Assembly: GCF_030848495.1 (NCBI RefSeq)
Contig: NZ_JAVDDT010000002.1
Location: forward strand, 124,001-188,000
Reading direction: 5' to 3'
DNA from: Natronospira bacteriovora
GTDB taxonomy: Bacteria > Pseudomonadota > Gammaproteobacteria > Natronospirales > Natronospiraceae
Length of the DNA stretch: 64,000 nucleotides
This document shows positions 1 to 64,000 of the stretch, piece by piece. Positions within the stretch are counted from its first letter, which is position 1, and each line of letters begins with the position of its first letter. The notes beneath the pieces were generated by a model. It was given only the letters and a program-made list of their open reading frames with translations. It searched no databases and was not told where the DNA came from. Both the position numbers and the translations under genes were made by a program.

Positions 1-2
1 CC

Positions 3-134
3 GACTGGGCTCCCGTGATGGAAGCCTTCTTTCAGGCCGATGACGGCTATGTGCAGAGTGAACGCTACCGTTCCCTCCTGAAACGTCACCTGGGCGAGGA
101 AGTGGCCGAGCTACTGCTGTCGGCCGCTGACTGA
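3..134 (+). CDS. C-terminal end of an unidentified gene (partial)
   Basis: The window opens inside an open frame that runs 43 codons to a TGA. The visible tail is charged, contains two Phe-rich and Leu-rich turns and ends ELLLSAAD. It shows no motif, signal or membrane segment that I recognise. It stops 7 bp short of the convergent outer-membrane protein gene. No function can be assigned from this fragment. Confidence 0.6.
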   Translation, partial: DWAPVMEAFFQADDGYVQSERYRSLLKRHLGEEVAELLLSAAD

Positions 135-141
135 GCGCCCT

Positions 142-1302
142 TCAGAAACGGGCGGTCAGGCGCAGATAGATGTCTTCGAGGCGGGGACGTTGTGTCTCAT
201 GCTCATAGTCCAGGGGTGAGCGCAGGCGGTAACGGGCTTCCATGGACAGGGCCTGACTGAAGCGTCGCTGATAGCGGATCTCGCTCAGTCGCTGGTTGTT
301 CTGGTAATCGACTGAATGCAGCCAGCCTTGCTCGGCCAGGCCGTGAACCAGGCCGATATGGTGGCCGGGCAGAACATCGAAAAGGTTGATGGAAGCCTGC
401 CAGGCTTGCCCGCCTGCCTTGCCAGGCGCCCCGGCCTCGAAATGGGCCGCATCCGGACGCCCCTCGGCGTAGCCCACCTCACCGGCGAGCACCAGGCGGG
501 TGCCCCGGATGCCAACCGGCCAGTTGGCAGCCAGACTGGCGGTCAGGCTGCGGTAATCGCGTCGTGCTCCATTGTCGTTACCGGCTGGCGGCAGGGCATC
601 CGGCAGCCAGGTCAGGGTGACCCGCTGGAGAGAGATGGGGCCCGGCCCGCCGGGGCGTTCCATCAGGCTGTTGAGGCCGGCCCGACTCCCGGAGGCGGTG
701 TAATCCAGCGGGGCCCGCGAGACGCTGCCACTGCCCTTGCGGTGGTTATGGAAAAGACGGCTGCGGCCCCGCCATTCTCCCGCCAGCGGGTAGCGCAGTT
801 CCACGCCGTCGGTCCAGGAGACACCCAGGTTCGAGCTGTCCTTCCGATCCAGGGCCTTGCCGGGAACGATGGGAATGCCGGCGCTCATCTGGAAGCGGCC
901 CACGATCATGCCCCACTCGCTGCCCGGTGCCGACCAGCGCAGCTGCAGCTCATCCACGGTGGTGTCGCCGGTGGCGATGCCGCTGCGGGTGGGGGCCCGG
1001 CCCCTCAGGTAGACATCACCGCCACTCACCTCGGAACTGTAACTGCCCGCCGCGCGCAGACGAAAGGCCCAGTTGGGGGCCAGCGGACCCTGAAAGCCGG
1101 CTCTCAGTCGTGCGCGCCAGGCGTCGCTGTCGGAACGCTCACCGCCTGTGTCCCGGCTCTCACTGGCGTAATAGCCGCCACGCAGATCACCCAGGGGTTC
1201 CCATTGCGCTGGCAGCTCTTGTGTCAGCCCGATAACGGGCAGCACAAGCAAGGCGAGGAGGGCGGGGGCGGCCCGGCTTGTCGGGCGTCGGTAAGGTCGC
1301 AT
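142..1302 (-). CDS. outer-membrane beta-barrel (porin-like) protein
   Basis: The product is predicted to be 386 aa and to sit in the outer membrane. From the ATG at 1302 the N-terminus is MRPYRRPTSRAAPALLALLV, a basic region followed by a hydrophobic core and a Sec-type cleavage region near TQELPA. The rest is rich in alternating aromatic/polar strands (for example RLRAAGSYSSEV, YRSLTASLAANW, LEDIYLRLTARF). It ends in Phe, the usual C-terminal signal for outer-membrane assembly. An upstream in-frame ATG at 1395 would put 31 hydrophilic residues before the signal peptide and is unlikely. The family cannot be fixed by eye: a porin of the phosphate-selective O/P kind or a DUF-type barrel are both possible. 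The gene is divergent from the creatininase-family gene and stands alone. Confidence 0.6.
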   Translation of the reverse strand: MRPYRRPTSRAAPALLALLVLPVIGLTQELPAQWEPLGDLRGGYYASESRDTGGERSDSDAWRARLRAGFQGPLAPNWAFRLRAAGSYSSEVSGGDVYLRGRAPTRSGIATGDTTVDELQLRWSAPGSEWGMIVGRFQMSAGIPIVPGKALDRKDSSNLGVSWTDGVELRYPLAGEWRGRSRLFHNHRKGSGSVSRAPLDYTASGSRAGLNSLMERPGGPGPISLQRVTLTWLPDALPPAGNDNGARRDYRSLTASLAANWPVGIRGTRLVLAGEVGYAEGRPDAAHFEAGAPGKAGGQAWQASINLFDVLPGHHIGLVHGLAEQGWLHSVDYQNNQRLSEIRYQRRFSQALSMEARYRLRSPLDYEHETQRPRLEDIYLRLTARF

Positions 1303-1396
1303 TCTGTTAGGATACCCCCAGTCGATCGGCCTGGCATGCTTTTCATCGCCCTGAGCCATTCCCTGAGTCAATTTCGGAATCTGGACGGAGTTCATC

Positions 1397-2143
1397 GTGA
1401 AGCTGCAGCTGTGTTCCTGGCAGGAAGTGGAAAGTTATCTCGAGCGCCATCGGGGCATCATCGTGCCCATCGGTTCCACCGAGCAGCACGGTCCCAACGG
1501 TCTGGTGGGTACCGATGCCCTGTGTCCGGAAGTCATCGCCCACGGCGCCGGGGAACGGGAAGGCATCATGGTAGCCCCGACCCTGAGTATCGGCATGGCC
1601 CAGCATCACCTGTCGTTCCCGGGTTCCATGACGCTTCGGCCCCGCACGCTCATTGCCGTGGTCTACGATGTGGTCCAGTCATTGACCCGTCACGGCTTCA
1701 GCCACATCTATTTCCTCAACGGCCATGGTGGCAACATCAATACGGTGCAGGCCGCCTTTGCCGAATACTATGCCGACTACAGTCTCCACAATGCGCCGGA
1801 TTGCGAAGCCCCCGGTCATCTCAAGCTGGGCAACTGGTTCGCGGGGCAGCGGGTGAAGGCCCTGTCGGCAGAGCTGTTCGGCGACCGCGAAGGCTCCCAC
1901 GCCACCTGCTCGGAAGTGTCGTTGACCTATTACGCCTACCCCGAGGCCATCAAGCAGGTGAAGATGAGCCCGGAAATCGCTCCCAACGGCTCCTTCCGCG
2001 ACGCGGTGGATTTCCGTCGTCGTTTCCCCGATGGGCGCATGGGTTCCGATCCTTCCCTGGCCACGCCGGAAAAGGGCAAGCAGCTCTTTGAGGCCGGCAT
2101 TGAGGATCTGCTCGAGGACTACCAGGCCTTCCTGGCCGCCTGA
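1397..2143 (+). CDS. creatininase-family amidohydrolase
   Basis: A 248-aa protein of the creatinine amidohydrolase family (metal-dependent cleavage of C-N bonds; members include creatininase, MftE and ArfB-type formamide hydrolases). The family core is visible: VPIGSTEQHGPNGLVGTD places Glu29, His31 and Asp40 as likely metal ligands. LNGHGGN (about residues 111-117) and EGSHATCSEVS (about 160-170) carry further conserved His and Glu. Length is normal for the family. The ATG at 1397 has GGACGGAG just upstream. The BaiN/YhiN-like gene follows 12 bp later on the same strand, so the two are probably co-transcribed. The substrate cannot be told from sequence; creatinine itself is unlikely to be the natural one in this context. 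Confidence 0.8.
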   Translation: MKLQLCSWQEVESYLERHRGIIVPIGSTEQHGPNGLVGTDALCPEVIAHGAGEREGIMVAPTLSIGMAQHHLSFPGSMTLRPRTLIAVVYDVVQSLTRHGFSHIYFLNGHGGNINTVQAAFAEYYADYSLHNAPDCEAPGHLKLGNWFAGQRVKALSAELFGDREGSHATCSEVSLTYYAYPEAIKQVKMSPEIAPNGSFRDAVDFRRRFPDGRMGSDPSLATPEKGKQLFEAGIEDLLEDYQAFLAA

Positions 2144-2155
2144 GTCGACGCCCGC

Positions 2156-3331
2156 ATGCAGCACGTGGATGTCATCGTCATCGGTGCCGGTGCCGCCGGC
2201 CTGATGTGCGCCCTGACCGCCGGCCAGAGGGGCCGGCGGGTGCTGGTGCTGGATCATGCCAACAAGGTGGGCAAGAAGATCCTCATGTCCGGCGGGGGGC
2301 GCTGCAACTTCACCAACATGTATTCCACGCCGGCGAATTTCCTCTCCCGCAATCCTCATTTCTGCAAATCAGCCCTGAGCCGCTATACCCCCTGGGATTT
2401 CATTGCCCTGGTGGAATCACACGGCATTCCCTATCACGAGAAGAAGCTGGGCCAGCTGTTCTGCGACAACAAGTCCCGCGACATCGTGCAGCTGCTGCTG
2501 GATGAATGCGCGGCGGCCGGGGTGGAAATTCGTACCCACACAAGCATCAGCGCCGTCGAGTACCGTGATCGCTTTGAGGTGAGTGCCGCCGGGCAGGGCT
2601 GGCGGGCCGAGTCCCTGGTGGTGGCCAGTGGTGGCCTGTCGATTCCGAAGATGGGCGCGAGCGGTTTTGGTTATGAGCTGGCGCGGCAGTTTGGCCTCAA
2701 GGTATTGCCGACCCGGGCCGGGCTGGTGCCCTTTACCCTCGATGAGCGCAAGCTCCGGGACCTGGCCAATCTCGCCGGTATCTCCGTGGATGTCCAGGCC
2801 AGTGCCGGCGAAGGGCATTTTCGGGAAAACCTGCTGTTCACGCACCGGGGGTTGAGCGGGCCGGCCGTGTTGCAGGTGTCGTCCTACTGGCAGCCGGGTG
2901 AGCCGGTAAGCTTCGATCTCTTTCCGGAACGAGATCTGTCCGCCTGGCTCAAGCAACTGCGCCGGGAACGGCCGCGCATTCAGCTCAAGCCCCTGTTGGC
3001 GGAAGCCTTCAGTCGCCGAATGGCCGAATTATGGTGTGATCGTTACCTCGGCAATCCCATCCTGGCTGACCTGTCGAACCAGGCCATCGAGGGCATCGTC
3101 AGCCAATGCCAGCCCTGGCGCATCACGCCCTCGGGTACGGAAGGTTATCGCACGGCGGAGGTGACTCTGGGCGGCGTGGACACGGATGAACTCTCGTCAC
3201 AGACCATGGAAGCCCGCCGGGTGAAAGGCCTGTACTTCATCGGTGAAGTGGTGGATGTGACCGGCCATCTGGGCGGGCACAACTTCCAGTGGGCCTGGGC
3301 TTCCGGGCGAGCGGCGGGGGAGGTCGTCTAG
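2156..3331 (+). CDS. BaiN/YhiN (HI0933) family FAD-dependent flavoprotein
   Basis: A 391-aa flavoprotein of the HI0933/YhiN/BaiN group (NAD(P)/FAD-dependent oxidoreductases often labelled aminoacetone oxidase family). The N-terminal Rossmann motif VIGAGAAGLM binds FAD. The family-specific SGGGRCNFTN follows at about residues 46-55, and the C-terminal GLYFIGEVVDVTGHLGG is the second conserved FAD contact. Length matches the family. It starts with ATG, 12 bp after the creatininase-family gene. The stop lies 8 bp from the convergent HD-GYP gene. The physiological substrate of this family in gammaproteobacteria is not settled. Confidence 0.85.
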   Translation: MQHVDVIVIGAGAAGLMCALTAGQRGRRVLVLDHANKVGKKILMSGGGRCNFTNMYSTPANFLSRNPHFCKSALSRYTPWDFIALVESHGIPYHEKKLGQLFCDNKSRDIVQLLLDECAAAGVEIRTHTSISAVEYRDRFEVSAAGQGWRAESLVVASGGLSIPKMGASGFGYELARQFGLKVLPTRAGLVPFTLDERKLRDLANLAGISVDVQASAGEGHFRENLLFTHRGLSGPAVLQVSSYWQPGEPVSFDLFPERDLSAWLKQLRRERPRIQLKPLLAEAFSRRMAELWCDRYLGNPILADLSNQAIEGIVSQCQPWRITPSGTEGYRTAEVTLGGVDTDELSSQTMEARRVKGLYFIGEVVDVTGHLGGHNFQWAWASGRAAGEVV

Positions 3332-3339
3332 GTGTTTTC

Positions 3340-4605
3340 TCAGCTCGGCAAGTCGGCCAGGGTCAATTCCTCACCACCGATACCGTGTTGCCCCGGCTCC
3401 ACCACCCGTCGTATCTGCCAGTCCTGACCGGGGCGGTTGCGTACGGCAACGGCCAGATCCACCAGCTTGCGTTGCTCCAAGCGGTGTCCATGGGCATCAC
3501 GCAGCATCAGAACCTGTGGCAGCAGGCGCTCACTGCGACCGGGTGAGATCACCAGTGCCAGGCTGCCGTTACCCAGCTCCACCACGCTACCCACCGGGAA
3601 AATCCCCACGCAGCGAATGAAATCCTCCATCAGTTCCCGGCCGAAGGTCTGACCGGCACCCTTGCGCATGAGACGCAGCACTTCATCCGCTGCCATGGCC
3701 TGGTGATAACAGCGCTCGCTGGTCATGGCGTCATACACGTCGGCAATGGCCACCGTCAGTACCGGGACATCCAGCTCGCCGAGCGGGAATTGCTCGGGGT
3801 AGCCGGCACCATTCACCCGCCGATGGTGGCCGCGGATGATCTGCAGAGCCACATCGGGAATATCCCCGCCGGCCTCCTGCATCATGCGGTAACCATCTTC
3901 CGGATGGCGCTGCATGATCTGCCATTCCTCGGGGCTGAGACGTCCGGGCTTGTTGAGGATGTGCTCCGGTGTCTTTGACTTGCCAATATCATGCAGCAGG
4001 GCGCCGATGCCGATGGTTTCAAGGTCCGTTCTCGAGTAACCCAGGTGGCGGCAGAAAGCCACGGTCAGTACGCAGACATTGAGGCAATGCAGCGAGGTGT
4101 ACTCGTCCTTGTTCTTCATCTGCGTCAGCCATATGGCCACATCCGGGTAGTCGGTGATGGCATCGACCATCTGGCTGACAAAGCCCCTGGCTTCTTCCGT
4201 GTCCACGGTATGTCCCAGGCGCAGATCCCGGAACAGTGTCTTCAGGTAACCATGGGTGCGTTGACGGGTGTCATGACCTGTCTGTACGGCGGACAGAATG
4301 CGTTTCGGATCCAGTTGAACGACTCGGGATGTACGTGGCGAAGCGCTGTCGACCCCGGGACGGCTGGATGCCACCACCCTCTCATGCCCCGACGTCGATG
4401 AATGACTGCCGGTATGGTCACTCACGGTGGACAGGGCCTCATCCACCAGTACATGCCGGCAGAGGGAGCGGATGGTTGTCAGGTCTTCCTGCCGTTCCAG
4501 CAGGAAGCCCTGGAACAGGAAGGGGCTGTCCAGCCAGGGGCGGTCCAGCTCCGCGACATACATGCCGAGGCGCAGATCCTCGACGGCTACCTGAATCCGT
4601 TTCAT
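3340..4605 (-). CDS. HD-GYP domain protein with N-terminal DUF3391, likely c-di-GMP phosphodiesterase
   Basis: A 421-aa cytoplasmic protein. Residues 1 to about 130 match the DUF3391 type found in front of HD-GYP domains (KRIQVAVEDLRLGMYVAELD opening, then a linker rich in Ser/His/Thr). The HD-GYP domain follows: LLHDIGKSKTPEHILNKPGR carries the HD pair and the metal site. HHRRVNGAGYP carries the second His pair and the GYP signature, so the active site looks intact. HD-GYP enzymes hydrolyse cyclic di-GMP. No receiver or membrane segment is present, so the input signal is unknown. It is the last gene of a minus-strand run (SCO, PCu(A)C, psd, msrC), 71 bp after msrC, and may have its own promoter. 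Confidence 0.85.
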   Translation of the reverse strand: MKRIQVAVEDLRLGMYVAELDRPWLDSPFLFQGFLLERQEDLTTIRSLCRHVLVDEALSTVSDHTGSHSSTSGHERVVASSRPGVDSASPRTSRVVQLDPKRILSAVQTGHDTRQRTHGYLKTLFRDLRLGHTVDTEEARGFVSQMVDAITDYPDVAIWLTQMKNKDEYTSLHCLNVCVLTVAFCRHLGYSRTDLETIGIGALLHDIGKSKTPEHILNKPGRLSPEEWQIMQRHPEDGYRMMQEAGGDIPDVALQIIRGHHRRVNGAGYPEQFPLGELDVPVLTVAIADVYDAMTSERCYHQAMAADEVLRLMRKGAGQTFGRELMEDFIRCVGIFPVGSVVELGNGSLALVISPGRSERLLPQVLMLRDAHGHRLEQRKLVDLAVAVRNRPGQDWQIRRVVEPGQHGIGGEELTLADLPS

Positions 4606-4676
4606 TGAATGATCGTCTCCCTGATCCCGCTTCGCCTGGACTTATTCGAAATACCCAATTGGCACGATATGCGCTT

Positions 4677-5150
4677 TCACTCTAGTACGCTTACCAGCGC
4701 CTCCAGGCCGATGCGATCCTCCTCCCCGAAACGCGCCGGAACCGGTGCGTCGATGTCCAGGACACCGACAATCTCGCCAGCCATTCGAACCGGCACCACA
4801 ATCTCCGAGCGACTGTCAGCGTCGCAGGCAATATGCCCCGGGAAGGCATCCACATCATCCACCCTTAGCGTGCGACCTTCCTTCACCGCCGTCCCGCAGA
4901 CCCCTTCGCCGATGGCGATGCGCACACAGGCCGGCTTGCCCTGGAAGGGCCCGACCACCAGCTCGCCTTCCTTCAGGAAATAGAAGCCGGCCCAGTTGAT
5001 TTCCGGGAGGCTCTGGAAAACCAGGGCCGACAGATTGGCACAGTTGGCGATCAGATCCCGTTCGCCGTGAACCAGACCCCGGGCGGCCAGCAGCAAGTCC
5101 TCATAGAAGACGGTCTTGTCAGCGTAGTTGAGTTCGGGCAGTGAAAGCAT
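4677..5150 (-). CDS. msrC: free methionine-(R)-sulfoxide reductase (GAF domain)
   Basis: A 157-aa single GAF-domain protein that reduces free methionine-R-sulfoxide, part of oxidative damage repair in the cytoplasm. The three family cysteines are all present in context: PACVRI (Cys75), GEGVCGTAV (Cys85) and HIACDADSRSEIV (Cys109). The substrate-binding NWAGFYFL stretch is near residue 52. Length and start are normal. It lies 20 bp downstream of psd on the same strand, so it is probably in the same transcript. Confidence 0.88.
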   Translation of the reverse strand: MLSLPELNYADKTVFYEDLLLAARGLVHGERDLIANCANLSALVFQSLPEINWAGFYFLKEGELVVGPFQGKPACVRIAIGEGVCGTAVKEGRTLRVDDVDAFPGHIACDADSRSEIVVPVRMAGEIVGVLDIDAPVPARFGEEDRIGLEALVSVLE

Positions 5151-5170
5151 GCGATCTCCGTGACGGTGGC

Positions 5171-6037
5171 TCAGTGGCGGCTCAATGCCTGGCCCAGACG
5201 AAGGGCGGCCCCGGGGAAGAGCTGTTCCCGGAAAGCGGGTGCCGATTTCGGCATCAACAGTATGACGGTGCTGCCCATGTTGAAGCGGCCCATCTCGTCT
5301 CCCCGCCCCAGCGTCCGCCTCGCTGCCGCGGGCAGTGGCAGTCGTCGGGGTGACAGGCGAGTGGGGGGCGTGATCTCACCCGTCCACACGGTCTCGATGG
5401 AGCCGACCAGCAGGGCCCCCACCAGCACCATGGCCATCGGACCATGCGCCGTATCGAAGCAGGCGGCCACGCGTTCATTGCGTGCAAAGAGGCGTGGAAT
5501 TACCCGGGTGGTGCGTGGATTGACCGAGAACAGGCGGCCGGGCAGATGCACCAGATCGGTGAGCGTCCCGTCCACGGGCATGTGAATACGGTGATAGTTG
5601 TGCGGGGCCAGGTAGATGGTGGCGAACTGTCCGTCCAGGAAGGGCTGTGCCCGCTGCTCATTACCCAGCAATTCCTCGAGGCCGTAATCACGCCCCTTGG
5701 CCTGAAAGAGCCGATCGCCCGAGATTGAGCCCAGTTGACTGATGCGGCCATCCACCGGCGAGACCAGGGCGGCGTCATCCAGCGGCCGAGCCCCCGATTT
5801 GAGGGCCCGCGTGAAGAAGGCATTGAAACTGTCGTAATGGGACAGATCGCTGTGTTCGGCTTCGTCCAGGTTCACTTCGAAGTGATCCAGGAAACGCTGC
5901 ATGATGGCATCCCGCAGCCATGGACGACGAGAGCGTGTGGCCCGGTGAATGACCCGCGACAGGAGATGCTGAGGCAGCAGATACTGAGGCCAGGCGGCGG
6001 CGTAGTCACCAGGCGAGGGAGGCAGCGCAGCCGTCAT
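5171..6037 (-). CDS. psd: phosphatidylserine decarboxylase proenzyme
   Basis: A 288-aa inner-membrane-associated enzyme that makes phosphatidylethanolamine from phosphatidylserine. The self-cleavage site is visible as GRFNMGSTVIL close to the C-terminus (family LGST; here MGST, with Ser becoming the pyruvoyl group). SPVDGRIS carries the catalytic Asp, and APHNYHRIHMPVDG the conserved His region. Length is normal for the bacterial type-I enzyme. Its ATG overlaps the stop of the copper-chaperone gene by 4 bp, so translation is probably coupled. Confidence 0.93.
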   Translation of the reverse strand: MTAALPPSPGDYAAAWPQYLLPQHLLSRVIHRATRSRRPWLRDAIMQRFLDHFEVNLDEAEHSDLSHYDSFNAFFTRALKSGARPLDDAALVSPVDGRISQLGSISGDRLFQAKGRDYGLEELLGNEQRAQPFLDGQFATIYLAPHNYHRIHMPVDGTLTDLVHLPGRLFSVNPRTTRVIPRLFARNERVAACFDTAHGPMAMVLVGALLVGSIETVWTGEITPPTRLSPRRLPLPAAARRTLGRGDEMGRFNMGSTVILLMPKSAPAFREQLFPGAALRLGQALSRH

Positions 6038-6516
6038 TCATGGGCTCCATGATGATGGTGTTCATGCTCATCATCGCCGGCTTCCTCGCGTCCGGTACGT
6101 TTGCGCACGGGGGCAGCGATCTGCAATAGCTGCCCGTTGTCGAAGCGCAGCGTCAGCGTGACCCAGTCGCCGGCTTCCAGGGTTCGGCGAGGTTCGTGCA
6201 GCATGATGTGTTTTCCACCCGGCGCCAGCTCGGCCTGGCCGCCAGCGGGGATGAGCACGGCGTCCACGTGGCGCATGCGGGCCTGTCCATCTTCATGCAC
6301 GGTCTCATGCAATTCACTGCGGCGAAACTCGTCGGCCGAAACGGCCGTCAGTGACACGGCTTCATCACCGCGATTGTGCAGTTGCAGGTAGCCGGCCGTG
6401 ACCGATGTGCCGGGTGGCGCTTCCCTGACCCAGGGCGATTCTGCCGTGATCGGCGGCTCGGCGGTCAGCGCCAGGCTGCACAGGGACAGGCTCAGAAACA
6501 GGGCAATTCGCTTCAT
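6034..6516 (-). CDS. periplasmic PCu(A)C-type copper chaperone
   Basis: A protein of about 160 aa with a signal peptide (MKRIALFLSLSLCSLALTAE). It is predicted to bind Cu(I) in the periplasm and pass it to the CuA or CuB site of cytochrome oxidase. The family motif H-X10-M-X21-H-X-M is exact: His70, Met81, His103, Met105 counted from the ATG at 6516. The tail is a His/Glu-rich cluster (EHEHHHHGAHE) that could hold extra metal. The ATG at 6525 leaves almost no space after the AAGGA ribosome site, so 6516 is preferred. It sits between the SCO gene and psd; SCO is the usual functional partner. Confidence 0.88.
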   Translation of the reverse strand: MKRIALFLSLSLCSLALTAEPPITAESPWVREAPPGTSVTAGYLQLHNRGDEAVSLTAVSADEFRRSELHETVHEDGQARMRHVDAVLIPAGGQAELAPGGKHIMLHEPRRTLEAGDWVTLTLRFDNGQLLQIAAPVRKRTGREEAGDDEHEHHHHGAHE

Positions 6517-6528
6517 TCGGCGCATTCC

Positions 6529-7158
6529 TTAATGGTGACTATTGAGGTAACGGACGATGGCTTCGTAGTCCCGGGCAATGCTCTCCACCCGATGGGGTGG
6601 GGTGAAGAAGGCACGGATATGGCCATCCGGATCCACCAGGGTCAGCGATGCGCCATGATCCACCTCGTAATCCTCACCCGGCTCCACCTCGGGAATGGCC
6701 ACCGGAACCCCCATCGACAGGGCCAGTTCAACCACGGCGTCCTCGCTGCCGGTCAGGCCGAGAAAGTTGCGATTGAAGTAGGGGACGTACTGGGCCAGGC
6801 GTTCCGGCGTATCCCTCGCCGGATCCACGGATACGAAGATGACCGACGGTGGCATCACCTGCCCGCTCTCTTCCACCAGGCGATGCACCTGGTTCATTTG
6901 CACCATGGTTTCCGGACAGATGTCCGGGCAGTGGGTGAAGCCGTAGAAGATCAGCGACCATTGCCCCTGCAGGCGCCCGGGTGACCAGGCCGTGCCGTAG
7001 TGATCCAGCAGGATCATGTCCGGGATCAGGCGTGGCTGATCCAGCAGTACGGCTTCCGTTTCCGGCTTCTGCCCCGGGCGGTCCGTGATCAGGTGAGCCA
7101 CGAAGGCCCCGGCGGCGGCGAAAACAAGAGCAATCAGAAGAATCAGGCTGCGATGCAT
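6529..7158 (-). CDS. SCO1/SenC/PrrC family copper-dependent thioredoxin-fold protein
   Basis: A 209-aa membrane-anchored periplasmic protein from the ATG at 7158. One N-terminal membrane segment (SLILLIALVFAAAGAFVAHL) precedes a thioredoxin-like domain. The copper-binding set is complete: THCPDICPETM gives Cys77 and Cys81, and VDHGASLTLVDP gives His168. SCO proteins help assemble the CuA centre of cytochrome c oxidase. A longer frame begins at 7275 but adds 39 residues in front of the membrane anchor. The gene is followed 12 bp later by the PCu(A)C chaperone, and it is divergent from prmB. Confidence 0.9.
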   Translation of the reverse strand: MHRSLILLIALVFAAAGAFVAHLITDRPGQKPETEAVLLDQPRLIPDMILLDHYGTAWSPGRLQGQWSLIFYGFTHCPDICPETMVQMNQVHRLVEESGQVMPPSVIFVSVDPARDTPERLAQYVPYFNRNFLGLTGSEDAVVELALSMGVPVAIPEVEPGEDYEVDHGASLTLVDPDGHIRAFFTPPHRVESIARDYEAIVRYLNSHH

Positions 7159-7261
7159 GGCTAAACGGTCACTAATCGTAAGGCGGTGGATGACGCCCCT
7201 TCCGCTGAAGGTGGGGCAGTCTTTATGATGGGCGCTTATTCTACCCGTTTGGAGCAGCAAC

Positions 7262-8215
7262 TTGGATAGGCGCAACGATCAGGAAGGCCTCCCCCCGGGC
7301 GAATTGCAGACCCTGGCTGATTTTGTCCGCTGGGGTGCCAGCGAGTTCAACCGGGCCGGCCTGTATTTCGGCCACGGCACCGATAATGCCGTCGATGAGG
7401 CGCTGTGGCTGGTTCTTCACACCCTGTCCCTGGAGCCGCCTCTGCCTGAGGCTCTGTTCCATGCCCGTCTGACCCATGCTGAGGGCGTTCGCATCATGGC
7501 CCTGTTCCGGGAACGGATCGAGAGCCGGCGTCCGGCCGCGTATCTCACGGGGCGCACCCGCTTTGCCGGCCTTGAATTTCGCGTCAATGAGCATGTTCTG
7601 GTGCCACGCTCGCCCGTCGCGGAACTGATCGAAAGCGGTTTCACCCCCTGGCGCGAGGACCGTCCCGTCCATTCGGCCCTGGACCTGTGTACCGGCAGTG
7701 GCTGCATTGCGATTGCCTGTGCCGCCCATCTGCCGGTGGACGTGGTGCATGCCACCGATATTTCGCCCCAGGCCCTGGCCGTGGCCCGTGAGAATGTGGC
7801 CTTGCACGGCATGGAAGCCCTGGTGCAGCTCCACCAGGGGGATCTGTTCGCGGACGTTCCACGCCTGGGCTTCGACCTGATCATCAGCAATCCGCCCTAT
7901 GTGCCCGAGGAAGAGCTGACGGATCTGCCCGAGGAGTTTCTGCGCGAGCCCGGGCTGGGTCTGGTGGCGGGGGATGCCGGTACGGCCCTGGCGGCGCGGA
8001 TCATCCGGCAGGCAGCGGATTACCTGGCCGACGACGGCCTGCTGGTGCTTGAAGTGGGCAATGCGGCGCCGGCGCTGGCCGAGCGTTTCCCGGAACTGCC
8101 CATGGAGTGGCCCGAATTCGCGCGTGGCGGGCAGGGCGTGTGCATCATCCAGGCCGCCGATCTCGGCGTGCTGGAGCATGAAGAACCGGCAGGGAGGCCT
8201 GATCATGTCCGGTAG
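7262..8215 (+). CDS. prmB: 50S ribosomal protein L3 glutamine methyltransferase
   Basis: A 317-aa class I SAM methyltransferase that N5-methylates a glutamine of ribosomal protein L3. The N-terminal part ([28 protein letters not shown]) matches E. coli PrmB closely. [13 protein letters not shown] is the SAM site, and the catalytic NPPY motif is present in [13 protein letters not shown]. Translation appears to start at a TTG (7262) behind GGAGCA; no ATG or GTG lies near the conserved N-terminus. The last 11 bp overlap aroC. prmB-aroC is a common gammaproteobacterial pair. Confidence 0.93.
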
Positions 8216-9308
8216 CGGTTTTGGTGAACGATTCCGGGTGACGACCTTCGGCGAGAGCCATGGCCCGGGGCTGGGCTGCATCGTCGAGGGCTGCCCGCCC
8301 GGGCTCGTCATCAGCGAGGAAGATATCCAGCAGGATGTGGAACGTCGGCGCACCGGCAAGTCCCGGCACACCAGCCAGCGGCGCGAGCCCGACCAGGTGC
8401 GGATCCTTTCCGGCGTATTCGAGGGCGCCACCACCGGGACGCCCATTGGTTTGCTGGTCGAGAACCAGGATCAGAAACCCCGGGATTACCGCAATATTGC
8501 CGACCGTTTCCGCCCCGGTCATGCCGATTACAGCTATCTGCAGAAATACGGGCGGCGTGACTACCGGGGCGGTGGCCGCTCCTCGGCCCGGGAGACTGTC
8601 ATGCGCGTGGCCGCCGCCGCCATTGCGCGCAAGTACCTGCGGCAAGAGACTGGCCTGGAAGTACGCGGCTACCTGGCCCAGCTGGGTGAGATTCCGCTGG
8701 GCTTCGAGTGCTGGGAGGCCGTCGAGGAAAACCCCTTCTTCTGCGCCGATTCCACCCGCGTCCCGGAGCTCGAGGACTACATGCAACGCCTGCGCAAATC
8801 CGGCGATTCGGTGGGCGCCCGCATCAATGTAGTGGCCAGCGGCATGCCCACCGGCCTGGGTGAGCCCGTCTTCGATCGCCTGGATGCCGATGTGGCCAAG
8901 GCCATGATGAGCATCAATGCGGTCAAGGGTGTCGAGGTCGGGGATGGCTTCGCCTCCGTGGTGCAGAAAGGCACCCAGCACCGCGACGAGATGACCCCGG
9001 AGGGCTTTCTCAGCAATCATGCCGGTGGTGTACTGGGCGGGATCAGCACCGGCCAGGATCTGCGCGTGAGCATCGCGCTCAAGCCCACCTCCAGCATCCG
9101 CCTGCCGGGACGCAGCATCGATCTGGAGGGCAAGCCGGTGGACGTGGTGACCACCGGGCGCCATGATCCCTGCGTGGGTCTGCGTGCCGTACCCATCGCC
9201 GAAGCCATGGTGCTGCTGGTGCTGATGGATCACTATCTCCGCCAGCGGGCGCAGAATGCCGACAGCGAGCGGCCGGGACCGCTGGTGCCGGGACAGGCGG
9301 GAGAATGA
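8205..9308 (+). CDS. aroC: chorismate synthase
   Basis: A 367-aa FMN-dependent enzyme that makes chorismate from 5-enolpyruvylshikimate-3-phosphate, the end of the shikimate pathway. Signatures: [18 protein letters not shown] (residues about 15-32), [16 protein letters not shown] (arginine- and glycine-rich FMN/substrate loop) and [13 protein letters not shown] near the C-terminus. The ATG at 8205 follows AGGGAGG and overlaps the end of prmB. The gene itself overlaps the MFS transporter by 4 bp. Confidence 0.96.
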
Positions 9309-10462
9309 TCGGACTTCGCCTGTCCAGTTTCTATTTCTTCTACTTCGCCGTTCTCGGGGCCCTGGTTCCCTACTGGGGCCCCTATCTCCGCTCCCTGGGC
9401 TTCGGGGCCTCGGAAATCGGCGAACTCATGGCCATCCTGCTGGGCACCAAGCTCATTGCACCCTATATCTGGGGCTGGATCGCTGACCGCCGTGGCCGGC
9501 GCATGCCGGTCATCCGTCTGGCCGGTTTCCTCGCCGTTCTCAGTTTCGGTGCCGTCCTCCTCGGCGATGCCTATTTCTGGCTGGCCGGTGTCATGCTGCT
9601 GTTCAGTTTCTTCTGGAATGCCGCGCTGCCCCAGTTCGAGGCGGTGACGCTCAACCACCTGGGTGATCGGGTCAGTCGCTACGGACGCATCCGCCTGTGG
9701 GGCTCGGTGGGCTTCATTGCCTCGGTGGTGCTCCTTGGCCCCTTGCTGGAGAACGCCGGCTTCCGCCTCCTGCCCTGGATCGTCTGGGGGCTGCTGCTGG
9801 CCATGTGGCTGGGTACCCTGACGGTGCCAGAGCGGGGCGATGACCGGCCCCGCCCCACGGGCGCTGGCAGCGTGATGGCCGTGCTGCGCCGCCCCGAAGT
9901 CATCGCCCTGTTCATGGCCTGCTTTCTGGCCAAGGCCAGTCATGGCCCCTATTACGGTTTCTTCACCCTCTATCTGCAGGATGTGGGCTATGGCGGCACC
10001 GCCATCGGCTGGTTCTGGGCCCTGGGGGTGATCGCGGAGATCGGGGTCTTTCTGCTCATGCCCCGTCTGATGCCCTGGGCCGGCCCCAGGGCCCTCATGC
10101 TGGTGGCTCTGGGGCTTACGGCACTGCGCTGGCTGCTGATTGCCGGCTTTGTTGATAAAATACCCGTTCTGATCGTCGCGCAATTGCTTCACATGGCCAG
10201 TTTTGGCCTGTATCACGCGGTGGCGGTGCATTTCATCCACCGCTTCTTCACCGGCCCCGTACAGGGGAGGGGGCAGGCGCTCTACAGCAGCCTGAGTTTT
10301 GGCGCCGGCGGCGCCGTGGGCAGCCTGGCCGGGGGCTATCTCTGGGACGGTGTCGGCCCTTCCGTCGTCTTCATGAGCGCAGCCGCGAGTGCTGCCGTGG
10401 CCTTCGCCATCGCCTGGTGGGGGCTGCCGCGCCGTGACGAATCGGCAATCATTCATCGTTGA
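9305..10462 (+). CDS. major facilitator superfamily transporter, HcaT/LacY-like group
   Basis: A 385-aa protein with about 12 hydrophobic segments. The loop between helices 2 and 3 carries [11 protein letters not shown], the standard MFS motif A (G/A-x-x-x-D-R-x-G-R-R). The opening [20 protein letters not shown] resembles the group of HcaT-like permeases. The substrate is unknown. Its ATG overlaps the aroC stop (ATGA), so it is translationally coupled. It is followed by asd. The two neighbours are both biosynthetic, but nothing else links the transporter to them. Confidence 0.8.
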
Positions 10463-10479
10463 AACAGGAGTCACGCAAC

Positions 10480-11499
10480 ATGAGCAAGCAGGTCAATATC
10501 GCCATCGTCGGTGCCACCGGTGCCGTGGGTGAAACCATGCTCGAGATTCTCGAACAGCGGAAGTTTCCCGCCGCCGAGATCCATCCGCTCGCCAGCAGCC
10601 GTTCTGCCGGCAAGAGGCTGCGTTACGCCGGTCGTGAACTCGTGGTGCAGGATCTCGCCGAATTCGATTTCTCGAAAGTCCAGGTGGCCCTGTTTTCGGC
10701 CGGGGGCGACATTTCCGCCGAATTCGCTCCCAAGGCGGCCGCCGCCGGTTGCGTGGTGATCGACAACACCTCCAAGTTCCGCCGCGAGGACGACATTCCG
10801 CTGGTGGTGCCGGAAGTGAACCCGGAAAAGATTGCCGACTACGGCAAGCGCAACATCATCGCCAACCCCAACTGTTCCACCATCCAGATGCTGGTGGCGC
10901 TCAAGCCCCTGCATGATGCCGCCACCATCGAGCGCATCAATGTGGCCACCTACCAGGCCGTGTCCGGTGCCGGCAAGTCGGCCATGGAAGAGCTGGCCGA
11001 CCAGACGGCCAAGCTGCTCAATGGCAAGCCGATCGAGAACCGGATCTCGCCCAAGCAGATTGCCTTCAATGCCATTCCCCACATCGACACCTTCCAGGAC
11101 AATGGCTACACCCGGGAAGAAATGAAGATGGTGTGGGAGACCCAGAAGATTCTGGACCCGAACATTCAGGTCAACCCCACCGCCGTGCGCATCCCGGTCT
11201 TCTTCGGGCACAGCGAAGCGGTGCACATCGAGACCCGTGACAAGCTCAGTGCCGAGGAAGCCACCCGTTTGCTCAAGAAGGCACCGGGCGTGAAGGTGCT
11301 GGACAAGCGGGAGCCCGCCGGGTACCCGACGGCGGTCACCGAAGCCGCCGGTCAGGACCCGGTCTGGGTTGGCCGGATTCGGGAGGACATCTCCTGCGAA
11401 CGTGGCCTCGATCTCTGGGTGGTGGCCGATAACGTCCGAAAGGGGGCGGCGCTGAACAGTGTTCAGATCGCCGAACTTTTGGTAAAAGACTACTTGTGA
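10480..11499 (+). CDS. asd: aspartate-semialdehyde dehydrogenase
   Basis: A 339-aa NADP-dependent enzyme that makes aspartate semialdehyde for Lys, Thr, Met and diaminopimelate synthesis. Residues IAIVGATGAVGETMLEIL form the nucleotide fold, and ANPNCSTIQM contains the catalytic Cys (about residue 131). ATG at 10480 has CAGGAG ten bases upstream; a TTG at 10459 inside the transporter gene is a poor alternative. The C-terminal VQIAELLVKDYL is typical. fimV follows, as in many gammaproteobacteria. Confidence 0.95.
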   Translation: MSKQVNIAIVGATGAVGETMLEILEQRKFPAAEIHPLASSRSAGKRLRYAGRELVVQDLAEFDFSKVQVALFSAGGDISAEFAPKAAAAGCVVIDNTSKFRREDDIPLVVPEVNPEKIADYGKRNIIANPNCSTIQMLVALKPLHDAATIERINVATYQAVSGAGKSAMEELADQTAKLLNGKPIENRISPKQIAFNAIPHIDTFQDNGYTREEMKMVWETQKILDPNIQVNPTAVRIPVFFGHSEAVHIETRDKLSAEEATRLLKKAPGVKVLDKREPAGYPTAVTEAAGQDPVWVGRIREDISCERGLDLWVVADNVRKGAALNSVQIAELLVKDYL

Positions 11500-11522
11500 G
11501 CTATATTTAGCTCACTTACATA
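11494..11522 (+). promoter_or_regulatory. candidate fimV promoter with an internal 8-bp dyad
   Basis: TTGTGA (11494-11499) and TACATA (11517-11522) are spaced 17 bp apart. GTGAGCTA (11496-11503) and TAGCTCAC (11508-11515) form a perfect dyad with a 4-base centre lying across the -35 and the spacer. The dyad straddles the asd stop codon. This could be an operator or simply a small hairpin at the end of asd. Confidence 0.4.
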
Positions 11523-11641
11523 AGAAAGCTGATGAGGTATCGGCTCCATGCCCATGACCGCCGGCGCCAGGCGCGTCCCGGTCGCGGCAGTCGGCTTTCG
11601 CCTGGCAGCGACCTCAGTGACCGGGGAGTGACGGAGTGATA

Positions 11642-14386
11642 ATGCGACCGATTCTGGCCTGCGCCGTGGCAATTGCCGCCCTGATCTGGATGCCTGCAAG
11701 CTGGGCATTGGGTCTGGGTGATGTGGAGCTTCGGTCCGCCCTGAACCAGCCCCTTGATGCGCGCATCGAGCTGGTTTCTCCGCGGCAGGAGGAGCTGGAT
11801 CAATTACAGGTGGGCCTGGCCTCGACCGAGCATTTCCAGCGTTACGGCCTGGAGCGCACGGCCATTCACGCCCGCATGCGTTTCGAGCTGGTTCGTGATG
11901 GCCGGGATGCCTACATTCATGTCACCACGGAGCAGCCCGTCCGGGATCCCTTCGTCAGCTTCCTGGTGGAGGCCCGATGGGCGGCCGGGCGTCTCCTGCG
12001 CGAATACACCCTGCTGCTGGACCCGCCGGACTTCGGTCCCGGTGAGGCGGCGGAGCCGGAGCGGGCCGTGACCGAGGCGGAACCCCGTGAACCGCGGCCC
12101 GAACCCCGCGCCGAGCGGCCCAGGCCGGAACCGGAACCGGAACGGGTAACACCCCGTCGCACGGAAATCGACCGGGCCGCGCCGCGGCTCGGTGGTCGTT
12201 TCGGCCCGGTGCAACGCAATCAGAACCTCTGGAACATCGCCAATGAACTGCGCCCCTCCGGCGTTTCCATCAACCAGATGATGATTGCGCTGTTTGAAGC
12301 CAACCCGGGTGCCTTCGACGGCAACATCAACCGTTTGCGTCAGGGCGCCGTGCTGCGTGTTCCCGAGCGCGCGGAGCTGGATCGGGTCAATGTCAGCGTT
12401 GCCAACCGTGAAGTGACACGGCAGAACGAAGCCTGGCAACAGGGTCGTGCCCGCGTTGCCGAAGCCCCGCAGCGTGAGCAACGCGATGAGCTGCGTCTGG
12501 TGGCGCCGGGCGAGGAGGATGCCGAGGCCGTTGGCGTGGGTACGGAGGAGGCCGAAACCCGGATTGCCGAGCTGGAAACCCAGCTGGATCGCGCACGCGA
12601 TCAGCGGGCTGAGGCTGAAGACCAGAGTGCCGGCCTGCGCGACCGCGTCAGCGAACTGGAAGGCGAGATCGATGAGCTGCGCCGCATGCTGGAACTCAAG
12701 GATGAGCAGCTTGCTTCCCTGCAGCAGCGGGTTCGGGACGATGATCTCGTCGCCGGTCTGGAGGAAGAGCCGGTCTTCGTGGATGAGGAAGACATGCTTC
12801 CCGAAGAGGACGATGAGCTGATTCGGGACGAGGATGAAGACGCGGCTCTGGCGGATGAGGATGATGACGCCCTCGCCGCGTTGGATGACGAGGCGGCGGC
12901 CGAGGATATGGCAGCGCTGGAGGAGGAGCCGGTGACCGAAGCCGAGGAGCCGGCCCGCCCGGCTACCCGTCATCAGGAACCGCCCTCAATGCTGTCGCGG
13001 ATCACCGGGCTGCTGGCCACGCCAGTCGGCATGGGTATTCTGGGTGCCCTGGTGCTGGCGGCCGCCCTGGGTCTGGTGGCGGTTCGCCGCCGACGCGCTG
13101 CCACAACGGCGTCCGTGACCGAGTGGGATGAAGGAGACGATGGAGATCTTGCCGATGCGGAAGTCAGCCCGGACGGTAGTGACGTCGAGGATGTGAACCT
13201 GTCCGATGATCTGGACGCAGCCGAGGCGCGTGAGGAAGCCGCACCTGCCGACTGTGGCACCAACGTCGAAGAGCTGCTTGAAGAAGCTGATTTCCATGTG
13301 GCCTACGGTACCTACGACAAGGCCTCGGGCATGTTGGAAGATGCTCTGGCCAATAACGCAAGGGACGCGCGCATCCACCTCAAGCTCGCCGAAACCCATT
13401 TCGCGGCCGGGAATGCCGCCGCCTTTGTTGAAGCCGCCCGGCGGTTCCGCAACGAGATGGGCGATGACAGTGATGAATGGGCCCAGATCGCCCGCATGGG
13501 GCGTGAGATTGCCCCCAGCGAAGACATGTTTGCCGGTGCTGCCCCGGACGAAGCAGGTACGGATGATCTGGAGCCGCCTGAAGGTGGCACGCTGAGTGAT
13601 GGCATGCTGCATGCCGATGACATGAGCGAAGCCATTGATCTAGATCTGGACGCCGACGTTACCGCTGATGACGGTGAAGACGAGCCTGTCTTCGACCTGC
13701 CGGACGACAGCGCCGGTGACGAAGGCGGGGTGTCTGGCCGCAGTGACGAGCTGGTGGACTCAGACGCCGGTGGCGGCGATGACGATCTTTCCTTTGATCT
13801 GCCGGATCTGGACGAGGGCGACGGCTCCGGGCCGTCACAGGCCGAACCCGAGTCACCCGCGCCGGCGGCGGAAGAGCCGTCCGACAGTGATGATCTGGAT
13901 TTCGGTCTCGACGAGGAAAGCGCCTCCGTTCTCGACAGGACGGCCGAGGGTGACACGGACAAGGACGAGGACCTGGATTTCCCGACCGTGGATGTTCCGC
14001 CGGAAAAGGCCAACGAGGCTTTCGGGACCGATTCCCAGGCCCAGTTCGAAAAAGCCTTCCAGGAGTTGTCCGCTTATGTGGGCAGTGACGAGGACAAGGG
14101 CGGCGATGCCGGTGAAATGAGCTGGCAACGTGACGAGCCGGGCACCACCACGGCCGACGAAGGTCGCCCCGGTGGCATCGATTTCGGCGATGATGACGAT
14201 GAGTTGCTCGACCTGGGTGACGATGACGGTGATGAAATGGGCGAGATCGATACCAAGATCGATCTGGCACGCGCCTACATCGACATGGGTGACAGCGACG
14301 GGGCGCGTGGCATTCTGGAAGAAGTGATCGACGAGGGTAACGAGGATCAGCAGAAGGAAGCCCGTTCCCTGCTCGAATCCATCTGA
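11642..14386 (+). CDS. fimV: FimV-like polar hub protein (LysM, coiled coil, membrane anchor, TPR-type C-terminus)
   Basis: A protein of about 914 aa, homologous to Pseudomonas FimV/Neisseria TspA, a peptidoglycan-binding inner-membrane protein that organises the cell pole and type IV pili. Layout: signal peptide 1-23; FimV N-domain (LGLGDVELRSALNQPLDARI) to about 130; LysM-like domain about 186-240 (NQNLWNIANELRPSGVSINQ); acidic coiled coil about 305-365; one membrane helix about 455-475; and a large cytoplasmic region. The C-terminal FimV motif is DLARAYIDMGDSDGARGILE, ending EEVIDEG...LLESI. The cytoplasmic part is extremely Asp/Glu-rich, more than its neighbours. The ATG at 11642 has GGAG 5 bp upstream; a GTG at 11636 is the alternative. 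A strong terminator follows. Confidence 0.92.
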   Translation: MRPILACAVAIAALIWMPASWALGLGDVELRSALNQPLDARIELVSPRQEELDQLQVGLASTEHFQRYGLERTAIHARMRFELVRDGRDAYIHVTTEQPVRDPFVSFLVEARWAAGRLLREYTLLLDPPDFGPGEAAEPERAVTEAEPREPRPEPRAERPRPEPEPERVTPRRTEIDRAAPRLGGRFGPVQRNQNLWNIANELRPSGVSINQMMIALFEANPGAFDGNINRLRQGAVLRVPERAELDRVNVSVANREVTRQNEAWQQGRARVAEAPQREQRDELRLVAPGEEDAEAVGVGTEEAETRIAELETQLDRARDQRAEAEDQSAGLRDRVSELEGEIDELRRMLELKDEQLASLQQRVRDDDLVAGLEEEPVFVDEEDMLPEEDDELIRDEDEDAALADEDDDALAALDDEAAAEDMAALEEEPVTEAEEPARPATRHQEPPSMLSRITGLLATPVGMGILGALVLAAALGLVAVRRRRAATTASVTEWDEGDDGDLADAEVSPDGSDVEDVNLSDDLDAAEAREEAAPADCGTNVEELLEEADFHVAYGTYDKASGMLEDALANNARDARIHLKLAETHFAAGNAAAFVEAARRFRNEMGDDSDEWAQIARMGREIAPSEDMFAGAAPDEAGTDDLEPPEGGTLSDGMLHADDMSEAIDLDLDADVTADDGEDEPVFDLPDDSAGDEGGVSGRSDELVDSDAGGGDDDLSFDLPDLDEGDGSGPSQAEPESPAPAAEEPSDSDDLDFGLDEESASVLDRTAEGDTDKDEDLDFPTVDVPPEKANEAFGTDSQAQFEKAFQELSAYVGSDEDKGGDAGEMSWQRDEPGTTTADEGRPGGIDFGDDDDELLDLGDDDGDEMGEIDTKIDLARAYIDMGDSDGARGILEEVIDEGNEDQQKEARSLLESI

Positions 14387-14408
14387 TTGCCCGGTATCCG
14401 ATGAAAGT

Positions 14409-14443
14409 GGCCGCCGACTCTCATGGAGGGTCGGCGGCTTTTT
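14409..14443 (+). terminator. intrinsic terminator of fimV
   Basis: The arms GCCGCCGAC and GTCGGCGGC (9 bp, perfect) are separated by about 11 bases and followed by TTTTT. It lies 23 bp after the fimV stop and separates fimV from the following membrane-protein gene. Confidence 0.85.
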
Positions 14444-14464
14444 GATGTCAGCGCGGTAGCCGTG

Positions 14465-15139
14465 ATGCTCAATCCACGCCTTCATCTGTTGTTGGTGGTT
14501 CTGCTGGCCTGTGCACTGCCATGGATGTCGCCCCTGTCCTTGCTGATTCTGGCTGCGGTGCTGCTCGTCTGGCATGTAAGCAGGGGCAGGGCGGCCATGC
14601 GGGGCCTGGGCCGTGGACTGTGGCGCTTGAAGTGGTTGTTGCTGGCCCTGGCGCTGGTCTATTTTTGGCTGGCCGGCATGGCCGACTGGGCAAATGCGAT
14701 CGCCGAGGCCGGAACACGCATGGCCATCCTCGTTCTCATGTTCGCCAGCGTGCATACACTGCTTGTCAGTCTTTCGGCTTCGGCACTCACGGGTCTGCTC
14801 ATGCTGGCCTTGCAACCACTGGATCGCATTGGTTTGCCCGGACGCCGTTTCGGCCAACGGCTCGGATGGCTGGTGCAGGCCGCGATGGCGGATCGCCAGG
14901 CACTCAGGGATCGGGCCGGGGGGCCGTCAACATCGGCAGGCCATTTCCGTTTTCGTGCCTGGCTGGCCTGGATTCCGGCGGCGCTGGCAGCAGAGATTCA
15001 CCGTATCGAGGCCCGGGCCGAGGAAGAGGACGGCAAAGTTGTCCTGCCCCGGCCACCACCGGCCCCGCAGGTGCGTGACTGGCTGCTGTTCCTGGCCGGC
15101 ATGACGGGCATTCTGTTATTGGCGGGCTTGCCCCTTTGA
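14465..15139 (+). CDS. CbiQ/EcfT-like membrane protein (orphan)
   Basis: A protein of about 224 aa from the ATG at 14465. Hydrophobic segments open the protein (MLNPRLHLLLVVLLACALPW) and continue with SLLILAAVLLVWHVSRG, LKWLLLALALVYFWLAG and MAILVLMFASVHTLLVSLSA. They are followed by a basic cytoplasmic stretch (PLDRIGLPGRRFGQRLGW) and a C-terminal helix. The pattern resembles the transmembrane T component of energy-coupling-factor transporters (CbiQ/EcfT family). No ECF ATPase or S component lies nearby, so transport in the usual ECF sense is doubtful. No clear ribosome site is visible; a GTG at 14462 and an ATG at 14423 (inside the fimV terminator) are alternatives. truA follows 51 bp later. 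Confidence 0.6.
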   Translation: MLNPRLHLLLVVLLACALPWMSPLSLLILAAVLLVWHVSRGRAAMRGLGRGLWRLKWLLLALALVYFWLAGMADWANAIAEAGTRMAILVLMFASVHTLLVSLSASALTGLLMLALQPLDRIGLPGRRFGQRLGWLVQAAMADRQALRDRAGGPSTSAGHFRFRAWLAWIPAALAAEIHRIEARAEEEDGKVVLPRPPPAPQVRDWLLFLAGMTGILLLAGLPL

Positions 15140-15190
15140 TGCACTGTTGGATCGCGGAGTCAGGGACTTGCGCGCAATCTGGAGAGAGTT

Positions 15191-16018
15191 TTGAGCGAGA
15201 TCGACAACCGCCGGATCTGGTGTGCCGGCGTGGAATACGATGGCAGCGCCTATCGTGGCTGGCAAACCCAGCAGCCCGGGGTGCCCACCATTCAGGAGCG
15301 CCTGTCCGAGGCCATTGCCTTTGTCGCCAACCACCCCGTTGATGTGGTCTGCGCCGGCCGCACGGATGCCGAAGTGCATGCGCTCGGGCAGGTCGTGCAT
15401 TTTCACGGTACGGCAGATCGGGATCCACGAGCCTGGCTTCTGGGCAGCAACAGCCGCCTGCCGGATGACATCAATCTGCGCTGGGTGCTTCCGGCCCCGT
15501 CGGATTTTCATGCCCGCTATGCCGCCCGTTCACGCAGCTATCGATATGTGATCTGGAACCGCCAGGCACGCACGGCCCTGGGTCGACATCGTGCCGCCTG
15601 GATCTATCACCGCCTGGACGCGGCGGCCATGCATCGCGCTGCCCAGCATCTGCTTGGCGAGCACGACTTCAGCGCCTTTCGGGCCGTGGCCTGCCAGTCC
15701 CGCACACCGTTCCGCAATGTGGAATTCATCCAGGTGCAGCGACAGGGCGACCTGCTGTGGATGGATATACGTGCCAATGCCTTCCTGCATCACATGGTGC
15801 GCAATATTGCCGGTGTGCTGATCGCCATCGGCAAGGGTGAGGCGGATGAAGATTGGCCGCTGCGTCTGCTGGAATTGCGGGATCGCACCCAGGGTGGCGT
15901 CACGGCGCCAGCGGGTGGCCTGTACTTCCATGGTGTGCGTTATCCGGATTACCCGGACATCGATGCTCTCAGCCGCCCCGGTGATGAACCCATGCTGCCC
16001 GGAGCGCCACTGCTCTGA
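15191..16018 (+). CDS. truA: tRNA pseudouridine synthase A (positions 38-40)
   Basis: A 275-aa enzyme that isomerises U38, U39 and U40 of tRNA anticodon arms. The catalytic motif CAGRTDAEVHA (Asp about residue 58) is intact, as are GVEYDGSAYRGWQ at the N-terminus and FLHHMVRNIAGVL near residue 205. The start is a TTG at 15191 directly behind GGAGAG; no ATG lies near the conserved N-terminus. truA followed by trpF is standard gammaproteobacterial order. Confidence 0.94.
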   Translation: MSEIDNRRIWCAGVEYDGSAYRGWQTQQPGVPTIQERLSEAIAFVANHPVDVVCAGRTDAEVHALGQVVHFHGTADRDPRAWLLGSNSRLPDDINLRWVLPAPSDFHARYAARSRSYRYVIWNRQARTALGRHRAAWIYHRLDAAAMHRAAQHLLGEHDFSAFRAVACQSRTPFRNVEFIQVQRQGDLLWMDIRANAFLHHMVRNIAGVLIAIGKGEADEDWPLRLLELRDRTQGGVTAPAGGLYFHGVRYPDYPDIDALSRPGDEPMLPGAPLL

Positions 16019-16126
16019 GGCCACGCCGTCTGGCGCGTTGTACAGGGGCGCCCGGCAGGGTGAGGCGACAAGGCCTTTCTGTTATCGTTGCAGCATTGCT
16101 GCATCACCTCGATGGAATACCGAAAC

Positions 16127-16762
16127 ATGGCTCGCGTTCCCCGCGTCAAGATCTGTGGCATCACAACGGCGCAGGAAGCGACCCTGGCGGCGGAGGCCGG
16201 TGCCGACGCCATCGGCCTGGTCTTTCATGAACGCAGTCCCCGTCATCTCGACCCGGACAGGGCAGCCCGTATCATCGCGGCCACCCCGGCCTTCGTGACG
16301 GTGGTGGGCCTGTTCATGAATCCCGAGCGCCGGCAGCTGGAAACCCTGCTGCAAATCCTGCCTCTGGAACTGTTGCAGTTCCATGGGCGTGAGAGCGGGG
16401 CGTTCTGCCGTTCCTTCGGGCGCCGATACATCAAGGCCGTGGGCATGTCGGGGAACCCTGACATGGATTCCATTGCCGGAGAATATGGCGATGCCGCCGC
16501 CCTGCTGGTGGACAGCCACGCCGGTGACCGGGATGGCGGCAGCGGTGAAACCTTCGACTGGTCCCGATGGCCGGAGGTGCCCGACCGTCGCCTGATCCTC
16601 GCTGGTGGCCTGAATCCGGGCAATGTGGGGCAGGCCATTCGTGAACTGAGACCCTGGGGCGTGGATGTGAGCTCCGGGGTTGAAAGTGCGCCGGGTCGCA
16701 AGGATCCGGAAAAGATGCAGCAATTCATCCAAGAGGTTCATCGTGTCCGTGAAAGCCACTGA
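16127..16762 (+). CDS. trpF: phosphoribosylanthranilate isomerase
   Basis: A TIM-barrel enzyme of about 211 aa for the third step of tryptophan synthesis. [12 protein letters not shown] near the N-terminus holds the catalytic Cys. [18 protein letters not shown] holds the catalytic Asp and the phosphate loop, and [10 protein letters not shown] completes the phosphate site. ATG 16127 starts closest to the conserved N-terminus; ATG 16112 is the alternative. Its 3' end overlaps trpB by 20 bp. Confidence 0.93.
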
Positions 16763-17981
16763 TCTGGAAAATGAAGCCCCGGCCAGCCTGCGCCAGATGC
16801 CTGATGCCACCGGCCACTTCGGCATCTTTGGCGGTCGCTTTGTCTCCGAGACCCTGATGGGGCCGGTGGAGGAACTGCGCCAGGCCTATGAGGACGCCCG
16901 CCGGGATCCGGAGTTCCACGCTGAAATCCGGCGCGAGCTGGCCCGCTTCGTGGGACGGCCCACGCCGCTGTATCCGGCCGATCGCCTGAGCGAGTGGGCC
17001 GGCGGAGCGCGAATCTGGCTCAAGCGCGAGGACCTCTGTCATACCGGCGCCCACAAGGTGAACAACACCGTGGGCCAGGCTATCCTGGCCCGGCGCATGG
17101 GCAAGCCCCGGGTGATTGCCGAGACCGGTGCCGGCCAGCATGGCGTGGCCTCGGCCACGGTGGCCGCCCGCCTCGGTCTCAAGTGCGTGGTTTACATGGG
17201 TGCCGAGGACATGCGTCGTCAGGAGGCCAACGTCTATCGCATGCGACTGCTGGGTGCCGAGGTGGTGCCGGTGGAATCCGGTTCACGCACCCTCAAGGAC
17301 GCCCTCAACGAAGCCATGCGGGACTGGGTGGCCAATGTGGACGATACCTTCTACATCATCGGCACCGTGGCCGGCCCGCATCCCTATCCCATGATGGTGC
17401 GCGACTTCCAGTCAGTGATCGGGGAAGAAACGCGGGAGCAGATGCAGAGTCTGGAAGAGCGCCTCCCCGATGCGGTGGTGGCCTGTGTGGGCGGCGGTTC
17501 CAATGCCATCGGCATCTTTCATCCCTTCCTTGATGACCGATCCGTGGCGCTGCATGGCGTGGAGGCGGCCGGTGATGGTGTCGACACCGGACGTCACGCG
17601 GCATCACTGTCCGCCGGCAAGCCGGGTGTGCTGCACGGCAATCGCACCTACCTCATGAGTGATGAACACGGCCAGATCATCCACACCCATTCCATCTCCG
17701 CTGGTCTGGATTATCCCGGTGTGGGGCCGGAGCACGCCTGGCTGAAGGACAATGGCCGCGTGCAGTACGGCCATGTGGGGGACCGCGAGGCCATTGAGGC
17801 CTTTCACCGCCTGAGCCGTCTTGAGGGCATCATTCCCGCACTGGAGTCTGCCCATGCCATTGCCTACGGCATCCGCCTGGCGCGTGAGCTGGGCAGGGGC
17901 AAGGACATCGTCATCAATTTGTCCGGTCGTGGTGACAAGGACATGCACACCGTGGCCGCGCAGGAGGGCATTGAGCTGTGA
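16743..17981 (+). CDS. trpB: tryptophan synthase beta chain
   Basis: A 412-aa PLP enzyme joining indole and serine to tryptophan, acting with TrpA as an alpha2-beta2 complex. The PLP lysine is Lys105 in [10 protein letters not shown]. The PLP phosphate loop is [10 protein letters not shown], and [10 protein letters not shown] is the C-terminal signature. I chose the GTG at 16743 because AAGAGG lies just upstream and the protein then begins like other TrpB proteins. The longer frame from 16680 lies inside trpF. The stop overlaps the trpA start. Confidence 0.95.
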
Positions 17982-18823
17982 GTCGCATTGAAACCCGTTT
18001 TGCTCATCTGCGGGAGGCTGGACGCGCCGCACTGGTGCCCTATGTGATGACCGGCGATCCGTCCCCCGATTCCACCGTCGCTATCATGCATGCCCTGGTA
18101 TCGGCCGGGGCAGACATGGTGGAGTTGGGCATGCCCTTTTCCGACCCGGTGGCCGACGGCGCCGTGATTCAGGCGGCGGGCGAGCGGGCTCTGGCCGCGG
18201 GACAGCGACTGGAAGATACCCTGCAGGCGGTGCGCCAGTTCCGTGACCGCGACGGAGAAACCCCGGTGATCCTGATGGGCTACCTCAACCCGGTGGAGAT
18301 CATGGGCAGTGAACGTTTCGTGGCCGCCGCCGCCGAGGCTGGCGTGGATGGCGTGCTGCTGGTGGATTCCCCCCCGGAGGAATCAGCCGAGCTGGCCCCG
18401 CGACTGCGGGAGGCGGGCCTGGACATGATCTTTCTGGTGGCACCGACCACCAGTGAGGCACGCCGTGCGCGCATCGGGCAGCTGGCCAGCGGTTTCGTTT
18501 ACTATGTCTCTCTCAAGGGCGTGACCGGAGCGGGTGGACTGGACGCGGCGGCCGTGGCCGGCAGCCTGGACGGCCTTCGTCGGCACACCGACCTGCCGCT
18601 GGGCGTCGGCTTCGGAATCCGGGATGCGCAAACCGCCGCTGCTGTGGGACAATTCGCGGATGCCGTGATCATCGGCAGCAGCCTGGTGGCCCGTCTGCAT
18701 GAAGCCGCCAGAAACGGTCAGGATCCGGCCGAAGCGGCAGGAGAATTCATGCGCCCCCTGCGTGAGGCCATCGATGGAGCCCGCGGGGCCGATATCGCGA
18801 AAAAGGAAATGGCACAGCAATGA
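17978..18823 (+). CDS. trpA: tryptophan synthase alpha chain
   Basis: A 281-aa TIM-barrel enzyme that cleaves indole-3-glycerol phosphate and channels indole to TrpB. The two catalytic acids fall at their classical numbers, Glu49 and Asp60, in [31 protein letters not shown] and [12 protein letters not shown] form the phosphate site. It starts at a GTG that overlaps the trpB stop (GTGA), so translation is coupled. It overlaps accD by 4 bp. Confidence 0.95.
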
Positions 18824-19689
18824 ACTGGTTCAAACGACTTGTTCCTTCCAGAATCAAGACCCAGGGCCGCAGCCACAGTGTGCCCGAAGGCCTGTGGACC
18901 AAGTGTTCCGCCTGTGACTCCGTGCTCTATCGTTCGGATCTGGAGCGCAACCAGCATGTCTGCCCCAAGTGCGGGCATCATATGCGACTGCGGGCCCGCC
19001 ATCGTCTCGAGCTTTTCCTGGATGCGGATTCCATGGCGGAAATCGGCGCTTCCGTGGAGCCGGTGGATGCCCTGAAGTTTCGTGACAGCAAGAAATACAA
19101 GGATCGGATCTCCCAGAGCCAGAAGAAGACCGGCGAGAAGGATGCCCTGGTGGTGATGAAGGGCCGACTCAAGGGCATGACCGTGGTGGCCTGCTCCTTT
19201 GATTTTGCCTTCATGGGTGGTTCCATGGGGTCGGTGGTTGGCGAGCGCTTTGTGCGCGCCGCCCAGGCCGCTTCCGACGCCAATTGCCCGCTGATCTGTT
19301 TCACCGCCAGCGGCGGGGCCCGCATGCAGGAAGCCCTGTTGTCGTTGATGCAGATGGCCAAGACCAGTGCCGCCCTGGCGCGTCTTTCCGAGCAGGGTGT
19401 CCCCTTCATTTCCGTGCTCACCGATCCCACCACCGGCGGTGTCAGCGCCAGTCTGGCCATGTTGGGTGACCTCAATGTGGCCGAGCCCAAGGCCCTGATC
19501 GGTTTTGCCGGCCCGCGGGTAATCGAGCAGACCGTGCGCGAGACGTTGCCCGAAGGCTTCCAGCGCAGTGAGTTTCTGGTCGAGCATGGTGCCGTGGACA
19601 TGATCGTGGACCGCCGCGAGATGCGTGACCGGCTTGCCAATGTGCTGTCCATCCTGACCCGTCAGAACGCCACCGACGTCGCCGGCTGA
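18820..19689 (+). CDS. accD: acetyl-CoA carboxylase carboxyltransferase subunit beta
   Basis: A 289-aa subunit of the carboxyltransferase that makes malonyl-CoA for fatty-acid synthesis, partnered by AccA elsewhere. The zinc ribbon is complete: Cys29, Cys32, Cys48 and Cys51 (KCSACD and HVCPKCG). [20 protein letters not shown] and [18 protein letters not shown] are the CoA/carboxybiotin motifs. ATG overlaps the trpA stop (ATGA). folC follows, as in most gammaproteobacteria. Confidence 0.96.
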
Positions 19690-19711
19690 CGACGCCGGCA
19701 GGGCCTTGGCC

Positions 19712-21076
19712 ATGGCCACCACACCCTCGAACAGACGCGGGGCCCCCGGCCCGGGTGCCCCGCTCTCGGACTGGCTGTCCTGGTTGGAGGGTCTGCATTC
19801 CGCGGCCATTGATCTGGGGCTGGATCGACTCATTCCCGTTCGTGATGCCCTGGGTCTCAAGCGGCCCGGGTTCCGTGTGCTCACCGTTGCCGGTACCAAC
19901 GGCAAGGGCAGCAGTGTCGCCCTGGCTGAGGCCCTGCTGCGTGCTGATGGATGCCGGACCGGCGCCTATACCTCTCCCCATCTGATCGAATTCAACGAAC
20001 GTATCCGGGTCGATGGCGAGAATGCCAGTGACCAGGCCATCGTGTCGGCTCTGTGCCAGGTGGAGGCAGCGCGTGGGGACGCGAGTCTGAGCTATTTCGA
20101 ATACACCACCCTGGCCGCCCTGCTGTTGTTTCGGGAACAGGGCGTGGATCATGCCGTGCTGGAGGTGGGCCTCGGCGGTCGCCTTGACGCGGTCAACATG
20201 GTGGACGCGGATGTGGCCCTGTTGACGCGAGTGGCTCTGGATCATGCCGACTGGCTGGGCAGCGACCTGGCCGGTATCGCCCGCGAGAAGGCGGGGGTGT
20301 GCCGCCCGGGGCGATCGGCGGTGGTGGCTGACGGCCAGGTTGGTGGCCATCTGCACCGGGCGGCCGAAGACAGTGGTGCCCGTGTGCACCTGGCGGGGCG
20401 CGATTTTTCCTGGCAGGGCGCGTCGGAAGAGAACTGGTCCTGGCGAGGGCCACAGGCCCAATCCCTGCAGTCACTGCCCGTCGAACCCTGGTGGCAGCGT
20501 TCCTGGCAGCGTGACAACGCCAGCGGTGCCCTGGCGGCCGTGGCCCTGTTGCGGCCTTCGGCAGTGGCCGACGGGCCTCGTGTCGTGAATGTCCTGAGCG
20601 AAATCCGACTGCCTGGACGGGTACAGCGAATGCCCGGCCCACCCGAGACTCTGCTGGATGTGGCGCACAACCCGGATGCAGCGCTCGCCCTGGCCGATTG
20701 GCTGGCGGCCCATCCGGTTGCCGGCTCCGTGCGGGCCGTGATCGGCATGAAAGCCGACAAGGATGTGGGCGGGGTGATCGCGGCGCTGATGCCTTACGTG
20801 GATGAATGGTGGCCGGCCGATCTGTCCGCACAGGGCGGTCTTGGCAGTGCCGAGCTGTCCGCCCGCTTGCCGGACACGGCGACTGTGGCCATGGATGCCA
20901 GAACCGCCGCCTTGACGCCGGAGCACTGCTGGCGAGCGGCAAGTCGGGCGAGCGCCGATACCGATCGCATACTGGTGCTGGGTTCCTTCTTCACGGTCGG
21001 GCCCGTGTTGCGTGAATGGCGCGACACGCGGCAAACTGCAGCTGTATCCCAATCCGTCGAGAAGGGGAGCCCCTGA
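19712..21076 (+). CDS. folC: bifunctional dihydrofolate/folylpolyglutamate synthase
   Basis: A 454-aa ATP-dependent ligase that adds glutamate to dihydropteroate and folates. VAGTNGKGSSVALAEALL (about residues 54-71) is the P-loop region, and YTSPHLIEFNERI is the family signature. LEVGLGGRLDAVN and LDVAHNPDAALALADWL are later conserved blocks. ATG 19712 is preferred over TTG 19706. It sits between accD and dedD in the conserved cluster. Confidence 0.94.
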   Translation: MATTPSNRRGAPGPGAPLSDWLSWLEGLHSAAIDLGLDRLIPVRDALGLKRPGFRVLTVAGTNGKGSSVALAEALLRADGCRTGAYTSPHLIEFNERIRVDGENASDQAIVSALCQVEAARGDASLSYFEYTTLAALLLFREQGVDHAVLEVGLGGRLDAVNMVDADVALLTRVALDHADWLGSDLAGIAREKAGVCRPGRSAVVADGQVGGHLHRAAEDSGARVHLAGRDFSWQGASEENWSWRGPQAQSLQSLPVEPWWQRSWQRDNASGALAAVALLRPSAVADGPRVVNVLSEIRLPGRVQRMPGPPETLLDVAHNPDAALALADWLAAHPVAGSVRAVIGMKADKDVGGVIAALMPYVDEWWPADLSAQGGLGSAELSARLPDTATVAMDARTAALTPEHCWRAASRASADTDRILVLGSFFTVGPVLREWRDTRQTAAVSQSVEKGSP

Positions 21077-21077
21077 C

Positions 21078-21704
21078 GTGGATCGCAAGCTCAAGGAACG
21101 CCTGATCGGTCTCGTGGTGCTGCTCACGGCAGCCATCATCATTCTGCCCATGATTCTTGGTGGTCCGGACGACGGGGAAGAGCGCATCGTTCGCCTCGAC
21201 CGAGAGCGGCAACAGGATGAATTGCCCGTGACCCGCCTGGATTTGCGTGACCCGGAGCAGCGCGAGCGTCAGGAGGTCGACCCCGAGCCTGTGCGGGAAG
21301 TACCCAGAGTGCGGGCCCTGGATGAGGCCAGCGACGATCGCCGGCAGGCCGTGCGGGAAGCGGAGGAGCCTCGGCCCGAAGCAGAGCCCGAACCGGAACC
21401 TGAATCCGAACCTGAATCCGAACCGGAACAGCGTGAGGCCGCGGATCGGGAAGGCACGGTACCCAGTGGCAGTGGCTGGAGTGCACAGGTGGGGAGTTTT
21501 TCCGAGCGCAGCAATGCCGAAGGACTGGTCCAGCAGCTGCGTGATGAAGGCTTCGAGGCCTTTGTCATGCAGCATGAGCGCGGCGGTACTACCTTCTACC
21601 GTGTGCGTGTGGGCCTTGAGCCGGAACGGGAGGGCGCCCAGCGAATTGCCGAACGCATTCGGCAGCGAACGGGCCATGAGGCCAGACCGGTGCCACATCC
21701 GTGA
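21078..21704 (+). CDS. dedD: DedD-like SPOR-domain cell-division protein
   Basis: A 208-aa bitopic membrane protein. It has a short basic N-terminus, one membrane helix (LIGLVVLLTAAIIILPMILG), and a long linker of Pro/Glu/Arg repeats (alternating PEPEPE and SEPESEP from about residue 100). The C-terminal SPOR domain is about residues 130-205 (WSAQVGSFSERSNAEGLVQQ, FYRVRVGLEPEREGAQ). SPOR domains bind denuded glycan strands at the septum. The start is a GTG at 21078, one base after the folC stop, with AGGGGAG upstream. Confidence 0.88.
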   Translation: MDRKLKERLIGLVVLLTAAIIILPMILGGPDDGEERIVRLDRERQQDELPVTRLDLRDPEQRERQEVDPEPVREVPRVRALDEASDDRRQAVREAEEPRPEAEPEPEPESEPESEPEQREAADREGTVPSGSGWSAQVGSFSERSNAEGLVQQLRDEGFEAFVMQHERGGTTFYRVRVGLEPEREGAQRIAERIRQRTGHEARPVPHP

Positions 21705-21830
21705 GCCATGCCGCCCGCCCCGAGGCATCGTGCCCGCAGCGCTTCCCTGATAGAATGCCCCCCGCCGGTGTGTCTGGCGATTGCCTGCTGTGGGGCAGGC
21801 ACTGGCCGCTGATCCTGGGGATGGAAGGGC

Positions 21831-22328
21831 ATGGTCTGGGTTGATTACTTCATTGTCGCGCTGGTCATCCTCTCCGCACTGATCAGTCTGATGCGGGGTT
21901 TCGTCAAGGAGGCCCTGTCCCTGGCCACCTGGATCATGGCCTTCTGGGTGTCCCTCACCTTCGTGGATGCCCTTGATGCGCTGTTGGCCAATCGCATCGA
22001 AACGCCGTCCGTGCGTGTTCTGGTTGCGTTTTCCAGCCTGTTCATCGTGACCTTGATCATCGGCGCCATGGTCAATCATTTCGTCAGCCTGGCCGTGAAG
22101 AAGACGGGGCTGGGCGGCACGGATCGCATGATCGGCGTACTGTTCGGCCTTGCTCGTGGCGTGCTGGTGGTGGCGGCACTGGTTCTGCTGGGCATACTGA
22201 CGGAGGTGAACCAGGACCCCTGGTGGTCGAACTCCGCCTTCATCCCCATACTGGAGCCGGTCGCCGCCTGGCTGGCCTCCTTCCTGCCGCCGGATATGGT
22301 CGGCGACGTGCTTACGTTCAATCGCTAG
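21831..22328 (+). CDS. cvpA: CvpA family inner-membrane protein
   Basis: A 165-aa protein with four predicted membrane helices ([19 protein letters not shown] opens the first) and the family's conserved [11 protein letters not shown] and [20 protein letters not shown] segments. CvpA family proteins are linked to envelope homeostasis and colicin V export in E. coli; the molecular role is unclear. The ATG has GGAAGGG just upstream. purF begins 11 bp after its stop, the usual cvpA-purF pair. Confidence 0.92.
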
Positions 22329-22339
22329 AGGTATTTCGC

Positions 22340-23851
22340 ATGTGTGGCATCGTGGGCCTGACCGGGCATCAGCCGGTCAACCAGGCAATCTATGACGCGC
22401 TGACGGTGGTTCAGCATCGTGGACAGGATGCGGCCGGCATCATGACATGTGAGGGCGACCGTCTCTTCCTGCGCAAGAGCAATGGTCTGGTACGTGATGT
22501 CTTCGCTGCCGAACACATGCTGCGTCTGCGCGGCAACATGGGCATCGGTCATTGCCGTTATCCCACCGCCGGCAGCTCGAGCTCCTCCGAAGCCCAGCCG
22601 CTCTACACGAATTCGCCCTACGGTATCGCCCTGGCTCACAATGGCAACCTCACCAATGCGGGTGAGCTCAGAGAGCTGCTGTATCGTGAAGACCTGCGCC
22701 ACCTGAACACCGACTCGGATTCGGAAATCCTGCTCAATGTCTTTGCCCATGAGCTGCAGCGGGCCGGCAAGCTCAAGCTGGAGGCCGGGGATATCTTCGC
22801 GGCGGTCAGTGCCGTGCATCACCGCTGTCGTGGCGGCTATGCCGCCGTGGCGCTGATTACCGGTTATGGCCTCGTGGCATTCCGGGATCCCTGGGGGATC
22901 CGTCCCCTGGTCTTCGGTGTCCGTGAGACCGAGCAGGGCCGGGAGTACATGGTGGCATCGGAAAGTGTTGCCCTGAGTGCGCTGGGCTTTGAGCTGGTAC
23001 GGGACGTGGCGCCGGGTGAAGGGATCATTATCGACAGCGAAGGGCAGCTGCATACCCATCAGTGCGCTGAAGGCCCCTCGGCCAACCCCTGCCTGTTTGA
23101 ATTCGTCTATTTCGCGCGGCCGGATTCCATCATGGATGATGTTTCAGTGTACAAGGCGCGGTTGCGCATGGGGGACACGCTGGCCGAGAAGATCAACCGG
23201 GAATGGCCCGACAACGACATCGATGTGGTGATCCCCATCCCGGATACCAGCCGCACGGCCGCCCTACAGGTGGCCTTTCAGCTGGGGGTGAAGTACCGCG
23301 AAGGCTTCATGAAGAATCGCTACATCGGCCGTACCTTCATCATGCCCGGGCAGAAGCAGCGGAAGAAATCCGTTCGCCAGAAACTCAACGCCATTGACCT
23401 GGAATTTCGCGGCAAGAACGTGCTGCTTGTCGATGATTCCATCGTTCGAGGCACCACCTCGCGGGAGATCATCCAGATGGCCCGGGATGCCGGCGCCAAA
23501 AACGTCTATTTCGCCTCGGCCGCACCGCCAGTGCGATACCCCAATGTCTACGGCATCGATATGCCCACGACTGATGAGCTCATCGCTCACGGCCGCAGCA
23601 CGGAAGAGGTCTGCGAACTCATCGGCGCCGATCGCCTTTTCTACCAGGATCTCCCGGATCTCGTGGAAGCGGTGCGAATTGGCAATCCGGGTCTCAAGAC
23701 CTTCGATACTTCTGTCTTTGACGGCCATTACGTCACCGGTGATGTCAGCGAGGAGTATCTTGCCCGTCTGGCTCGGGAACGATCTGACGCGGCCAAGTCG
23801 AAGAAGGACAATCAATACCGGGGTGTGATCGATCTGCACAACGCGTCCTGA
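22340..23851 (+). CDS. purF: amidophosphoribosyltransferase
   Basis: A 503-aa enzyme catalysing the committed step of purine synthesis (PRPP plus glutamine to phosphoribosylamine). It begins MCGIVGLTG, so Cys2 becomes the N-terminal glutaminase nucleophile after Met removal. [13 protein letters not shown] belongs to the glutaminase half. [17 protein letters not shown] is the PRPP loop of the transferase half. ATG 22340 is certain because the Cys must follow it; AGAGG lies upstream. Probably co-transcribed with cvpA. Confidence 0.96.
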
Positions 23852-23907
23852 CCGTCAGGAAGCATCACCGCTCTGTTCAAGCGGCGGACGTGTCATTGGG
23901 GATATGC

Positions 23908-25122
23908 ATGAATCCGCGTATTGACGAAGCACGTTTTCGATTGTTGTCCGTTTACCACGATGCCGTTGCCCGGGTATCCGGGCGCCGTCTGGTGGCGAAC
24001 CATCTTGATCACAACCCCTTTGCGTCACACTGTCATGTGCTGGCGATCGGCAAGGCGGCCGTGGCCATGTGCCATGGTGTGCTGGACAGTGGCATGGCCG
24101 TTCAAAGCGGGCTGGTCGTTTATCCCGACCAGCAGTGTCCGGCGGCTATCGCGCCCTCCATCGAATGTCATGCTGCCCAACATCCCTTGCCAGGCCCGGG
24201 CTCCTTCGCGGCTGGTGAACGCGCACTTGAGTTCCTGGCCGGCCTGCCGGATGCGGCTCCCTTGCTGGCCCTGCTCTCTGGTGGCGGTTCCAGCCTCATG
24301 GAGGCGCCGTGGGAGGGGGTGAGCGAACAGGATGTGGCGGCGGTTCATGACTGGCTGCTTTCTTCCGGTCTGGACATCGTTGATGTGAACCGGATTCGCC
24401 AGAGCCTGTCCCGAGTCAAGGGAGGTGGCCTGGCTCGGCACATGGGGGCGAGGCCCTGTCGCGTTCTTGCCTTGTCCGATGTGCCGCCCGGGTATCCCTC
24501 CGCCCTGGCCTCCGGCCCCTTTTTGCCTGCACTTGGCGGCGAGCTCCCCATCGTGCCGGACTGGATCTCCGTTCTGCTCGGCAAGGAGGCGCCTCCTGAT
24601 ACCCCCGAGATCGACCATGTGGTCGTGGCAGACTCGGGAACCCTGGCGGCGGTGGCTGCCGAGCTTGGCGGGGTATTCCACCTGCCGGTTCACGCCGGTC
24701 ATGGCTGGGTGGAGGGGGATGCCGCGGACATGGGGCGTTCGCTGGCGCAGACCCTGCGTGATGCCGAGCCCGGCTTCTGGGTCTGGACCGGGGAAACCAC
24801 CATCACCCTGCCCAGCGTACCGGGGCGTGGCGGTCGCTGTCAGCAGCTGGCGCTGGCTGCCGCGGAGTGTCTGGCCGGACAGGACGACTGCCTGCTGCTC
24901 GCCTGCGGCAGTGATGGCCTGGACGGGCCGGAAGGGGATGCCGGAGCCATCGTGGACGGTGAGACCCTGGAACGGGGCAGGGCAGCCGGATTGTGTGCCG
25001 AGGATGCCCTGGACTGGGCTGATGCCGGGCGCTTTTTGGCCGCCGCCGGAGACCTGGTGAATACCGGGCCGAGTGATACCAATGTCAATGACCTCATCAT
25101 CGGTGTGAAACTGCCGCGCTGA
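23908..25122 (+). CDS. glycerate 2-kinase (MOFRL/GckA-TtuD family)
   Basis: A protein of about 404 aa of the class II glycerate kinase family (sometimes annotated hydroxypyruvate reductase TtuD), which phosphorylates D-glycerate. Family blocks seen: VLAIGKAAVAMCHGVL, LLALLSGGGSSLMEAP, VNRIRQSLSRVKGGGLA and the C-terminal MOFRL-type CGSDGLDGPEGDAGAIVDG with GPSDTNVNDLIIGVK. ATG 23908 is chosen; a GTG at 23890 is possible. It stands alone after purF. No glyoxylate-pathway partner is nearby. Confidence 0.85.
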   Translation: MNPRIDEARFRLLSVYHDAVARVSGRRLVANHLDHNPFASHCHVLAIGKAAVAMCHGVLDSGMAVQSGLVVYPDQQCPAAIAPSIECHAAQHPLPGPGSFAAGERALEFLAGLPDAAPLLALLSGGGSSLMEAPWEGVSEQDVAAVHDWLLSSGLDIVDVNRIRQSLSRVKGGGLARHMGARPCRVLALSDVPPGYPSALASGPFLPALGGELPIVPDWISVLLGKEAPPDTPEIDHVVVADSGTLAAVAAELGGVFHLPVHAGHGWVEGDAADMGRSLAQTLRDAEPGFWVWTGETTITLPSVPGRGGRCQQLALAAAECLAGQDDCLLLACGSDGLDGPEGDAGAIVDGETLERGRAAGLCAEDALDWADAGRFLAAAGDLVNTGPSDTNVNDLIIGVKLPR

Positions 25123-25133
25123 TCAGGCTGCCG

Positions 25134-25139
25134 TATAAT
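25134..25139 (+). promoter_or_regulatory. -10-like TATAAT upstream of miaE
   Basis: A consensus TATAAT stands 24 bp before the miaE start. The hexamer 17 bp upstream (CTGCCG) is a poor -35. Probably the miaE promoter, but weakly supported. Confidence 0.35.
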
Positions 25140-25163
25140 GTTCGGCCATCCAAGACACGGTTC

Positions 25164-25760
25164 ATGACCATGACCATTCATGATTTCCTTCCCTGTCCGA
25201 CCCCAGAGGCCTGGCTCGCGGTCGCCCCGGATGATCTGGAAACCCTGTTGGTGGATCATGCCCACTGTGAGCGCAAGGCAGCTGCCACCGCCATGCGCCT
25301 GATGCATGATTACGCGGGTCTGACGGATCTGCAGGAAAAGATGTCACGCCTGGCGCGGGAAGAGCTGCGTCATTTCGAACAGGTGCTGAAAATCATCCGC
25401 CAGCGCGGCATGCGCTATCGGCGCATGGCGCCTTCGCGCTATGCGTCCGGCCTGCGGGAACAGGTCAGGAAGGAGGAGCCGGGCAAGCTGGTGGACCTGC
25501 TGGTCTGTGGCGCCTTCATCGAAGCGCGCTCCTGTGAGCGTTTCGAAGCACTGATTCCGCGGCTGGACGAGCAAGTCGGTGGCTTCTACGCTCGTCTGCT
25601 CAAGTCAGAGGCCCGGCATTTTCGTGATTATCTCAAGCTGGCCGAAGCGGCCAATGAAGGCCCGGTGGATGACAGGGTTGCCCTGTTCGCTGAACGGGAA
25701 GCAGAGCTGATCACAAGCCCGGATACCCAGTTTCGCTTTCATTCGGGGGTTCCCGCCTAG
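25164..25760 (+). CDS. miaE: tRNA 2-methylthio-N6-isopentenyladenosine-37 hydroxylase
   Basis: A 198-aa diiron monooxygenase that hydroxylates the isopentenyl group of ms2i6A37 in tRNA. The four-helix diiron ligands are visible: DHAHCERKAA (Glu), EELRHF (Glu and His), EARSCERF (Glu) and KSEARHFRDYL (Glu and His). Length is normal. ATG 25164 or the in-frame ATG at 25170 could be the start. It converges with lpxH; a 29-bp-stem hairpin of hexamer repeats lies between the two stops. Confidence 0.9.
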   Translation: MTMTIHDFLPCPTPEAWLAVAPDDLETLLVDHAHCERKAAATAMRLMHDYAGLTDLQEKMSRLAREELRHFEQVLKIIRQRGMRYRRMAPSRYASGLREQVRKEEPGKLVDLLVCGAFIEARSCERFEALIPRLDEQVGGFYARLLKSEARHFRDYLKLAEAANEGPVDDRVALFAEREAELITSPDTQFRFHSGVPA

Positions 25761-25764
25761 TCGA

Positions 25765-25841
25765 TCGTTGTCGTTGTCGTTGTCGTAATCGGCATTAGTC
25801 CCTCTGGAAAAGGCCGATTACGACAACGACAACGACAACGA
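25765..25841. repeat. hexamer-repeat hairpin, locus A (perfect 29-bp inverted repeat)
   Basis: The left arm is three TCGTTG units, then TCGTAATCGG and C (25765-25793). The right arm is its exact reverse complement (25813-25841). The loop is 19 bases. It fills the gap between the convergent miaE and lpxH stops and could stop transcription in both directions or stabilise both mRNA ends. Related hexamer arrays occur at 28736 and 63617. Confidence 0.9.
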
Positions 25842-25848
25842 GAAAGGC

Positions 25849-26577
25849 TCAAGCCTCCAGGGGAATGCTCCGCAGGTCATAGCCCCCGGCATTCACCCGC
25901 AGGACACTGCCCTGTTCGTACCAGTCCCCCAGCACGATGCGCTGGGCCGGTTCCCCATTGACTTCAATGTCATGAATGGCCGGGCGATGGGTGTGGCCGT
26001 GAATGAAGCGGCGAACGCCGGCTGCGGCCATGCTCTTCTTCACTTCCTGCTTGTTCACATCCATGATTTCCATGGACTTTTCCTTGCCTCGGGCCGCGCT
26101 TTCCTCCCGGGCCTTCCTGGCGAAGGCGATGCGATCCTCAATGGGTTTGGAGAGAAAGTCCTGTTGCCAGGCCTCACTGCGAACCACCTGCTGAAAGGCC
26201 ATGTAGTCGTGGTCGTCAATGCACAGGGAGTCGCCGTGCATCAGCAGGACCGGTTCACCGTAGAGGGTCACGGTGGTGGGGTCGGGGAGAATGCTGAAGC
26301 CGGTTTCGCGGGCGAAGCGTTCGCCGATCAGAAAATCCCGGTTGCCTCGCATGAAGTAGCCCGGCACACCGCTGTCGGTGAGCGCCTTCATGCCGGCGAT
26401 CACGGCCTGGTCATGTTCGCTGGCGGCATCGTCACCGATCCAGGCTTCAAACAGGTCGCCCAGAATATATAACGCTTCCGCCTCCCGGGCTTCGCCCTGC
26501 AGAAAGTCAAGAAACAGCCGGGTGATTTCCGGGCGCGTGGTGTGCAGGTGCAGGTCGGAGATGAACAGGGTGCTCAT
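25849..26577 (-). CDS. lpxH: UDP-2,3-diacylglucosamine diphosphatase
   Basis: A 242-aa Mn-dependent phosphoesterase that makes lipid X in lipid A synthesis. Calcineurin-type metal motifs are complete: ISDLHL, GDLFEAWIGDD, GNRDFL, MHGDSL and IHGHTHRP. I chose the ATG at 26577; the longer frame adds 16 residues that lie inside the ppiA gene. Start and upstream stop overlap by 4 bp, so lpxH is translationally coupled to ppiA, as in many gammaproteobacteria. Confidence 0.94.
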   Translation of the reverse strand: MSTLFISDLHLHTTRPEITRLFLDFLQGEAREAEALYILGDLFEAWIGDDAASEHDQAVIAGMKALTDSGVPGYFMRGNRDFLIGERFARETGFSILPDPTTVTLYGEPVLLMHGDSLCIDDHDYMAFQQVVRSEAWQQDFLSKPIEDRIAFARKAREESAARGKEKSMEIMDVNKQEVKKSMAAAGVRRFIHGHTHRPAIHDIEVNGEPAQRIVLGDWYEQGSVLRVNAGGYDLRSIPLEA

Positions 26578-27203
26578 TGTTCGTTTTCCTTTTCCATCCG
26601 GGCCTCTTCCCAGGCAATGATCCATTCCAGCGCGGCGTCCCGGTCCAGGCCGACGGCGCGCTCAACGACGATGGGCTGTTCGGGGACATCCGACGGCAGG
26701 GGCGGGCGGGCGCCGGTGGGTATCTCGGCCATGGTATCCAGCACCTCCATGCCGGCGATGACCCGCCCGAAGACGGCATAGCCCCAACGGCGGGAGCTGG
26801 GGTCGAGGCTGTCATTGTCATCCAGGTTGAAGTAGATCTGGCCCGTGCCCGAGTGCGGTTCATTGCCCCGGGCCAGAGCAACCTTGCCTCGGCGATTGCG
26901 CAGGCCATTGCCGGATTCATTGACGATGGTGGCCTCCGGGTTGCGGGGCTCCAGCGCTCTGGTGAAGCCGCCGGTCTGCGCCACGAACCCCGGAATGACC
27001 CGGTGGAAGATCAGGCCATCGTAATGCCCCTCATCGGTCAGCTCCACGATCCGTGCCGTGGTCAGGGGCGCCCGGCGATGATTGAGTTCGATCAGGATGT
27101 CACCCAGGCTGGTTTCCAGCAGGATGTGGCTGCTGCGGGTCGCGGCGTCGGCCGGCAGGGCCAGGCAGAGGGCAAGAAGCAGTGCGCAAAGCGTGCGGGG
27201 CAT
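26574..27203 (-). CDS. ppiA: periplasmic cyclophilin-type peptidyl-prolyl isomerase
   Basis: A 209-aa protein with a signal peptide from ATG 27203 (MPRTLCALLLALCLALPADA) followed by a cyclophilin domain. GLIFHRVIPGFVAQTGGFT carries the catalytic Arg and Phe region. ALARGNEPHSGTGQIYFNL is the second half of the active site (the usual S-Q-F is here G-Q-I-Y-F). It accelerates proline isomerisation of exported proteins. The C-terminal 40 residues after the domain are longer than in E. coli PpiA and end acidic. It is divergent from gltX. Confidence 0.88.
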   Translation of the reverse strand: MPRTLCALLLALCLALPADAATRSSHILLETSLGDILIELNHRRAPLTTARIVELTDEGHYDGLIFHRVIPGFVAQTGGFTRALEPRNPEATIVNESGNGLRNRRGKVALARGNEPHSGTGQIYFNLDDNDSLDPSSRRWGYAVFGRVIAGMEVLDTMAEIPTGARPPLPSDVPEQPIVVERAVGLDRDAALEWIIAWEEARMEKENEQ

Positions 27204-27268
27204 GGCCAGTCGTCCTGTGTCGGAGGTCGATGAGCGGGATTGGCGCATAATTCTAACAGGCCGGCTCT

Positions 27269-27297
27269 TTGTGGCCATGGCCGCGATCGGCTATGAT
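27269..27297 (+). promoter_or_regulatory. candidate gltX promoter placed 8 bp from the start codon
   Basis: TTGTGG (27269-27274), 17-bp spacer and TATGAT (27292-27297) form a fair sigma-70 promoter. The ATG begins 9 bases after the -10, so the transcript would start at or within two bases of the AUG. Confidence 0.45.
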
Positions 27298-27305
27298 GCC
27301 GCGCC

Positions 27306-28721
27306 ATGAACGATACCGTCACCACCCGATTCGCGCCCAGCCCCACCGGCCACATTCATGTGGGCAATGCCCGCACGGCCCTGTTCAACGCCCTGCTGGC
27401 TCGAGGCCGCGGCGGGCATTTCATGCTGCGTGTCGAGGATACCGACGCGGAACGGTCGCGGGACAACTTTCTGACCTCCCTGATGGAGGATCTTCGCTGG
27501 CTCGGTCTGGACTGGTCCCTGGGGCACGATGCCGGCGGTGAGCAGGGCCCCTATCGGCAGTCGGAACGCCAGGCGATCTACGCAAGGCATTTCAAGCGTC
27601 TGGATGACGCCGGTCTGATCTATCCCTGCTTCTGCACACCGGAACAGCTCAAGCGCAGCCGGGCCGCCCAGCGGGCCGCCGGCAAGCCGCCGCGCTATGC
27701 CGGCACCTGCGCGCGGCTGGATCCGGACGAGGCGCGCAGACGCCTTGAATCCGGTGAGCCTGCTTCCTGGCGCTTCCGGGTACCCTCCGGGCGCCGTATC
27801 GAGTTCGAGGATTTCATTCGCGGACCCCAGTCTTTCCAGAGTGATGAGATCGGCGATTTCGTCATCCGCCGCACGGACGGCACGCCCGCCTTCTTCTTCA
27901 GCAATGCGCTGGATGATGCCCTGATGGGTGTCAGTCATGTGATGCGGGGGGAGGATCACCTCACCAATACGCCCCGCCAGCTCTTGCTGCTGGAAGCCCT
28001 TGATCTGCCGGCCCCCGTTTACGGTCATCTGCCGTTGATTGCCGACTCGGATGGGGGGCCCCTGTCCAAGCGGGCCGGCAGCCTCGGAATCCGGGATTTT
28101 CGTGCCGAAGGCTATCTGCCCCTGGCACTGCTCAATTACATGGCGCGCCTGGGTCATCGTTACGACGAAGAGGACCGCTTCCGCAGCCTGGAGGAACTGG
28201 CGGCGGATTTCGCCCCCGGACGCGTAGGCCGTGCCCCGGCCCGTTACGATGCCCAGCAGTTGCTGCACTGGCAGAAGGTGGCGGTGGCGCGCCTGGACGC
28301 GGACGCGGCCTGGCAGTGGATGGCCGATGCGGTCGCCGGGGCGGTTCCGCCGGGCAAGGCGCGCGCTTTCTGTGACCTGATTCGTCACAATGTGGTCTTC
28401 CCGGCAGAAGCCCGGGCGTGGGCCCGTCGCCTCTTTGATCATCCCGGTGATCTGGATGCCGACACCCGGGCGGTGGTGGAAGAAAGCGGTCGGGAGTTCT
28501 TCGAAGCGGCCCTTGATGCGCTGGAAGCGACTGGCCCGGATTATCAGGAATGGGTGGATCGCATTCGCCAGACAACCGGTGCCAGGGGAAAGAAGCTCTT
28601 CATGCCCTTGCGAATCGCCCTGACCGGCAGCCGGCGTGGTCCGGAGCTGGATGGCGTCCTCACCCTGATTGGCCAGACCGAAGCGGCCCGACGTCTGGAA
28701 CGATGTATCGGACTCACCTGA
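27306..28721 (+). CDS. gltX: glutamate-tRNA ligase
   Basis: A 471-aa class I synthetase charging tRNA-Glu. The HIGH-type motif reads PSPTGHIHVGNARTALFN (residues about 10-27), and the KMSKS-type motif is LSKRAGS near residue 252. The Cys set CFC...YAGTC around residues 104-140 is the zinc-binding insert. Length is normal. Whether it also charges tRNA-Gln (non-discriminating form) cannot be decided here. No Shine-Dalgarno is visible, consistent with a near-leaderless mRNA. Confidence 0.94.
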   Translation: MNDTVTTRFAPSPTGHIHVGNARTALFNALLARGRGGHFMLRVEDTDAERSRDNFLTSLMEDLRWLGLDWSLGHDAGGEQGPYRQSERQAIYARHFKRLDDAGLIYPCFCTPEQLKRSRAAQRAAGKPPRYAGTCARLDPDEARRRLESGEPASWRFRVPSGRRIEFEDFIRGPQSFQSDEIGDFVIRRTDGTPAFFFSNALDDALMGVSHVMRGEDHLTNTPRQLLLLEALDLPAPVYGHLPLIADSDGGPLSKRAGSLGIRDFRAEGYLPLALLNYMARLGHRYDEEDRFRSLEELAADFAPGRVGRAPARYDAQQLLHWQKVAVARLDADAAWQWMADAVAGAVPPGKARAFCDLIRHNVVFPAEARAWARRLFDHPGDLDADTRAVVEESGREFFEAALDALEATGPDYQEWVDRIRQTTGARGKKLFMPLRIALTGSRRGPELDGVLTLIGQTEAARRLERCIGLT

Positions 28722-28735
28722 GGTATCCTGTCCAG

Positions 28736-28789
28736 TCGTTGTCGTTGTCGTAATCGGCTTTTCTACGATTTGTTAAAATCCGACAACGA
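28736..28789. repeat. hexamer-repeat element, locus B
   Basis: Two TCGTTG units plus TCGTAATCGG (28736-28757) are followed, after 22 bases, by AAAATCCGACAACGA (to 28789), which pairs only partly with the left arm (TCGTTGTCG against CGACAACGA). It has the same head and tail as loci A and C but is degenerate. It lies in the gap between gltX and cysS. Confidence 0.8.
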
Positions 28790-28841
28790 TTTGAGAACCC
28801 CGGCATTGCTGTCCACTCCCCCTTACCGGCCAGAACAAGTC

Positions 28842-30230
28842 ATGCTGAAAATCCACAACTCACTCACTCGCCAGAAAGAAGACTTTCAGCCTATCGAGCC
28901 CGGAAAGATCCGCATGTATGTCTGCGGCATTACCGTGTATGACTACTGTCATATCGGCCATGCCCGTGTGATGGTGATGTTCGATGTCATCGCTCGCTAT
29001 CTGCGTCATGCCGGCTATGACCTGACCTATGTTCGCAACATCACCGACATCGACGACAAGATCATCGCCCGGGCGGTGGAGAACGGTGAGTCCGTCGACA
29101 GCCTGACCGAGCGCTTCACGGCCGCCATGCATGAAGATGAGCGGGCCCTGAATGTGCTGCCGCCGGATCATGAGCCCCGGGCCACCGGACACATGGACGA
29201 CATCATTGCCATGATCCAGCGCCTGGAGGAAAAGGGCTATGCCTATGTGGCGGCCAACGGCGATGTCTATTACTCGGTGAGCCGTTTCGAGGATTACGGA
29301 CGTCTTTCCGGCAAGCGCACCGAGGATCTTCGGGCCGGGTCGCGGGTAGCAGTGGAAGAGGCCAAACGGGATCCGCTGGATTTCGTGCTGTGGAAGAAGG
29401 CCAAGCCGGGCGAGCCCAGCTGGCCTAGTCCCTGGGGGGAAGGGCGGCCGGGTTGGCATATCGAGTGCTCAGCCATGTCCACCCATCACCTGGGCCGGCA
29501 TTTCGACATTCATGGCGGGGGCATGGATCTCAAGTTTCCCCATCACGAGAACGAGATTGCCCAATCCTGTGCGGCCCATGATTCTCCCTATGTGAATTAC
29601 TGGATTCACAACGGCTTCGTCCAGGTGGATGAAGAGAAGATGTCCAAATCCCTGGGCAACTTCTTCACCATTCGGGATGTGCTCCAGGCTTATCCCGCTG
29701 AAGTGGTGCGCATGTTCATGCTGAACAGTCACTACCGCAGTCCCCTGAATTACTCCACCGCGAACCTGGATACCGCTCGCGCTGCGCTGGAGCGTTTCTA
29801 CACCACCCTGCGCGAAACCCCGCCCGCCGGTGAGCCACCCCGGGAATCCTCGTTCAGGGAGCGCTTTGCAGCGGCCATGGATGACGATTTCAACACCCCG
29901 GAAGCCGTGGCGGTCCTGTTCGACCTGGCGAGGGAGATCAATCGTCTGCGGGACCAGGGAGAACAGACATCGGCGGGAGAACATGCGGCCTTGCTGGTCG
30001 AGCTGGGCGGCGTGCTTGGCATCCTGGAGAGTGACGCGGATGCTTTCCTGAAGGGCGGCAGCGATGCCGCTGACCTGGACGCGAGCACCATCGAGTCCAT
30101 GATCGAGCAGCGCAATCAGGCCCGGAAGGACCGGGACTTCGCGGAAGCCGACCGTATCCGTGATGAGCTGCAGGCCCAGGGCGTCGTGCTGGAAGATGGT
30201 CCCGACGGAACCAAGTGGAAGCGGGGATGA
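28842..30230 (+). CDS. cysS: cysteine-tRNA ligase
   Basis: A 462-aa class I synthetase charging tRNA-Cys. [19 protein letters not shown] contains the zinc Cys and the HIGH motif (residues about 25-43). [13 protein letters not shown] is the KMSKS loop near residue 265, and WHIECSAMS supplies further zinc ligands. ATG 28842 gives the normal N-terminus [15 protein letters not shown]; the longer frame from 28770 would run through the hexamer repeat. It is divergent from ppiA-lpxH across gltX, echoing the E. coli cysS/ppiB-lpxH arrangement. Confidence 0.95.
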
Positions 30231-30394
30231 CCGGGAAGGTGAACGGTTTCTGCTAGCGGGACTGCCATGCCGCTTCGGTGAACGGTCGAGAGAAGCCGGG
30301 TAAGGGATCGATCGGAACCCTGCTGGCGCACTTGGCTGGGCCGGCTATCGGTTCACTGGGAACGGTTCACTCGACGGAACGGCGACAAAGCGGT

Positions 30395-31249
30395 TCAGTC
30401 ATCGTGATGCCGGGCGGCGTCGAGGGTGTTCTGCAGCAGCATGGCCCGGGTCATGGGGCCCACCCCGCCGGGCACCGGTGTGATCCAGGCGGCCCGTTCC
30501 TTTGCCACATCGAACTCCACGTCCCCCACCAGGCGGCCATCATCCATGCGGTTGATGCCCACATCCACTACCGTGGCCCCTTCCTTGATCCACTCACCCT
30601 TGACCAGGCCCGGCTTGCCCACGCCCACCACCACCAGGTCGGCATTGCGAACATGTGCCTCGGTATCCCGGGTGAAACGGTGGCAGACCGTCACCGTGGC
30701 GCCGGCCAGCAACAGCTCCAGAGCCATGGGGCGACCCACGATGTTGGAGGCGCCCACCACCACGGCATCCCGTTCCTTGAAGGGCTCGCCGATGGATTCC
30801 AGCAGGCGGATGACACCGAAGGGGGTGCAGGGCCTCAGTGCCGGAATGCGCTGGGCGAGACGACCGATGTTGTAGGGGTGAAAGCCGTCCACGTCCTTGT
30901 CCGGCCGAATGCGCTCGATGACCCGGGTGGTGTCAATGTGGCGGGGAAGGGGCAGCTGGACCAGGATGCCATCCACATCCGGGTTGGCATTGTATTCATC
31001 GATATGGTGGAGGACTTCGGCTTCCGTGGTGGAAAAGGGCAGATCCAGTACCTGGGACTCAATGCCCACCTGCTCGCAGTCATTTCGCTTGTGGCCCACA
31101 TAGACCTTCGAAGCCGGGTCGTCCCCCACCAGAATCACCGCCAGCCCCGGACGGCGCAGGCCGCGCCGGATGCGCTGATCCACACCCCGCTGGATGTCTT
31201 CGCGAATGCGGGCAGCAAAGCCCTTGCCGTCGATCAGTTGTGCTGACAT
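30395..31249 (-). CDS. folD: bifunctional methylenetetrahydrofolate dehydrogenase/cyclohydrolase
   Basis: A 284-aa enzyme converting 5,10-methylene-THF to 10-formyl-THF with [21 protein letters not shown] contains the catalytic Lys. [15 protein letters not shown] and [17 protein letters not shown] are the folate and nucleotide signatures, and [16 protein letters not shown] is the C-terminal block. ATG 31249 is used; the open frame continues upstream through the tRNA region, but that part is not protein-like. It converges with cysS, with a 164-bp gap carrying only scattered GTGAAC/GTTCAC words. Confidence 0.95.
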
Positions 31250-31427
31250 GGCGGATCCCGGTTCTGCGATTGGCCTGGAGCGCCGTCGGGCGCCCCCGGA
31301 GAGGGCGCAGATTGTCGCACAAAGCCGGATTGGGGGACAGTTCCCGCGATTGACGCTTACCCGCCCAGGCAGTATCATTCGCGGTCTGCCGGATCGGGCC
31401 CCCGCGGGAGGCCCGGACAGGTCGGCG

Positions 31428-31504
31428 CGGGGCATAGCGCAGCCTGGTAGCGCGCCTGCTTTGGGAGCAGGAAGTCGGGGGTTCAAATCCCTCTGCCCCG
31501 ACCA
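31428..31504 (+). tRNA. tRNA-Pro (TGG)
   Basis: 77 nt with encoded CCA. The acceptor CGGGGCA pairs with TGCCCCG. The anticodon loop TTTGGGA gives TGG at 31462-31464, and the T-loop GTTCAAATC is normal. First of a four-tRNA cluster. Confidence 0.95.
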
Positions 31505-31542
31505 AACATCCGGTCGGGACTCAAGGCAGGAAAACAGGGTTT

Positions 31543-31619
<77 letters not shown>

Positions 31620-31671
31620 GTCCCGGCCCGAGGGTTCGCGATGCCGCGGGCTTTCGTAAGCAGTTTCAATG

Positions 31672-31747
31672 GTGGGCGTAGCTCAGTTGGTAGAGCCCCG
31701 GATTGTGATTCCGGTCGTCGTGGGTTCGAGTCCCATCGTCCACCCCA
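31672..31747 (+). tRNA. tRNA-His (GTG)
   Basis: 76 nt with encoded CCA. The acceptor GTGGGCG pairs with CGTCCAC. A G at 31671 supplies the extra G-1 typical of tRNA-His, opposite discriminator C. The anticodon loop TTGTGAT reads GTG. Confidence 0.95.
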
Positions 31748-31754
31748 TTTTTAT

Positions 31755-31796
31755 TGTGGGAGAGGCTTTCAGCCTCGATGCCAGGTAGCCACTGGC
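31755..31796 (+). repeat. REP-like double hairpin in the tRNA spacer
   Basis: TGTGGGAGAGGCTTTCAGCC begins a small hairpin (GAGGCT, TTC, AGCCTC). It is followed by a second (GCCAG ... CTGGC, 31780-31796). The GTGGGAG lead and G-rich/C-rich stem resemble repetitive extragenic palindromes common in pseudomonads and xanthomonads. Only one copy is seen in this window, so the REP label is tentative. Confidence 0.4.
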
Positions 31797-31855
31797 ACTG
31801 GATTGTCATCCGCCGAATACGGTAGATGATGAACCGACAAGCGTTTTTTAGACGC

Positions 31856-31931
31856 GGGCCGCTAGCTCAACTGGTAGAGCAGCTGACTCTTAATCAGTAG
31901 GTTCGGGGTTCGAGTCCCTGGCGGCCCACCA
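31856..31931 (+). tRNA. tRNA-Lys (CTT)
   Basis: 76 nt with encoded CCA. The acceptor GGGCCGC pairs with GCGGCCC. The anticodon loop CTCTTAA gives CTT. The T-arm is GGGG TTCGAGT CCCT. Its last 21 bases (31911-31931) are repeated downstream at 32124 and 32337. Confidence 0.95.
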
Positions 31932-32444
31932 ATTACCAGCACGGCTCACCCGGTCTCGGGTGGGCCGTTTCTGTATCTGGGGGCGCGACTGGGCCAGGGA
32001 CTCAAACCCCGATCATTTTTATTGGTTCGGGGTTGTGAGGGCCATCCATGGCCCTCACCCTCCGCTGTCGCTACGGGCTCCGCGCTAACGCGCTTCGCGA
32101 TGGATTGTTCCTGACAATCCATTCGAGTCCCTGGCGGCCCACCAATTACCAGCACGGCTCACCCGGTCTCGGGTGGGCCGTTTCTGTATCTGGGGGCGCG
32201 ACTGGGCCAGGGACTCAAACCCCGATCATTTTTATTGGTTCGGGGTTGTGAGGGCCATCCATGGCCCTCACCCTCCGCTGTCGCTACGGGCTCCGCGCTA
32301 ACGCGCTTCGCGATGGATTGTTCCTGACAATCCATTCGAGTCCCTGGCGGCCCACCAATTACCAGCACGGCTCACCCGGTCTCGGGTGGGCCGTTTCTGT
32401 ATCTGGGGGCGCGACTGGGCCAGGGACTCAAACCCCGATCATTT
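31911..32444 (+). repeat. 213-bp tandem repeat containing the tRNA-Lys 3' end (2.5 copies)
   Basis: Unit 1 is 31911-32123, unit 2 is 32124-32336 (identical to unit 1 by eye) and unit 3 is 32337-32444 (first 108 bp only). Each unit begins with the 21-base 3' end of tRNA-Lys including CCA. It then carries a hairpin GGCTCACCCG/CGGGTGGGCC followed by GTTTCTG, and an inverted copy of the tRNA T-arm (GCCAGGGACTCAAACCCCGA, 31993-32012). GGTTCGGGGTT (32024-32034) is again tRNA sequence. After that come GAGGGCCA/TGGCCCTC and TGGATTGT/ACAATCCA hairpins. The array ends exactly at the aminotransferase stop codon. This accounts for the whole 512-bp gap between tRNA-Lys and the next gene. Confidence 0.95.
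31942..31970 (+). terminator. terminator-like hairpin after tRNA-Lys (repeated at 32155 and 32368)
   Basis: A ten-pair stem (GGCTCACCCG with CGGGTGGGCC, one T-G pair) closes a 4-base loop and is followed by GTTT. The T run is short, so termination may be partial. The same hairpin recurs in both later repeat units. Confidence 0.55.
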
Positions 32445-33613
32445 CAGCGCTGCTTTCTTGCCCAGTCGCTGAGCTGTTCGCAGCCGCGGTTGAGAGTGTC
32501 TTCGTCCTTGGCAAAGCAGAAGCGGACGAGCTGTTCGCCTCGGGGGTCGGCGAAGAAGGCGCTGCCGGGGATGCTGGCGATGCCGGCTTCTTCCAGAAGC
32601 TTCATGGCGGCGTCGCGGGCATTGTCACAGCCCAGTCGGCGGATGTCGGCGAGGACGTAATAGGCGCCTTCGGGAATGGCGGGGGTGAGGCCGGCTTCCT
32701 TGAGCACGCCGCAGAAGCGGTCGCGCTTGTCCTGGTATTCTTGTGCCAGATCCCGGTAGAAGTCGTCAGCCAGGGTGTTGATGCCATCGGCAACGGCGTA
32801 CTGCAGGGGGGAGGGGGCGCAGACGTAATAGAGGTCGTTGACCAGGCCGATGGGAGCGGCCAGATCCCGGTGAGCGGCCACGGCCCCGATGCGCCAGCCG
32901 GTGATGGAGAAGGTCTTGGAGTAGCCGGTGATGGTGACCGTGCGCTCCCACATGCCCGGCAGGGTGGCGATGCTGATGTGCTTACGTCCGTCGTAGAGAA
33001 AATACTCATAGATTTCGTCGGTGATGCATAGCAGATTATGCCGCCGGCAGATATCCGCGATCGCCTCCAGTTCCTCACGCGTGAAGACCCGACCGGAGGG
33101 ATTGCCGGGGGTGTTGAGCACCAGCGCACGGGCACCGCGTGCCTTTTCTTCCAGAAGACCGGCATCCAGCTTCAGTTCGGGCCCTTGTAGGGGTACCAGC
33201 TCGGTTTCGAGCTGGGCCACGCGGGCGGTGTTGAGGTGATAGCCGTAATAGGGCTCCAGCAGCAGGAGCCGGTCACCCGGATTGCAGAGCGCCATCAGGG
33301 TGGCGGCAAAGGCCCCGGTGCTGCCGATGGTGACCACGATCTCACAGTCCGGATCCGGCTTGAGACCGTTATGCCGCTCGAACTTGCCGGCCAGAGCCTT
33401 GCGCAGGCGGCCGACACCGTCGAAGCGGGTGTAGATGTTGGCGCCCCGATCCAGGGCACCCTGCACACCGGCAACCACGGGGTTGGGGGGCGGAGTGTCG
33501 CAGACCCCCTGGCCCAGGTTGACGCCCCCGAGCTCGACGCAGCGCTGGGTCATGGCGCGGATGTCCGACTGCACCAGATCGGCGACGCGATGACTGCGGA
33601 TGGGTTCAAGCAT
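32444..33613 (-). CDS. PLP-dependent class I/II aminotransferase
   Basis: A 389-aa fold-type I aminotransferase of the aspartate/methionine/kynurenine aminotransferase group. The PLP lysine is in TGYSKTFSITGWRIG. NTPGNPSGRVFTREEL carries the conserved Asn-Pro-x-Gly, and ITDEIYEYFLYDG the Asp that holds the pyridine nitrogen. The substrate is uncertain (methionine/glutamine transaminase YbdL-like is possible). ATG 33613 gives a normal N-terminus; the frame extends 20 residues upstream without support. Its stop codon coincides with the end of the tRNA-Lys-derived repeat array. Confidence 0.85.
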   Translation of the reverse strand: MLEPIRSHRVADLVQSDIRAMTQRCVELGGVNLGQGVCDTPPPNPVVAGVQGALDRGANIYTRFDGVGRLRKALAGKFERHNGLKPDPDCEIVVTIGSTGAFAATLMALCNPGDRLLLLEPYYGYHLNTARVAQLETELVPLQGPELKLDAGLLEEKARGARALVLNTPGNPSGRVFTREELEAIADICRRHNLLCITDEIYEYFLYDGRKHISIATLPGMWERTVTITGYSKTFSITGWRIGAVAAHRDLAAPIGLVNDLYYVCAPSPLQYAVADGINTLADDFYRDLAQEYQDKRDRFCGVLKEAGLTPAIPEGAYYVLADIRRLGCDNARDAAMKLLEEAGIASIPGSAFFADPRGEQLVRFCFAKDEDTLNRGCEQLSDWARKQR

Positions 33614-33646
33614 GGTCAGGCTCCGGTCTTCAGGGTATGGTTTTCC

Positions 33647-33675
33647 GGGTGTCTGTGATTGAATTGGAGACACCC
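33647..33675. promoter_or_regulatory. dyad in a divergent intergenic region
   Basis: GGGTGTCT (33647-33654) and AGACACCC (33668-33675) form a perfect 8-bp dyad 13 bases apart, between the divergent aminotransferase and lipoprotein genes. The size fits an operator; no regulator gene is adjacent. Confidence 0.3.
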
Positions 33676-33773
33676 CGGCTCGGGTTGTTCATGGTGCCAC
33701 GGCATCATGCTGGCATGCATCCACGAGTCGGCCACTGAAGGCGACGGGCAAGGAGCCCGGAAGGAAGTGCTTG

Positions 33774-34751
33774 ATGACTGCCACGCGATTCGGCCTTGCT
33801 GCGGTTCCCCTGATGTTGTTGGCGGCTTGTGCCATTCCCAGGATCGAACCCGAGGGGCTGGAAGGGATCGATGACGGCTTGTTGCCCGAGCCGAACGCGA
33901 GATTGGCAATCGAGAGCCTTGGCCCCTGTTCGGATGTGCCCGATCGGCAGTTTTCAATCAATACCGGCGAGCCGGTCACCGTACTGGTGCATGGCTGCTA
34001 CGGATCCGCGGGGCGGCTGCGCAGCCTTTCCCAGGTCTACGCCTTTCACGGGCAGCAGTCGGTCTGTTTCAGCTACGACGATCGGGACAGCCTTGAAGTC
34101 AGTTCCCGGCAATTGATGACGGCGCTCGAGGCCCTGGGTGAAGCCATGGATGACGATGTGGCCGTGAATGTACTCGCTCACAGCCAGGGTGGATTGGTGG
34201 CCCGGCGGGCCGTGATCGAGGATCGGCCGGATGGGCTCACCCTGTCGCGGGTTCCGAACGACCTGGTGACCGTGGCCACGCCATTCGCCGGCATACCGGC
34301 CGCCAGCGCCTGCGGATCCCGTCTGACACATGTTCTTTCGTTGGGCATTACGGTGGGGATCTGCCGCTACATCAGCGGCGACAAGTGGTGGGAGATCACG
34401 GCTGCCTCGGATTTCATTCAGCAGCCGGGCGCTCCGCTGCCGGAGCTTGAGCGCCACCTCAAGGTGGTCACCGATGAAAGGGATACCTGCCGGGTGAAGG
34501 ACGACCGTGGGCGCTGCATCAGCCGGGATGGCGTGTTCGGGGTGGCAGAGCAGTATCACCCGCCGGTGGATCGCTTCCCCGTGGTCAGCAATGTGCAGGT
34601 GGAGGCCGGTCACGTGGAGATCGTTGGAGATGCCAGGCGTCCGCCGGTAAAGCTGATCGAGATCCTGCAGGTGGAAGGGCTGCTGGCTCCAACGCCGCCG
34701 GATCGTCAGGCGGCATTCGAAGCCTTGCTGGCACGTCTCTACGGGCCTTGA
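33774..34751 (+). CDS. lipoprotein with alpha/beta-hydrolase (lipase-like) domain
   Basis: A 325-aa predicted lipoprotein: MTATRFGLAAVPLMLLAACA has a lipobox (LLAAC) with the lipidated Cys at about residue 19. The hydrolase core shows VTVLVHGCYGSAGRL (oxyanion HG), then NVLAHSQGGLVARRA with the nucleophile Ser in A-H-S-Q-G, and NDLVTVATPFAGIPAA, a typical triacylglycerol-lipase block. The C-terminal half has paired Cys (RDTCRVKDDRGRCIS) that may form a disulfide. The substrate is unknown: lipid, ester and polymer are all possible. ATG 33774 is behind AAGGAAG. Confidence 0.75.
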   Translation: MTATRFGLAAVPLMLLAACAIPRIEPEGLEGIDDGLLPEPNARLAIESLGPCSDVPDRQFSINTGEPVTVLVHGCYGSAGRLRSLSQVYAFHGQQSVCFSYDDRDSLEVSSRQLMTALEALGEAMDDDVAVNVLAHSQGGLVARRAVIEDRPDGLTLSRVPNDLVTVATPFAGIPAASACGSRLTHVLSLGITVGICRYISGDKWWEITAASDFIQQPGAPLPELERHLKVVTDERDTCRVKDDRGRCISRDGVFGVAEQYHPPVDRFPVVSNVQVEAGHVEIVGDARRPPVKLIEILQVEGLLAPTPPDRQAAFEALLARLYGP

Positions 34752-34772
34752 GCGCCTTGAGTGTTCCGGCCC

Positions 34773-35141
34773 TCAGCCATTGGAACGTTTTTCGCTTCGG
34801 GCGGTGCGGTTGAGCGTGTTGCGGAAGATTTCGACCACCACCCGGTCGGTATCGAACAGCACTTCCTGTTCGCTGAAGCGCAGGGTCTCCAGGCCGAATC
34901 GCCGCAGGCGAGCATCTTCGTTCTGCTGTTGTTCGCAGTTGATGCCCTCATCGTCGATGCAGATGACCAGTGCCGCTTCCGGCGAGAAGAAATCCTGCTT
35001 GTCCCTGCCCACCGCGGTGCGCTTGCGGAAGGAAACGCCCAGTTGGTGATGGCAAAGCCGTTTCCAGAGCTTCTTTTCGGCATCCTCACGGATGGCGGCG
35101 CTGGCGGGCAATCGGGTCTGGGTGGTGGTCTGGATGTTCAT
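34773..35141 (-). CDS. DUF559 (Vsr-like fold) protein with altered nuclease motif
   Basis: A 122-aa protein from ATG 35141, which has AAAGGGA upstream. It resembles DUF559 proteins, small nuclease-fold proteins related to very-short-patch-repair and restriction endonucleases: DAEKKLWKRLCHHQLGVSFR, then GRDKQDFFSPEAALVICIDD, then GLETLRFSEQEVLFDTDRVV. In most members the central strand reads close to LVIEVDGxxH. Here it reads LVICIDDEGINC, so the expected Glu is Cys and the His is absent. It may therefore be inactive as a nuclease. It is convergent with the lipoprotein gene and has no restriction or methylase partner. Confidence 0.7.
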   Translation of the reverse strand: MNIQTTTQTRLPASAAIREDAEKKLWKRLCHHQLGVSFRKRTAVGRDKQDFFSPEAALVICIDDEGINCEQQQNEDARLRRFGLETLRFSEQEVLFDTDRVVVEIFRNTLNRTARSEKRSNG

Positions 35142-35363
35142 GTTCCCTTTCTCTCCCTTCATCAACGCATGGCTCCCCGTGCGATGTGTGATGTTGGAGC
35201 AGATTGTAGGAAGGTCCCGGTCAGGAAACTGCCATCCCAGGGCGGCAGACCGTGTAGGAAATGTCTGATCCCCCCTGCCAGCAAATGCTCACCACCCTGT
35301 CAGTCTCCTGCCAGTGGCCTGTTAGAATGGCGTTCATTACGGTGTTTGGGAGCGTTCCGGGTC

Positions 35364-35741
35364 ATGTCAAAGCTGTTGCTCAATCTTCGCCATGTGCCAG
35401 ATGACGAGGCCGAGGATGTCCGCGCGATGCTGGAAAAGGCGGACATTCCCTTCTACGAGACACCGCCCAACCGCTGGGGGATCACGGTGGGTGGCATCTG
35501 GCTGCGGGATCGCTCGGACTATCCCCGTGCCCGCTCCCTCATGGATGAGTATCAGCGCGAGCGCTTGCTGCGAGTCCGGGCGGAACGTGAGCAGCGGCGG
35601 CGGGAAGGGCGCGAGGAAACCCTCTGGCAGCGGGTGTGCCGGCAGCCCGTGAGGGTGGTGGCCAGCCTGGCGGCGGTGGCCTTCATCGTCTTTCTGATGA
35701 TGCTGCCCTTTCTCTGGATTGAATGGGCTGGAAGCTCATGA
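35364..35741 (+). CDS. DUF6164-like small membrane protein
   Basis: A 125-aa protein. The N-terminal 70 residues look like a small soluble domain (SKLLLNLRHVPDDEAEDVRA, then PFYETPPNRWGITVGGIWLR). A basic coiled stretch rich in Arg/Glu and one C-terminal membrane helix (VVASLAAVAFIVFLMMLPFL) follow. This matches the layout of DUF6164 proteins, whose role is unknown. An open frame extends upstream to 34761 but overlaps the DUF559 gene on the other strand. The ATG at 35364 is the first at the domain start. A TAGAAT box 40 bp upstream may be its promoter. Confidence 0.7.
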   Translation: MSKLLLNLRHVPDDEAEDVRAMLEKADIPFYETPPNRWGITVGGIWLRDRSDYPRARSLMDEYQRERLLRVRAEREQRRREGREETLWQRVCRQPVRVVASLAAVAFIVFLMMLPFLWIEWAGSS

Positions 35742-35748
35742 TCGCCAG

Positions 35749-36699
35749 TCAGGAGGCTCTTGGTCGCGGATTGAATTCCGGGGCGTCCAGTGGGCAGCCC
35801 GGGTAGGACGTGACGCGGCCGAACCCTTCCCCGCGCGTCCAGGCCTCGCGGGCCTCGCTGATTTCTTCCGGTTGCCGGGCAACAAAATTCCACCACATCA
35901 GAATTTCCTCCTCGAAGGGCTCACCGCCGATGAGCAGGGCGCGACTGCCCGGGGCTCCGGTAATGGTGAGGCGCTCGCGGCCGATGCCCAGATCCGCCAG
36001 TTCGCCGACCTCCGACGTGGTGGTTCCGTCCAGGTGCAGGGGGCCGTCCAGCGCCACCAGGGCATGCTCGAAGGTCGGTGCCAGCGGCAGCTCCATCTTG
36101 CCGCTGTCCCCCATTTGCAGTTCCGCGCCCACCAGGGGGCATTCCACCCGGGCGGGGGCCGTGTGAGCCAGCCACTGCCCGAGGAACAGCGTCAGGCGGC
36201 TGTCGCCCACGGCATGCTCCGGCAGCTGCGGGTGGTGCTGGAATGCCGGTTCGCCGTGGCGCCCTGATTCCGGCTGGGCCACCCACAGCTGCAGGCCGTG
36301 CAGGGTGCCGGTCTCGCCCTCCGGGCTTTCCTCGGAATGGGAAATCCCGCGGCCGGCGGTCATCAGGTTGAGCTGGCCCGGCCGGATCAGCTGTTCGTTT
36401 CCGAGGCTGTCCCGATGCAGGATGCGGCCTTCCAGCAGCCAGGTGACGGTGTGCAGGCCGATATGTGGGTGAGGTGCCACATCCAGGCCTTGTCCGGCCG
36501 AGATCGGCATGGGGCCGAAATGATCAAGAAAACACCAGGCCCCCACCATGCGCCGCTGCCGGCGGGGCATGAGCCGGTACAGATCCACGCCGGGACCCAG
36601 GGTGGCCTTGCGGCCCCGGATGGTCTCGATTGCCGTCGTGGCGTGCGGTTCATCCCGGCAGCTCAGGGCCGATCCGGGGCTGGGCAGTCGTTCACTCAT
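35749..36699 (-). CDS. pirin family bicupin protein
   Basis: A 316-aa protein with two cupin halves. The metal-binding half has PHPHIGLHTVTWLLEG and GRGISHSEESPEG, supplying the three His and one Glu seen in pirins. Bacterial pirins include quercetinase-like enzymes (YhaK/YhhW group) and regulators, so the function is open. ATG 36699 is chosen; the longer frame adds 21 residues. It is convergent with the DUF6164 gene, 7 bp apart. Confidence 0.82.
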   Translation of the reverse strand: MSERLPSPGSALSCRDEPHATTAIETIRGRKATLGPGVDLYRLMPRRQRRMVGAWCFLDHFGPMPISAGQGLDVAPHPHIGLHTVTWLLEGRILHRDSLGNEQLIRPGQLNLMTAGRGISHSEESPEGETGTLHGLQLWVAQPESGRHGEPAFQHHPQLPEHAVGDSRLTLFLGQWLAHTAPARVECPLVGAELQMGDSGKMELPLAPTFEHALVALDGPLHLDGTTTSEVGELADLGIGRERLTITGAPGSRALLIGGEPFEEEILMWWNFVARQPEEISEAREAWTRGEGFGRVTSYPGCPLDAPEFNPRPRAS

Positions 36700-37087
<388 letters not shown>

Positions 37088-37097
37088 GACAAACAGT

Positions 37098-37162
37098 GGG
37101 CCGGAGGATGAACCCTGTCCCGGCCCGTCATCCGGACCGGTGGGTGCGTGAGCCCGCCGGTC
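37098..37162 (+). promoter_or_regulatory. two hairpins between tRNA-Leu and tig
   Basis: GGGCCGG (37098-37104) pairs with CCGGCCC (37120-37126). GACCGGTGGG (37135-37144) pairs with CCCGCCGGTC (37153-37162, one T-G pair) and is followed by TTAAGTT. With no real T run this is more likely a processing or attenuation structure in the tig leader than a full terminator. Confidence 0.4.
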
Positions 37163-37184
37163 TTAAGTTATGAGGGAGTTTTCA

Positions 37185-38486
37185 ATGCAGGTTTCAGTGG
37201 AGTCCACCGGCGGTCTCAAGCGCCGGATGAAGGTTCAGGTTCCGGCCGAGCGGGTCGATCAGGAAGTGGACAGCCGTCTGCGGTCCCTGGGCCGCAAGGC
37301 CAAGCTGCCCGGCTTCCGTCCCGGCAAGGTGCCGTTCAAGGTGCTGCGCCAGCAGTACGGGGATCAGGTTCGGGCCGAGGTCATCAACGAGGTGGTTCGC
37401 TCCACCTACAGTGAGGCCCTGAGCCAGGAATCCCTTCGTCCCGCCGGCGGCCCCGAGATCAGTGATCTCAAGGATGAAGCCGGCCAGGAGCTGGAATACG
37501 AGGCCATCTTCGAGGTGTATCCGGAGATCGAGCTCAACAGCATCGAAGGCGAAACCATCGAGAAGCCCGATGTGGAGATCACCGACGACGATCTCGAGGC
37601 CATGATCGAGAACCTGCGCAAGCAGCACGGCGATTTCAAGGCCGTTGATCGTGCGGCGAAGGAAGGCGACCAGGTCCGCATTGACTTTGTTGGCAAGGTG
37701 GACGGTGAGGCCTTTGAGGGCGGCACCGGTGAAGGTGTTGACGTGGAGCTGGGCGCCGGCCGCCTGCTGGAAGACTTCGAAAAGGGCCTGAAAGGCGTCA
37801 AGGCGGGCGACGAGAAGGAAATCAAGGTCAAGTTCCCCAAGGACTATGGCAACGAGGAAATCGCCGGCAAGAAGGGCGTGTTCGATGTCAAGGTTCACGA
37901 AGTCCGCGAACTGGAGCTGCCCGAGCTTGACGAGGCCTTCTGCGAGAAGTTCGGCATCACCGAGGGTGGCGTCGAGAAGCTGCGCGAGGAAGTGAAGGCC
38001 AACATGCAGCGGGAGCTGGACCAGACCCTGGACAACCACATCCGCGAAAAGGCCCTGGAGAAACTGGTCGAGAAGAACGACGTCGAGGTTCCCGAGGCCA
38101 TGGTCGACGCCGAGATCGAACAGCTCAAGCAGGATACCCTGCAGCGCATGGGTGTCACCGACCCGGCCAAGGCCCCGGATCTGCCCCGCGACATGTTCGT
38201 CGAGCAGGCCACCCGCCGAGTCAAGGTCGGGCTGCTGATGGGCGAAGTGATCCGCAAGCACGAGCTCAAGCCCGGCGAGGAAGCCATCAAGGTGGTGCTG
38301 GATCGCCTCACCGCCGGTCAGGACAATGCCGAGGAGCTGGCCAAGCAGTACCGGGCCAATCCCCAGGCCATGCAGCAGATCCAGTCCATGGCCCTGGAGC
38401 AGCAGGTGGTGGACAAACTGCTGGACGAGGCCGAGCTCAAGCCCGTCAAGAAGGGCTTCCAGGACGTGATGAACTTCGGTCGCTGA
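37185..38486 (+). CDS. tig: trigger factor
   Basis: A 433-aa ribosome-bound chaperone and prolyl isomerase. The ribosome-docking signature is intact in [20 protein letters not shown] (residues about 42-61). The FKBP-type domain occupies about 150-245 ([20 protein letters not shown]), and the rest forms the helical cradle. Length is normal. ATG 37185 follows GAGGGA; a start at 37170 is less likely. It opens the conserved tig-clpP-clpX-lon-hupB-ppiD block. Confidence 0.96.
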
Positions 38487-38520
38487 TACTCCTCCAAACA
38501 GGACAACAGGAAGCGCAATT

Positions 38521-39159
38521 ATGAGCACTCATGGCAACGGCGGCGCACTGGACACCAGCGCCCTGAATCTGGTGCCGATTGTCGTCGAGCAGACCGCTCG
38601 CGGCGAGCGTAGCTACGACATCTATTCCCGCCTCCTCAAGGAGCGGGTCATCTTCGCCGTGGGTCCGGTCGAGGACTACATGGCGAACCTGATCGTGGCG
38701 CAGATGCTGTTCCTGGAGTCCGAAAATCCGGACAAGGACATCCACCTCTACATCAACTCGCCGGGCGGTCACGTCAGTGCGGGCCTGGCCATCTACGACA
38801 CCATGCAGTTCATTCGGCCGGATGTGAGCACCATCTGCGTGGGGCAGGCCGCCAGCATGGGTGCCGTGCTGCTGGCGGGAGGCGCCAAGGGAAAACGGCA
38901 TTCCCTGGAGCACTCCCGCATCATGATTCACCAGCCTCTGGGCGGTTTTCAGGGGCAGGCCTCGGATATCGATATCCATGCCAAGGAAATCCTCAAGACC
39001 CGTGAGCGCCTGAACCAGCTACTGTCGAAGGACACCGGACAGCCCATGGAGCAGATCCAGAAGGATACGGATCGTGACAACTTCATGAGCAGTGCCGAAG
39101 CCGTGGATTACGGGCTGATCGACAGCGTTCTCAGCCGCCGGGATCTGCCGAGCGAATAA
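38521..39159 (+). CDS. clpP: ATP-dependent Clp protease proteolytic subunit
   Basis: A 212-aa serine protease that forms the tetradecameric chamber fed by ClpX or ClpA. The catalytic residues are recognisable: Ser112 in [12 protein letters not shown], His137 in IMIHQPLGG, and the Asp in [10 protein letters not shown]. An N-terminal propeptide of about 15-20 residues is expected to be removed. It begins 34 bp after tig, with AGGAAG upstream. Confidence 0.96.
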
Positions 39160-39221
39160 GGTGTCATCGCGGCTGGCCGGACCAGTGGCCGGCCGGGCGG
39201 GTCAGGCGGCCCTCCGGGGGC

Positions 39222-39320
39222 TTGGGTGGCCCCGGTTGCCATGCTATACATAATGGTGTGAGGGAAGGCGCCAGGCGCCTTTCCCGGCATCGACGCGCCG
39301 GCCGGAACCATCCGGCCGGC
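39222..39320 (+). promoter_or_regulatory. clpX promoter candidate and structured leader
   Basis: TTGGGT (39222-39227), a 17-bp spacer and TATACA (39245-39250) form a weak promoter. Downstream lie two strong hairpins: GGGAAGGCGCC against GGCGCCTTTCCC around 39262-39284, and a perfect 10-bp stem GCCGGCCGGA/TCCGGCCGGC with an ACCA loop (39297-39320). clpX begins 34 bp later. No T run follows either hairpin. Confidence 0.45.
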
Positions 39321-39353
39321 CAAACTCACCGCCAGGCGAGGCTGAGACAAGTA

Positions 39354-40634
39354 ATGACCGACGAGAAGGGCGGCAAGAACGACGACGGCAAGCTGCTGTA
39401 TTGCTCATTCTGCGGCAAGAGCCAGCATGAGGTGCGCAAGCTGATTGCCGGGCCATCCGTTTTTGTCTGTGACGAATGCGTGGAGCTTTGCAATGACATC
39501 ATCCGCGAGGAGATGCAGGAGAGCTCCGAGTCCGGACGCAGCGAGCTGCCCACCCCCCAGGAAATCAATGATGTCCTCGGGGAGTACGTGATCGGCCAGG
39601 AACGGGCCAAGAAGGTCCTCTCCGTGGCGGTTTACAACCATTACAAGCGGCTTGAATCGGCCCAGCGCAAGGATGATGTGGAGCTATCGAAGAGCAATAT
39701 CCTGCTCATCGGGCCCACCGGTTGCGGCAAGACTCTGCTCGCCGAGACCCTGGCGCGTCTGCTCAATGTGCCGTTCACCATTGCCGACGCCACCACCCTG
39801 ACCGAAGCCGGTTATGTGGGGGAAGACGTCGAGAACATCATCCAGAAGCTGCTGCAGAAGTGTGACTACGATGTGGAAAAGGCCCAGACGGGCATTGTCT
39901 ACATTGATGAAATCGACAAGATTTCCCGCAAGTCGGACAATCCCTCCATCACCCGTGACGTCTCGGGCGAGGGCGTGCAGCAGGCCCTGCTCAAGCTGAT
40001 CGAAGGCACGGTGGCTTCGGTGCCGCCCCAGGGTGGGCGCAAGCACCCCCAGCAGGAATTCCTGCAGGTGGACACCTCCAATATCCTGTTCATCGTGGGG
40101 GGTGCCTTCGCCGGCCTGGAAAAGGTCATCCGTGACCGCTCCAAGAAGAGTGGCATCGGGTTTGCCGCCGAGGTTCATTCCCGCGACGAGAACGTCAATG
40201 TGGGCGAAGTCCTGCATGACGTGGAACCGGAAGATCTGATCAAGTTCGGCCTGATCCCCGAGTTCGTCGGTCGTCTGCCCGTGGTGGCAACGCTGGAAGA
40301 GCTGGACGAGGACGCGCTGATCAAGATTCTGGTCGAGCCCAAGAACTCCGTGGTCAAGCAGTATCGCAAGCTGTTCGAGATGGAAGGTGTGGAACTGGAT
40401 TTCCGCGACGACGGCCTGCGTGCCGTGGCCCGCAAGGCCATGGAACGCAAGACCGGGGCCCGCGGCCTGCGAACCATCCTCGAGGGCGTGTTGCTTGACA
40501 CCATGTACGACCTGCCCTCCATGGAGAATGTGGAGAAGGTGGTGGTGGATGAAGCCGTCATCAACGGCGAAGCCCGGCCCTACATCATCTACCACTCGGA
40601 AGAGAAGGCGGTCGCCGGATCCGGCGAGGAGTAG
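39354..40634 (+). CDS. clpX: ATP-dependent Clp protease ATP-binding subunit ClpX
   Basis: A 426-aa AAA+ unfoldase that recognises substrates and feeds ClpP. The N-terminal zinc-binding domain has four Cys ([11 protein letters not shown] and [10 protein letters not shown]). Walker A is [16 protein letters not shown], Walker B is [11 protein letters not shown], and the ClpP-contacting loop region lies further on. ATG 39354 gives the normal N-terminus. The frame open upstream to 39222 crosses the hairpin leader and is not coding. A terminator lies 50 bp after the stop. Confidence 0.96.
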
Positions 40635-40683
40635 GCATCCTGGCTCGGTCCGGGCCGACAAGGCTGGGATGCGGCCACGAATC

Positions 40684-40716
40684 GGGCCCCGCAATGTGGC
40701 GTTGCGGGGCCTTTTG
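40684..40716 (+). terminator. intrinsic terminator of clpX
   Basis: A perfect 10-bp stem (GGCCCCGCAA with TTGCGGGGCC) and a 7-base loop are followed by TTTT. It separates clpX from the lon promoter. Confidence 0.85.
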
Positions 40717-40719
40717 GTT

Positions 40720-40748
40720 CTTGAAAGGCCTTCCCATCGCCCCCACAT
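40720..40748 (+). promoter_or_regulatory. candidate sigma-32 (heat-shock) promoter of lon
   Basis: CTTGAAA (40720-40726) is a perfect heat-shock -35 core. After 13 bases comes CCCCCACAT (40740-40748), close to the CCCCATNT -10. Placement about 80 bp before the lon start and straight after the clpX terminator fits heat induction of lon, as known in E. coli. Confidence 0.7.
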
Positions 40749-40829
40749 CCAGTCCAGACTGAGACGATTCGACCCCGGATGCGCCACGGCTCTCGTGCCG
40801 GCCGTATCCCCTGCAAGAGGTCACACCTG

Positions 40830-43289
40830 ATGAGTGATGAAGAACGCATGAGCGAAGAAGCCCGGGAACCCATCCTCGAGGAAGGGGACCGTATGCAGGT
40901 TCCGGTGCTGCCGCTCCGGGATGTGGTCGTGTATCCACATATGGTCATCCCCCTGTTCGTGGGGCGCGAGAAGTCCATCCAGGCCCTGGAGCAGGCCATG
41001 GAGCGGGGCAAGCAGGTTCTGCTGGTGGCCCAGAAAAGCGCGGAGGTGGATGATCCCGGTGAGCAGGACATCTACCGGGTCGGAACCCTGGCGCAGATCC
41101 TGCAATTGCTGAAACTCCCCGACGGCACCGTAAAGGTTCTGGTGGAAGGGGTTCAGCGCGCCCGCATCACCGAACTGGATGACGCTGAATTCTTTACCGC
41201 TGAAGTGGCCGCCGTGTCCGAAGACGAACGCTACGACGAGCGGGAGATCGACGTTCTCATGCGTTCGGTGATTTCCCAGTTCGACCAGTACGTGAAGCTG
41301 AACAAGAAGGTGCCGCCGGAAGTGCTGACTTCCCTCAGCGGTATCGATGCCCCCGGTCGTCTGGCGGACACCGTGGTGGCGCACATGGCGCTCAAGCTGG
41401 AAGAAAAGCAGCAGATCCTGGAACTGGACAGCGTCCGTGAGCGCCTGGAACATGTGCTCGGGCTGATCGAGGGTGAGATCGACATTCTGCAGGTGGAGCG
41501 GCGCATCCGCGGCCGCGTCAAGCAGCAGATGGAGAAGAGCCAGCGCGAGTACTACCTCAATGAGCAGATGAAGGCCATCCAGAAAGAACTGGGTGACATG
41601 GAGGACGCGCCCAACGAGCTGGAAAACCTCGAGAAGAAGATCGAGGAGTCCGGCATGCCGAAGGAGGCCATGGACAAGGCCAATAACGAGCTCAACAAGC
41701 TCAAGCTGATGTCGCCCATGTCGGCCGAGGCCACCGTGGTGCGCAATTACATCGACTGGCTGACCAGCGTGCCATGGAAGAAGCGCAGTCGCATCCGCAA
41801 GGATCTGGCTCGCGCCCAGCGGATCCTGGATGAAGACCATTTCGGACTGGAGAAGGTCAAGGAACGCATCCTGGAATACCTGGCCGTTCAGCACCGGGTG
41901 AAAAAGCTCAAGGGGCCCATCCTCTGTCTCGTGGGTCCGCCCGGCGTGGGCAAGACCTCACTGGGGCGGAGCATTGCCCGTGCCACCGGTCGCAAGTTCG
42001 TGCGCATGTCCCTGGGTGGCGTGCGTGACGAGGCCGAGATCCGTGGTCACCGCCGCACCTATATCGGTTCGCTGCCGGGCAAGATCACACAGAACATGGC
42101 CAAGGTAGGCGTCAAGAATCCGCTCTTCCTGCTTGATGAAGTCGACAAGATGGCCATGGATTTTCGTGGTGATCCGGCCTCTGCTCTTTTGGAAGTGCTT
42201 GATCCGGAACAGAATTCCACCTTCGGGGACCACTACCTGGAAGTGGATTTCGATCTGTCCGATGTCATGTTCGTGTGCACCGCCAATACCCTCAACATTC
42301 CGGCACCACTGCTGGATCGCATGGAAGTGATTCGTCTGGCCGGTTACACCGAGGACGAGAAGCTCAGCATTGCCCGGGAGTTCCTGCTGCCCAAGCAGAT
42401 CCGCGACAACGGGCTCAAGGATCAGGAGATCAGCGTCTCCGATGACACCTTGCGAGCGGTGATTCGCACCTATACCCGCGAGTCGGGTGTGCGCAGCCTG
42501 GAGCGGGAAGTCTCCAAGATCTGCCGCAAGGTGGTGAAGAAGCTTCTGCTCGAGAAGGAGACCACGCACATCGAGGTGACGCCGGATAACCTGAGTGACT
42601 TCCTGGGTGTGCCGCGTTATCGCTTCGGTCGCGCTGAAGAGCATGACCAGGTCGGGCAGGTCACCGGTCTGGCCTGGACGGAAGTGGGCGGCGAGTTGCT
42701 GACCATTGAGAGTACGGTCATGCCCGGCAAGGGCAAGCTGATTCAGACCGGTCAGCTCGGTGATGTGATGCAGGAATCCATTCAGGCGGCCATGACGGTC
42801 GTGCGCAGTCGCACTGGCATGCTCGGGGTTCCGGGGGATTTCCATCAGCAGAATGATGTGCACGTGCACGTCCCCGAGGGCGCAACGCCGAAGGACGGCC
42901 CCAGTGCGGGCATCGGCATGTGCACCGCTCTGGTTTCTTCACTCACTGGCATTCCGGTGCGTGCGGATGTGGCCATGACGGGCGAAATCACTCTGCGTGG
43001 TGAAGTGCTGCCCATCGGCGGGCTGAAGGAGAAGCTCCTCGCAGCCCACCGTGGCGGGATTACAACAGTGGTGATTCCCGACGAGAACCGCAAGGATCTG
43101 GTGGACATCCCCGAGAATATCAAGGAAAAGATCGACATCCGCCCGGTGAAGTGGATCGATGAAGTGCTCAAGATCGCGCTCACCCGGATGCCCGAGGGCA
43201 AGGCTTCGGAGCCGGAGGCGGGTGGCGCCAAGCCGGCCTCGGAGGAGGCCGCCGGAAAAGAAGACAAGGACGGCGTTCGCCCTCATTGA
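40830..43289 (+). CDS. lon: ATP-dependent serine protease La
   Basis: An 819-aa AAA+ protease that degrades misfolded and short-lived regulatory proteins. The N-terminal substrate domain opens [20 protein letters not shown]. Walker A is [12 protein letters not shown] and Walker B is [10 protein letters not shown]. The Ser-Lys dyad is Ser692 in KDGPSAGIG and Lys735 in [10 protein letters not shown], 43 residues apart as in E. coli. ATG 40830 has AAGAGG upstream; ATG 40848 is possible. The C-terminal 25 residues are a low-complexity Glu/Ala/Lys tail. A hairpin overlaps the stop. Confidence 0.96.
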
Positions 43290-43300
43290 GGGTGAACGCC
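43272..43300 (+). terminator. hairpin overlapping the lon stop codon
   Basis: GGCGTTCGCCCTC and GAGGGTGAACGCC form a 13-bp stem (one G-T pair) with a 3-base ATT loop. The stop codon TGA starts in the loop. No T run follows, so this may protect the lon 3' end or act as a weak terminator. Confidence 0.5.
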
Positions 43301-43322
43301 GAAATCCGTTGATCCATGCTGG

Positions 43323-43352
43323 TTGACACCCATTTTCGCGTGTTGGTATAAC
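43323..43352 (+). promoter_or_regulatory. hupB promoter P1
   Basis: A consensus -35 TTGACA (43323-43328), an 18-bp spacer and TATAAC (43347-43352). About 190 bp before the hupB start. Confidence 0.65.
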
Positions 43353-43399
43353 GCAATGGTCGCTTGATGGTGATAGGCACCAGAAAGTGAGAAACACGG

Positions 43400-43428
43400 T
43401 TGCCGCGAATTCTGAATGCTGACATAAT
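43400..43428 (+). promoter_or_regulatory. hupB promoter P2
   Basis: TTGCCG (43400-43405), a 17-bp spacer and CATAAT (43423-43428). Together with P1 it would give tandem promoters for hupB and, by read-through, the two following tRNAs. Confidence 0.5.
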
Positions 43429-43544
43429 GCCCCGCCTCATGGAGGTGAGCAGTCGGGGCCGGCAAGGATTTTGTCCAGCTTGGCAGACATTGCCTGCCTT
43501 CGGAATCTCGCGGATATTCCACCGCTAACAGGGGAAAGGTTTCC

Positions 43545-43817
43545 ATGAATAAACAGGAACTGATCGAAGCCGTGGCCGCGTCCGCGGATCTGTCCAAGGC
43601 CGATGCCACTCGTGCCGTTGATTCCATGGTTGACACCGTGACCCAGGCCCTCAAGAAGGGCGACCAGGTCACTCTCGTCGGTTTTGGCACCTTCTCCGTG
43701 AAGGAGCGCGCTGCCCGTACCGGCCGTAACCCGCAGACCGGCGCTACCATCCAGATCGCTGCCAGCAAGGTTCCGGGTTTCAAGGCTGGTAAAGCGCTCA
43801 AGGATGCAGTAAACTAA
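43545..43817 (+). CDS. hupB: DNA-binding protein HU-beta
   Basis: A 90-aa nucleoid protein that binds and bends DNA as a dimer. It begins [20 protein letters not shown]. The DNA-binding arm has [20 protein letters not shown], with the intercalating Pro in R-N-P. The C-terminus [15 protein letters not shown] is typical of HU-beta. GGGGAAAGG lies upstream. It lies between lon and ppiD as in E. coli, with two tRNA genes inserted after it. Confidence 0.96.
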
Positions 43818-43829
43818 GCAGCTCCTTGA

Positions 43830-43905
43830 GGGTGCTTAGCTCAGCTGGGAGAGCATCGCCCTTACAAGGCGAGGGTCGGAGGTTCGAGCCCTCCAGCACC
43901 CACCA
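43830..43905 (+). tRNA. tRNA-Val (TAC)
   Basis: 76 nt with encoded CCA. The acceptor GGGTGCT pairs with AGCACCC. The anticodon stem CGCC/GGCG holds the loop CTTACAA, giving TAC. It starts 13 bp after hupB, so it is probably processed from the hupB transcript. Confidence 0.95.
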
Positions 43906-43913
43906 GTCAAAGT

Positions 43914-43990
43914 GGAGTGGTAGTTCAGTTGGTTAGAATACCGGCCTGTCACGCCGGGGGTCGCGGGTTCGAGTCCCGTCCACTCCGCCA
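43914..43990 (+). tRNA. tRNA-Asp (GTC)
   Basis: 77 nt with encoded CCA. The acceptor GGAGTGG pairs with CCACTCC. The anticodon loop CTGTCAC gives GTC. It is 8 bp after tRNA-Val and 3 bp before a strong terminator. Confidence 0.95.
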
Positions 43991-43992
43991 TA

Positions 43993-44025
43993 TAAAAAGA
44001 GCGCCCCACGGGCGCTCTTTTTTTT
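43993..44025 (+). terminator. intrinsic terminator after tRNA-Asp
   Basis: AAAAAGAGCGCCC, CAC loop and GGGCGCTC are followed by eight T. A strong terminator closing the hupB-tRNA-Val-tRNA-Asp unit. Confidence 0.92.
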
Positions 44026-44247
44026 GCACTGTCTTTTTCTACCGTTGATGACCGCCCGGCAAGGATTCAGCGTAGATGCGCCGAAAATAGTGGCCTCCAG
44101 GCTTTGAGCCGGGGGGCATTTGGTGGCATGCTACTCCATTGTTCCGAACACGCGGATTCCGCCCGGGCAACAGTAGTGAACGGGCATTCCGATCATCATG
44201 GGGGGTCCGGATCAGCGGACCGTACAGACTGCCTCTAAAGAGTACTT

Positions 44248-46164
44248 ATGCTTCAGTCCATCAGAGATAACATCACCGGCTGGATTGCCTGGGTCGTCGT
44301 GATCCTGCTCAGCATTCCCTTTGCCCTGTTTGGCATCAACACCTACTTCGAGGGCCGCTTCTCGAACGACGTGGCTCGCGTCAACGGGGAAGAGTTGACC
44401 AACCAGGCCTTCCGAGAACGTTACCAGAACCAGTACCAGCAGATTCGCCAGATGTTCGGTGACCAGTTCGATCCGGAAATGATCGACGAAGAACGTCTGC
44501 GTCGCCAGGTTCTGGATCAGATGATCGAGGAAGAACTCCTGGTTCAGCGTGCCGACGATCAGCGTTATCGGGTTTCCGAAGAGGAAATCATTGCCCAGAT
44601 TCAGAGCTTCGAGGCCTTCCAGGTCAACGGTCGTTTCGACATGGACCGTTATCGAGGCTTGCTGCGTGCCCAGGGCATGACGCCCGCCATGCTGGAGCGC
44701 CGTATCGAGCGCGACATGAAGAGTCGCCTGATCCAGAATGCGATTACCGGCTCTGCGTTCGCCACGGAGCTGGAAGTTCAGCGCATGGCCGCGCTTGAAG
44801 GACAGCAGCGCAGCTTCAGCGAGATTCGTTTCGCACTGGATGACTTCCTTGCTCGTGTGGAGGTTAGTGAGGAGGAAGTCGAAGCATACTATCAGGCCAA
44901 TTCGAACCAGTTCATGACCGAAGAGGCGGTGGATCTGGAATACGTCCAACTGGCCCTCTCCAGTATTGCGGAGACAATTGATGTCAGCGAGGAAGAGCTG
45001 CGCGATGCCTGGGAAGCGAATCGGGCCGCCTTCATGGAAGACGAGGAGCGTTACGCCCGTCATATTCTGATTGCCGTGGATAACGGTGAAGATGAAGCCC
45101 GCGCTCGCATCGAGGCGCTGGCCGACCGCCTGGCCGAGGGTGAATCCTTCGAGACACTGGCTCGTGATTATTCCGACGATCCGCTGTCCGGCGCCGAAGG
45201 TGGCAGCCTGGGCTGGGTCTTGCCAGGCGACATGGTGGATGAAGTGGATCGTGCCATCTTCGAGCTGGAAGCCGGGGAAGTCAGTGAAATTGTTCGCAGT
45301 GAGTTCGGCTTCCATCTGATTCGAGTTGACGAAATCGAAAGTCCCGAGCCCATGCCGTTTGAAGACGCCCGGGATGAACTGCTGGCCGAACTGCGTCAGG
45401 AGAAAGCCGAACGGGACTACTACGATCAGCGTGAAAAACTCGCGGATGAGTCTTTCGCCAATCCCGACGATCTCTCCCACATCGCCAGCATCATGGATCT
45501 TGAGATTCGTGAGCAGTCCAGCGTCACACGTGACGGCGGTGACGGCATTGCCGATCATGCCCGCGTGCGTCGTGAGGCCTTCAGCGACATGGTGCTGCGT
45601 GAGCGCATGAACAGTGACCCCATCGAGCTGGACGATGAGCGCGTGGTGGTGATTCGAGTGACCGACCATCATCCGGCCGAGCAGCGTCCTCTCGAGGAGG
45701 TAGCCGGCGAGATTCGTGACCGGCTCACGCGGGAGAAGGCGCAGGCGGAAGCCGAGTTGCGGGCGGAGGAGCTGCTCGCCCAACTGCGTGACGGGCGTGA
45801 CCCGGCGGAACTGGCTGAGGAAGCCAATCTTCGTCTGGACGGCCCCCGCAGCGTGGGTCGCGGGGATCGTGAGCTGGATTCCCGTGTAAGCCAGCACCTG
45901 TTCCGCCTGCCACGGCCCACCGACGGCGATGTCTTCGATCTGGTTCAGCGGGATGACGGTGATCTTGCCCTGCTGATGCTGCACACCGTCGAGACACCCG
46001 AGCTGGCGGAGTTGTCCGAGCGGGAGATCGAGCAGCGCCAGGCGAACCTGCGCCAGCAGATGGCCCGCAATGATTTCAACGCCTATCTGCGCGAGCTGCG
46101 CCGTACCGCCGACGTGGAAGTGCTGGTTGATACGGCGGATGAGGACGAGGTGTTCGGGCGCTGA
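44248..46164 (+). CDS. ppiD: PpiD-like periplasmic folding factor (SurA_N and parvulin domains)
   Basis: A 638-aa inner-membrane-anchored periplasmic chaperone. The N-terminus (MLQSIRDNITGWIAWVVVIL) is cytoplasmic plus one membrane helix. Residues about 35-220 are the SurA_N-like chaperone region. A parvulin domain spans about 265-370 (RYARHILIAVDNGEDEARAR, then GGSLGWVLPGDMVDEVDRAI, then SEFGFHLIRVDEI). The C-terminal half is another helical chaperone region. Length is normal. AAAGAG lies upstream of the ATG. The preceding 220 bp hold a GGTCCG/CGGACC hairpin and a weak promoter-like TTGAGC-N17-CATGCT. Confidence 0.92.
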   Translation: MLQSIRDNITGWIAWVVVILLSIPFALFGINTYFEGRFSNDVARVNGEELTNQAFRERYQNQYQQIRQMFGDQFDPEMIDEERLRRQVLDQMIEEELLVQRADDQRYRVSEEEIIAQIQSFEAFQVNGRFDMDRYRGLLRAQGMTPAMLERRIERDMKSRLIQNAITGSAFATELEVQRMAALEGQQRSFSEIRFALDDFLARVEVSEEEVEAYYQANSNQFMTEEAVDLEYVQLALSSIAETIDVSEEELRDAWEANRAAFMEDEERYARHILIAVDNGEDEARARIEALADRLAEGESFETLARDYSDDPLSGAEGGSLGWVLPGDMVDEVDRAIFELEAGEVSEIVRSEFGFHLIRVDEIESPEPMPFEDARDELLAELRQEKAERDYYDQREKLADESFANPDDLSHIASIMDLEIREQSSVTRDGGDGIADHARVRREAFSDMVLRERMNSDPIELDDERVVVIRVTDHHPAEQRPLEEVAGEIRDRLTREKAQAEAELRAEELLAQLRDGRDPAELAEEANLRLDGPRSVGRGDRELDSRVSQHLFRLPRPTDGDVFDLVQRDDGDLALLMLHTVETPELAELSEREIEQRQANLRQQMARNDFNAYLRELRRTADVEVLVDTADEDEVFGR

Positions 46165-46186
46165 GTATCCCGAGCCCCGATAAGGC

Positions 46187-46213
46187 AAGACCCACCGTTC
46201 ATCGGTGGGTCTT
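46187..46213 (+). terminator. terminator-like hairpin after ppiD
   Basis: A perfect 11-bp stem (AAGACCCACCG with CGGTGGGTCTT) and 5-base loop, 23 bp after the ppiD stop. Only two T end the stem, so efficiency is uncertain. Confidence 0.6.
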
Positions 46214-46291
46214 CTGCGTCAGGGCCAGTATCTGGCCCGCTGGCCCGCGACCGTGGGTGGCCTGAAACCGAAAGCCCGGCAGGAGACTGGA

Positions 46292-47587
46292 ATGCCCAAG
46301 ATCAAGCTGCACTGGCAGATTCTCATCGCCATCGTCCTGGCAATCGTCGCCGGCCTGATTACCGGCCACCCCGACGAGACGGAACTGGGCGCCCGCGCGG
46401 CCGCAGTCTATGATTTCTTCGGTACGCTGTTCCTCAGTGCCTTGCTGATGATCATCGTGCCGCTGATCGTGTCGTCCATCATCATCGGTATTGCCGGCAT
46501 CGCCCGCGAAGGACGCCTGGGTTCGCTGGGTGGCAAGACGCTGGGTTTCTACATCAGTACCGGCCTGGTGGCCGTGTTGGTTGGGCTGGTTGCCGTGAAC
46601 ATCAGCCAGCCTGGTTTCATCAACGGTGAACCAGCCGGTGATCGTCTGGCCCTGGACCGCGACGCCGACGAGGTGGTGGAGCAGGTGGGCGAGGGCGGTC
46701 CGGGTGAGCTCGTGGCCATCTTTCACCGCATGATCCCCGAGAACGTGGTTGATGCGGCCGCCAACAACGAACTGCTGGGGCTGATTTTCTTCGCTCTGCT
46801 GTTCGGCTATTTCATGACCCGGGTAAAGAAGGAAAACGCCGATACCCTCTACAACTTCTGGGACGGCGTTTTCGAGGTGATGATGAAGATCACTCACCTG
46901 GTGATGCTGTTTGCGCCCCTGGGCGTATTCGGCTTGGTTGCCAAGGTGGCGGCGGAGACCGGGGTGGATGCCGCCGGGCCATTGCTGGTGTTTGCCACCA
47001 CCGTGGTCATTGCCCTGGCCGTGCACGTTTTCATGGTCATGCCCCTTATGGTGCGCCTGATCACCAGCTACAACCCCTACCGGCTTTTCCGGGCCATGGG
47101 TCCCGCCTTGCTGACGGCCTTTTCCACGGCGTCTTCCATGGCTACCCTGCCGGTGACCATGGATTGCGTGCGCAAGAATGCCAAGGTCTCGCAAAAGACC
47201 AGCAGCTTCGTGCTGCCGCTGGGGGCCACGGTCAACATGAACGGTACTGCCCTGTATGAGTGCGTGGCGGCGATCTTCATTGCCCAGGCCTACGGCCTGG
47301 ATCTCACCATCGGTGTCCAGTTCACCATCGTCGTGGCCGCCCTGGTGACGTCCATCGGTGTGGCCGGTGTGCCCATGGCTTCCATGGTGGCCATCGGCAT
47401 CATCCTCACCGCCGTGGGCCTGCCCCTGGAGGCGTTGGGTCTGCTCTTCGTCTTCGACCGCATCCTCGACATGCTGCGAACCGCCACCAACGTCTATGGT
47501 GACGGTGTGTGTTCGGTGATCGTGGCGCACCTGGAGGGCGAAAAGGATCTTCTGCCCTCTGGCAAGATGGAGAAGGTGAATATTTGA
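46292..47587 (+). CDS. dicarboxylate/amino acid:cation symporter (DAACS family)
   Basis: A 431-aa inner-membrane symporter related to DctA and GltP. Membrane helices open with WQILIAIVLAIVAGLITG. The transport core is visible as FSTASSMATLPVTMDCV (serine-rich hairpin loop) and LPLGATVNMNGTALYE (the NMDGT region, here NMNGT). The Asp to Asn change lies in the cation/substrate loop and may shift selectivity. The second hairpin is SIGVAGVPMASMVAIGIIL. The substrate (glutamate, aspartate or C4 acids) cannot be decided. ATG 46292 has AGGAGA upstream. It is flanked by terminators, so it is monocistronic. Confidence 0.85.
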   Translation: MPKIKLHWQILIAIVLAIVAGLITGHPDETELGARAAAVYDFFGTLFLSALLMIIVPLIVSSIIIGIAGIAREGRLGSLGGKTLGFYISTGLVAVLVGLVAVNISQPGFINGEPAGDRLALDRDADEVVEQVGEGGPGELVAIFHRMIPENVVDAAANNELLGLIFFALLFGYFMTRVKKENADTLYNFWDGVFEVMMKITHLVMLFAPLGVFGLVAKVAAETGVDAAGPLLVFATTVVIALAVHVFMVMPLMVRLITSYNPYRLFRAMGPALLTAFSTASSMATLPVTMDCVRKNAKVSQKTSSFVLPLGATVNMNGTALYECVAAIFIAQAYGLDLTIGVQFTIVVAALVTSIGVAGVPMASMVAIGIILTAVGLPLEALGLLFVFDRILDMLRTATNVYGDGVCSVIVAHLEGEKDLLPSGKMEKVNI

Positions 47588-47615
47588 GGTAGCGACAAGC
47601 TACAAGCTGAATCAG

Positions 47616-47646
47616 AAAAGCGGGGCCGTCAGGCCCCGCTTTTTTT
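47616..47646 (+). terminator. intrinsic terminator of the symporter gene
   Basis: A perfect stem AAAAGCGGGGCC/GGCCCCGCTTTT with GTCA loop continues into more T (47640-47646). Confidence 0.92.
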
Positions 47647-47652
47647 CGCAAC

Positions 47653-47684
47653 AAAAAAGCCGACGCCCAAAGGGCGCCGGCTTT
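47653..47684 (-). terminator. intrinsic terminator of fabI
   Basis: Read on the minus strand: AAAGCCGGCGCCC, a 3-base loop and GGGCGTCGGCTTTTTT (12 of 13 pairs). It lies 68 bp beyond the fabI stop and back to back with the plus-strand terminator. Confidence 0.8.
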
Positions 47685-47692
47685 GTGCCTTT

Positions 47693-47731
47693 GGCTTGCA
47701 GCTTGAGGCTTGCAGCTTGAGGCTTGCAGCT
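47693..47731. repeat. 14-bp tandem repeat GGCTTGCAGCTTGA (2.8 copies)
   Basis: Two exact copies (47693-47706, 47707-47720) plus GGCTTGCAGCT (47721-47731). Relatives occur at 47589-47606 (reverse orientation, GCGACAAGCTACAAGCTGA) and 54015-54034. All three abut intrinsic terminators. Confidence 0.85.
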
Positions 47732-47751
47732 GGCGACTGATGGCGCCGCCA

Positions 47752-48537
47752 TCAGTCGTTCAAGGTCATCCCCATCATGCTGTAGCCATTGTCCACGTGG
47801 ATGATCTCGCCGGTGATGCCGGAGGCCAGGTCGGAGCAGAGGAAAGCCGCGGTGTTGCCCACTTCTTCAATGGTCACGTTACGGTTGAGCGGCGTGATGC
47901 GCTTGACGTGATCCAGCATGCTGCGAAAGTTGCTGATGCCCGCGGCGGCCAGGGTCTTGATGGGGCCGGCGGAAATGCTGTTGACGCGAATGCCGCTGGC
48001 ACCCAGGTCAGCGGCCATGAAGCGCACATTGGCTTCCAGGCTGGCCTTGGCCACGCCCATGACGTTGTAGTTGGGGATGGCCCGCTCGGCGCCCAGATAG
48101 CTCATGGTGAGCAGGGAGCCATTACGACCTTCCATCATCGGGCGCGCCGCCTTGGCGAGCGCGGCGAAGCTGTAAGAGCTGATGTCGTGGGCCACCGCGA
48201 AGTTGTCGCGGGTCACGCTTTCCAGGTAGCCGCCCTGCAGGGCTTCCCGCGGTGCGTAGGCCACGCTGTGAACGAGAATGTCCAGGCCGTCCCAGCTCTT
48301 GCCCAGGCCATCGAACACGGCCTGGATTTCCGCATCGCTGCTGACGTCACAGGGGAAGCACAGTTCGGAGCCGAAATCGGCGGCCATCTTCTCCACCCGC
48401 GGCTTGAGCTTGTCGTTCTGGTAGGTGAACGCCAGTTCCGCGCCTTGCTCATGCATGGCCTGGGCGATGCCATAGGCGATGGAGCGATTGCTTGCCAGAC
48501 CCACGATCAGGGCCTTCTTACCCTTGAGAAATGCCAT
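47752..48537 (-). CDS. fabI: enoyl-[acyl-carrier-protein] reductase (NADH)
   Basis: A 261-aa short-chain dehydrogenase that reduces trans-2-enoyl-ACP in the last step of each fatty-acid elongation round. It has the FabI-type nucleotide motif [16 protein letters not shown]. The catalytic Tyr and Lys are in [13 protein letters not shown] (Tyr-x6-Lys, Y of PNYNVM), and the substrate loop is [14 protein letters not shown]. Length is normal. It has its own terminator and stands alone between the symporter and mltD. Confidence 0.95.
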
Positions 48538-48644
48538 GGTTTTCTCCCCTTGGACAATTCAGAAAGGCGGCCGGCCCCGCGAGGGGCCGGCGCCATGGAA
48601 ACAATGGCGGAAATCTTACAGCCCGAAGGCCAATTCCACCAGTA

Positions 48645-50318
48645 TCAGCTGCCGGCGTGGCTGTTGGTCACATCCACGATGATGGTCAGCCGCTGACCGG
48701 GTTGCAGATAGTCATCGGCATTGAGGCTGTTCCAGCGCAGCAGGTCGCTTACCGTCACACCGAAGCGACTGGCAATGCGCGCGAGGGAATCACCGCTGCG
48801 CACCTGGTAGTTCACCCGGCGCTCCCGGTCACTCGGCCCCCCACGCATGGGGCTTAGCTGGGCCACGCTGGCGTCGCTGACCCACACCGTCAGGGTCTGG
48901 CCGGCGCGCAGGGTATCGCCTGGTGCCATGCCATTCCACTGGGCCAGCTGACGCACGCCCACGCCGTAGCGCTGGGCGATGGACCAGAAGGATTCGCCCG
49001 GCTGCACACTGTGGTTCACCCGCTCGCGGTTGCCACGCTGGGTGGACTGGATGCGGGCAATGCGCTGGCTGACGGTGCCACTGTAACTGGCTGCATCTGC
49101 CATGGGCTGGGGCACCAGCAGGTGATCACCGGCACGGATGACGTGGCTTCGCAGCTCATTCACGTCCTGCAGCAGTTCCACGGTGGTGTTGTAGTTGCGG
49201 GCTATGCGATTGAGGCTCTCACCCGACTCAATGCGATGACGCACCCAGCGGATACGGTCGCCGGGATCGAGTTCCGCCAGGGCCTGTTCGAAGGCTTCCT
49301 TTCGGTCGATGGGTACCACCAGGCGATGGGGGCCATCCGGGTCGGTCGCCCAGCGATTGAAGCCGGCGTTCAGGCGGTAAACCTCGTCGATGTCCATGTC
49401 GGCCAGTCTGGCGGCCAGGGCCAGGTCGATCTGGCCGTCCAGCTCCACCACGGCGATGCGCGGCTCGTTGTCGATGGGCCGCAGGCTGACACCGTACTCT
49501 TCCGGATGGGCGATGATCTCGCGCAGGGCCAGCACCTTGGGTACGTAGTGCATGGTCTCGCGGGGCAGGCGCAGGCTCCAGTAATCCGTGTCCTGACCGC
49601 GCTGGCGGGCGGTACGCATGGCGCGGGAGACATTGCCGCCACCGGCATTGTAGGCGGCCAGGGCCAGCTCGTAATCGCCACCAAAACGGTTGGCGAGGGA
49701 TTCCAGGTAGGTCAGTGCGGCATCGGTGGCGGCGATGAAATCCCGGCGACCGTCATACCACCAGTTCTGCTTGAGGCCGAAATGACGCCCCGTGGACGGA
49801 ATGAACTGCCACATGCCGGCCGCGCGGCCATGGGAATAGGCAAAGGGGTCGTAGGCGCTTTCCACGATGGGCACCAGGGCCATTTCCGTGGGCATGCCCC
49901 GTGCCTCGATTTCATCGAGAATGTAGGTCAGAAAGGGTTCGGCGCGTGTGGCGACCCGATCCATGTAGCCGGGATAGCGCTGATGCCAGCGGATCTGCGG
50001 GTCGATGCGGTTGTTTTCCCGCGACTCCATGGCGAAACCACGGCGCATGCGCTCCCACACGTCCTCGGGCGCCTTGAGTTCGCCATCCTCGTCCAGCAGA
50101 TGCCGGGCATGGTCACGCCAGTCAATATGGGTAGTGAGATCCAGCTCCACCGGCGGATCCAGCTCCAGTGCCGGCTCCAGGCCGATATCGGCCACCACAT
50201 CGCTGTCCTCGCGCTCGAAGAAAGGCAGGCTGGCGCAGGCTCCCAGCGTCAGGGGCAGGGTGACGACGAGGCCGATACGGCGGAATCGACACAGGGGGGA
50301 GGCGGATGACATGAGCAT
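48645..50318 (-). CDS. mltD: membrane-bound lytic murein transglycosylase D-like lipoprotein
   Basis: A 557-aa lipoprotein that cleaves peptidoglycan glycan strands. The signal LVVTLPLTLGACA has a lipobox with Cys28. The SLT domain has catalytic Glu153 in VPIVESAYDPFAYS and the conserved GRAAGMWQFIPSTGR. AALAYNAGGGNVSRA-type sequence follows. Three LysM modules occupy roughly the last 170 residues (starts near RIESGESLNRIA, SVQPGESFWSIA and QVRSGDSLARIA). ATG 50318 follows AAGGAA; the frame continuing to 50576 overlaps gloB. It lies 16 bp after gloB, the usual gammaproteobacterial pair. Confidence 0.93.
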   Translation of the reverse strand: MLMSSASPLCRFRRIGLVVTLPLTLGACASLPFFEREDSDVVADIGLEPALELDPPVELDLTTHIDWRDHARHLLDEDGELKAPEDVWERMRRGFAMESRENNRIDPQIRWHQRYPGYMDRVATRAEPFLTYILDEIEARGMPTEMALVPIVESAYDPFAYSHGRAAGMWQFIPSTGRHFGLKQNWWYDGRRDFIAATDAALTYLESLANRFGGDYELALAAYNAGGGNVSRAMRTARQRGQDTDYWSLRLPRETMHYVPKVLALREIIAHPEEYGVSLRPIDNEPRIAVVELDGQIDLALAARLADMDIDEVYRLNAGFNRWATDPDGPHRLVVPIDRKEAFEQALAELDPGDRIRWVRHRIESGESLNRIARNYNTTVELLQDVNELRSHVIRAGDHLLVPQPMADAASYSGTVSQRIARIQSTQRGNRERVNHSVQPGESFWSIAQRYGVGVRQLAQWNGMAPGDTLRAGQTLTVWVSDASVAQLSPMRGGPSDRERRVNYQVRSGDSLARIASRFGVTVSDLLRWNSLNADDYLQPGQRLTIIVDVTNSHAGS

Positions 50319-50334
50319 TGGTTTCCTTGTTGGT

Positions 50335-51108
50335 TCAGAACCGGTCTTTCCAGTCCCGGATGACGGCAAATACCTCGGAGGCGGCCGGCAGCGGTTTTCC
50401 GGCCCGGGCCTCGGCGCTTTCGCGCACGGCCGGCTCACGGCAGCGCAGAAAGACATTGAAGCGTCGTTCTTCGGCGAGCGTCGTGGGCAGACTGGGCTTC
50501 TCGTCCGCAAGCCGGGCTTCGGCACGCTGCCGAAATTCAGCGATGACGTCGGCATTGGCCGGTTCCACCGCCTCACAGAAGGCCAGATTCTTCAGGGTGT
50601 ATTCATGGCCGCAGTAGATCAGGGTTTCGCCGGGCAGTTCGGTGAGGCGATCCAGAGAGCCCAGCATCTGTTCCGCATCACCCTCGAACATGCGTCCACA
50701 GCCGCCGCTGAACAGGGTATCACCGCTCAGGAGCAGGCCATGCCCCGCAAAGGCGATATGGCCGCGCGTGTGACCGGGGATGCCGATGACATCGAATTCG
50801 AGGCCGAGTCCGTCCAGGGCCAGGCGGTCACCGCCACTGAGGCCCTGGGTGCGTGCGGGAACCGGCTCATCCGCCGGGCCGTAGACGGGAACGGGGTAAT
50901 CCTCTAGCAGCGCCTCGATGCCGTTGACGTGATCCCAGTGCCGATGGGTCACCAGAATGGCCTCCGGGACAAGCGCCTGGGCGGTCAGGGCTTCGCGCAC
51001 CGGCCCGGCCTCACCGGGATCCACGATGGCCACGTGGCGGCGATCCCGGCCATGCAGCAGCCAGACATAATTGTCATTGAGTGTGGGAACGGGCGTCACT
51101 TCGAGCAT
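50335..51108 (-). CDS. gloB: hydroxyacylglutathione hydrolase (glyoxalase II)
   Basis: A 257-aa metallo-beta-lactamase-fold enzyme that hydrolyses lactoylglutathione in methylglyoxal detoxification. The metal site is ILVTHRHWDHVNG, with IPGHTRGHIAF and LLLSGDTLFSGGCGR completing the ligands. YCGHEYTLKNLAF is the substrate region. ATG 51108 is the start. It is divergent from the methyltransferase-rnhA-dnaQ run, as in E. coli. Confidence 0.94.
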   Translation of the reverse strand: MLEVTPVPTLNDNYVWLLHGRDRRHVAIVDPGEAGPVREALTAQALVPEAILVTHRHWDHVNGIEALLEDYPVPVYGPADEPVPARTQGLSGGDRLALDGLGLEFDVIGIPGHTRGHIAFAGHGLLLSGDTLFSGGCGRMFEGDAEQMLGSLDRLTELPGETLIYCGHEYTLKNLAFCEAVEPANADVIAEFRQRAEARLADEKPSLPTTLAEERRFNVFLRCREPAVRESAEARAGKPLPAASEVFAVIRDWKDRF

Positions 51109-51293
51109 GGCGTCTATCCTACCTTGACCAACGAAAAGGTCAACAAAAATAGTGCCTTGGCCGATTTTTTCCGAGCCGGTCACAGCCGGCCTGGCCCAGG
51201 CACTGATCGCGGCGGCACTGGTCTCGAAGGCGCCGTGGGTTTATGCTCTCAGGCGGACGCACCGCCCCCTCGCCAGTGAGACCGTCGCCGTCA

Positions 51294-52040
51294 ATGAGAG
51301 CATCACCCGACAGCCTGGAGGCCTGGTTCCACACCCCCCTGGGTACGGCCACCCTGGCCTGTGAGCGCTTGCTGGCCGGGCATCTAATGGATGAGCTGTT
51401 CGGCTATTATCTGATTCAGGTGGGCCACTGGGGGGGAACCGAGGCCCTGATCGAATCCTGCCGGGTTCGCCATCATCTGCTGGTGGAAGAGACCCCGCCG
51501 GCCAGTGTCATTGCGCCGCGTGATTCCCTGCCCGTGGCCAGCAGCAGCGTGGACGTGGTGCTGTTGCCCCATACCCTGGAATTTGACGACAATCCCCACG
51601 GGGTGCTGCGGGAAGCCCACCGAGTGCTGATCAACGGGGGCCATGTCCTGTTGCTGGGGTTTTCCCGCTACAGCCTCTGGGGTCTGCGGGAGATCATTCG
51701 CCGCCCGCCCTTCGGGGAGCTGAACCTGCTGCCGGAACGGCGCGTGGGGGACTGGATGCGGCTGCTCGGCCTGGAGCTGGTGGCCATGGAGCGTTTCCTC
51801 TATCGCCTGCCGCTCAATTACGGCAGCCTCACCCGGCGCAGTCGCTGGTTGGAGAACTGGGGCCGGTCCCTGGTGCCCGGACCCTGGCCGGCGGCGGCCT
51901 ACGCCGCACTGTTCCGCAAGCAGGCCCTGGGTGGACGACCCATTCGTCCGCGCTGGAAGCGAAGCCGCCGACGTGCCCGCCAGGCAGCGGTACCGGAGGG
52001 CTGGCCCTCGAACCGGTTGCAGAAGCAACGGCGGAACTGA
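51294..52040 (+). CDS. SAM-dependent methyltransferase (YafS-like)
   Basis: A class I methyltransferase of about 248 aa related to E. coli YafS, which sits in the same gloB/rnhA neighbourhood. [20 protein letters not shown] at the N-terminus is the family opening. [20 protein letters not shown] and [19 protein letters not shown] are the post-I and methyltransferase motifs. The SAM-binding glycine loop is degenerate ([12 protein letters not shown]). The tail is a strongly basic Arg/Lys stretch. ATG 51294 fits the conserved N-terminus; ATG 51243 is possible. The substrate is unknown. Confidence 0.75.
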
Positions 52041-52098
52041 TCGCGATACATCATGCACGGACACGACAGTCGCCGTCGTGGCCAGACAGGAGAATCAC

Positions 52099-52551
52099 TT
52101 GGCAGACAAGACTGTAATCGTACACACCGATGGCGCTTGCCGTGGCAACCCCGGGCCCGGAGGCTGGGGAGCGCTGCTGGAATGGGGTGGTCATTGTCGC
52201 GAGCTCAAGGGCGGCGAGCCAGAGACCACCAACAACCGTATGGAGCTGCGGGCCGCCATTGAGGCCCTGAGTACACTCAAACGTCGCTGCCAGGTGGAGC
52301 TTTATACGGATTCCGAATACGTTCGTCAGGGCATCACCCAGTGGATGGACGGCTGGAAACAGCGCGGCTGGAAGACGTCGGCGAAAAAGCCGGTCAAGAA
52401 CCGCGAGTTGTGGGAGGCGCTCGATCGCCAGTGTCAGCGTCACGATATTCGCTGGCACTGGGTCAAGGGGCATGCCGGCCATCCTGGCAATGAGCGTGCC
52501 GATGCCCTGGCCAATGAAGCCATTGATGAAATGCAGGGCGCCAAAGCCTGA
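52099..52551 (+). CDS. rnhA: ribonuclease HI
   Basis: A 150-aa endonuclease that cuts RNA in RNA:DNA hybrids. The four carboxylates are in place: Asp11 ([16 protein letters not shown]), Glu49 ([13 protein letters not shown]), Asp71 ([11 protein letters not shown]) and the last Asp in [12 protein letters not shown]. The basic substrate handle is [20 protein letters not shown]. The start is a TTG at 52099 with CAGGAGA upstream; the frame open further upstream belongs to the overlapping methyltransferase gene region. Confidence 0.94.
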
Positions 52552-52565
52552 GCAGGGAGTAGACC

Positions 52566-53348
52566 GTGAGCCAGAACCCGACCCATCGCCAGATCGTGCT
52601 GGATACCGAGACCACTGGTATTGAAACCAGCGACGGCCACCGTGTGATCGAGATCGGTTGCGTGGAAATGGTCAATCGCCGTTTCACGGGCCGAAATTTC
52701 CACCAGTATCTGAATCCGGATCGGGAAGTGGATGCAGGCGCCGTCGAAGTGCATGGCCTGAGCAATGATTTCCTGGCCGACAAGCCCCGATTCGAGGAGG
52801 TGGTGGAAGACTTTCTCGACTTCGTGCGTGGGGCCGAGCTGGTCATCCACAATGCCCCATTCGATGTGGGCTTTCTGGATCATGAGCTGTCCATGCTGGG
52901 GCGAGACGAGCGCGTCAATGATCTCTGCGAAGTACTGGACACCCTGGTCATGGCCCGGCGCATGCACCCGGGGCAGCGCAACAGCCTGGATGCTCTGTGC
53001 AAGCGCTATGAGGTAGACAACTCCAACCGTGATCTGCACGGCGCTCTGCTGGATGCGGAAATCCTGGCAGACGTTTACCTGGCCATGACCGGTGGCCAGA
53101 AAGCCCTCCTGCTGGGTCAGTCAGACACTGAAGACGGCGGGGAGCAGGGTGGTGCCGAACGGGTCCGGCGCGTGAATCGTGAAGGGCTCGTACTGCCGGT
53201 GGTTCGTGCCAGTGACGAGGAAGTACGCGAGCACGAGAAGCGCCTTCAGGCCATCCATGAGGCAAGTGGTGACGCGGTCTGGTTGCGTGCCGGTCAGGCA
53301 CCGCAGGAGGATGACGCAACGGTGGAGGAGGCCGGCCATGAAAGCTGA
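52566..53348 (+). CDS. dnaQ: DNA polymerase III epsilon subunit (3'-5' proofreading exonuclease)
   Basis: A 260-aa proofreading subunit. The DEDDh exonuclease motifs are visible: IVLDTETTGIE (Asp, Glu), VIHNAPFDVGFLDHEL (Asp), and DLHGALLDAEILADVYLAMT (His, Asp). The C-terminal 75 residues form the polymerase-alpha binding tail. It starts at a GTG behind GGGAG, 14 bp after rnhA. Its 3' end overlaps the GNAT gene by 11 bp. Confidence 0.93.
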   Translation: MSQNPTHRQIVLDTETTGIETSDGHRVIEIGCVEMVNRRFTGRNFHQYLNPDREVDAGAVEVHGLSNDFLADKPRFEEVVEDFLDFVRGAELVIHNAPFDVGFLDHELSMLGRDERVNDLCEVLDTLVMARRMHPGQRNSLDALCKRYEVDNSNRDLHGALLDAEILADVYLAMTGGQKALLLGQSDTEDGGEQGGAERVRRVNREGLVLPVVRASDEEVREHEKRLQAIHEASGDAVWLRAGQAPQEDDATVEEAGHES

Positions 53349-53835
53349 AGCAGCAGCGCGACGTTTTGGCGATTTCAGCATTCGGCCCTGGCAGGCGGAC
53401 GATTGCGATGCCGTGGTCGCCGTTCTCGGGCAGGTGCTGAACGAATACGGCCTCAATTTCGAACCCGAGGAAGCGGACCGGGACGTGGTCGAAGTTTCGC
53501 AGCATTACAGTGATCGGGGCGGTGAGTTCTGGGTCATCGAGCTGGACGGCAGACTCGTGGGTACGGCCGCCTTCTTTCCCCTTCATGATCGGCCCGAGGT
53601 GGCCGAGATCCGCAAGATGTATCTCTTGCCAGAGGCTCGCGGCAAGGGCCTTGGCCGCTGGCTGCTGAAGCTGCTGGAAGACCGGGCCCGTGAACGGGGT
53701 TTCAGATATGCCCGCCTGGAAACCGCCGCCGTGCTCAAGGAAGCCATCGCCTTGTACGAATCCGCCGGCTACACCACCGCCTCCGACGCCGTGGCCACCC
53801 GCCGCTGCGACCGCGTCCTCATCAAGCCGCTTTAA
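53338..53835 (+). CDS. GNAT family N-acetyltransferase
   Basis: A 165-aa acetyltransferase of the GNAT fold. The acetyl-CoA pyrophosphate loop is LPEARGKGLGRWLLKLLED (Q/R-x-x-G-x-G/A type). IRKMYLLPEARG precedes it, and LYESAGYTTAS is the C-terminal beta-bulge block. It is probably coupled to dnaQ by overlap. The substrate is unknown. A long inverted repeat and a bidirectional terminator follow. Confidence 0.83.
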   Translation: MKAEAAARRFGDFSIRPWQADDCDAVVAVLGQVLNEYGLNFEPEEADRDVVEVSQHYSDRGGEFWVIELDGRLVGTAAFFPLHDRPEVAEIRKMYLLPEARGKGLGRWLLKLLEDRARERGFRYARLETAAVLKEAIALYESAGYTTASDAVATRRCDRVLIKPL

Positions 53836-53846
53836 TCCGCAAAAAA

Positions 53847-53976
53847 ATCTTCGCGGAAAAGCGGGGAGGGAATACGGGCGTGGTTGCCGGGGCGGGTCTT
53901 GGTGGCCCTGCCCAGAATACGCCCCCACCAACCCGACGGCGCCAAACCGCTCGGCCCCCCGCTTTTCCGCGAAGAT
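53847..53976. repeat. 20-bp perfect inverted repeat spaced by 90 bp
   Basis: ATCTTCGCGGAAAAGCGGGG (53847-53866) returns as its exact reverse complement at 53957-53976. The 90-bp interior also has partly complementary G-rich and C-rich halves (GGGCGTGG with CCACCAACCC-like pairing), so the whole may fold as one long hairpin. No open frame is inside. Confidence 0.85.
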
Positions 53977-53978
53977 CC

Positions 53979-54013
53979 AAAAAAAAAACGGGGCCCGAGG
54001 GCCCCGTTTTTTT
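53979..54013. terminator. bidirectional intrinsic terminator between GNAT gene and mrp operon
   Basis: Ten A, the stem CGGGGCCC/GGGCCCCG and seven T. A-run and T-run on either side let it serve the plus-strand dnaQ-GNAT unit and the minus-strand antiporter operon. Confidence 0.9.
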
Positions 54014-54014
54014 C

Positions 54015-54034
54015 GCTTGCAGCTTGTGGCTTAC
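54015..54034. repeat. GCTTGCAGCTTGTGGCTTAC element next to terminator
   Basis: A single copy similar to the 14-bp repeat at 47693. It adjoins the T run of the terminator and overlaps the stop codon of the last antiporter gene. Confidence 0.55.
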
Positions 54035-55743
54035 AAATAATAGATCAACAGACTTGCCGCCAGCAGAACCGCTACCCACAACACCATGCTGCCCGTGGGC
54101 CAGGTGCGGGCCAGCGCCCCCTGGGGACCGTGGTGGCGGCTGGCCGCCTCCACCACGCGATCCATGGGCCAGCGCAGGCTGGCCAGGAAGGCATGCCAGA
54201 TGACCGTGCCGTGATGGCCGACGAACTTCACCGTCCGCGGGAAGGCCACCCGGTAAACCCAGTCCGTATCCACACTGATCTTGGCTTCACCACCCACATG
54301 CTTGAGCAGCAGGAAGAAGCCCAGGCCGGTGAACAGAAGCAACTGCAGTTCCCAGAACACATGGCCGGCCGTGTAGGCGTTGTAATCAACCGGGCCGGGA
54401 AGGAACTGGTAAAGCCACTGCGGGTGCACGCCGATGAAGATACAGAAGAAGGCGGCGATACCCATGGCAAAGAGCATGTTCCACGGCGCTTCCTTCGGGC
54501 GCAGCCCGCTGTCCTTGCCCATGAAGGTGAACCAGGGCAGTTTCAGGCCGGTGTGCAGGAAGGTACCCGCCGAAGCCAGGGACAGCATGAGCCAGATGGC
54601 CGCTCGGCCATCCACGGCGGCGGCTTCCACCACCATGGTCTTGGACACGAAGCCACTGAACAGCGGGAAGGCCGAAATCGAGAAGGCCCCCACCATGTAC
54701 AGCAGGAAGGTGATGGGCATCCAGCGATAGATGCCGCCCAGCTCGGTGAGCTTGGCACGGCCGGTCATGTAGATCACCGCGCCGGCCCCCATGAAGAGCA
54801 GGGACTTGTAAAGAATGTGGGTGAAGGCATGGGAGGCTGTACCGTTGAGGGCGATGATGGTACCCATGCCCACGCCAGCCACCATGTAACCCACCTGGGA
54901 AATGATGTGGTAGGCCAGCAGGCGACGGATGTCATTGGCCAGCACCGCGTAGACCACGCCCCACAGCGCCATGATGGCGCCCAGCCAGACCAGGAACTCG
55001 GTGCCTGGATAACCACGGATCAGGGTGTAGACCGCGGTCTTGGTGGTGAAGGCACTGAGGAAAATGGCACCGGTAATGGTGGCTTCCGGATAGGCATCGG
55101 TGAGCCAGGCGTGCAGCGGGGGCACGGCGGCGTTGATCATGAAACCGATCAGGATCAGCCAGAAGGCCGGGCCACCCACTTCGATCTGTTCAAAGGCAAA
55201 GCTCCCGGTCTGCATGTAGTAGAGGATGATGCCGCCCAGCAAAAGCACACCACTGACGGCGTGAACCAGCAGGTAGCGGAAACCGGCAGCGAAGGACACC
55301 GGGTTCTTGCGCCGCCAGATCAGCCACACCGAGGAGAAGAGCATCATCTCCCAGAACACGTAAAGCGTCAGCAGGTCGCCCGCAAACACCACGCCCACGG
55401 CGGAGCCGGCGTAAATGAAGGCAGCCACATGCTGAACGTTGTCCTTCAGATGCAGGGAATAGATGGAGCCGATAATGGCCATGATGCCGAAGACATAGCC
55501 GAAGACCAGGGCCAGCTGGTCGGCCCGGCCCAGAGTCAGCTCGAAGCCCAGGAACTGGAAGACCCCGTGGGTGCCATGGGCCGTGCCAAAGATGGCGGCG
55601 GCAAACAGCACCGCGAGCAGTACACGATAGCTCTGTTGCACCACACCCTTGAACAAGGGAATGAACAGGGCCCCCACGATCAGCAGCAGTGAGGGATGCA
55701 GCCAGTCAATGAATGGCAGGTCAATCATCAGGTTCTCACTCAT
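54031..55743 (-). CDS. Mrp operon: third NuoM/MrpD-like antiporter subunit, atypical
   Basis: A 570-aa protein with about 14 membrane helices, homologous to proton-translocating subunits of Mrp antiporters and complex I. The helix-5 Glu is present (Glu132 in YVFWEMMLFSS). The helix-7 Lys that pairs with it in the family is replaced: LIGFMINAAVPPLHAWL has Asn204 where the two sister subunits here have Lys. It also has about 80 extra C-terminal residues, including a soluble stretch (GGEAKISVDTDWVYRVAFPR) and a final helix. ATG 55743 overlaps the preceding small gene by 8 bp. It is the last gene of the operon. Confidence 0.85.
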   Translation of the reverse strand: MSENLMIDLPFIDWLHPSLLLIVGALFIPLFKGVVQQSYRVLLAVLFAAAIFGTAHGTHGVFQFLGFELTLGRADQLALVFGYVFGIMAIIGSIYSLHLKDNVQHVAAFIYAGSAVGVVFAGDLLTLYVFWEMMLFSSVWLIWRRKNPVSFAAGFRYLLVHAVSGVLLLGGIILYYMQTGSFAFEQIEVGGPAFWLILIGFMINAAVPPLHAWLTDAYPEATITGAIFLSAFTTKTAVYTLIRGYPGTEFLVWLGAIMALWGVVYAVLANDIRRLLAYHIISQVGYMVAGVGMGTIIALNGTASHAFTHILYKSLLFMGAGAVIYMTGRAKLTELGGIYRWMPITFLLYMVGAFSISAFPLFSGFVSKTMVVEAAAVDGRAAIWLMLSLASAGTFLHTGLKLPWFTFMGKDSGLRPKEAPWNMLFAMGIAAFFCIFIGVHPQWLYQFLPGPVDYNAYTAGHVFWELQLLLFTGLGFFLLLKHVGGEAKISVDTDWVYRVAFPRTVKFVGHHGTVIWHAFLASLRWPMDRVVEAASRHHGPQGALARTWPTGSMVLWVAVLLAASLLIYYL

Positions 55744-56047
55744 TGCCCTGCTCCTTGTCGTCGCGCGGATCACCACTCATTTCGTGGCCTTCCAGCTCGT
55801 GGTCGTAGTAATCCTCCTTGCGGTAGAGCAGGGCATAGCCCAGTGCCTTGGACACCACGATGATCAGGACGCAGGAGATGAACCCGTAGACGGCACCGAA
55901 GCCGCCGATCTGCTCCCAGAAGAAACGGTCGTAGCTGGAAGGCACGAGAATGTCGCCGATCACCAGCAAGCCCATGATGGCCAGGATGATCCACTTCAGC
56001 GTGCGACCGTTGTTGACCAGAGTTTCGAGAAACTTACCGATAGCCAT
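55736..56047 (-). CDS. small two-helix membrane protein of the Mrp operon, unknown
   Basis: A 103-aa protein: a short amphipathic start, two membrane helices (WIILAIMGLLVIGDILVP and FISCVLIIVVSKALGYALLY) and an acidic C-terminal tail (YYDHELEGHEMSGDPRDD). I do not recognise a family. It lies between two MrpD-like genes and overlaps the next one. It is likely an accessory or assembly subunit of the antiporter. A 9-bp-stem hairpin precedes it. Confidence 0.7.
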   Translation of the reverse strand: MAIGKFLETLVNNGRTLKWIILAIMGLLVIGDILVPSSYDRFFWEQIGGFGAVYGFISCVLIIVVSKALGYALLYRKEDYYDHELEGHEMSGDPRDDKEQGNE

Positions 56048-56075
56048 CTCGCCAAACCCGTATTGAATGGATCGG

Positions 56076-56099
56076 CTCGCCGGCCGTGGGGCCGGCGAG
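56076..56099 (-). promoter_or_regulatory. hairpin inside the Mrp operon
   Basis: CTCGCCGGC (56076-56084) pairs perfectly with GCCGGCGAG (56091-56099). It stands in the only sizeable gap of the operon (76 bp). Without a T run it may be a processing site or mRNA stabiliser that sets the ratio of the last two genes. Confidence 0.5.
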
Positions 56100-56123
56100 A
56101 CTCAGTTTACCGTTCAGCGGCTG

Positions 56124-57602
56124 TCAGCCGATGAACATGCCGCCCAGAAGCTCGCGCAGCGGGCCGGCCATGAAGAACATCACCAGGCACCCCAGGGCCG
56201 TCAGACACAGGGGCACCACGGAGAACAGCGGGGCTTCCTTGATGCCGCCCTGATAACCATCCCTGGGCGGAAGCAGGAAGGCGCGGATCACCGGAGGCAG
56301 CAGATAGGCGATGTTCAGCAGGGTCGAGAGCATGAACACGCCGATCATCAGCAGATGGCCGGAATCCACCGCACCCAGAACCAGGTGCCACTTGCTCCAG
56401 AGTCCGCCCATGGGTGGTGCGCCGATCACGGTCATGGCGCCAATGAAGAAGGCAGCCATGGTAAAGGGCATGCGCCGGCCGATACCGTCCATTTCGCTGA
56501 TTTTGGTCTTCTTGCTGGCCACATAGATGGCGCCGGCGCAGAAGAAGAGGGTGATCTTGCCGAAGGCATGCATGACGATGTGCATGCCACCGCCGATGGT
56601 GGCGTACTGGCTGACCAGCATGGCACCGAGCACGATGTAGCTCAGCTGACTCACGGTGGAGTAGGCCAGCCGGGCCTTCAGGTTGTCTTTCTGAAGGGCC
56701 ACGATGGACGCCGCCAGCAGCGTGAAGGCTGCCACGTACATGATCAGGTCCGTGGTCACCAGATTGCCCAGGTAATCCAGGCCGAAGAGGTATGTGCTTA
56801 CCTTGAGTACGGTGAACACACCGGCCTTCACCACCGCCACGGCATGCAGCAGGGCTGACACCGGGGTCGGTGCGACCATGGCCGAGGGCAGCCAGCGATG
56901 GAAAGGCATCAGCGCGGCCTTGCCGATGCCGTACATGTACAGCACCAGCAGGATGGCACCCACGCCATAACCCACATGGCCTTCCATGATGCCGCCATCG
57001 GTGAAGTCCAGCGTGCCGGTCATCCACCAGGTAGCGATGATTGCCACCAACTGGAAGCCGATGGAGGTGCCCAGCAGCAGACCCAGATAAGTTCGTGCAC
57101 CCAGCTTCGCGGCCTCATTGCCCTTATGTGCCACCAGCGGGTAGGTGGACAGGGTGAGCAGCTCGTAGAAGATGAACAGGGTGAACATGTTCTGGGCGAA
57201 GGCGATGCCCGCCGCACTGAACAGGGCCACGGCAAAGCAGGCATTGAAGCGGGTCTGGTTCTCCTCGCCCGCCCCGCGCATGTAGCCAATGGAGTAGAGC
57301 GACGTGAGCACCCACAGGCCCGATCCCACCAGGGCGAAAACCATGCCCAGGGGTTCCACCTCGAAGGCGATGGTCAGCCCCGGGAAGAATTCGAACAGGG
57401 TCACGCCGGGGCGAGCACCGGCCATCACCGCAGGCAGAACCTGCAGCACCATCAGGAACATGGTGGCGGCAGTGGCCACCATGAGGGTGTCACGCAGGTT
57501 CGGCCAGCGGCCGGTCAGCAGGATAAGTACGGTGCCGATGGCCGGCACCGCCAGGGCCAGTTGGATGGCCAGGTCCGGTTGGATACCGAGGAATCCGGTC
57601 AC
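56124..57602 (-). CDS. Mrp operon: second NuoM/MrpD-like antiporter subunit
   Basis: A 492-aa multi-helix subunit with the conserved charged pair: Glu147 in FIFYELLTLSTYPLVAHKG and Lys228 in MYGIGKAALMPFHRWLPSAM. Sequence around GAPPMGGLWSKWHLVLG is typical of MrpD/MbhH. It starts at a GTG that overlaps the stop of the upstream subunit (GTGA), so translation is coupled. It would conduct protons or cations in the Mrp complex. Confidence 0.9.
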   Translation of the reverse strand: MTGFLGIQPDLAIQLALAVPAIGTVLILLTGRWPNLRDTLMVATAATMFLMVLQVLPAVMAGARPGVTLFEFFPGLTIAFEVEPLGMVFALVGSGLWVLTSLYSIGYMRGAGEENQTRFNACFAVALFSAAGIAFAQNMFTLFIFYELLTLSTYPLVAHKGNEAAKLGARTYLGLLLGTSIGFQLVAIIATWWMTGTLDFTDGGIMEGHVGYGVGAILLVLYMYGIGKAALMPFHRWLPSAMVAPTPVSALLHAVAVVKAGVFTVLKVSTYLFGLDYLGNLVTTDLIMYVAAFTLLAASIVALQKDNLKARLAYSTVSQLSYIVLGAMLVSQYATIGGGMHIVMHAFGKITLFFCAGAIYVASKKTKISEMDGIGRRMPFTMAAFFIGAMTVIGAPPMGGLWSKWHLVLGAVDSGHLLMIGVFMLSTLLNIAYLLPPVIRAFLLPPRDGYQGGIKEAPLFSVVPLCLTALGCLVMFFMAGPLRELLGGMFIG

Positions 57603-59089
57603 AGGTAACCTCCCAGCAGGGTTTCAGCCGCGCGGCCGGCCATGTCCAGCGGCAGCGAGGTCTGGATGCCGAAGTAGATGCACAGCAGGGTCAGTGCCCA
57701 GGTGGGTACCAGCAGGGACGGCGGTGCTTCGCGCACGACGGCCCTGTCTGCGTCCGGCTCCTTGAGGTAAGCCGCTTCCACCACCTTCCAGATGTAGATG
57801 GTGGCCAGCAGGGAGGTGCCCAGCAGGAACAGGGCCACCGGCCACAGGCCACCCTCAAGTGCTGCCAGCAGCAGGTGCCACTTGGTGACAAAGCCTACGG
57901 TCAGCGGCACGCCGATCAGGCTCAGGCCCGCCACCACGAAGGCCGCCATGGTCCAGGGCATCTGCTTGCCGATACCGGCCATGCGATCCAGGGAAACACC
58001 ACCCACCCGATAGATCACGCAGGCCAGGGCCATGAAGAGTGCGGCCTTGGTGACGGCGTGGTTGAACAGGTGAACCACCGAGGCCATCAGACCCAGGGCG
58101 CTGGCAAAGCTCACGCCCAGGATCATGTAGCCGATCTGGGCCACACTGGAGTAGGCCAGCATGCGCTTGATGTTGGTCTGGAAGATGGCAACGATCGAGG
58201 GAATCAGAATGCCCAGCAGCGCCAGCGGCATGAGCACGTATTCCATGTTGAGCTCAGTGAAACTGAGCTCAAAGCCGAATACGCTGAAAATGAAGCGAAG
58301 CAGCACATAGATCGCCACCTTCGTGGCCGTCGCCGACAGGAACACCGTCACCATGGAGGGTGCGTAGGTGTAGGCGTTGGGCAGCCACAGGTGGAGCGGG
58401 AACAGGGCCAGCTTCAGGGAAATGCCCACGGCAATGAAGGCAAAGGCCGCCCGCACGGTGCGGGTGTCATTGACTTCGGGCAGGCGCTGGGCAAGATCCG
58501 CCAGATTCAGCGTACCGGTCATGATGTAGAGAAAACCGATGCCGATCAGCAGGAACGTGGTGCCGATGGTGCCCATCACCAGGTACTGGTAGGAAGACAT
58601 CACCGCACGGCGATCCCGTCCCATGGCGATCAGGGCGTAGGAGGCCAGGGCGGAGATCTCGAAGAACACGAAGATGTTGAAGGCATCTCCGGTGATGGCG
58701 ATCCCCAGCAGGCCACAATTCGCCAGCAGGAAGGCGGCGTAGAAAAGGCCATGCTTTTCATTGGCCACTTCCTGCTCCACGCTGCGCCGGGCAAAAGGCA
58801 TGGAGATCGCCCCCATGAGGGAGATGATCAACAGCACGAAGATGTTGGCCGAATCCACGAAGTACTCGATGCCCACCGGCGGCGCCCAGCCACCCATGTG
58901 GTAGGAGATGGTGCCGTGAACGAATATCTGCTGGGCCAGAAGGATGGAGACACCCAGGGTCAGCCAGGTCACCAGCGTGGTGGTGGCCCAGGCCATTCGC
59001 GGCGAACGTGCCATCAGCATCACGATGGGTGCGGCCAGCATCGGCAGCACCACCTGCAGAGCAGGCAGATGTTGGATGAGAAGATCCAT
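57599..59089 (-). CDS. mrpD: Mrp operon: first NuoM/MrpD-like antiporter subunit
   Basis: A 496-aa subunit directly after mrpC, the normal place of mrpD. The conserved Glu144 (VFFEISALASYALIAMG) and Lys226 (VGISLKLALFPLHLWLP) are present, as are LAYSSVAQIGYMILG and VNLFNHAVTKAALFM-like blocks (here VVHLFNHAVTKAALFMALAC). It starts at ATG 59089, overlapping the mrpC stop. By position it is the best candidate for MrpD proper. Confidence 0.9.
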   Translation of the reverse strand: MDLLIQHLPALQVVLPMLAAPIVMLMARSPRMAWATTTLVTWLTLGVSILLAQQIFVHGTISYHMGGWAPPVGIEYFVDSANIFVLLIISLMGAISMPFARRSVEQEVANEKHGLFYAAFLLANCGLLGIAITGDAFNIFVFFEISALASYALIAMGRDRRAVMSSYQYLVMGTIGTTFLLIGIGFLYIMTGTLNLADLAQRLPEVNDTRTVRAAFAFIAVGISLKLALFPLHLWLPNAYTYAPSMVTVFLSATATKVAIYVLLRFIFSVFGFELSFTELNMEYVLMPLALLGILIPSIVAIFQTNIKRMLAYSSVAQIGYMILGVSFASALGLMASVVHLFNHAVTKAALFMALACVIYRVGGVSLDRMAGIGKQMPWTMAAFVVAGLSLIGVPLTVGFVTKWHLLLAALEGGLWPVALFLLGTSLLATIYIWKVVEAAYLKEPDADRAVVREAPPSLLVPTWALTLLCIYFGIQTSLPLDMAGRAAETLLGGYL

Positions 59090-59442
59090 TAGTGTTTCCC
59101 GTCCTGTTCGTGAATCTCGTCTTCCTCGATGGAGCCATACAGCTCATGAACCCGGACAACCAGCGCCAGGCCCATGGCAGTCAGCGCAACGCCGACCACA
59201 ATGGCGGTGAGGATGAGCACGTGGGGCAGGGGGTTGGAGTACTCGGTGACGCCCTCGATGTAGACAGGGGCGGTACCCCCATCCAGTTTTGCCAGACTGA
59301 TGAAGAAGATGAACACCGAGGTCTGGAAGATGTTCAGACCCACAATCTTCTTCACCAGGTTGCCCTGGGCGATGACGATGTAGAAACCCACCATCATCAG
59401 GACAACGACGACCCAGTAGTTATAGTGGCCAAGCCATTCCAT
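59089..59442 (-). CDS. mrpC: Na+/H+ antiporter subunit C (NuoK-like)
   Basis: A 117-aa protein with three membrane helices, homologous to NuoK. Conserved parts: GFYIVIAQGNLVKKIVGLNI and the helix with PLPHVLILTAIVVGVALTAM. The C-terminal tail is acidic and His-containing. Start and stop overlap both neighbours by one base. Confidence 0.9.
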   Translation of the reverse strand: MEWLGHYNYWVVVVLMMVGFYIVIAQGNLVKKIVGLNIFQTSVFIFFISLAKLDGGTAPVYIEGVTEYSNPLPHVLILTAIVVGVALTAMGLALVVRVHELYGSIEEDEIHEQDGKH

Positions 59443-59861
59443 CAGTCACGCTCCCGGCCGGCAAATGAATAGAACAGTGACAGGGCAACCGTTGCCACGG
59501 TGATGCCCACACCCAGTTCAATGCCGATGATGCCGAAGGTTTCACCGGCATGATCGTCGGGCAGCAACACCTTGTATTCCAGGAAGTTGCCACCGAGGAA
59601 GAAGGATGCCAGGCCAAAGCCGATGTACAGCAGGACACCAAAGGCCGCCAGCACATGTGCCGCTTCCGGAGGAACGGCGTCCTGCGCCTTGTCCAGGCCA
59701 TAGATCAGGCTGTAGATCACGAAGCCGGCGGCAAAGATGATGCCCGCCTGGAAGCCGCCGCCCGGGCTGTACTCCCCGTGGAACTGAATGTAGAGCCCGT
59801 AAAGGAGGATGACGGGGATCATCAGCTTGGTGACGATCCGAAGCACCACATACTGATTCAT
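59442..59861 (-). CDS. mrpB: Na+/H+ antiporter subunit B (MnhB domain)
   Basis: A 139-aa protein with four helices. The MnhB signature HGEYSPGGGFQAGIIFAAGF is complete near residue 29-48. FGIIGIELGVGITVATVALS is the last conserved block. It overlaps the MbhD/E-type gene by 4 bp. Confidence 0.92.
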   Translation of the reverse strand: MNQYVVLRIVTKLMIPVILLYGLYIQFHGEYSPGGGFQAGIIFAAGFVIYSLIYGLDKAQDAVPPEAAHVLAAFGVLLYIGFGLASFFLGGNFLEYKVLLPDDHAGETFGIIGIELGVGITVATVALSLFYSFAGRERD

Positions 59862-60436
59862 GATTGCTCCTCCCCGCGGTCATCGACATGGCCATCCTTG
59901 CGACGGCGGCGAACCGCGCCGCTGCCCAGCACCAGCAGCACACCCACGGCAGCGGCGTAGATCACCACGGCCTCGCCCAGGGTATCGATGCCTCGGTAGC
60001 TGGCCAGTACGGAAGTGACCATGTTGGGAATGCCGATCTCGTCCACCGACTCCTGGGTGAAGTGGGGAGAGAGATGGGTGTGTGCCGGCGCTTCCGGATC
60101 ACCGAAGCTCGGCATGTCCAGGGTGCCGTAGATCAGGCCGGCGCCGGTCACGAAAACCACCACCAGGGCCAGCAGATTCTGTCCCTTGCCGTGGACCTTT
60201 TCCTTGCTGGTGGTCAGCGCCAGGGTGCCCAGCATCAGAATGATCATGATGCCCGCGCCAACGGCGGCTTCGGTCAGGGCCACGTCCACGGCATCCAGCA
60301 CCACGAACAGGGAAGCGGCCAACAGACTGTAGATACCGGTGAGCATGGTCACCGCAAACAGATTGCGGATCTTCACGATGGCCACCGCCACCATGGCCAG
60401 GAAGGCCAGCAGGGTAATGTCGATTAGCGTTTCGAT
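59858..60436 (-). CDS. MbhD/MbhE-like (DUF4040) subunit, split-off MrpA C-terminal part
   Basis: About 192 aa. The first 90 residues are MbhD/DUF4040-like (VKIRNLFAVTMLTGIYSLLA, then VDVALTEAAVGAGIMIILML). The C-terminal part is MbhE-like (ASYRGIDTLGEAVVIYAAAV). In classical Mrp these form the C-terminus of MrpA; here they are a separate gene. No ATG, GTG or TTG exists at the expected N-terminus. The conserved sequence begins at an ATC (60436) that has AGGGGG at normal spacing upstream. The first ATG (60394) would remove 14 residues of the first helix. I list the ATC start as the better fit, with low certainty on the exact base. Confidence 0.75.
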   Translation of the reverse strand: METLIDITLLAFLAMVAVAIVKIRNLFAVTMLTGIYSLLAASLFVVLDAVDVALTEAAVGAGIMIILMLGTLALTTSKEKVHGKGQNLLALVVVFVTGAGLIYGTLDMPSFGDPEAPAHTHLSPHFTQESVDEIGIPNMVTSVLASYRGIDTLGEAVVIYAAAVGVLLVLGSGAVRRRRKDGHVDDRGEEQS

Positions 60437-60753
60437 GACGCACCCCCTTCCCCTGGCTGCCAGGGATCGAGCTTGCTGTGACGGGCCGCCTTCGCCAGGG
60501 CATGGCTGGCCGTGGGCGCCGTGAACATGAGAAAGAGCAGGGTGAACAGCAATTTGGCGGCCACCGGAATGGATCCGGCCTGCAGCATCAGCCCCACCAG
60601 AATGAGAATCGAGCACAGGGTGTCGGTGATGCCGGCCGCCTGTAGCCGGGAATAGAAATCGGGAAAGCGCAGCAGGCCGATGCCGCCGATGATCAACAGC
60701 AGGGAGCCGGCCGCAAGCATGATCCCGCTGGTGACATTGATAAGGAGTTCCAT
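60424..60753 (-). CDS. mrpG: Na+/H+ antiporter subunit G
   Basis: A 109-aa three-helix protein of the MnhG/PhaG family: GIGLLRFPDFYSRLQAAGIT is the signature (residues about 24-43), followed by LLFTLLFLMFTAPTASHALA. Start overlaps the mrpF stop by one base. The end overlaps the presumed start of the next gene by 13 bp. Confidence 0.92.
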   Translation of the reverse strand: MELLINVTSGIMLAAGSLLLIIGGIGLLRFPDFYSRLQAAGITDTLCSILILVGLMLQAGSIPVAAKLLFTLLFLMFTAPTASHALAKAARHSKLDPWQPGEGGASSKR

Positions 60754-61052
60754 CAGTGTTCCTCCCCGTCGTGCCGATCGGTGGACTTCCCGGCAAAGCT
60801 GCCGTATTCGAAGAACTTGAGCACGGCCACGATGCCAATGAAATTGATCAGGGCATAGACGATGGCGATGTCAATGAACTCCGGCCGGCCCACAATGAAG
60901 CCGATCACGGCAATCATCAGCACGGTCTTGGTGCCGAAGACGTTTACCGCCAGGATGCGATCGTAGGTGGTTGGCCCCACGAAGGCTCGCAGCAGGGCCA
61001 GGCCCATGGTGACCAGAATGGCGAGGGCGGCGCCGATAAACGCGAGTTCCAT
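60753..61052 (-). CDS. mrpF: Na+/H+ antiporter subunit F
   Basis: A 99-aa three-helix protein of the MnhF family. RAFVGPTTYDRILAVNVFGT is the signature (P-T-x-x-D-R-I), and DIAIVYALINFIGIVAVLKF is the third helix. ATG 61052 overlaps the mrpE stop (TGATG); a GTG at 61055 is the alternative. Confidence 0.92.
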   Translation of the reverse strand: MELAFIGAALAILVTMGLALLRAFVGPTTYDRILAVNVFGTKTVLMIAVIGFIVGRPEFIDIAIVYALINFIGIVAVLKFFEYGSFAGKSTDRHDGEEH

Positions 61053-61534
61053 CACTTCTCTCCCTCGAATTCAGTGGCCCGACGGTCCATTTCACCATTG
61101 AGTACGCCCTGTTCGATTGCCTCGCTCAGGGCGTAGAACCAGATCTCGTTGTCCCGCACGTGCACAGTCACCGTGCCGGGGGTCAGCGTGATCGAGTTGG
61201 CGTAGATGGTGCGGCCCAGTTCGGTCTTCTGGCTGGCCTTCACCCTGGACAGGCGCGGGTTGATGCTGCCCTTGCCGGCCAGAACATGGCGCGCCACCGT
61301 GATGTTGGACTTGACGATCTCAAGCAGCAGCCAGGGCCAGTATTTCAATGAGGGCACGATCAGGTGCAGCGGGTGCCCTTCGCGGTCAACGATCTTCATC
61401 CGGGTGGCGAGCCAGACGGTCAGTGCCACCGATGCCGCGCCCAGAGGCACGATGATCGGGTGCGTCCACATTCCGGAGAAGAGAAGCCAGATAATGGCCA
61501 GGACGATGGCCAGGCTGACGGTGTACTTCAGCAC
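61052..61534 (-). CDS. mrpE: Na+/H+ antiporter subunit E
   Basis: A 160-aa protein. Two N-terminal helices (YTVSLAIVLAIIWLLFSG opens) and a soluble C-terminal domain with the MrpE blocks LLEIVKSNITVARHVL and YANSITLTPGTVTVHV. The GTG at 61534 has AAGGAG at ideal spacing and is preferred to the GTG at 61564. It is the first gene of the ten-gene operon; the promoter should lie in 61535-61700, where there is an AT-rich patch around 61676-61702. Confidence 0.9.
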   Translation of the reverse strand: MLKYTVSLAIVLAIIWLLFSGMWTHPIIVPLGAASVALTVWLATRMKIVDREGHPLHLIVPSLKYWPWLLLEIVKSNITVARHVLAGKGSINPRLSRVKASQKTELGRTIYANSITLTPGTVTVHVRDNEIWFYALSEAIEQGVLNGEMDRRATEFEGEK

Positions 61535-61844
61535 GATCAGCTCCTTCAAGCAGCGGGATTTCACGGCGAACCGTGAAACGGGATGCGTCGGTCAGAAAAC
61601 GCGAGCCCGGAAGTTTACCGACCCGGCTTGTTCCGGGCAAGTCCCCGCCAATTGGGAACATTTCGCCGCGTTCTCCGTATATTTAATAAGTATAAGGGCT
61701 GCGGTTCAGCAAGGTGTCGAGCCCGTGAAAGTGCCGACACGCAGGTGCGCAAAGCGAAAGAACACCGTTCACACTGGCTCTTGCCACATGAGGTTTGCTG
61801 TACTAATCTGCTAACACACTTAATCTGGAACGCGGGGGGTGTTC

Positions 61845-63587
61845 ATGAAGTGGCTAAAACGAATTTGCACCGGACTGGGTGCGCTGGTTCTTGTGCTCGT
61901 CGCCATCACCCTGGTGGTGAGTCTCGTCAGCCGTGACAGCGTGCCGCGACAGGCGGTACTGAGCATCAATCTGGAGCAGGGCGTGATCGAGTCCGTCCCG
62001 GACGACCCGTTGGCCAGGGCCATGCTGGGGGAGCGCCTGATTCTGCGTGATGTGGTGGAGACCATTGACCGGGCCGCCGAGGACGATCGAGTCAAGGCCC
62101 TGATCGCCCGGGTGGGCGGTGCCAGTCAGGGCACGGCGGCCGTTCAGGAGCTGCGCCAGGCGGTGCTCCGCTTCCGCGAAAGCGGCAAACCGGCCATTGC
62201 CTATGCCGAGACCATTGGTGAGGTGGGGCCCGGCAACCAGGGTTACTACCTGGCCACCGCCTTCGACGAGATTCACATGCAGCAATCCGGTGATATCGGC
62301 CTGGTGGGGCTGATGACGGAAAGCCTGTTCCTGGGCGGCGCCTTCGAAAAGTTCGACGTGGAACCGCGCTTCGATCATCGCCATGAATACAAGAATGCCA
62401 AGAACATGTTCACCGAGACCGGCTACACCGATGCTCATCGGGAAGCCGAGCAGACCCTGCTCGATGACATGTTTTCGGTCATGGCAAAGGATATCGCCGA
62501 GGCCCGTGGTCTGAGTGTGGATGAGGTGCGGAGCCTGATTGATCGAGGTCCCTTCCTGGGCCGTGAAGCCCTCGATGCCGGGCTCATTGACGGCATTGCC
62601 TATCGCAGTGAAATCAACGACTTGCTTGAAGAGCGGGTGGGTGGTTTCGAGCTGATCGAGCAACGGCGTTATCTTGCGCTGGCCGGCCGTCCCCATCAGC
62701 GGGGCACCGGTGTGGCGGTGATCCATGGCACCGGCGGAGTGGGCCGTGGCGAGAGTGGATTCAGTCCGCTGTTCGGCAATGTCTTCATGGGCTCGGATAC
62801 CGTCAGTCGGGCCTTCCAGAGCGCCATCGACGATGCCGAGGTCAAGGCCATTCTGTTCCGTGTGGACAGCCCCGGCGGCTCCTATGTCGCCTCCGACGCC
62901 ATTCTCCACAAGGTGCGCCAGGCCCGTGCGGCCGGCAAGCCGGTGGTGGTGAGCATGGGCAATGTGGCGGCCTCCGGTGGCTATTTCGTGGCCATGGACG
63001 CGGATCGCATCATCGCCCAGCCGGGCACCATCACCGGTTCCATCGGTGTCCTGGGCGGCAAGCTCCTGACCAGTGATTACTGGGAAGAACGCTTTGGCAT
63101 TCGCTGGGAATCACTGGTTACCAGTGACAATGCCACCATGTACAGCAGTGGCCATGACTACAGCGAACAGGGTTGGCAACGCCACCAGGATTGGCTGGAC
63201 CGGGTGTACGAGGATTTCGTGGCCCAGGCCGCCGCCGGCCGGGACATGAGCTACGAGGAACTGGAAGCCTTCGCCAAGGGACGCATCTGGACCGGGCAGC
63301 AGGCTCTGGAACGCGGCCTGGTTGACGGCGTGGGTGGCTACGGTGAATCCATGGCCGCCATCCGCGAACTGCTGGAACTGGACGCTGATGCTCCGCTCAA
63401 GCTCAAGGCTTATCCCGAGCCCAAGGGCTGGATGGGGCTGTTGGGTGGGGGGTCGCCGCAACCCGTGGCCACCAGCGCGGCCGTACAGGCACTGGAGAGC
63501 ATCCAGCCCCTGATGCGCCAGCTGCGTCGCGCGGGCATCGTCGGTGAAAAGGCGATACTCGAAGCGGATATCCCTGAGGTGAAATGA
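61845..63587 (+). CDS. sppA: signal peptide peptidase SppA, 67K type
   Basis: A 580-aa inner-membrane serine protease that degrades cleaved signal peptides. One N-terminal membrane helix (GLGALVLVLVAITLVVSLVS) precedes two tandem S49 domains. The catalytic Lys is Lys183 in HEYKNAKNMFTETG of the first domain, and the nucleophile is Ser377 in GNVAASGGYFVAMD of the second. That split dyad is the long SppA form. ATG 61845 follows GGGGGG; a GTG at 61839 is less likely. Hexamer arrays and a terminator follow. Confidence 0.93.
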   Translation: MKWLKRICTGLGALVLVLVAITLVVSLVSRDSVPRQAVLSINLEQGVIESVPDDPLARAMLGERLILRDVVETIDRAAEDDRVKALIARVGGASQGTAAVQELRQAVLRFRESGKPAIAYAETIGEVGPGNQGYYLATAFDEIHMQQSGDIGLVGLMTESLFLGGAFEKFDVEPRFDHRHEYKNAKNMFTETGYTDAHREAEQTLLDDMFSVMAKDIAEARGLSVDEVRSLIDRGPFLGREALDAGLIDGIAYRSEINDLLEERVGGFELIEQRRYLALAGRPHQRGTGVAVIHGTGGVGRGESGFSPLFGNVFMGSDTVSRAFQSAIDDAEVKAILFRVDSPGGSYVASDAILHKVRQARAAGKPVVVSMGNVAASGGYFVAMDADRIIAQPGTITGSIGVLGGKLLTSDYWEERFGIRWESLVTSDNATMYSSGHDYSEQGWQRHQDWLDRVYEDFVAQAAAGRDMSYEELEAFAKGRIWTGQQALERGLVDGVGGYGESMAAIRELLELDADAPLKLKAYPEPKGWMGLLGGGSPQPVATSAAVQALESIQPLMRQLRRAGIVGEKAILEADIPEVK

Positions 63588-63678
63588 ACCATCAGACAAT
63601 CAACGTGCCCGACAAGTCGTAATCGTAATCGTAATCGTAATCGTAATCGGCTCTTAATCGGGCAATCGAAGCCAAACA

Positions 63679-63734
63679 ACGAGCTGCAGGCAGAACCGTT
63701 CCGAAGGGTTCCCCGCCTGCAGCTCGTTTTTTTT
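63679..63734 (+). terminator. intrinsic terminator of sppA
   Basis: A perfect 13-bp stem (ACGAGCTGCAGGC with GCCTGCAGCTCGT) encloses a smaller GAACC/GGTTC hairpin and runs into eight T. Embedded between the two hexamer arrays. Confidence 0.9.
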
Positions 63735-63740
63735 AAAATC

Positions 63741-63781
<41 letters not shown>

Positions 63782-63887
63782 CAAATGCGTCGGGAACGTA
63801 TTTGAACTCGCGCTCTGCGCGAGGCCCCGACCGCAGGGAGGGGTGAGTCTCATGGATGAGACGAATAACGACAGCGGCTGGGTCTTG

Positions 63888-63893
63888 TATAAT
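63888..63893 (+). promoter_or_regulatory. -10 box 8 bp before the next start codon
   Basis: TATAAT preceded by TG (extended -10 context). The ATG at 63902 follows after 8 bases, so the mRNA would be almost leaderless, like gltX. No clear -35. Confidence 0.45.
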
Positions 63894-63901
63894 CCCCCAC
63901 C

Positions 63902-64000
63902 ATGCCTCGATCACTCCCCATCCTCGCCCGTCTGTTCAACGTCAGTGGCCGAATCCGTTTCGCCGATCACGCCATTCGCGAAACTGCCGGCAATGTGCCG
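63902..64000 (+). CDS. N-terminal start of an unidentified gene (partial)
   Basis: 33 codons run open to the window edge, beginning MPRSLPILARLFNVSGRIRF. There is no signal peptide or recognisable motif. It follows a good -10 box but has no Shine-Dalgarno. It is supported mainly by its promoter and by codon use similar to its neighbours. Confidence 0.45.
   Translation, partial: MPRSLPILARLFNVSGRIRFADHAIRETAGNVP

Follow-up and report, generated by a model that had tools for sequence, protein, structure and literature searches.

A probably mobile, hairpin-ended element interrupts the T-loop of duplicated tRNA-Lys ends in Natronospira bacteriovora and recurs near tRNA genes across the Gammaproteobacteria

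Directly behind an intact tRNA-Lys gene, the 64,000-nucleotide stretch of Natronospira bacteriovora DNA analyzed here (the window) carries a tandem array whose full unit consists of a duplicated tRNA-Lys 3' end, a terminator, and an inverted T-arm, with its T-loop interrupted by a small element. We consider it likely that this is a small, non-autonomous mobile element inserted into a duplicated tRNA-Lys end, and that the array was later expanded by recombination. Mobility is argued from comparison of sequences, and no live transposition was observed.

The repeat starts inside the T-loop of the gene, at position 31909, and recurs at exactly 213 bp (Table 1). In a full unit, the tRNA 3' end is followed by a terminator-like hairpin, an inverted T-arm, the direct 5' half of a T-arm, and the 89-bp element, which stops where the next tRNA 3' end picks up; this hairpin-ended element, which the original prediction had not recognized, interrupts the T-loop of every 3'-end copy downstream of the gene, and its ends are ambiguous by 1 base because the end bases are common to the flanks. 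The inverted T-arm copies are 95% complementary to tRNA-Lys over 20 nt, and six terminator-like hairpins were found in the region, versus a mean of 1.1 in shuffled sequences. The original prediction had described a 21-base tRNA 3' end at 213-bp spacing; the spacing held, but the repeated end is 23 bases long (TTCGAG...CCA). The inverted T-arm ascribed to every unit is indeed in all three, while the direct half is confined to the two full ones. Units 1 and 2, which had looked identical, match base for base (31909-32121 versus 32122-32334), and the partial unit repeats the first 110 bases unchanged, without the direct T-arm half and the element; the array extends as far as the stop codon of a convergently oriented aminotransferase gene. 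The copy number (two full units and one partial) comes from a draft assembly of short identical repeats, and the exact number is not secured. Between tRNA-His and tRNA-Lys, at 31755-31778, lies a short palindrome, TTGTGGGAGAGGCTTTCAGCCTCG, resembling the repeats that flank the only Y1 transposase gene of the genome (L094).

Table 1. Coordinates of the tRNA-Lys array and of a further element copy in the window
Feature	Position	Strand	Basis
Intact tRNA-Lys (CTT)	31856..31931	+	ARAGORN and Rfam tRNA model
Unit 1, 213 bp: tRNA 3' end, terminator, inverted T-arm, T-arm 5' half, reversed element	31909..32121	+	
Unit 2, 213 bp, identical to unit 1	32122..32334	+	
Unit 3, partial, 110 bp: tRNA 3' end, terminator, inverted T-arm	32335..32444	+	
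tRNA-Lys 3' end, copy 2 (TTCGAG..CCA)	32122..32144	+	
tRNA-Lys 3' end, copy 3	32335..32357	+	
Terminator-like hairpin 1	31941..31968	+	
Terminator-like hairpin 2	32154..32181	+	
Terminator-like hairpin 3	32367..32394	+	
Inverted T-arm, unit 1	31993..32012	-	
Inverted T-arm, unit 2	32206..32225	-	
Inverted T-arm, unit 3	32419..32438	-	
Direct T-arm 5' half GGTTCGGGGTT, unit 1	32024..32034	+	
Direct T-arm 5' half GGTTCGGGGTT, unit 2	32237..32247	+	
Element copy 1, 89 bp, in T-loop, antisense to tRNA	32034..32122	-	Covariance model, G000:C2:156030-156127, E 7.2e-22
Right hairpin of element copy 1	32035-32058		
Left hairpin of element copy 1	32100-32122		
Element copy 2, identical to copy 1, in T-loop	32247..32335	-	Covariance model, C2:156243-156340
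Element copy of another subfamily, 86 bp, in (CGACAA)n array, no adjoining tRNA	63782..63867	+	Covariance model, C2:187777-187871, E 1.4e-10

The original prediction had proposed a search for the unit in related genomes. In another genome of the genus (G001), tRNA-Lys is followed by one full unit and a partial one, and this equal layout with the same 213-bp spacing argues that the array did not arise by chance; the repeat is absent from a further member of the genus (G002) and one of the family (G003), in both of which the sequence has the tRNA and no repeat behind it. The full unit of G001 is 78% identical to that of the window. Over 105 bases, the two G001 units agree at 89% and so differ by 11%, versus no difference between the window units.

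Identical tandem units, and a copy number that differs between the source genome and G001, are what a pure tandem satellite would give, produced by slippage and unequal crossing-over behind one tRNA and with the element as a mere spacer. This is very improbable as the whole explanation. When the genome was searched by BLAST with the 213-bp unit, the second half of the unit turned up at additional places, and the good matches lay near a tRNA. A covariance model made from nine element copies found 25 copies in the source genome at E ≤ 2.4e-4. The supposed spacer is thus a dispersed, covarying element, present at no fewer than 10 tRNA loci of the source genome and in many other genomes, and the same flanks can carry different elements. 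A satellite confined to a single locus was rejected as the sole account, since the middle of its unit is dispersed through the genome; the pure satellite is refuted as a full account and remains true for the expansion step. The drifting satellite considered in the original prediction likewise misses the main point, which is that an element found class-wide and at many tRNAs makes up the middle of the unit.

Seventeen of the 25 copies lie within 600 bp of one of the 43 tRNA genes, zones that make up about 1.8% of the genome (p ~2e-15, taking 11 of 18 independent sites). They are found behind the tRNAs for Lys (two), Ser(CGA), Ser(TGA) (three in tandem), Gln (two in tandem), Arg(CCG), Thr, Ser(GCT), Arg(ACG), Val, and Arg(CCT) (three, at 194-bp spacing), and one is near tRNA-Gly within a hexamer array. 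The remaining eight are in (CGACAA)n arrays distant from tRNAs. The model was built from tRNA-linked copies and may favor such copies; the (CGACAA)n copies were found by the same model. When compared, copies of the (CGACAA)n subfamily were about 91 to 99% alike at unlinked places, and this subfamily is the youngest-looking group in the source genome. Copies at tRNA sites are at best 71 to 82% alike between sites, so moves to tRNA sites are old or separately seeded. One (CGACAA)n array with an element occupies 63740-63871 of the window. The three elements behind tRNA-Arg(CCT) form a second satellite (G000:C1:280157-280631, L055), in which the 194-bp spacing is exact and the element is antisense.

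Beyond the source genome, the same model was applied to 19 genomes of the order and detected the element in 13. A second covariance model, built from 53 matches, found it in at least 142 of the 370 genomes sampled from the class, across 119 of 273 genera; the first figure is a lower bound because 11 candidates were scored per genome. An exact pattern scan of species genomes gave at least 120 stretches with the element, and the 80 titles listed comprise one Eremiobacteraeota metagenome-assembled genome and entries that are gammaproteobacterial by name or given just as Proteobacteria. Among the pattern-scan matches listed, 112 of 137 sites (101 of 120 stretches) are within 300 bp of a tRNA or tmRNA gene; 110 of those 112 listed sites are sense and 98 are downstream. 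A plasmid search with the element returned 22 records, several of them chromosome-sized entries. We also drew 67 class-sample loci from the best-scoring rows, 27 as returned by the class search and 40 picked by hand; an annotated tRNA or tmRNA lies within 300 bp at 45, and the other 22 include some at contig ends with tRNA-like 3' ends and others that are plain non-tRNA sites. The element stands close behind tmRNA genes at L109 and L155, with the joined flanks at L109 matching the tmRNA at 16 of 19 bases. At L119 and L120 (1501 onward), from two genera, related proteins have it at an equivalent position within the reading frame, where it adds about 28 in-frame residues. Among open-access papers, we found none that describes the element, its T-loop insertion, or a class-wide element of this kind.

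The insertion site was analyzed with 142 non-redundant copies, whose flanks were joined and compared with the local tRNA or tmRNA over 19 positions. The joined flanks match at 15 or more positions in 77 copies and at all 19 in 42. At these 77 T-loop junctions the element is sense to the tRNA in 71 and antisense in 6; the window copies are antisense. The usual site is the T-loop bond TTCGA^A (TTCGA^ATCC), beside an intact tRNA, and the bond (G/C)A^A is seen in 127 of the 142 copies, a figure that leans to the model because the model alignment sets the element ends. Two types of site occur. Behind a tRNA, the order is intact tRNA, terminator, inverted T-arm, T-half, element, and 3' end; ahead of one, it is tRNA 5' part, element, and intact tRNA (L105, L106, L113, L116, and L122). 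A clean empty site is provided by L081, where the element splits GACAGGA^ATGTCTC and an intact copy of that sequence adjoins the occupied one; there is therefore no target duplication beyond 0 to 1 bp. The multi-bp target duplication expected of a miniature element (MITE) of a DDE transposase was not seen, as both L081 and the T-loop junctions give 0 to 1 bp.

An intact tRNA followed by a displaced copy of its 3' end also looks like an attL/attR pair, and the original prediction had raised the possibility of a remnant of repeated integration at a tRNA attachment site. What stands of this is a small element in the T-loop. That the units are scars of integrase-mediated islands or satellites entering the tRNA 3' end is extremely improbable: the units are about 160 to 217 bp and hold no genes, neither an integrase (among six neighboring proteins tested) nor att-bounded gene cargo was found at the window unit, and the element also sits at non-tRNA sites and, in a few copies, in anticodon loops of tRNA-Ser (L061, L105, L113, and L171). 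Phage records gave no match to the 213-bp unit and the element pattern was seen on one viral contig only, and a phage origin of the unit was rejected on these grounds.

Elements of the IS200/IS605 type and PATE-like elements have hairpins at both ends and insert 3' of a short motif with no target duplication. The present element shares these traits, but its left hairpin abuts the insertion point, and we identified no IS200/IS605-type transposase that matches it. The only Y1 transposase gene found in the source genome is flanked by another repeat and not by the element, for which reason a RAYT/REP origin was rejected. Likewise, a scan of 20 Y1 loci found the element at none (best E of 0.53), so that neither these loci nor the source-genome gene offers a transposase tied to it. 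Across genomes, the association between a Y1 transposase and the element is loosely positive and does not decide the matter: one is present in 115 of 142 element-positive and 139 of 228 element-negative genomes (p = 5e-5, with genome size uncontrolled), and 27 element-positive genomes are without one. REP/BIME elements with their RAYT transposases, CGTC REPs, and the Rickettsia palindromic elements are, like this element, short, palindromic, dispersed, and non-coding. Its copies can also sit in reading frames (L119 and L120), a further likeness to Rickettsia palindromic and REP-type elements, and CGTC-tagged REPs are reported to lack a dedicated transposase as well (PMC3733652). It differs from REPs in that no GTAG tag was noted at its ends, it does not flank a Y1 gene, and it strongly prefers T-loops; the REP literature consulted reports no REP-type element at tRNA T-loops.

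The element proved to be a module distinct from the tRNA-derived frame, with a separate history, since units of the same array share flanks and differ in their elements. At L136, four units with near-identical 3' ends stand behind tRNA-Gln and carry elements in the order A B A B, 96 to 99% alike within a type and 71 to 74% between types. At L106, L111, and L133, the left flanks of neighboring units agree at 22 to 24 of 25 bases and the elements are 79%, 59%, and 64% alike. On this reading, block duplication would so come after the element has joined the tRNA-derived frame. An inverted T-arm was detected (p ≤ 0.05) in 45 of 55 downstream sense loci, but, T-arms being alike, a tRNA of another isotype also passes in 25 of the 55, and for this reason we claim no compensatory change for the tRNA-end stem. 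The 3'-end stem by itself scored above all of 50 shuffles in 18 of the 55. TGAGA takes the place of TTCGA in the inverted T-arm in 15 of the 55 downstream loci, near the element; such arms occur at L033, L063, L106, L110, L123, L136, and L138, and the same change is seen in E. coli RtT.

Likeness to the distal repeats of E. coli tyrT, which yield the RNA rtT, had been proposed and is right in substance. In K-12, rttR lies behind tyrV and has the same order of parts: inverted T-arm, AAGGTTCGA, core, and AATCCTTCCCCCACCACCA. RtT RNA (Rfam RF00391; rttR at tyrT/tyrV) forms tandem repeats behind a tRNA, as in the window; RtT and window units have in common a tRNA 3' end, an inverted T-arm, and a direct T-arm half before the core, the E. 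coli parts being the inverted T-arm, GGTTCGA, a hairpin core, and AATCC..CCA. The window differs in having tRNA-Lys, a 213-bp unit, and a reversed element, which lies on the minus strand with the tRNA on the plus strand; in the E. coli core, judged by eye, the GGA-loop hairpins are lost and the terminal hairpins look eroded. The Rfam RtT model scored over threshold on homologous units at L197, L228, and L152, reached E ≤ 0.1 on 10 of 20 loci scanned (L152 included), and overlaps the element model on the same bases at L152, L125, L126, L136, L140, and others. On the window unit it gave no match at the gathering score, nor at E ≤ 1 on the array locus (L001), and the window satellite is therefore RtT-like in layout and not a member of the Rfam family. 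A unit from Kosakonia matched 5,375 of 5,426 complete E. coli genomes, although no match covered 80% of the unit; the best places carry the annotation 'RtT sRNA'. A second family, AaHKsRNA22 of Aggregatibacter (Rfam RF02902), is described as an sRNA family, unlike the element; its model is over threshold on one element, at L136 (45.0 versus 39.8 bits), is below threshold on L108, L110, and L155, and has no match to the window unit. RtT is reported to be released from tRNA operons, to affect the stringent response, and to be conserved in Pasteurellaceae (PMC4986893), to be raised in cold-grown Thioalkalivibrio (PMC8092127), and to be similar to elements classed as BIMEs (PMC2965389).

The element is roughly 71 to 92 bp long with a conserved hairpin set, and its pairing is strongly covarying. 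In an alignment of 81 distinct class-sample sequences, which was fitted to the covariance model, both partners vary in 21 of the 25 pairs, with 421 double-change cells versus a mean of 128 in shuffles, of which 0 of 500 reached 421; sliding the partners destroyed the signal. An alignment of nine sequences made without the model gave 12 pairs and 35 cells, with 0 of 500 shuffles as high. For the RNA of the window unit, the predicted fold has a z score of -7.1, with the inverted and direct tRNA ends as its closing stem; for the element alone, the z score is -4.7. The earlier suggestion that the unit encodes a structured RNA is plausible in light of the unit fold and the covariation.

GGA is carried by both apical loops: the left one has it in 133 of the 142 copies, and the right one reads exactly CANGGANG in 102 of them, window copies included, on the element strand only. 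The high-affinity CsrA/RsmE loop is reported to be an ANGGAX hexaloop on a stem (PMC4005645), and this feature of the Csr/Rsm sponge RNAs is present in the right hairpin, again only on the element strand. Among the Rfam Csr/Rsm RNA models, RsmY gave weak matches on L172 only (25.9 to 29.3 bits versus 57), and none matched the window unit. A csrA gene is present in the source genome, and an RNA role of the element via a CsrA/RsmA-type loop is possible. At G000:C7:158451-159445 (L052 and L043), csrA stands directly before tRNA-Ser, followed by an element, tRNA-Arg, and another element; csrA next to CsrA-like loops may be coincidence or autoregulation.

These loops could instead mean that an RtT-type regulatory RNA came first, with the element and the tRNA-end stem selected together and released from tRNA transcripts, recurrence being duplication and the GGA loops binding CsrA/RsmA. 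The sense bias (71 of 77 T-loop junctions; 110 of 112 tRNA-near sites among those listed in the pattern scan), the GGA loops that fit the hexaloop, the presence of csrA, the fold of the window unit, and the reported release of RtT from tRNA operons (PMC4986893) are all in keeping with it. The sense bias, however, would also be expected if the element inserted into single-stranded DNA of the non-template or lagging strand. Where the element is antisense, as in the window and at 6 of the 77 junctions, a transcript reading through from the tRNA would not expose the GGA loops; in the window, each unit is moreover separated from the tRNA by a terminator. The E. coli rttR terminal hairpins look eroded, and neither the (CGACAA)n copies nor those within reading frames fit. 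We regard this explanation as distinctly unlikely. At the window locus, the mobile-element reading is safer because the antisense element keeps the GGA loops off the tRNA-Lys transcript.

For the small mobile element, we can suggest the following route. An enzyme acting on single-stranded hairpins would put the element into exposed loops, mostly the sense-strand T-loop of tRNA genes. Entry, probably in the form of a single-stranded hairpin, would take place between (G/C)A and a following A and leave no target duplication beyond 0 to 1 bp. Surviving cells would be those in which a duplicated or template-switched tRNA end took the element and the working tRNA stayed intact; the inverted T-arm resembles what outward growth of the terminator palindrome through template switching might produce. 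Direct repeats would then allow unequal recombination, by which the unit was presumably expanded and homogenized into identical 213-bp copies. Read through, the unit would yield a compact multi-hairpin RNA in which the inverted and direct tRNA ends form the closing stem, as the RtT layout suggests.

A wider proposal is more speculative, and we think it unlikely: that class-wide minimal mobile elements target the tRNA T-loop bond and have CsrA/RsmA-binding loops in both end hairpins, that their insertions make tRNA operons yield CsrA-binding RNA, and that the E. coli RtT repeats are their eroded descendants. A small element in the tRNA T-loop would give the long-unexplained tRNA-distal repeats of E. 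coli a testable origin. RtT, the Aggregatibacter sRNA, and the Lys satellite would then belong to a single family, which is present in more than one-third of the class genomes sampled. This raises the question of which enzyme moves a 70- to 90-bp hairpin into tRNA loops and why cells keep the element. If the GGA loops act in RNA, tRNA transcription would be linked to the Csr/Rsm network.
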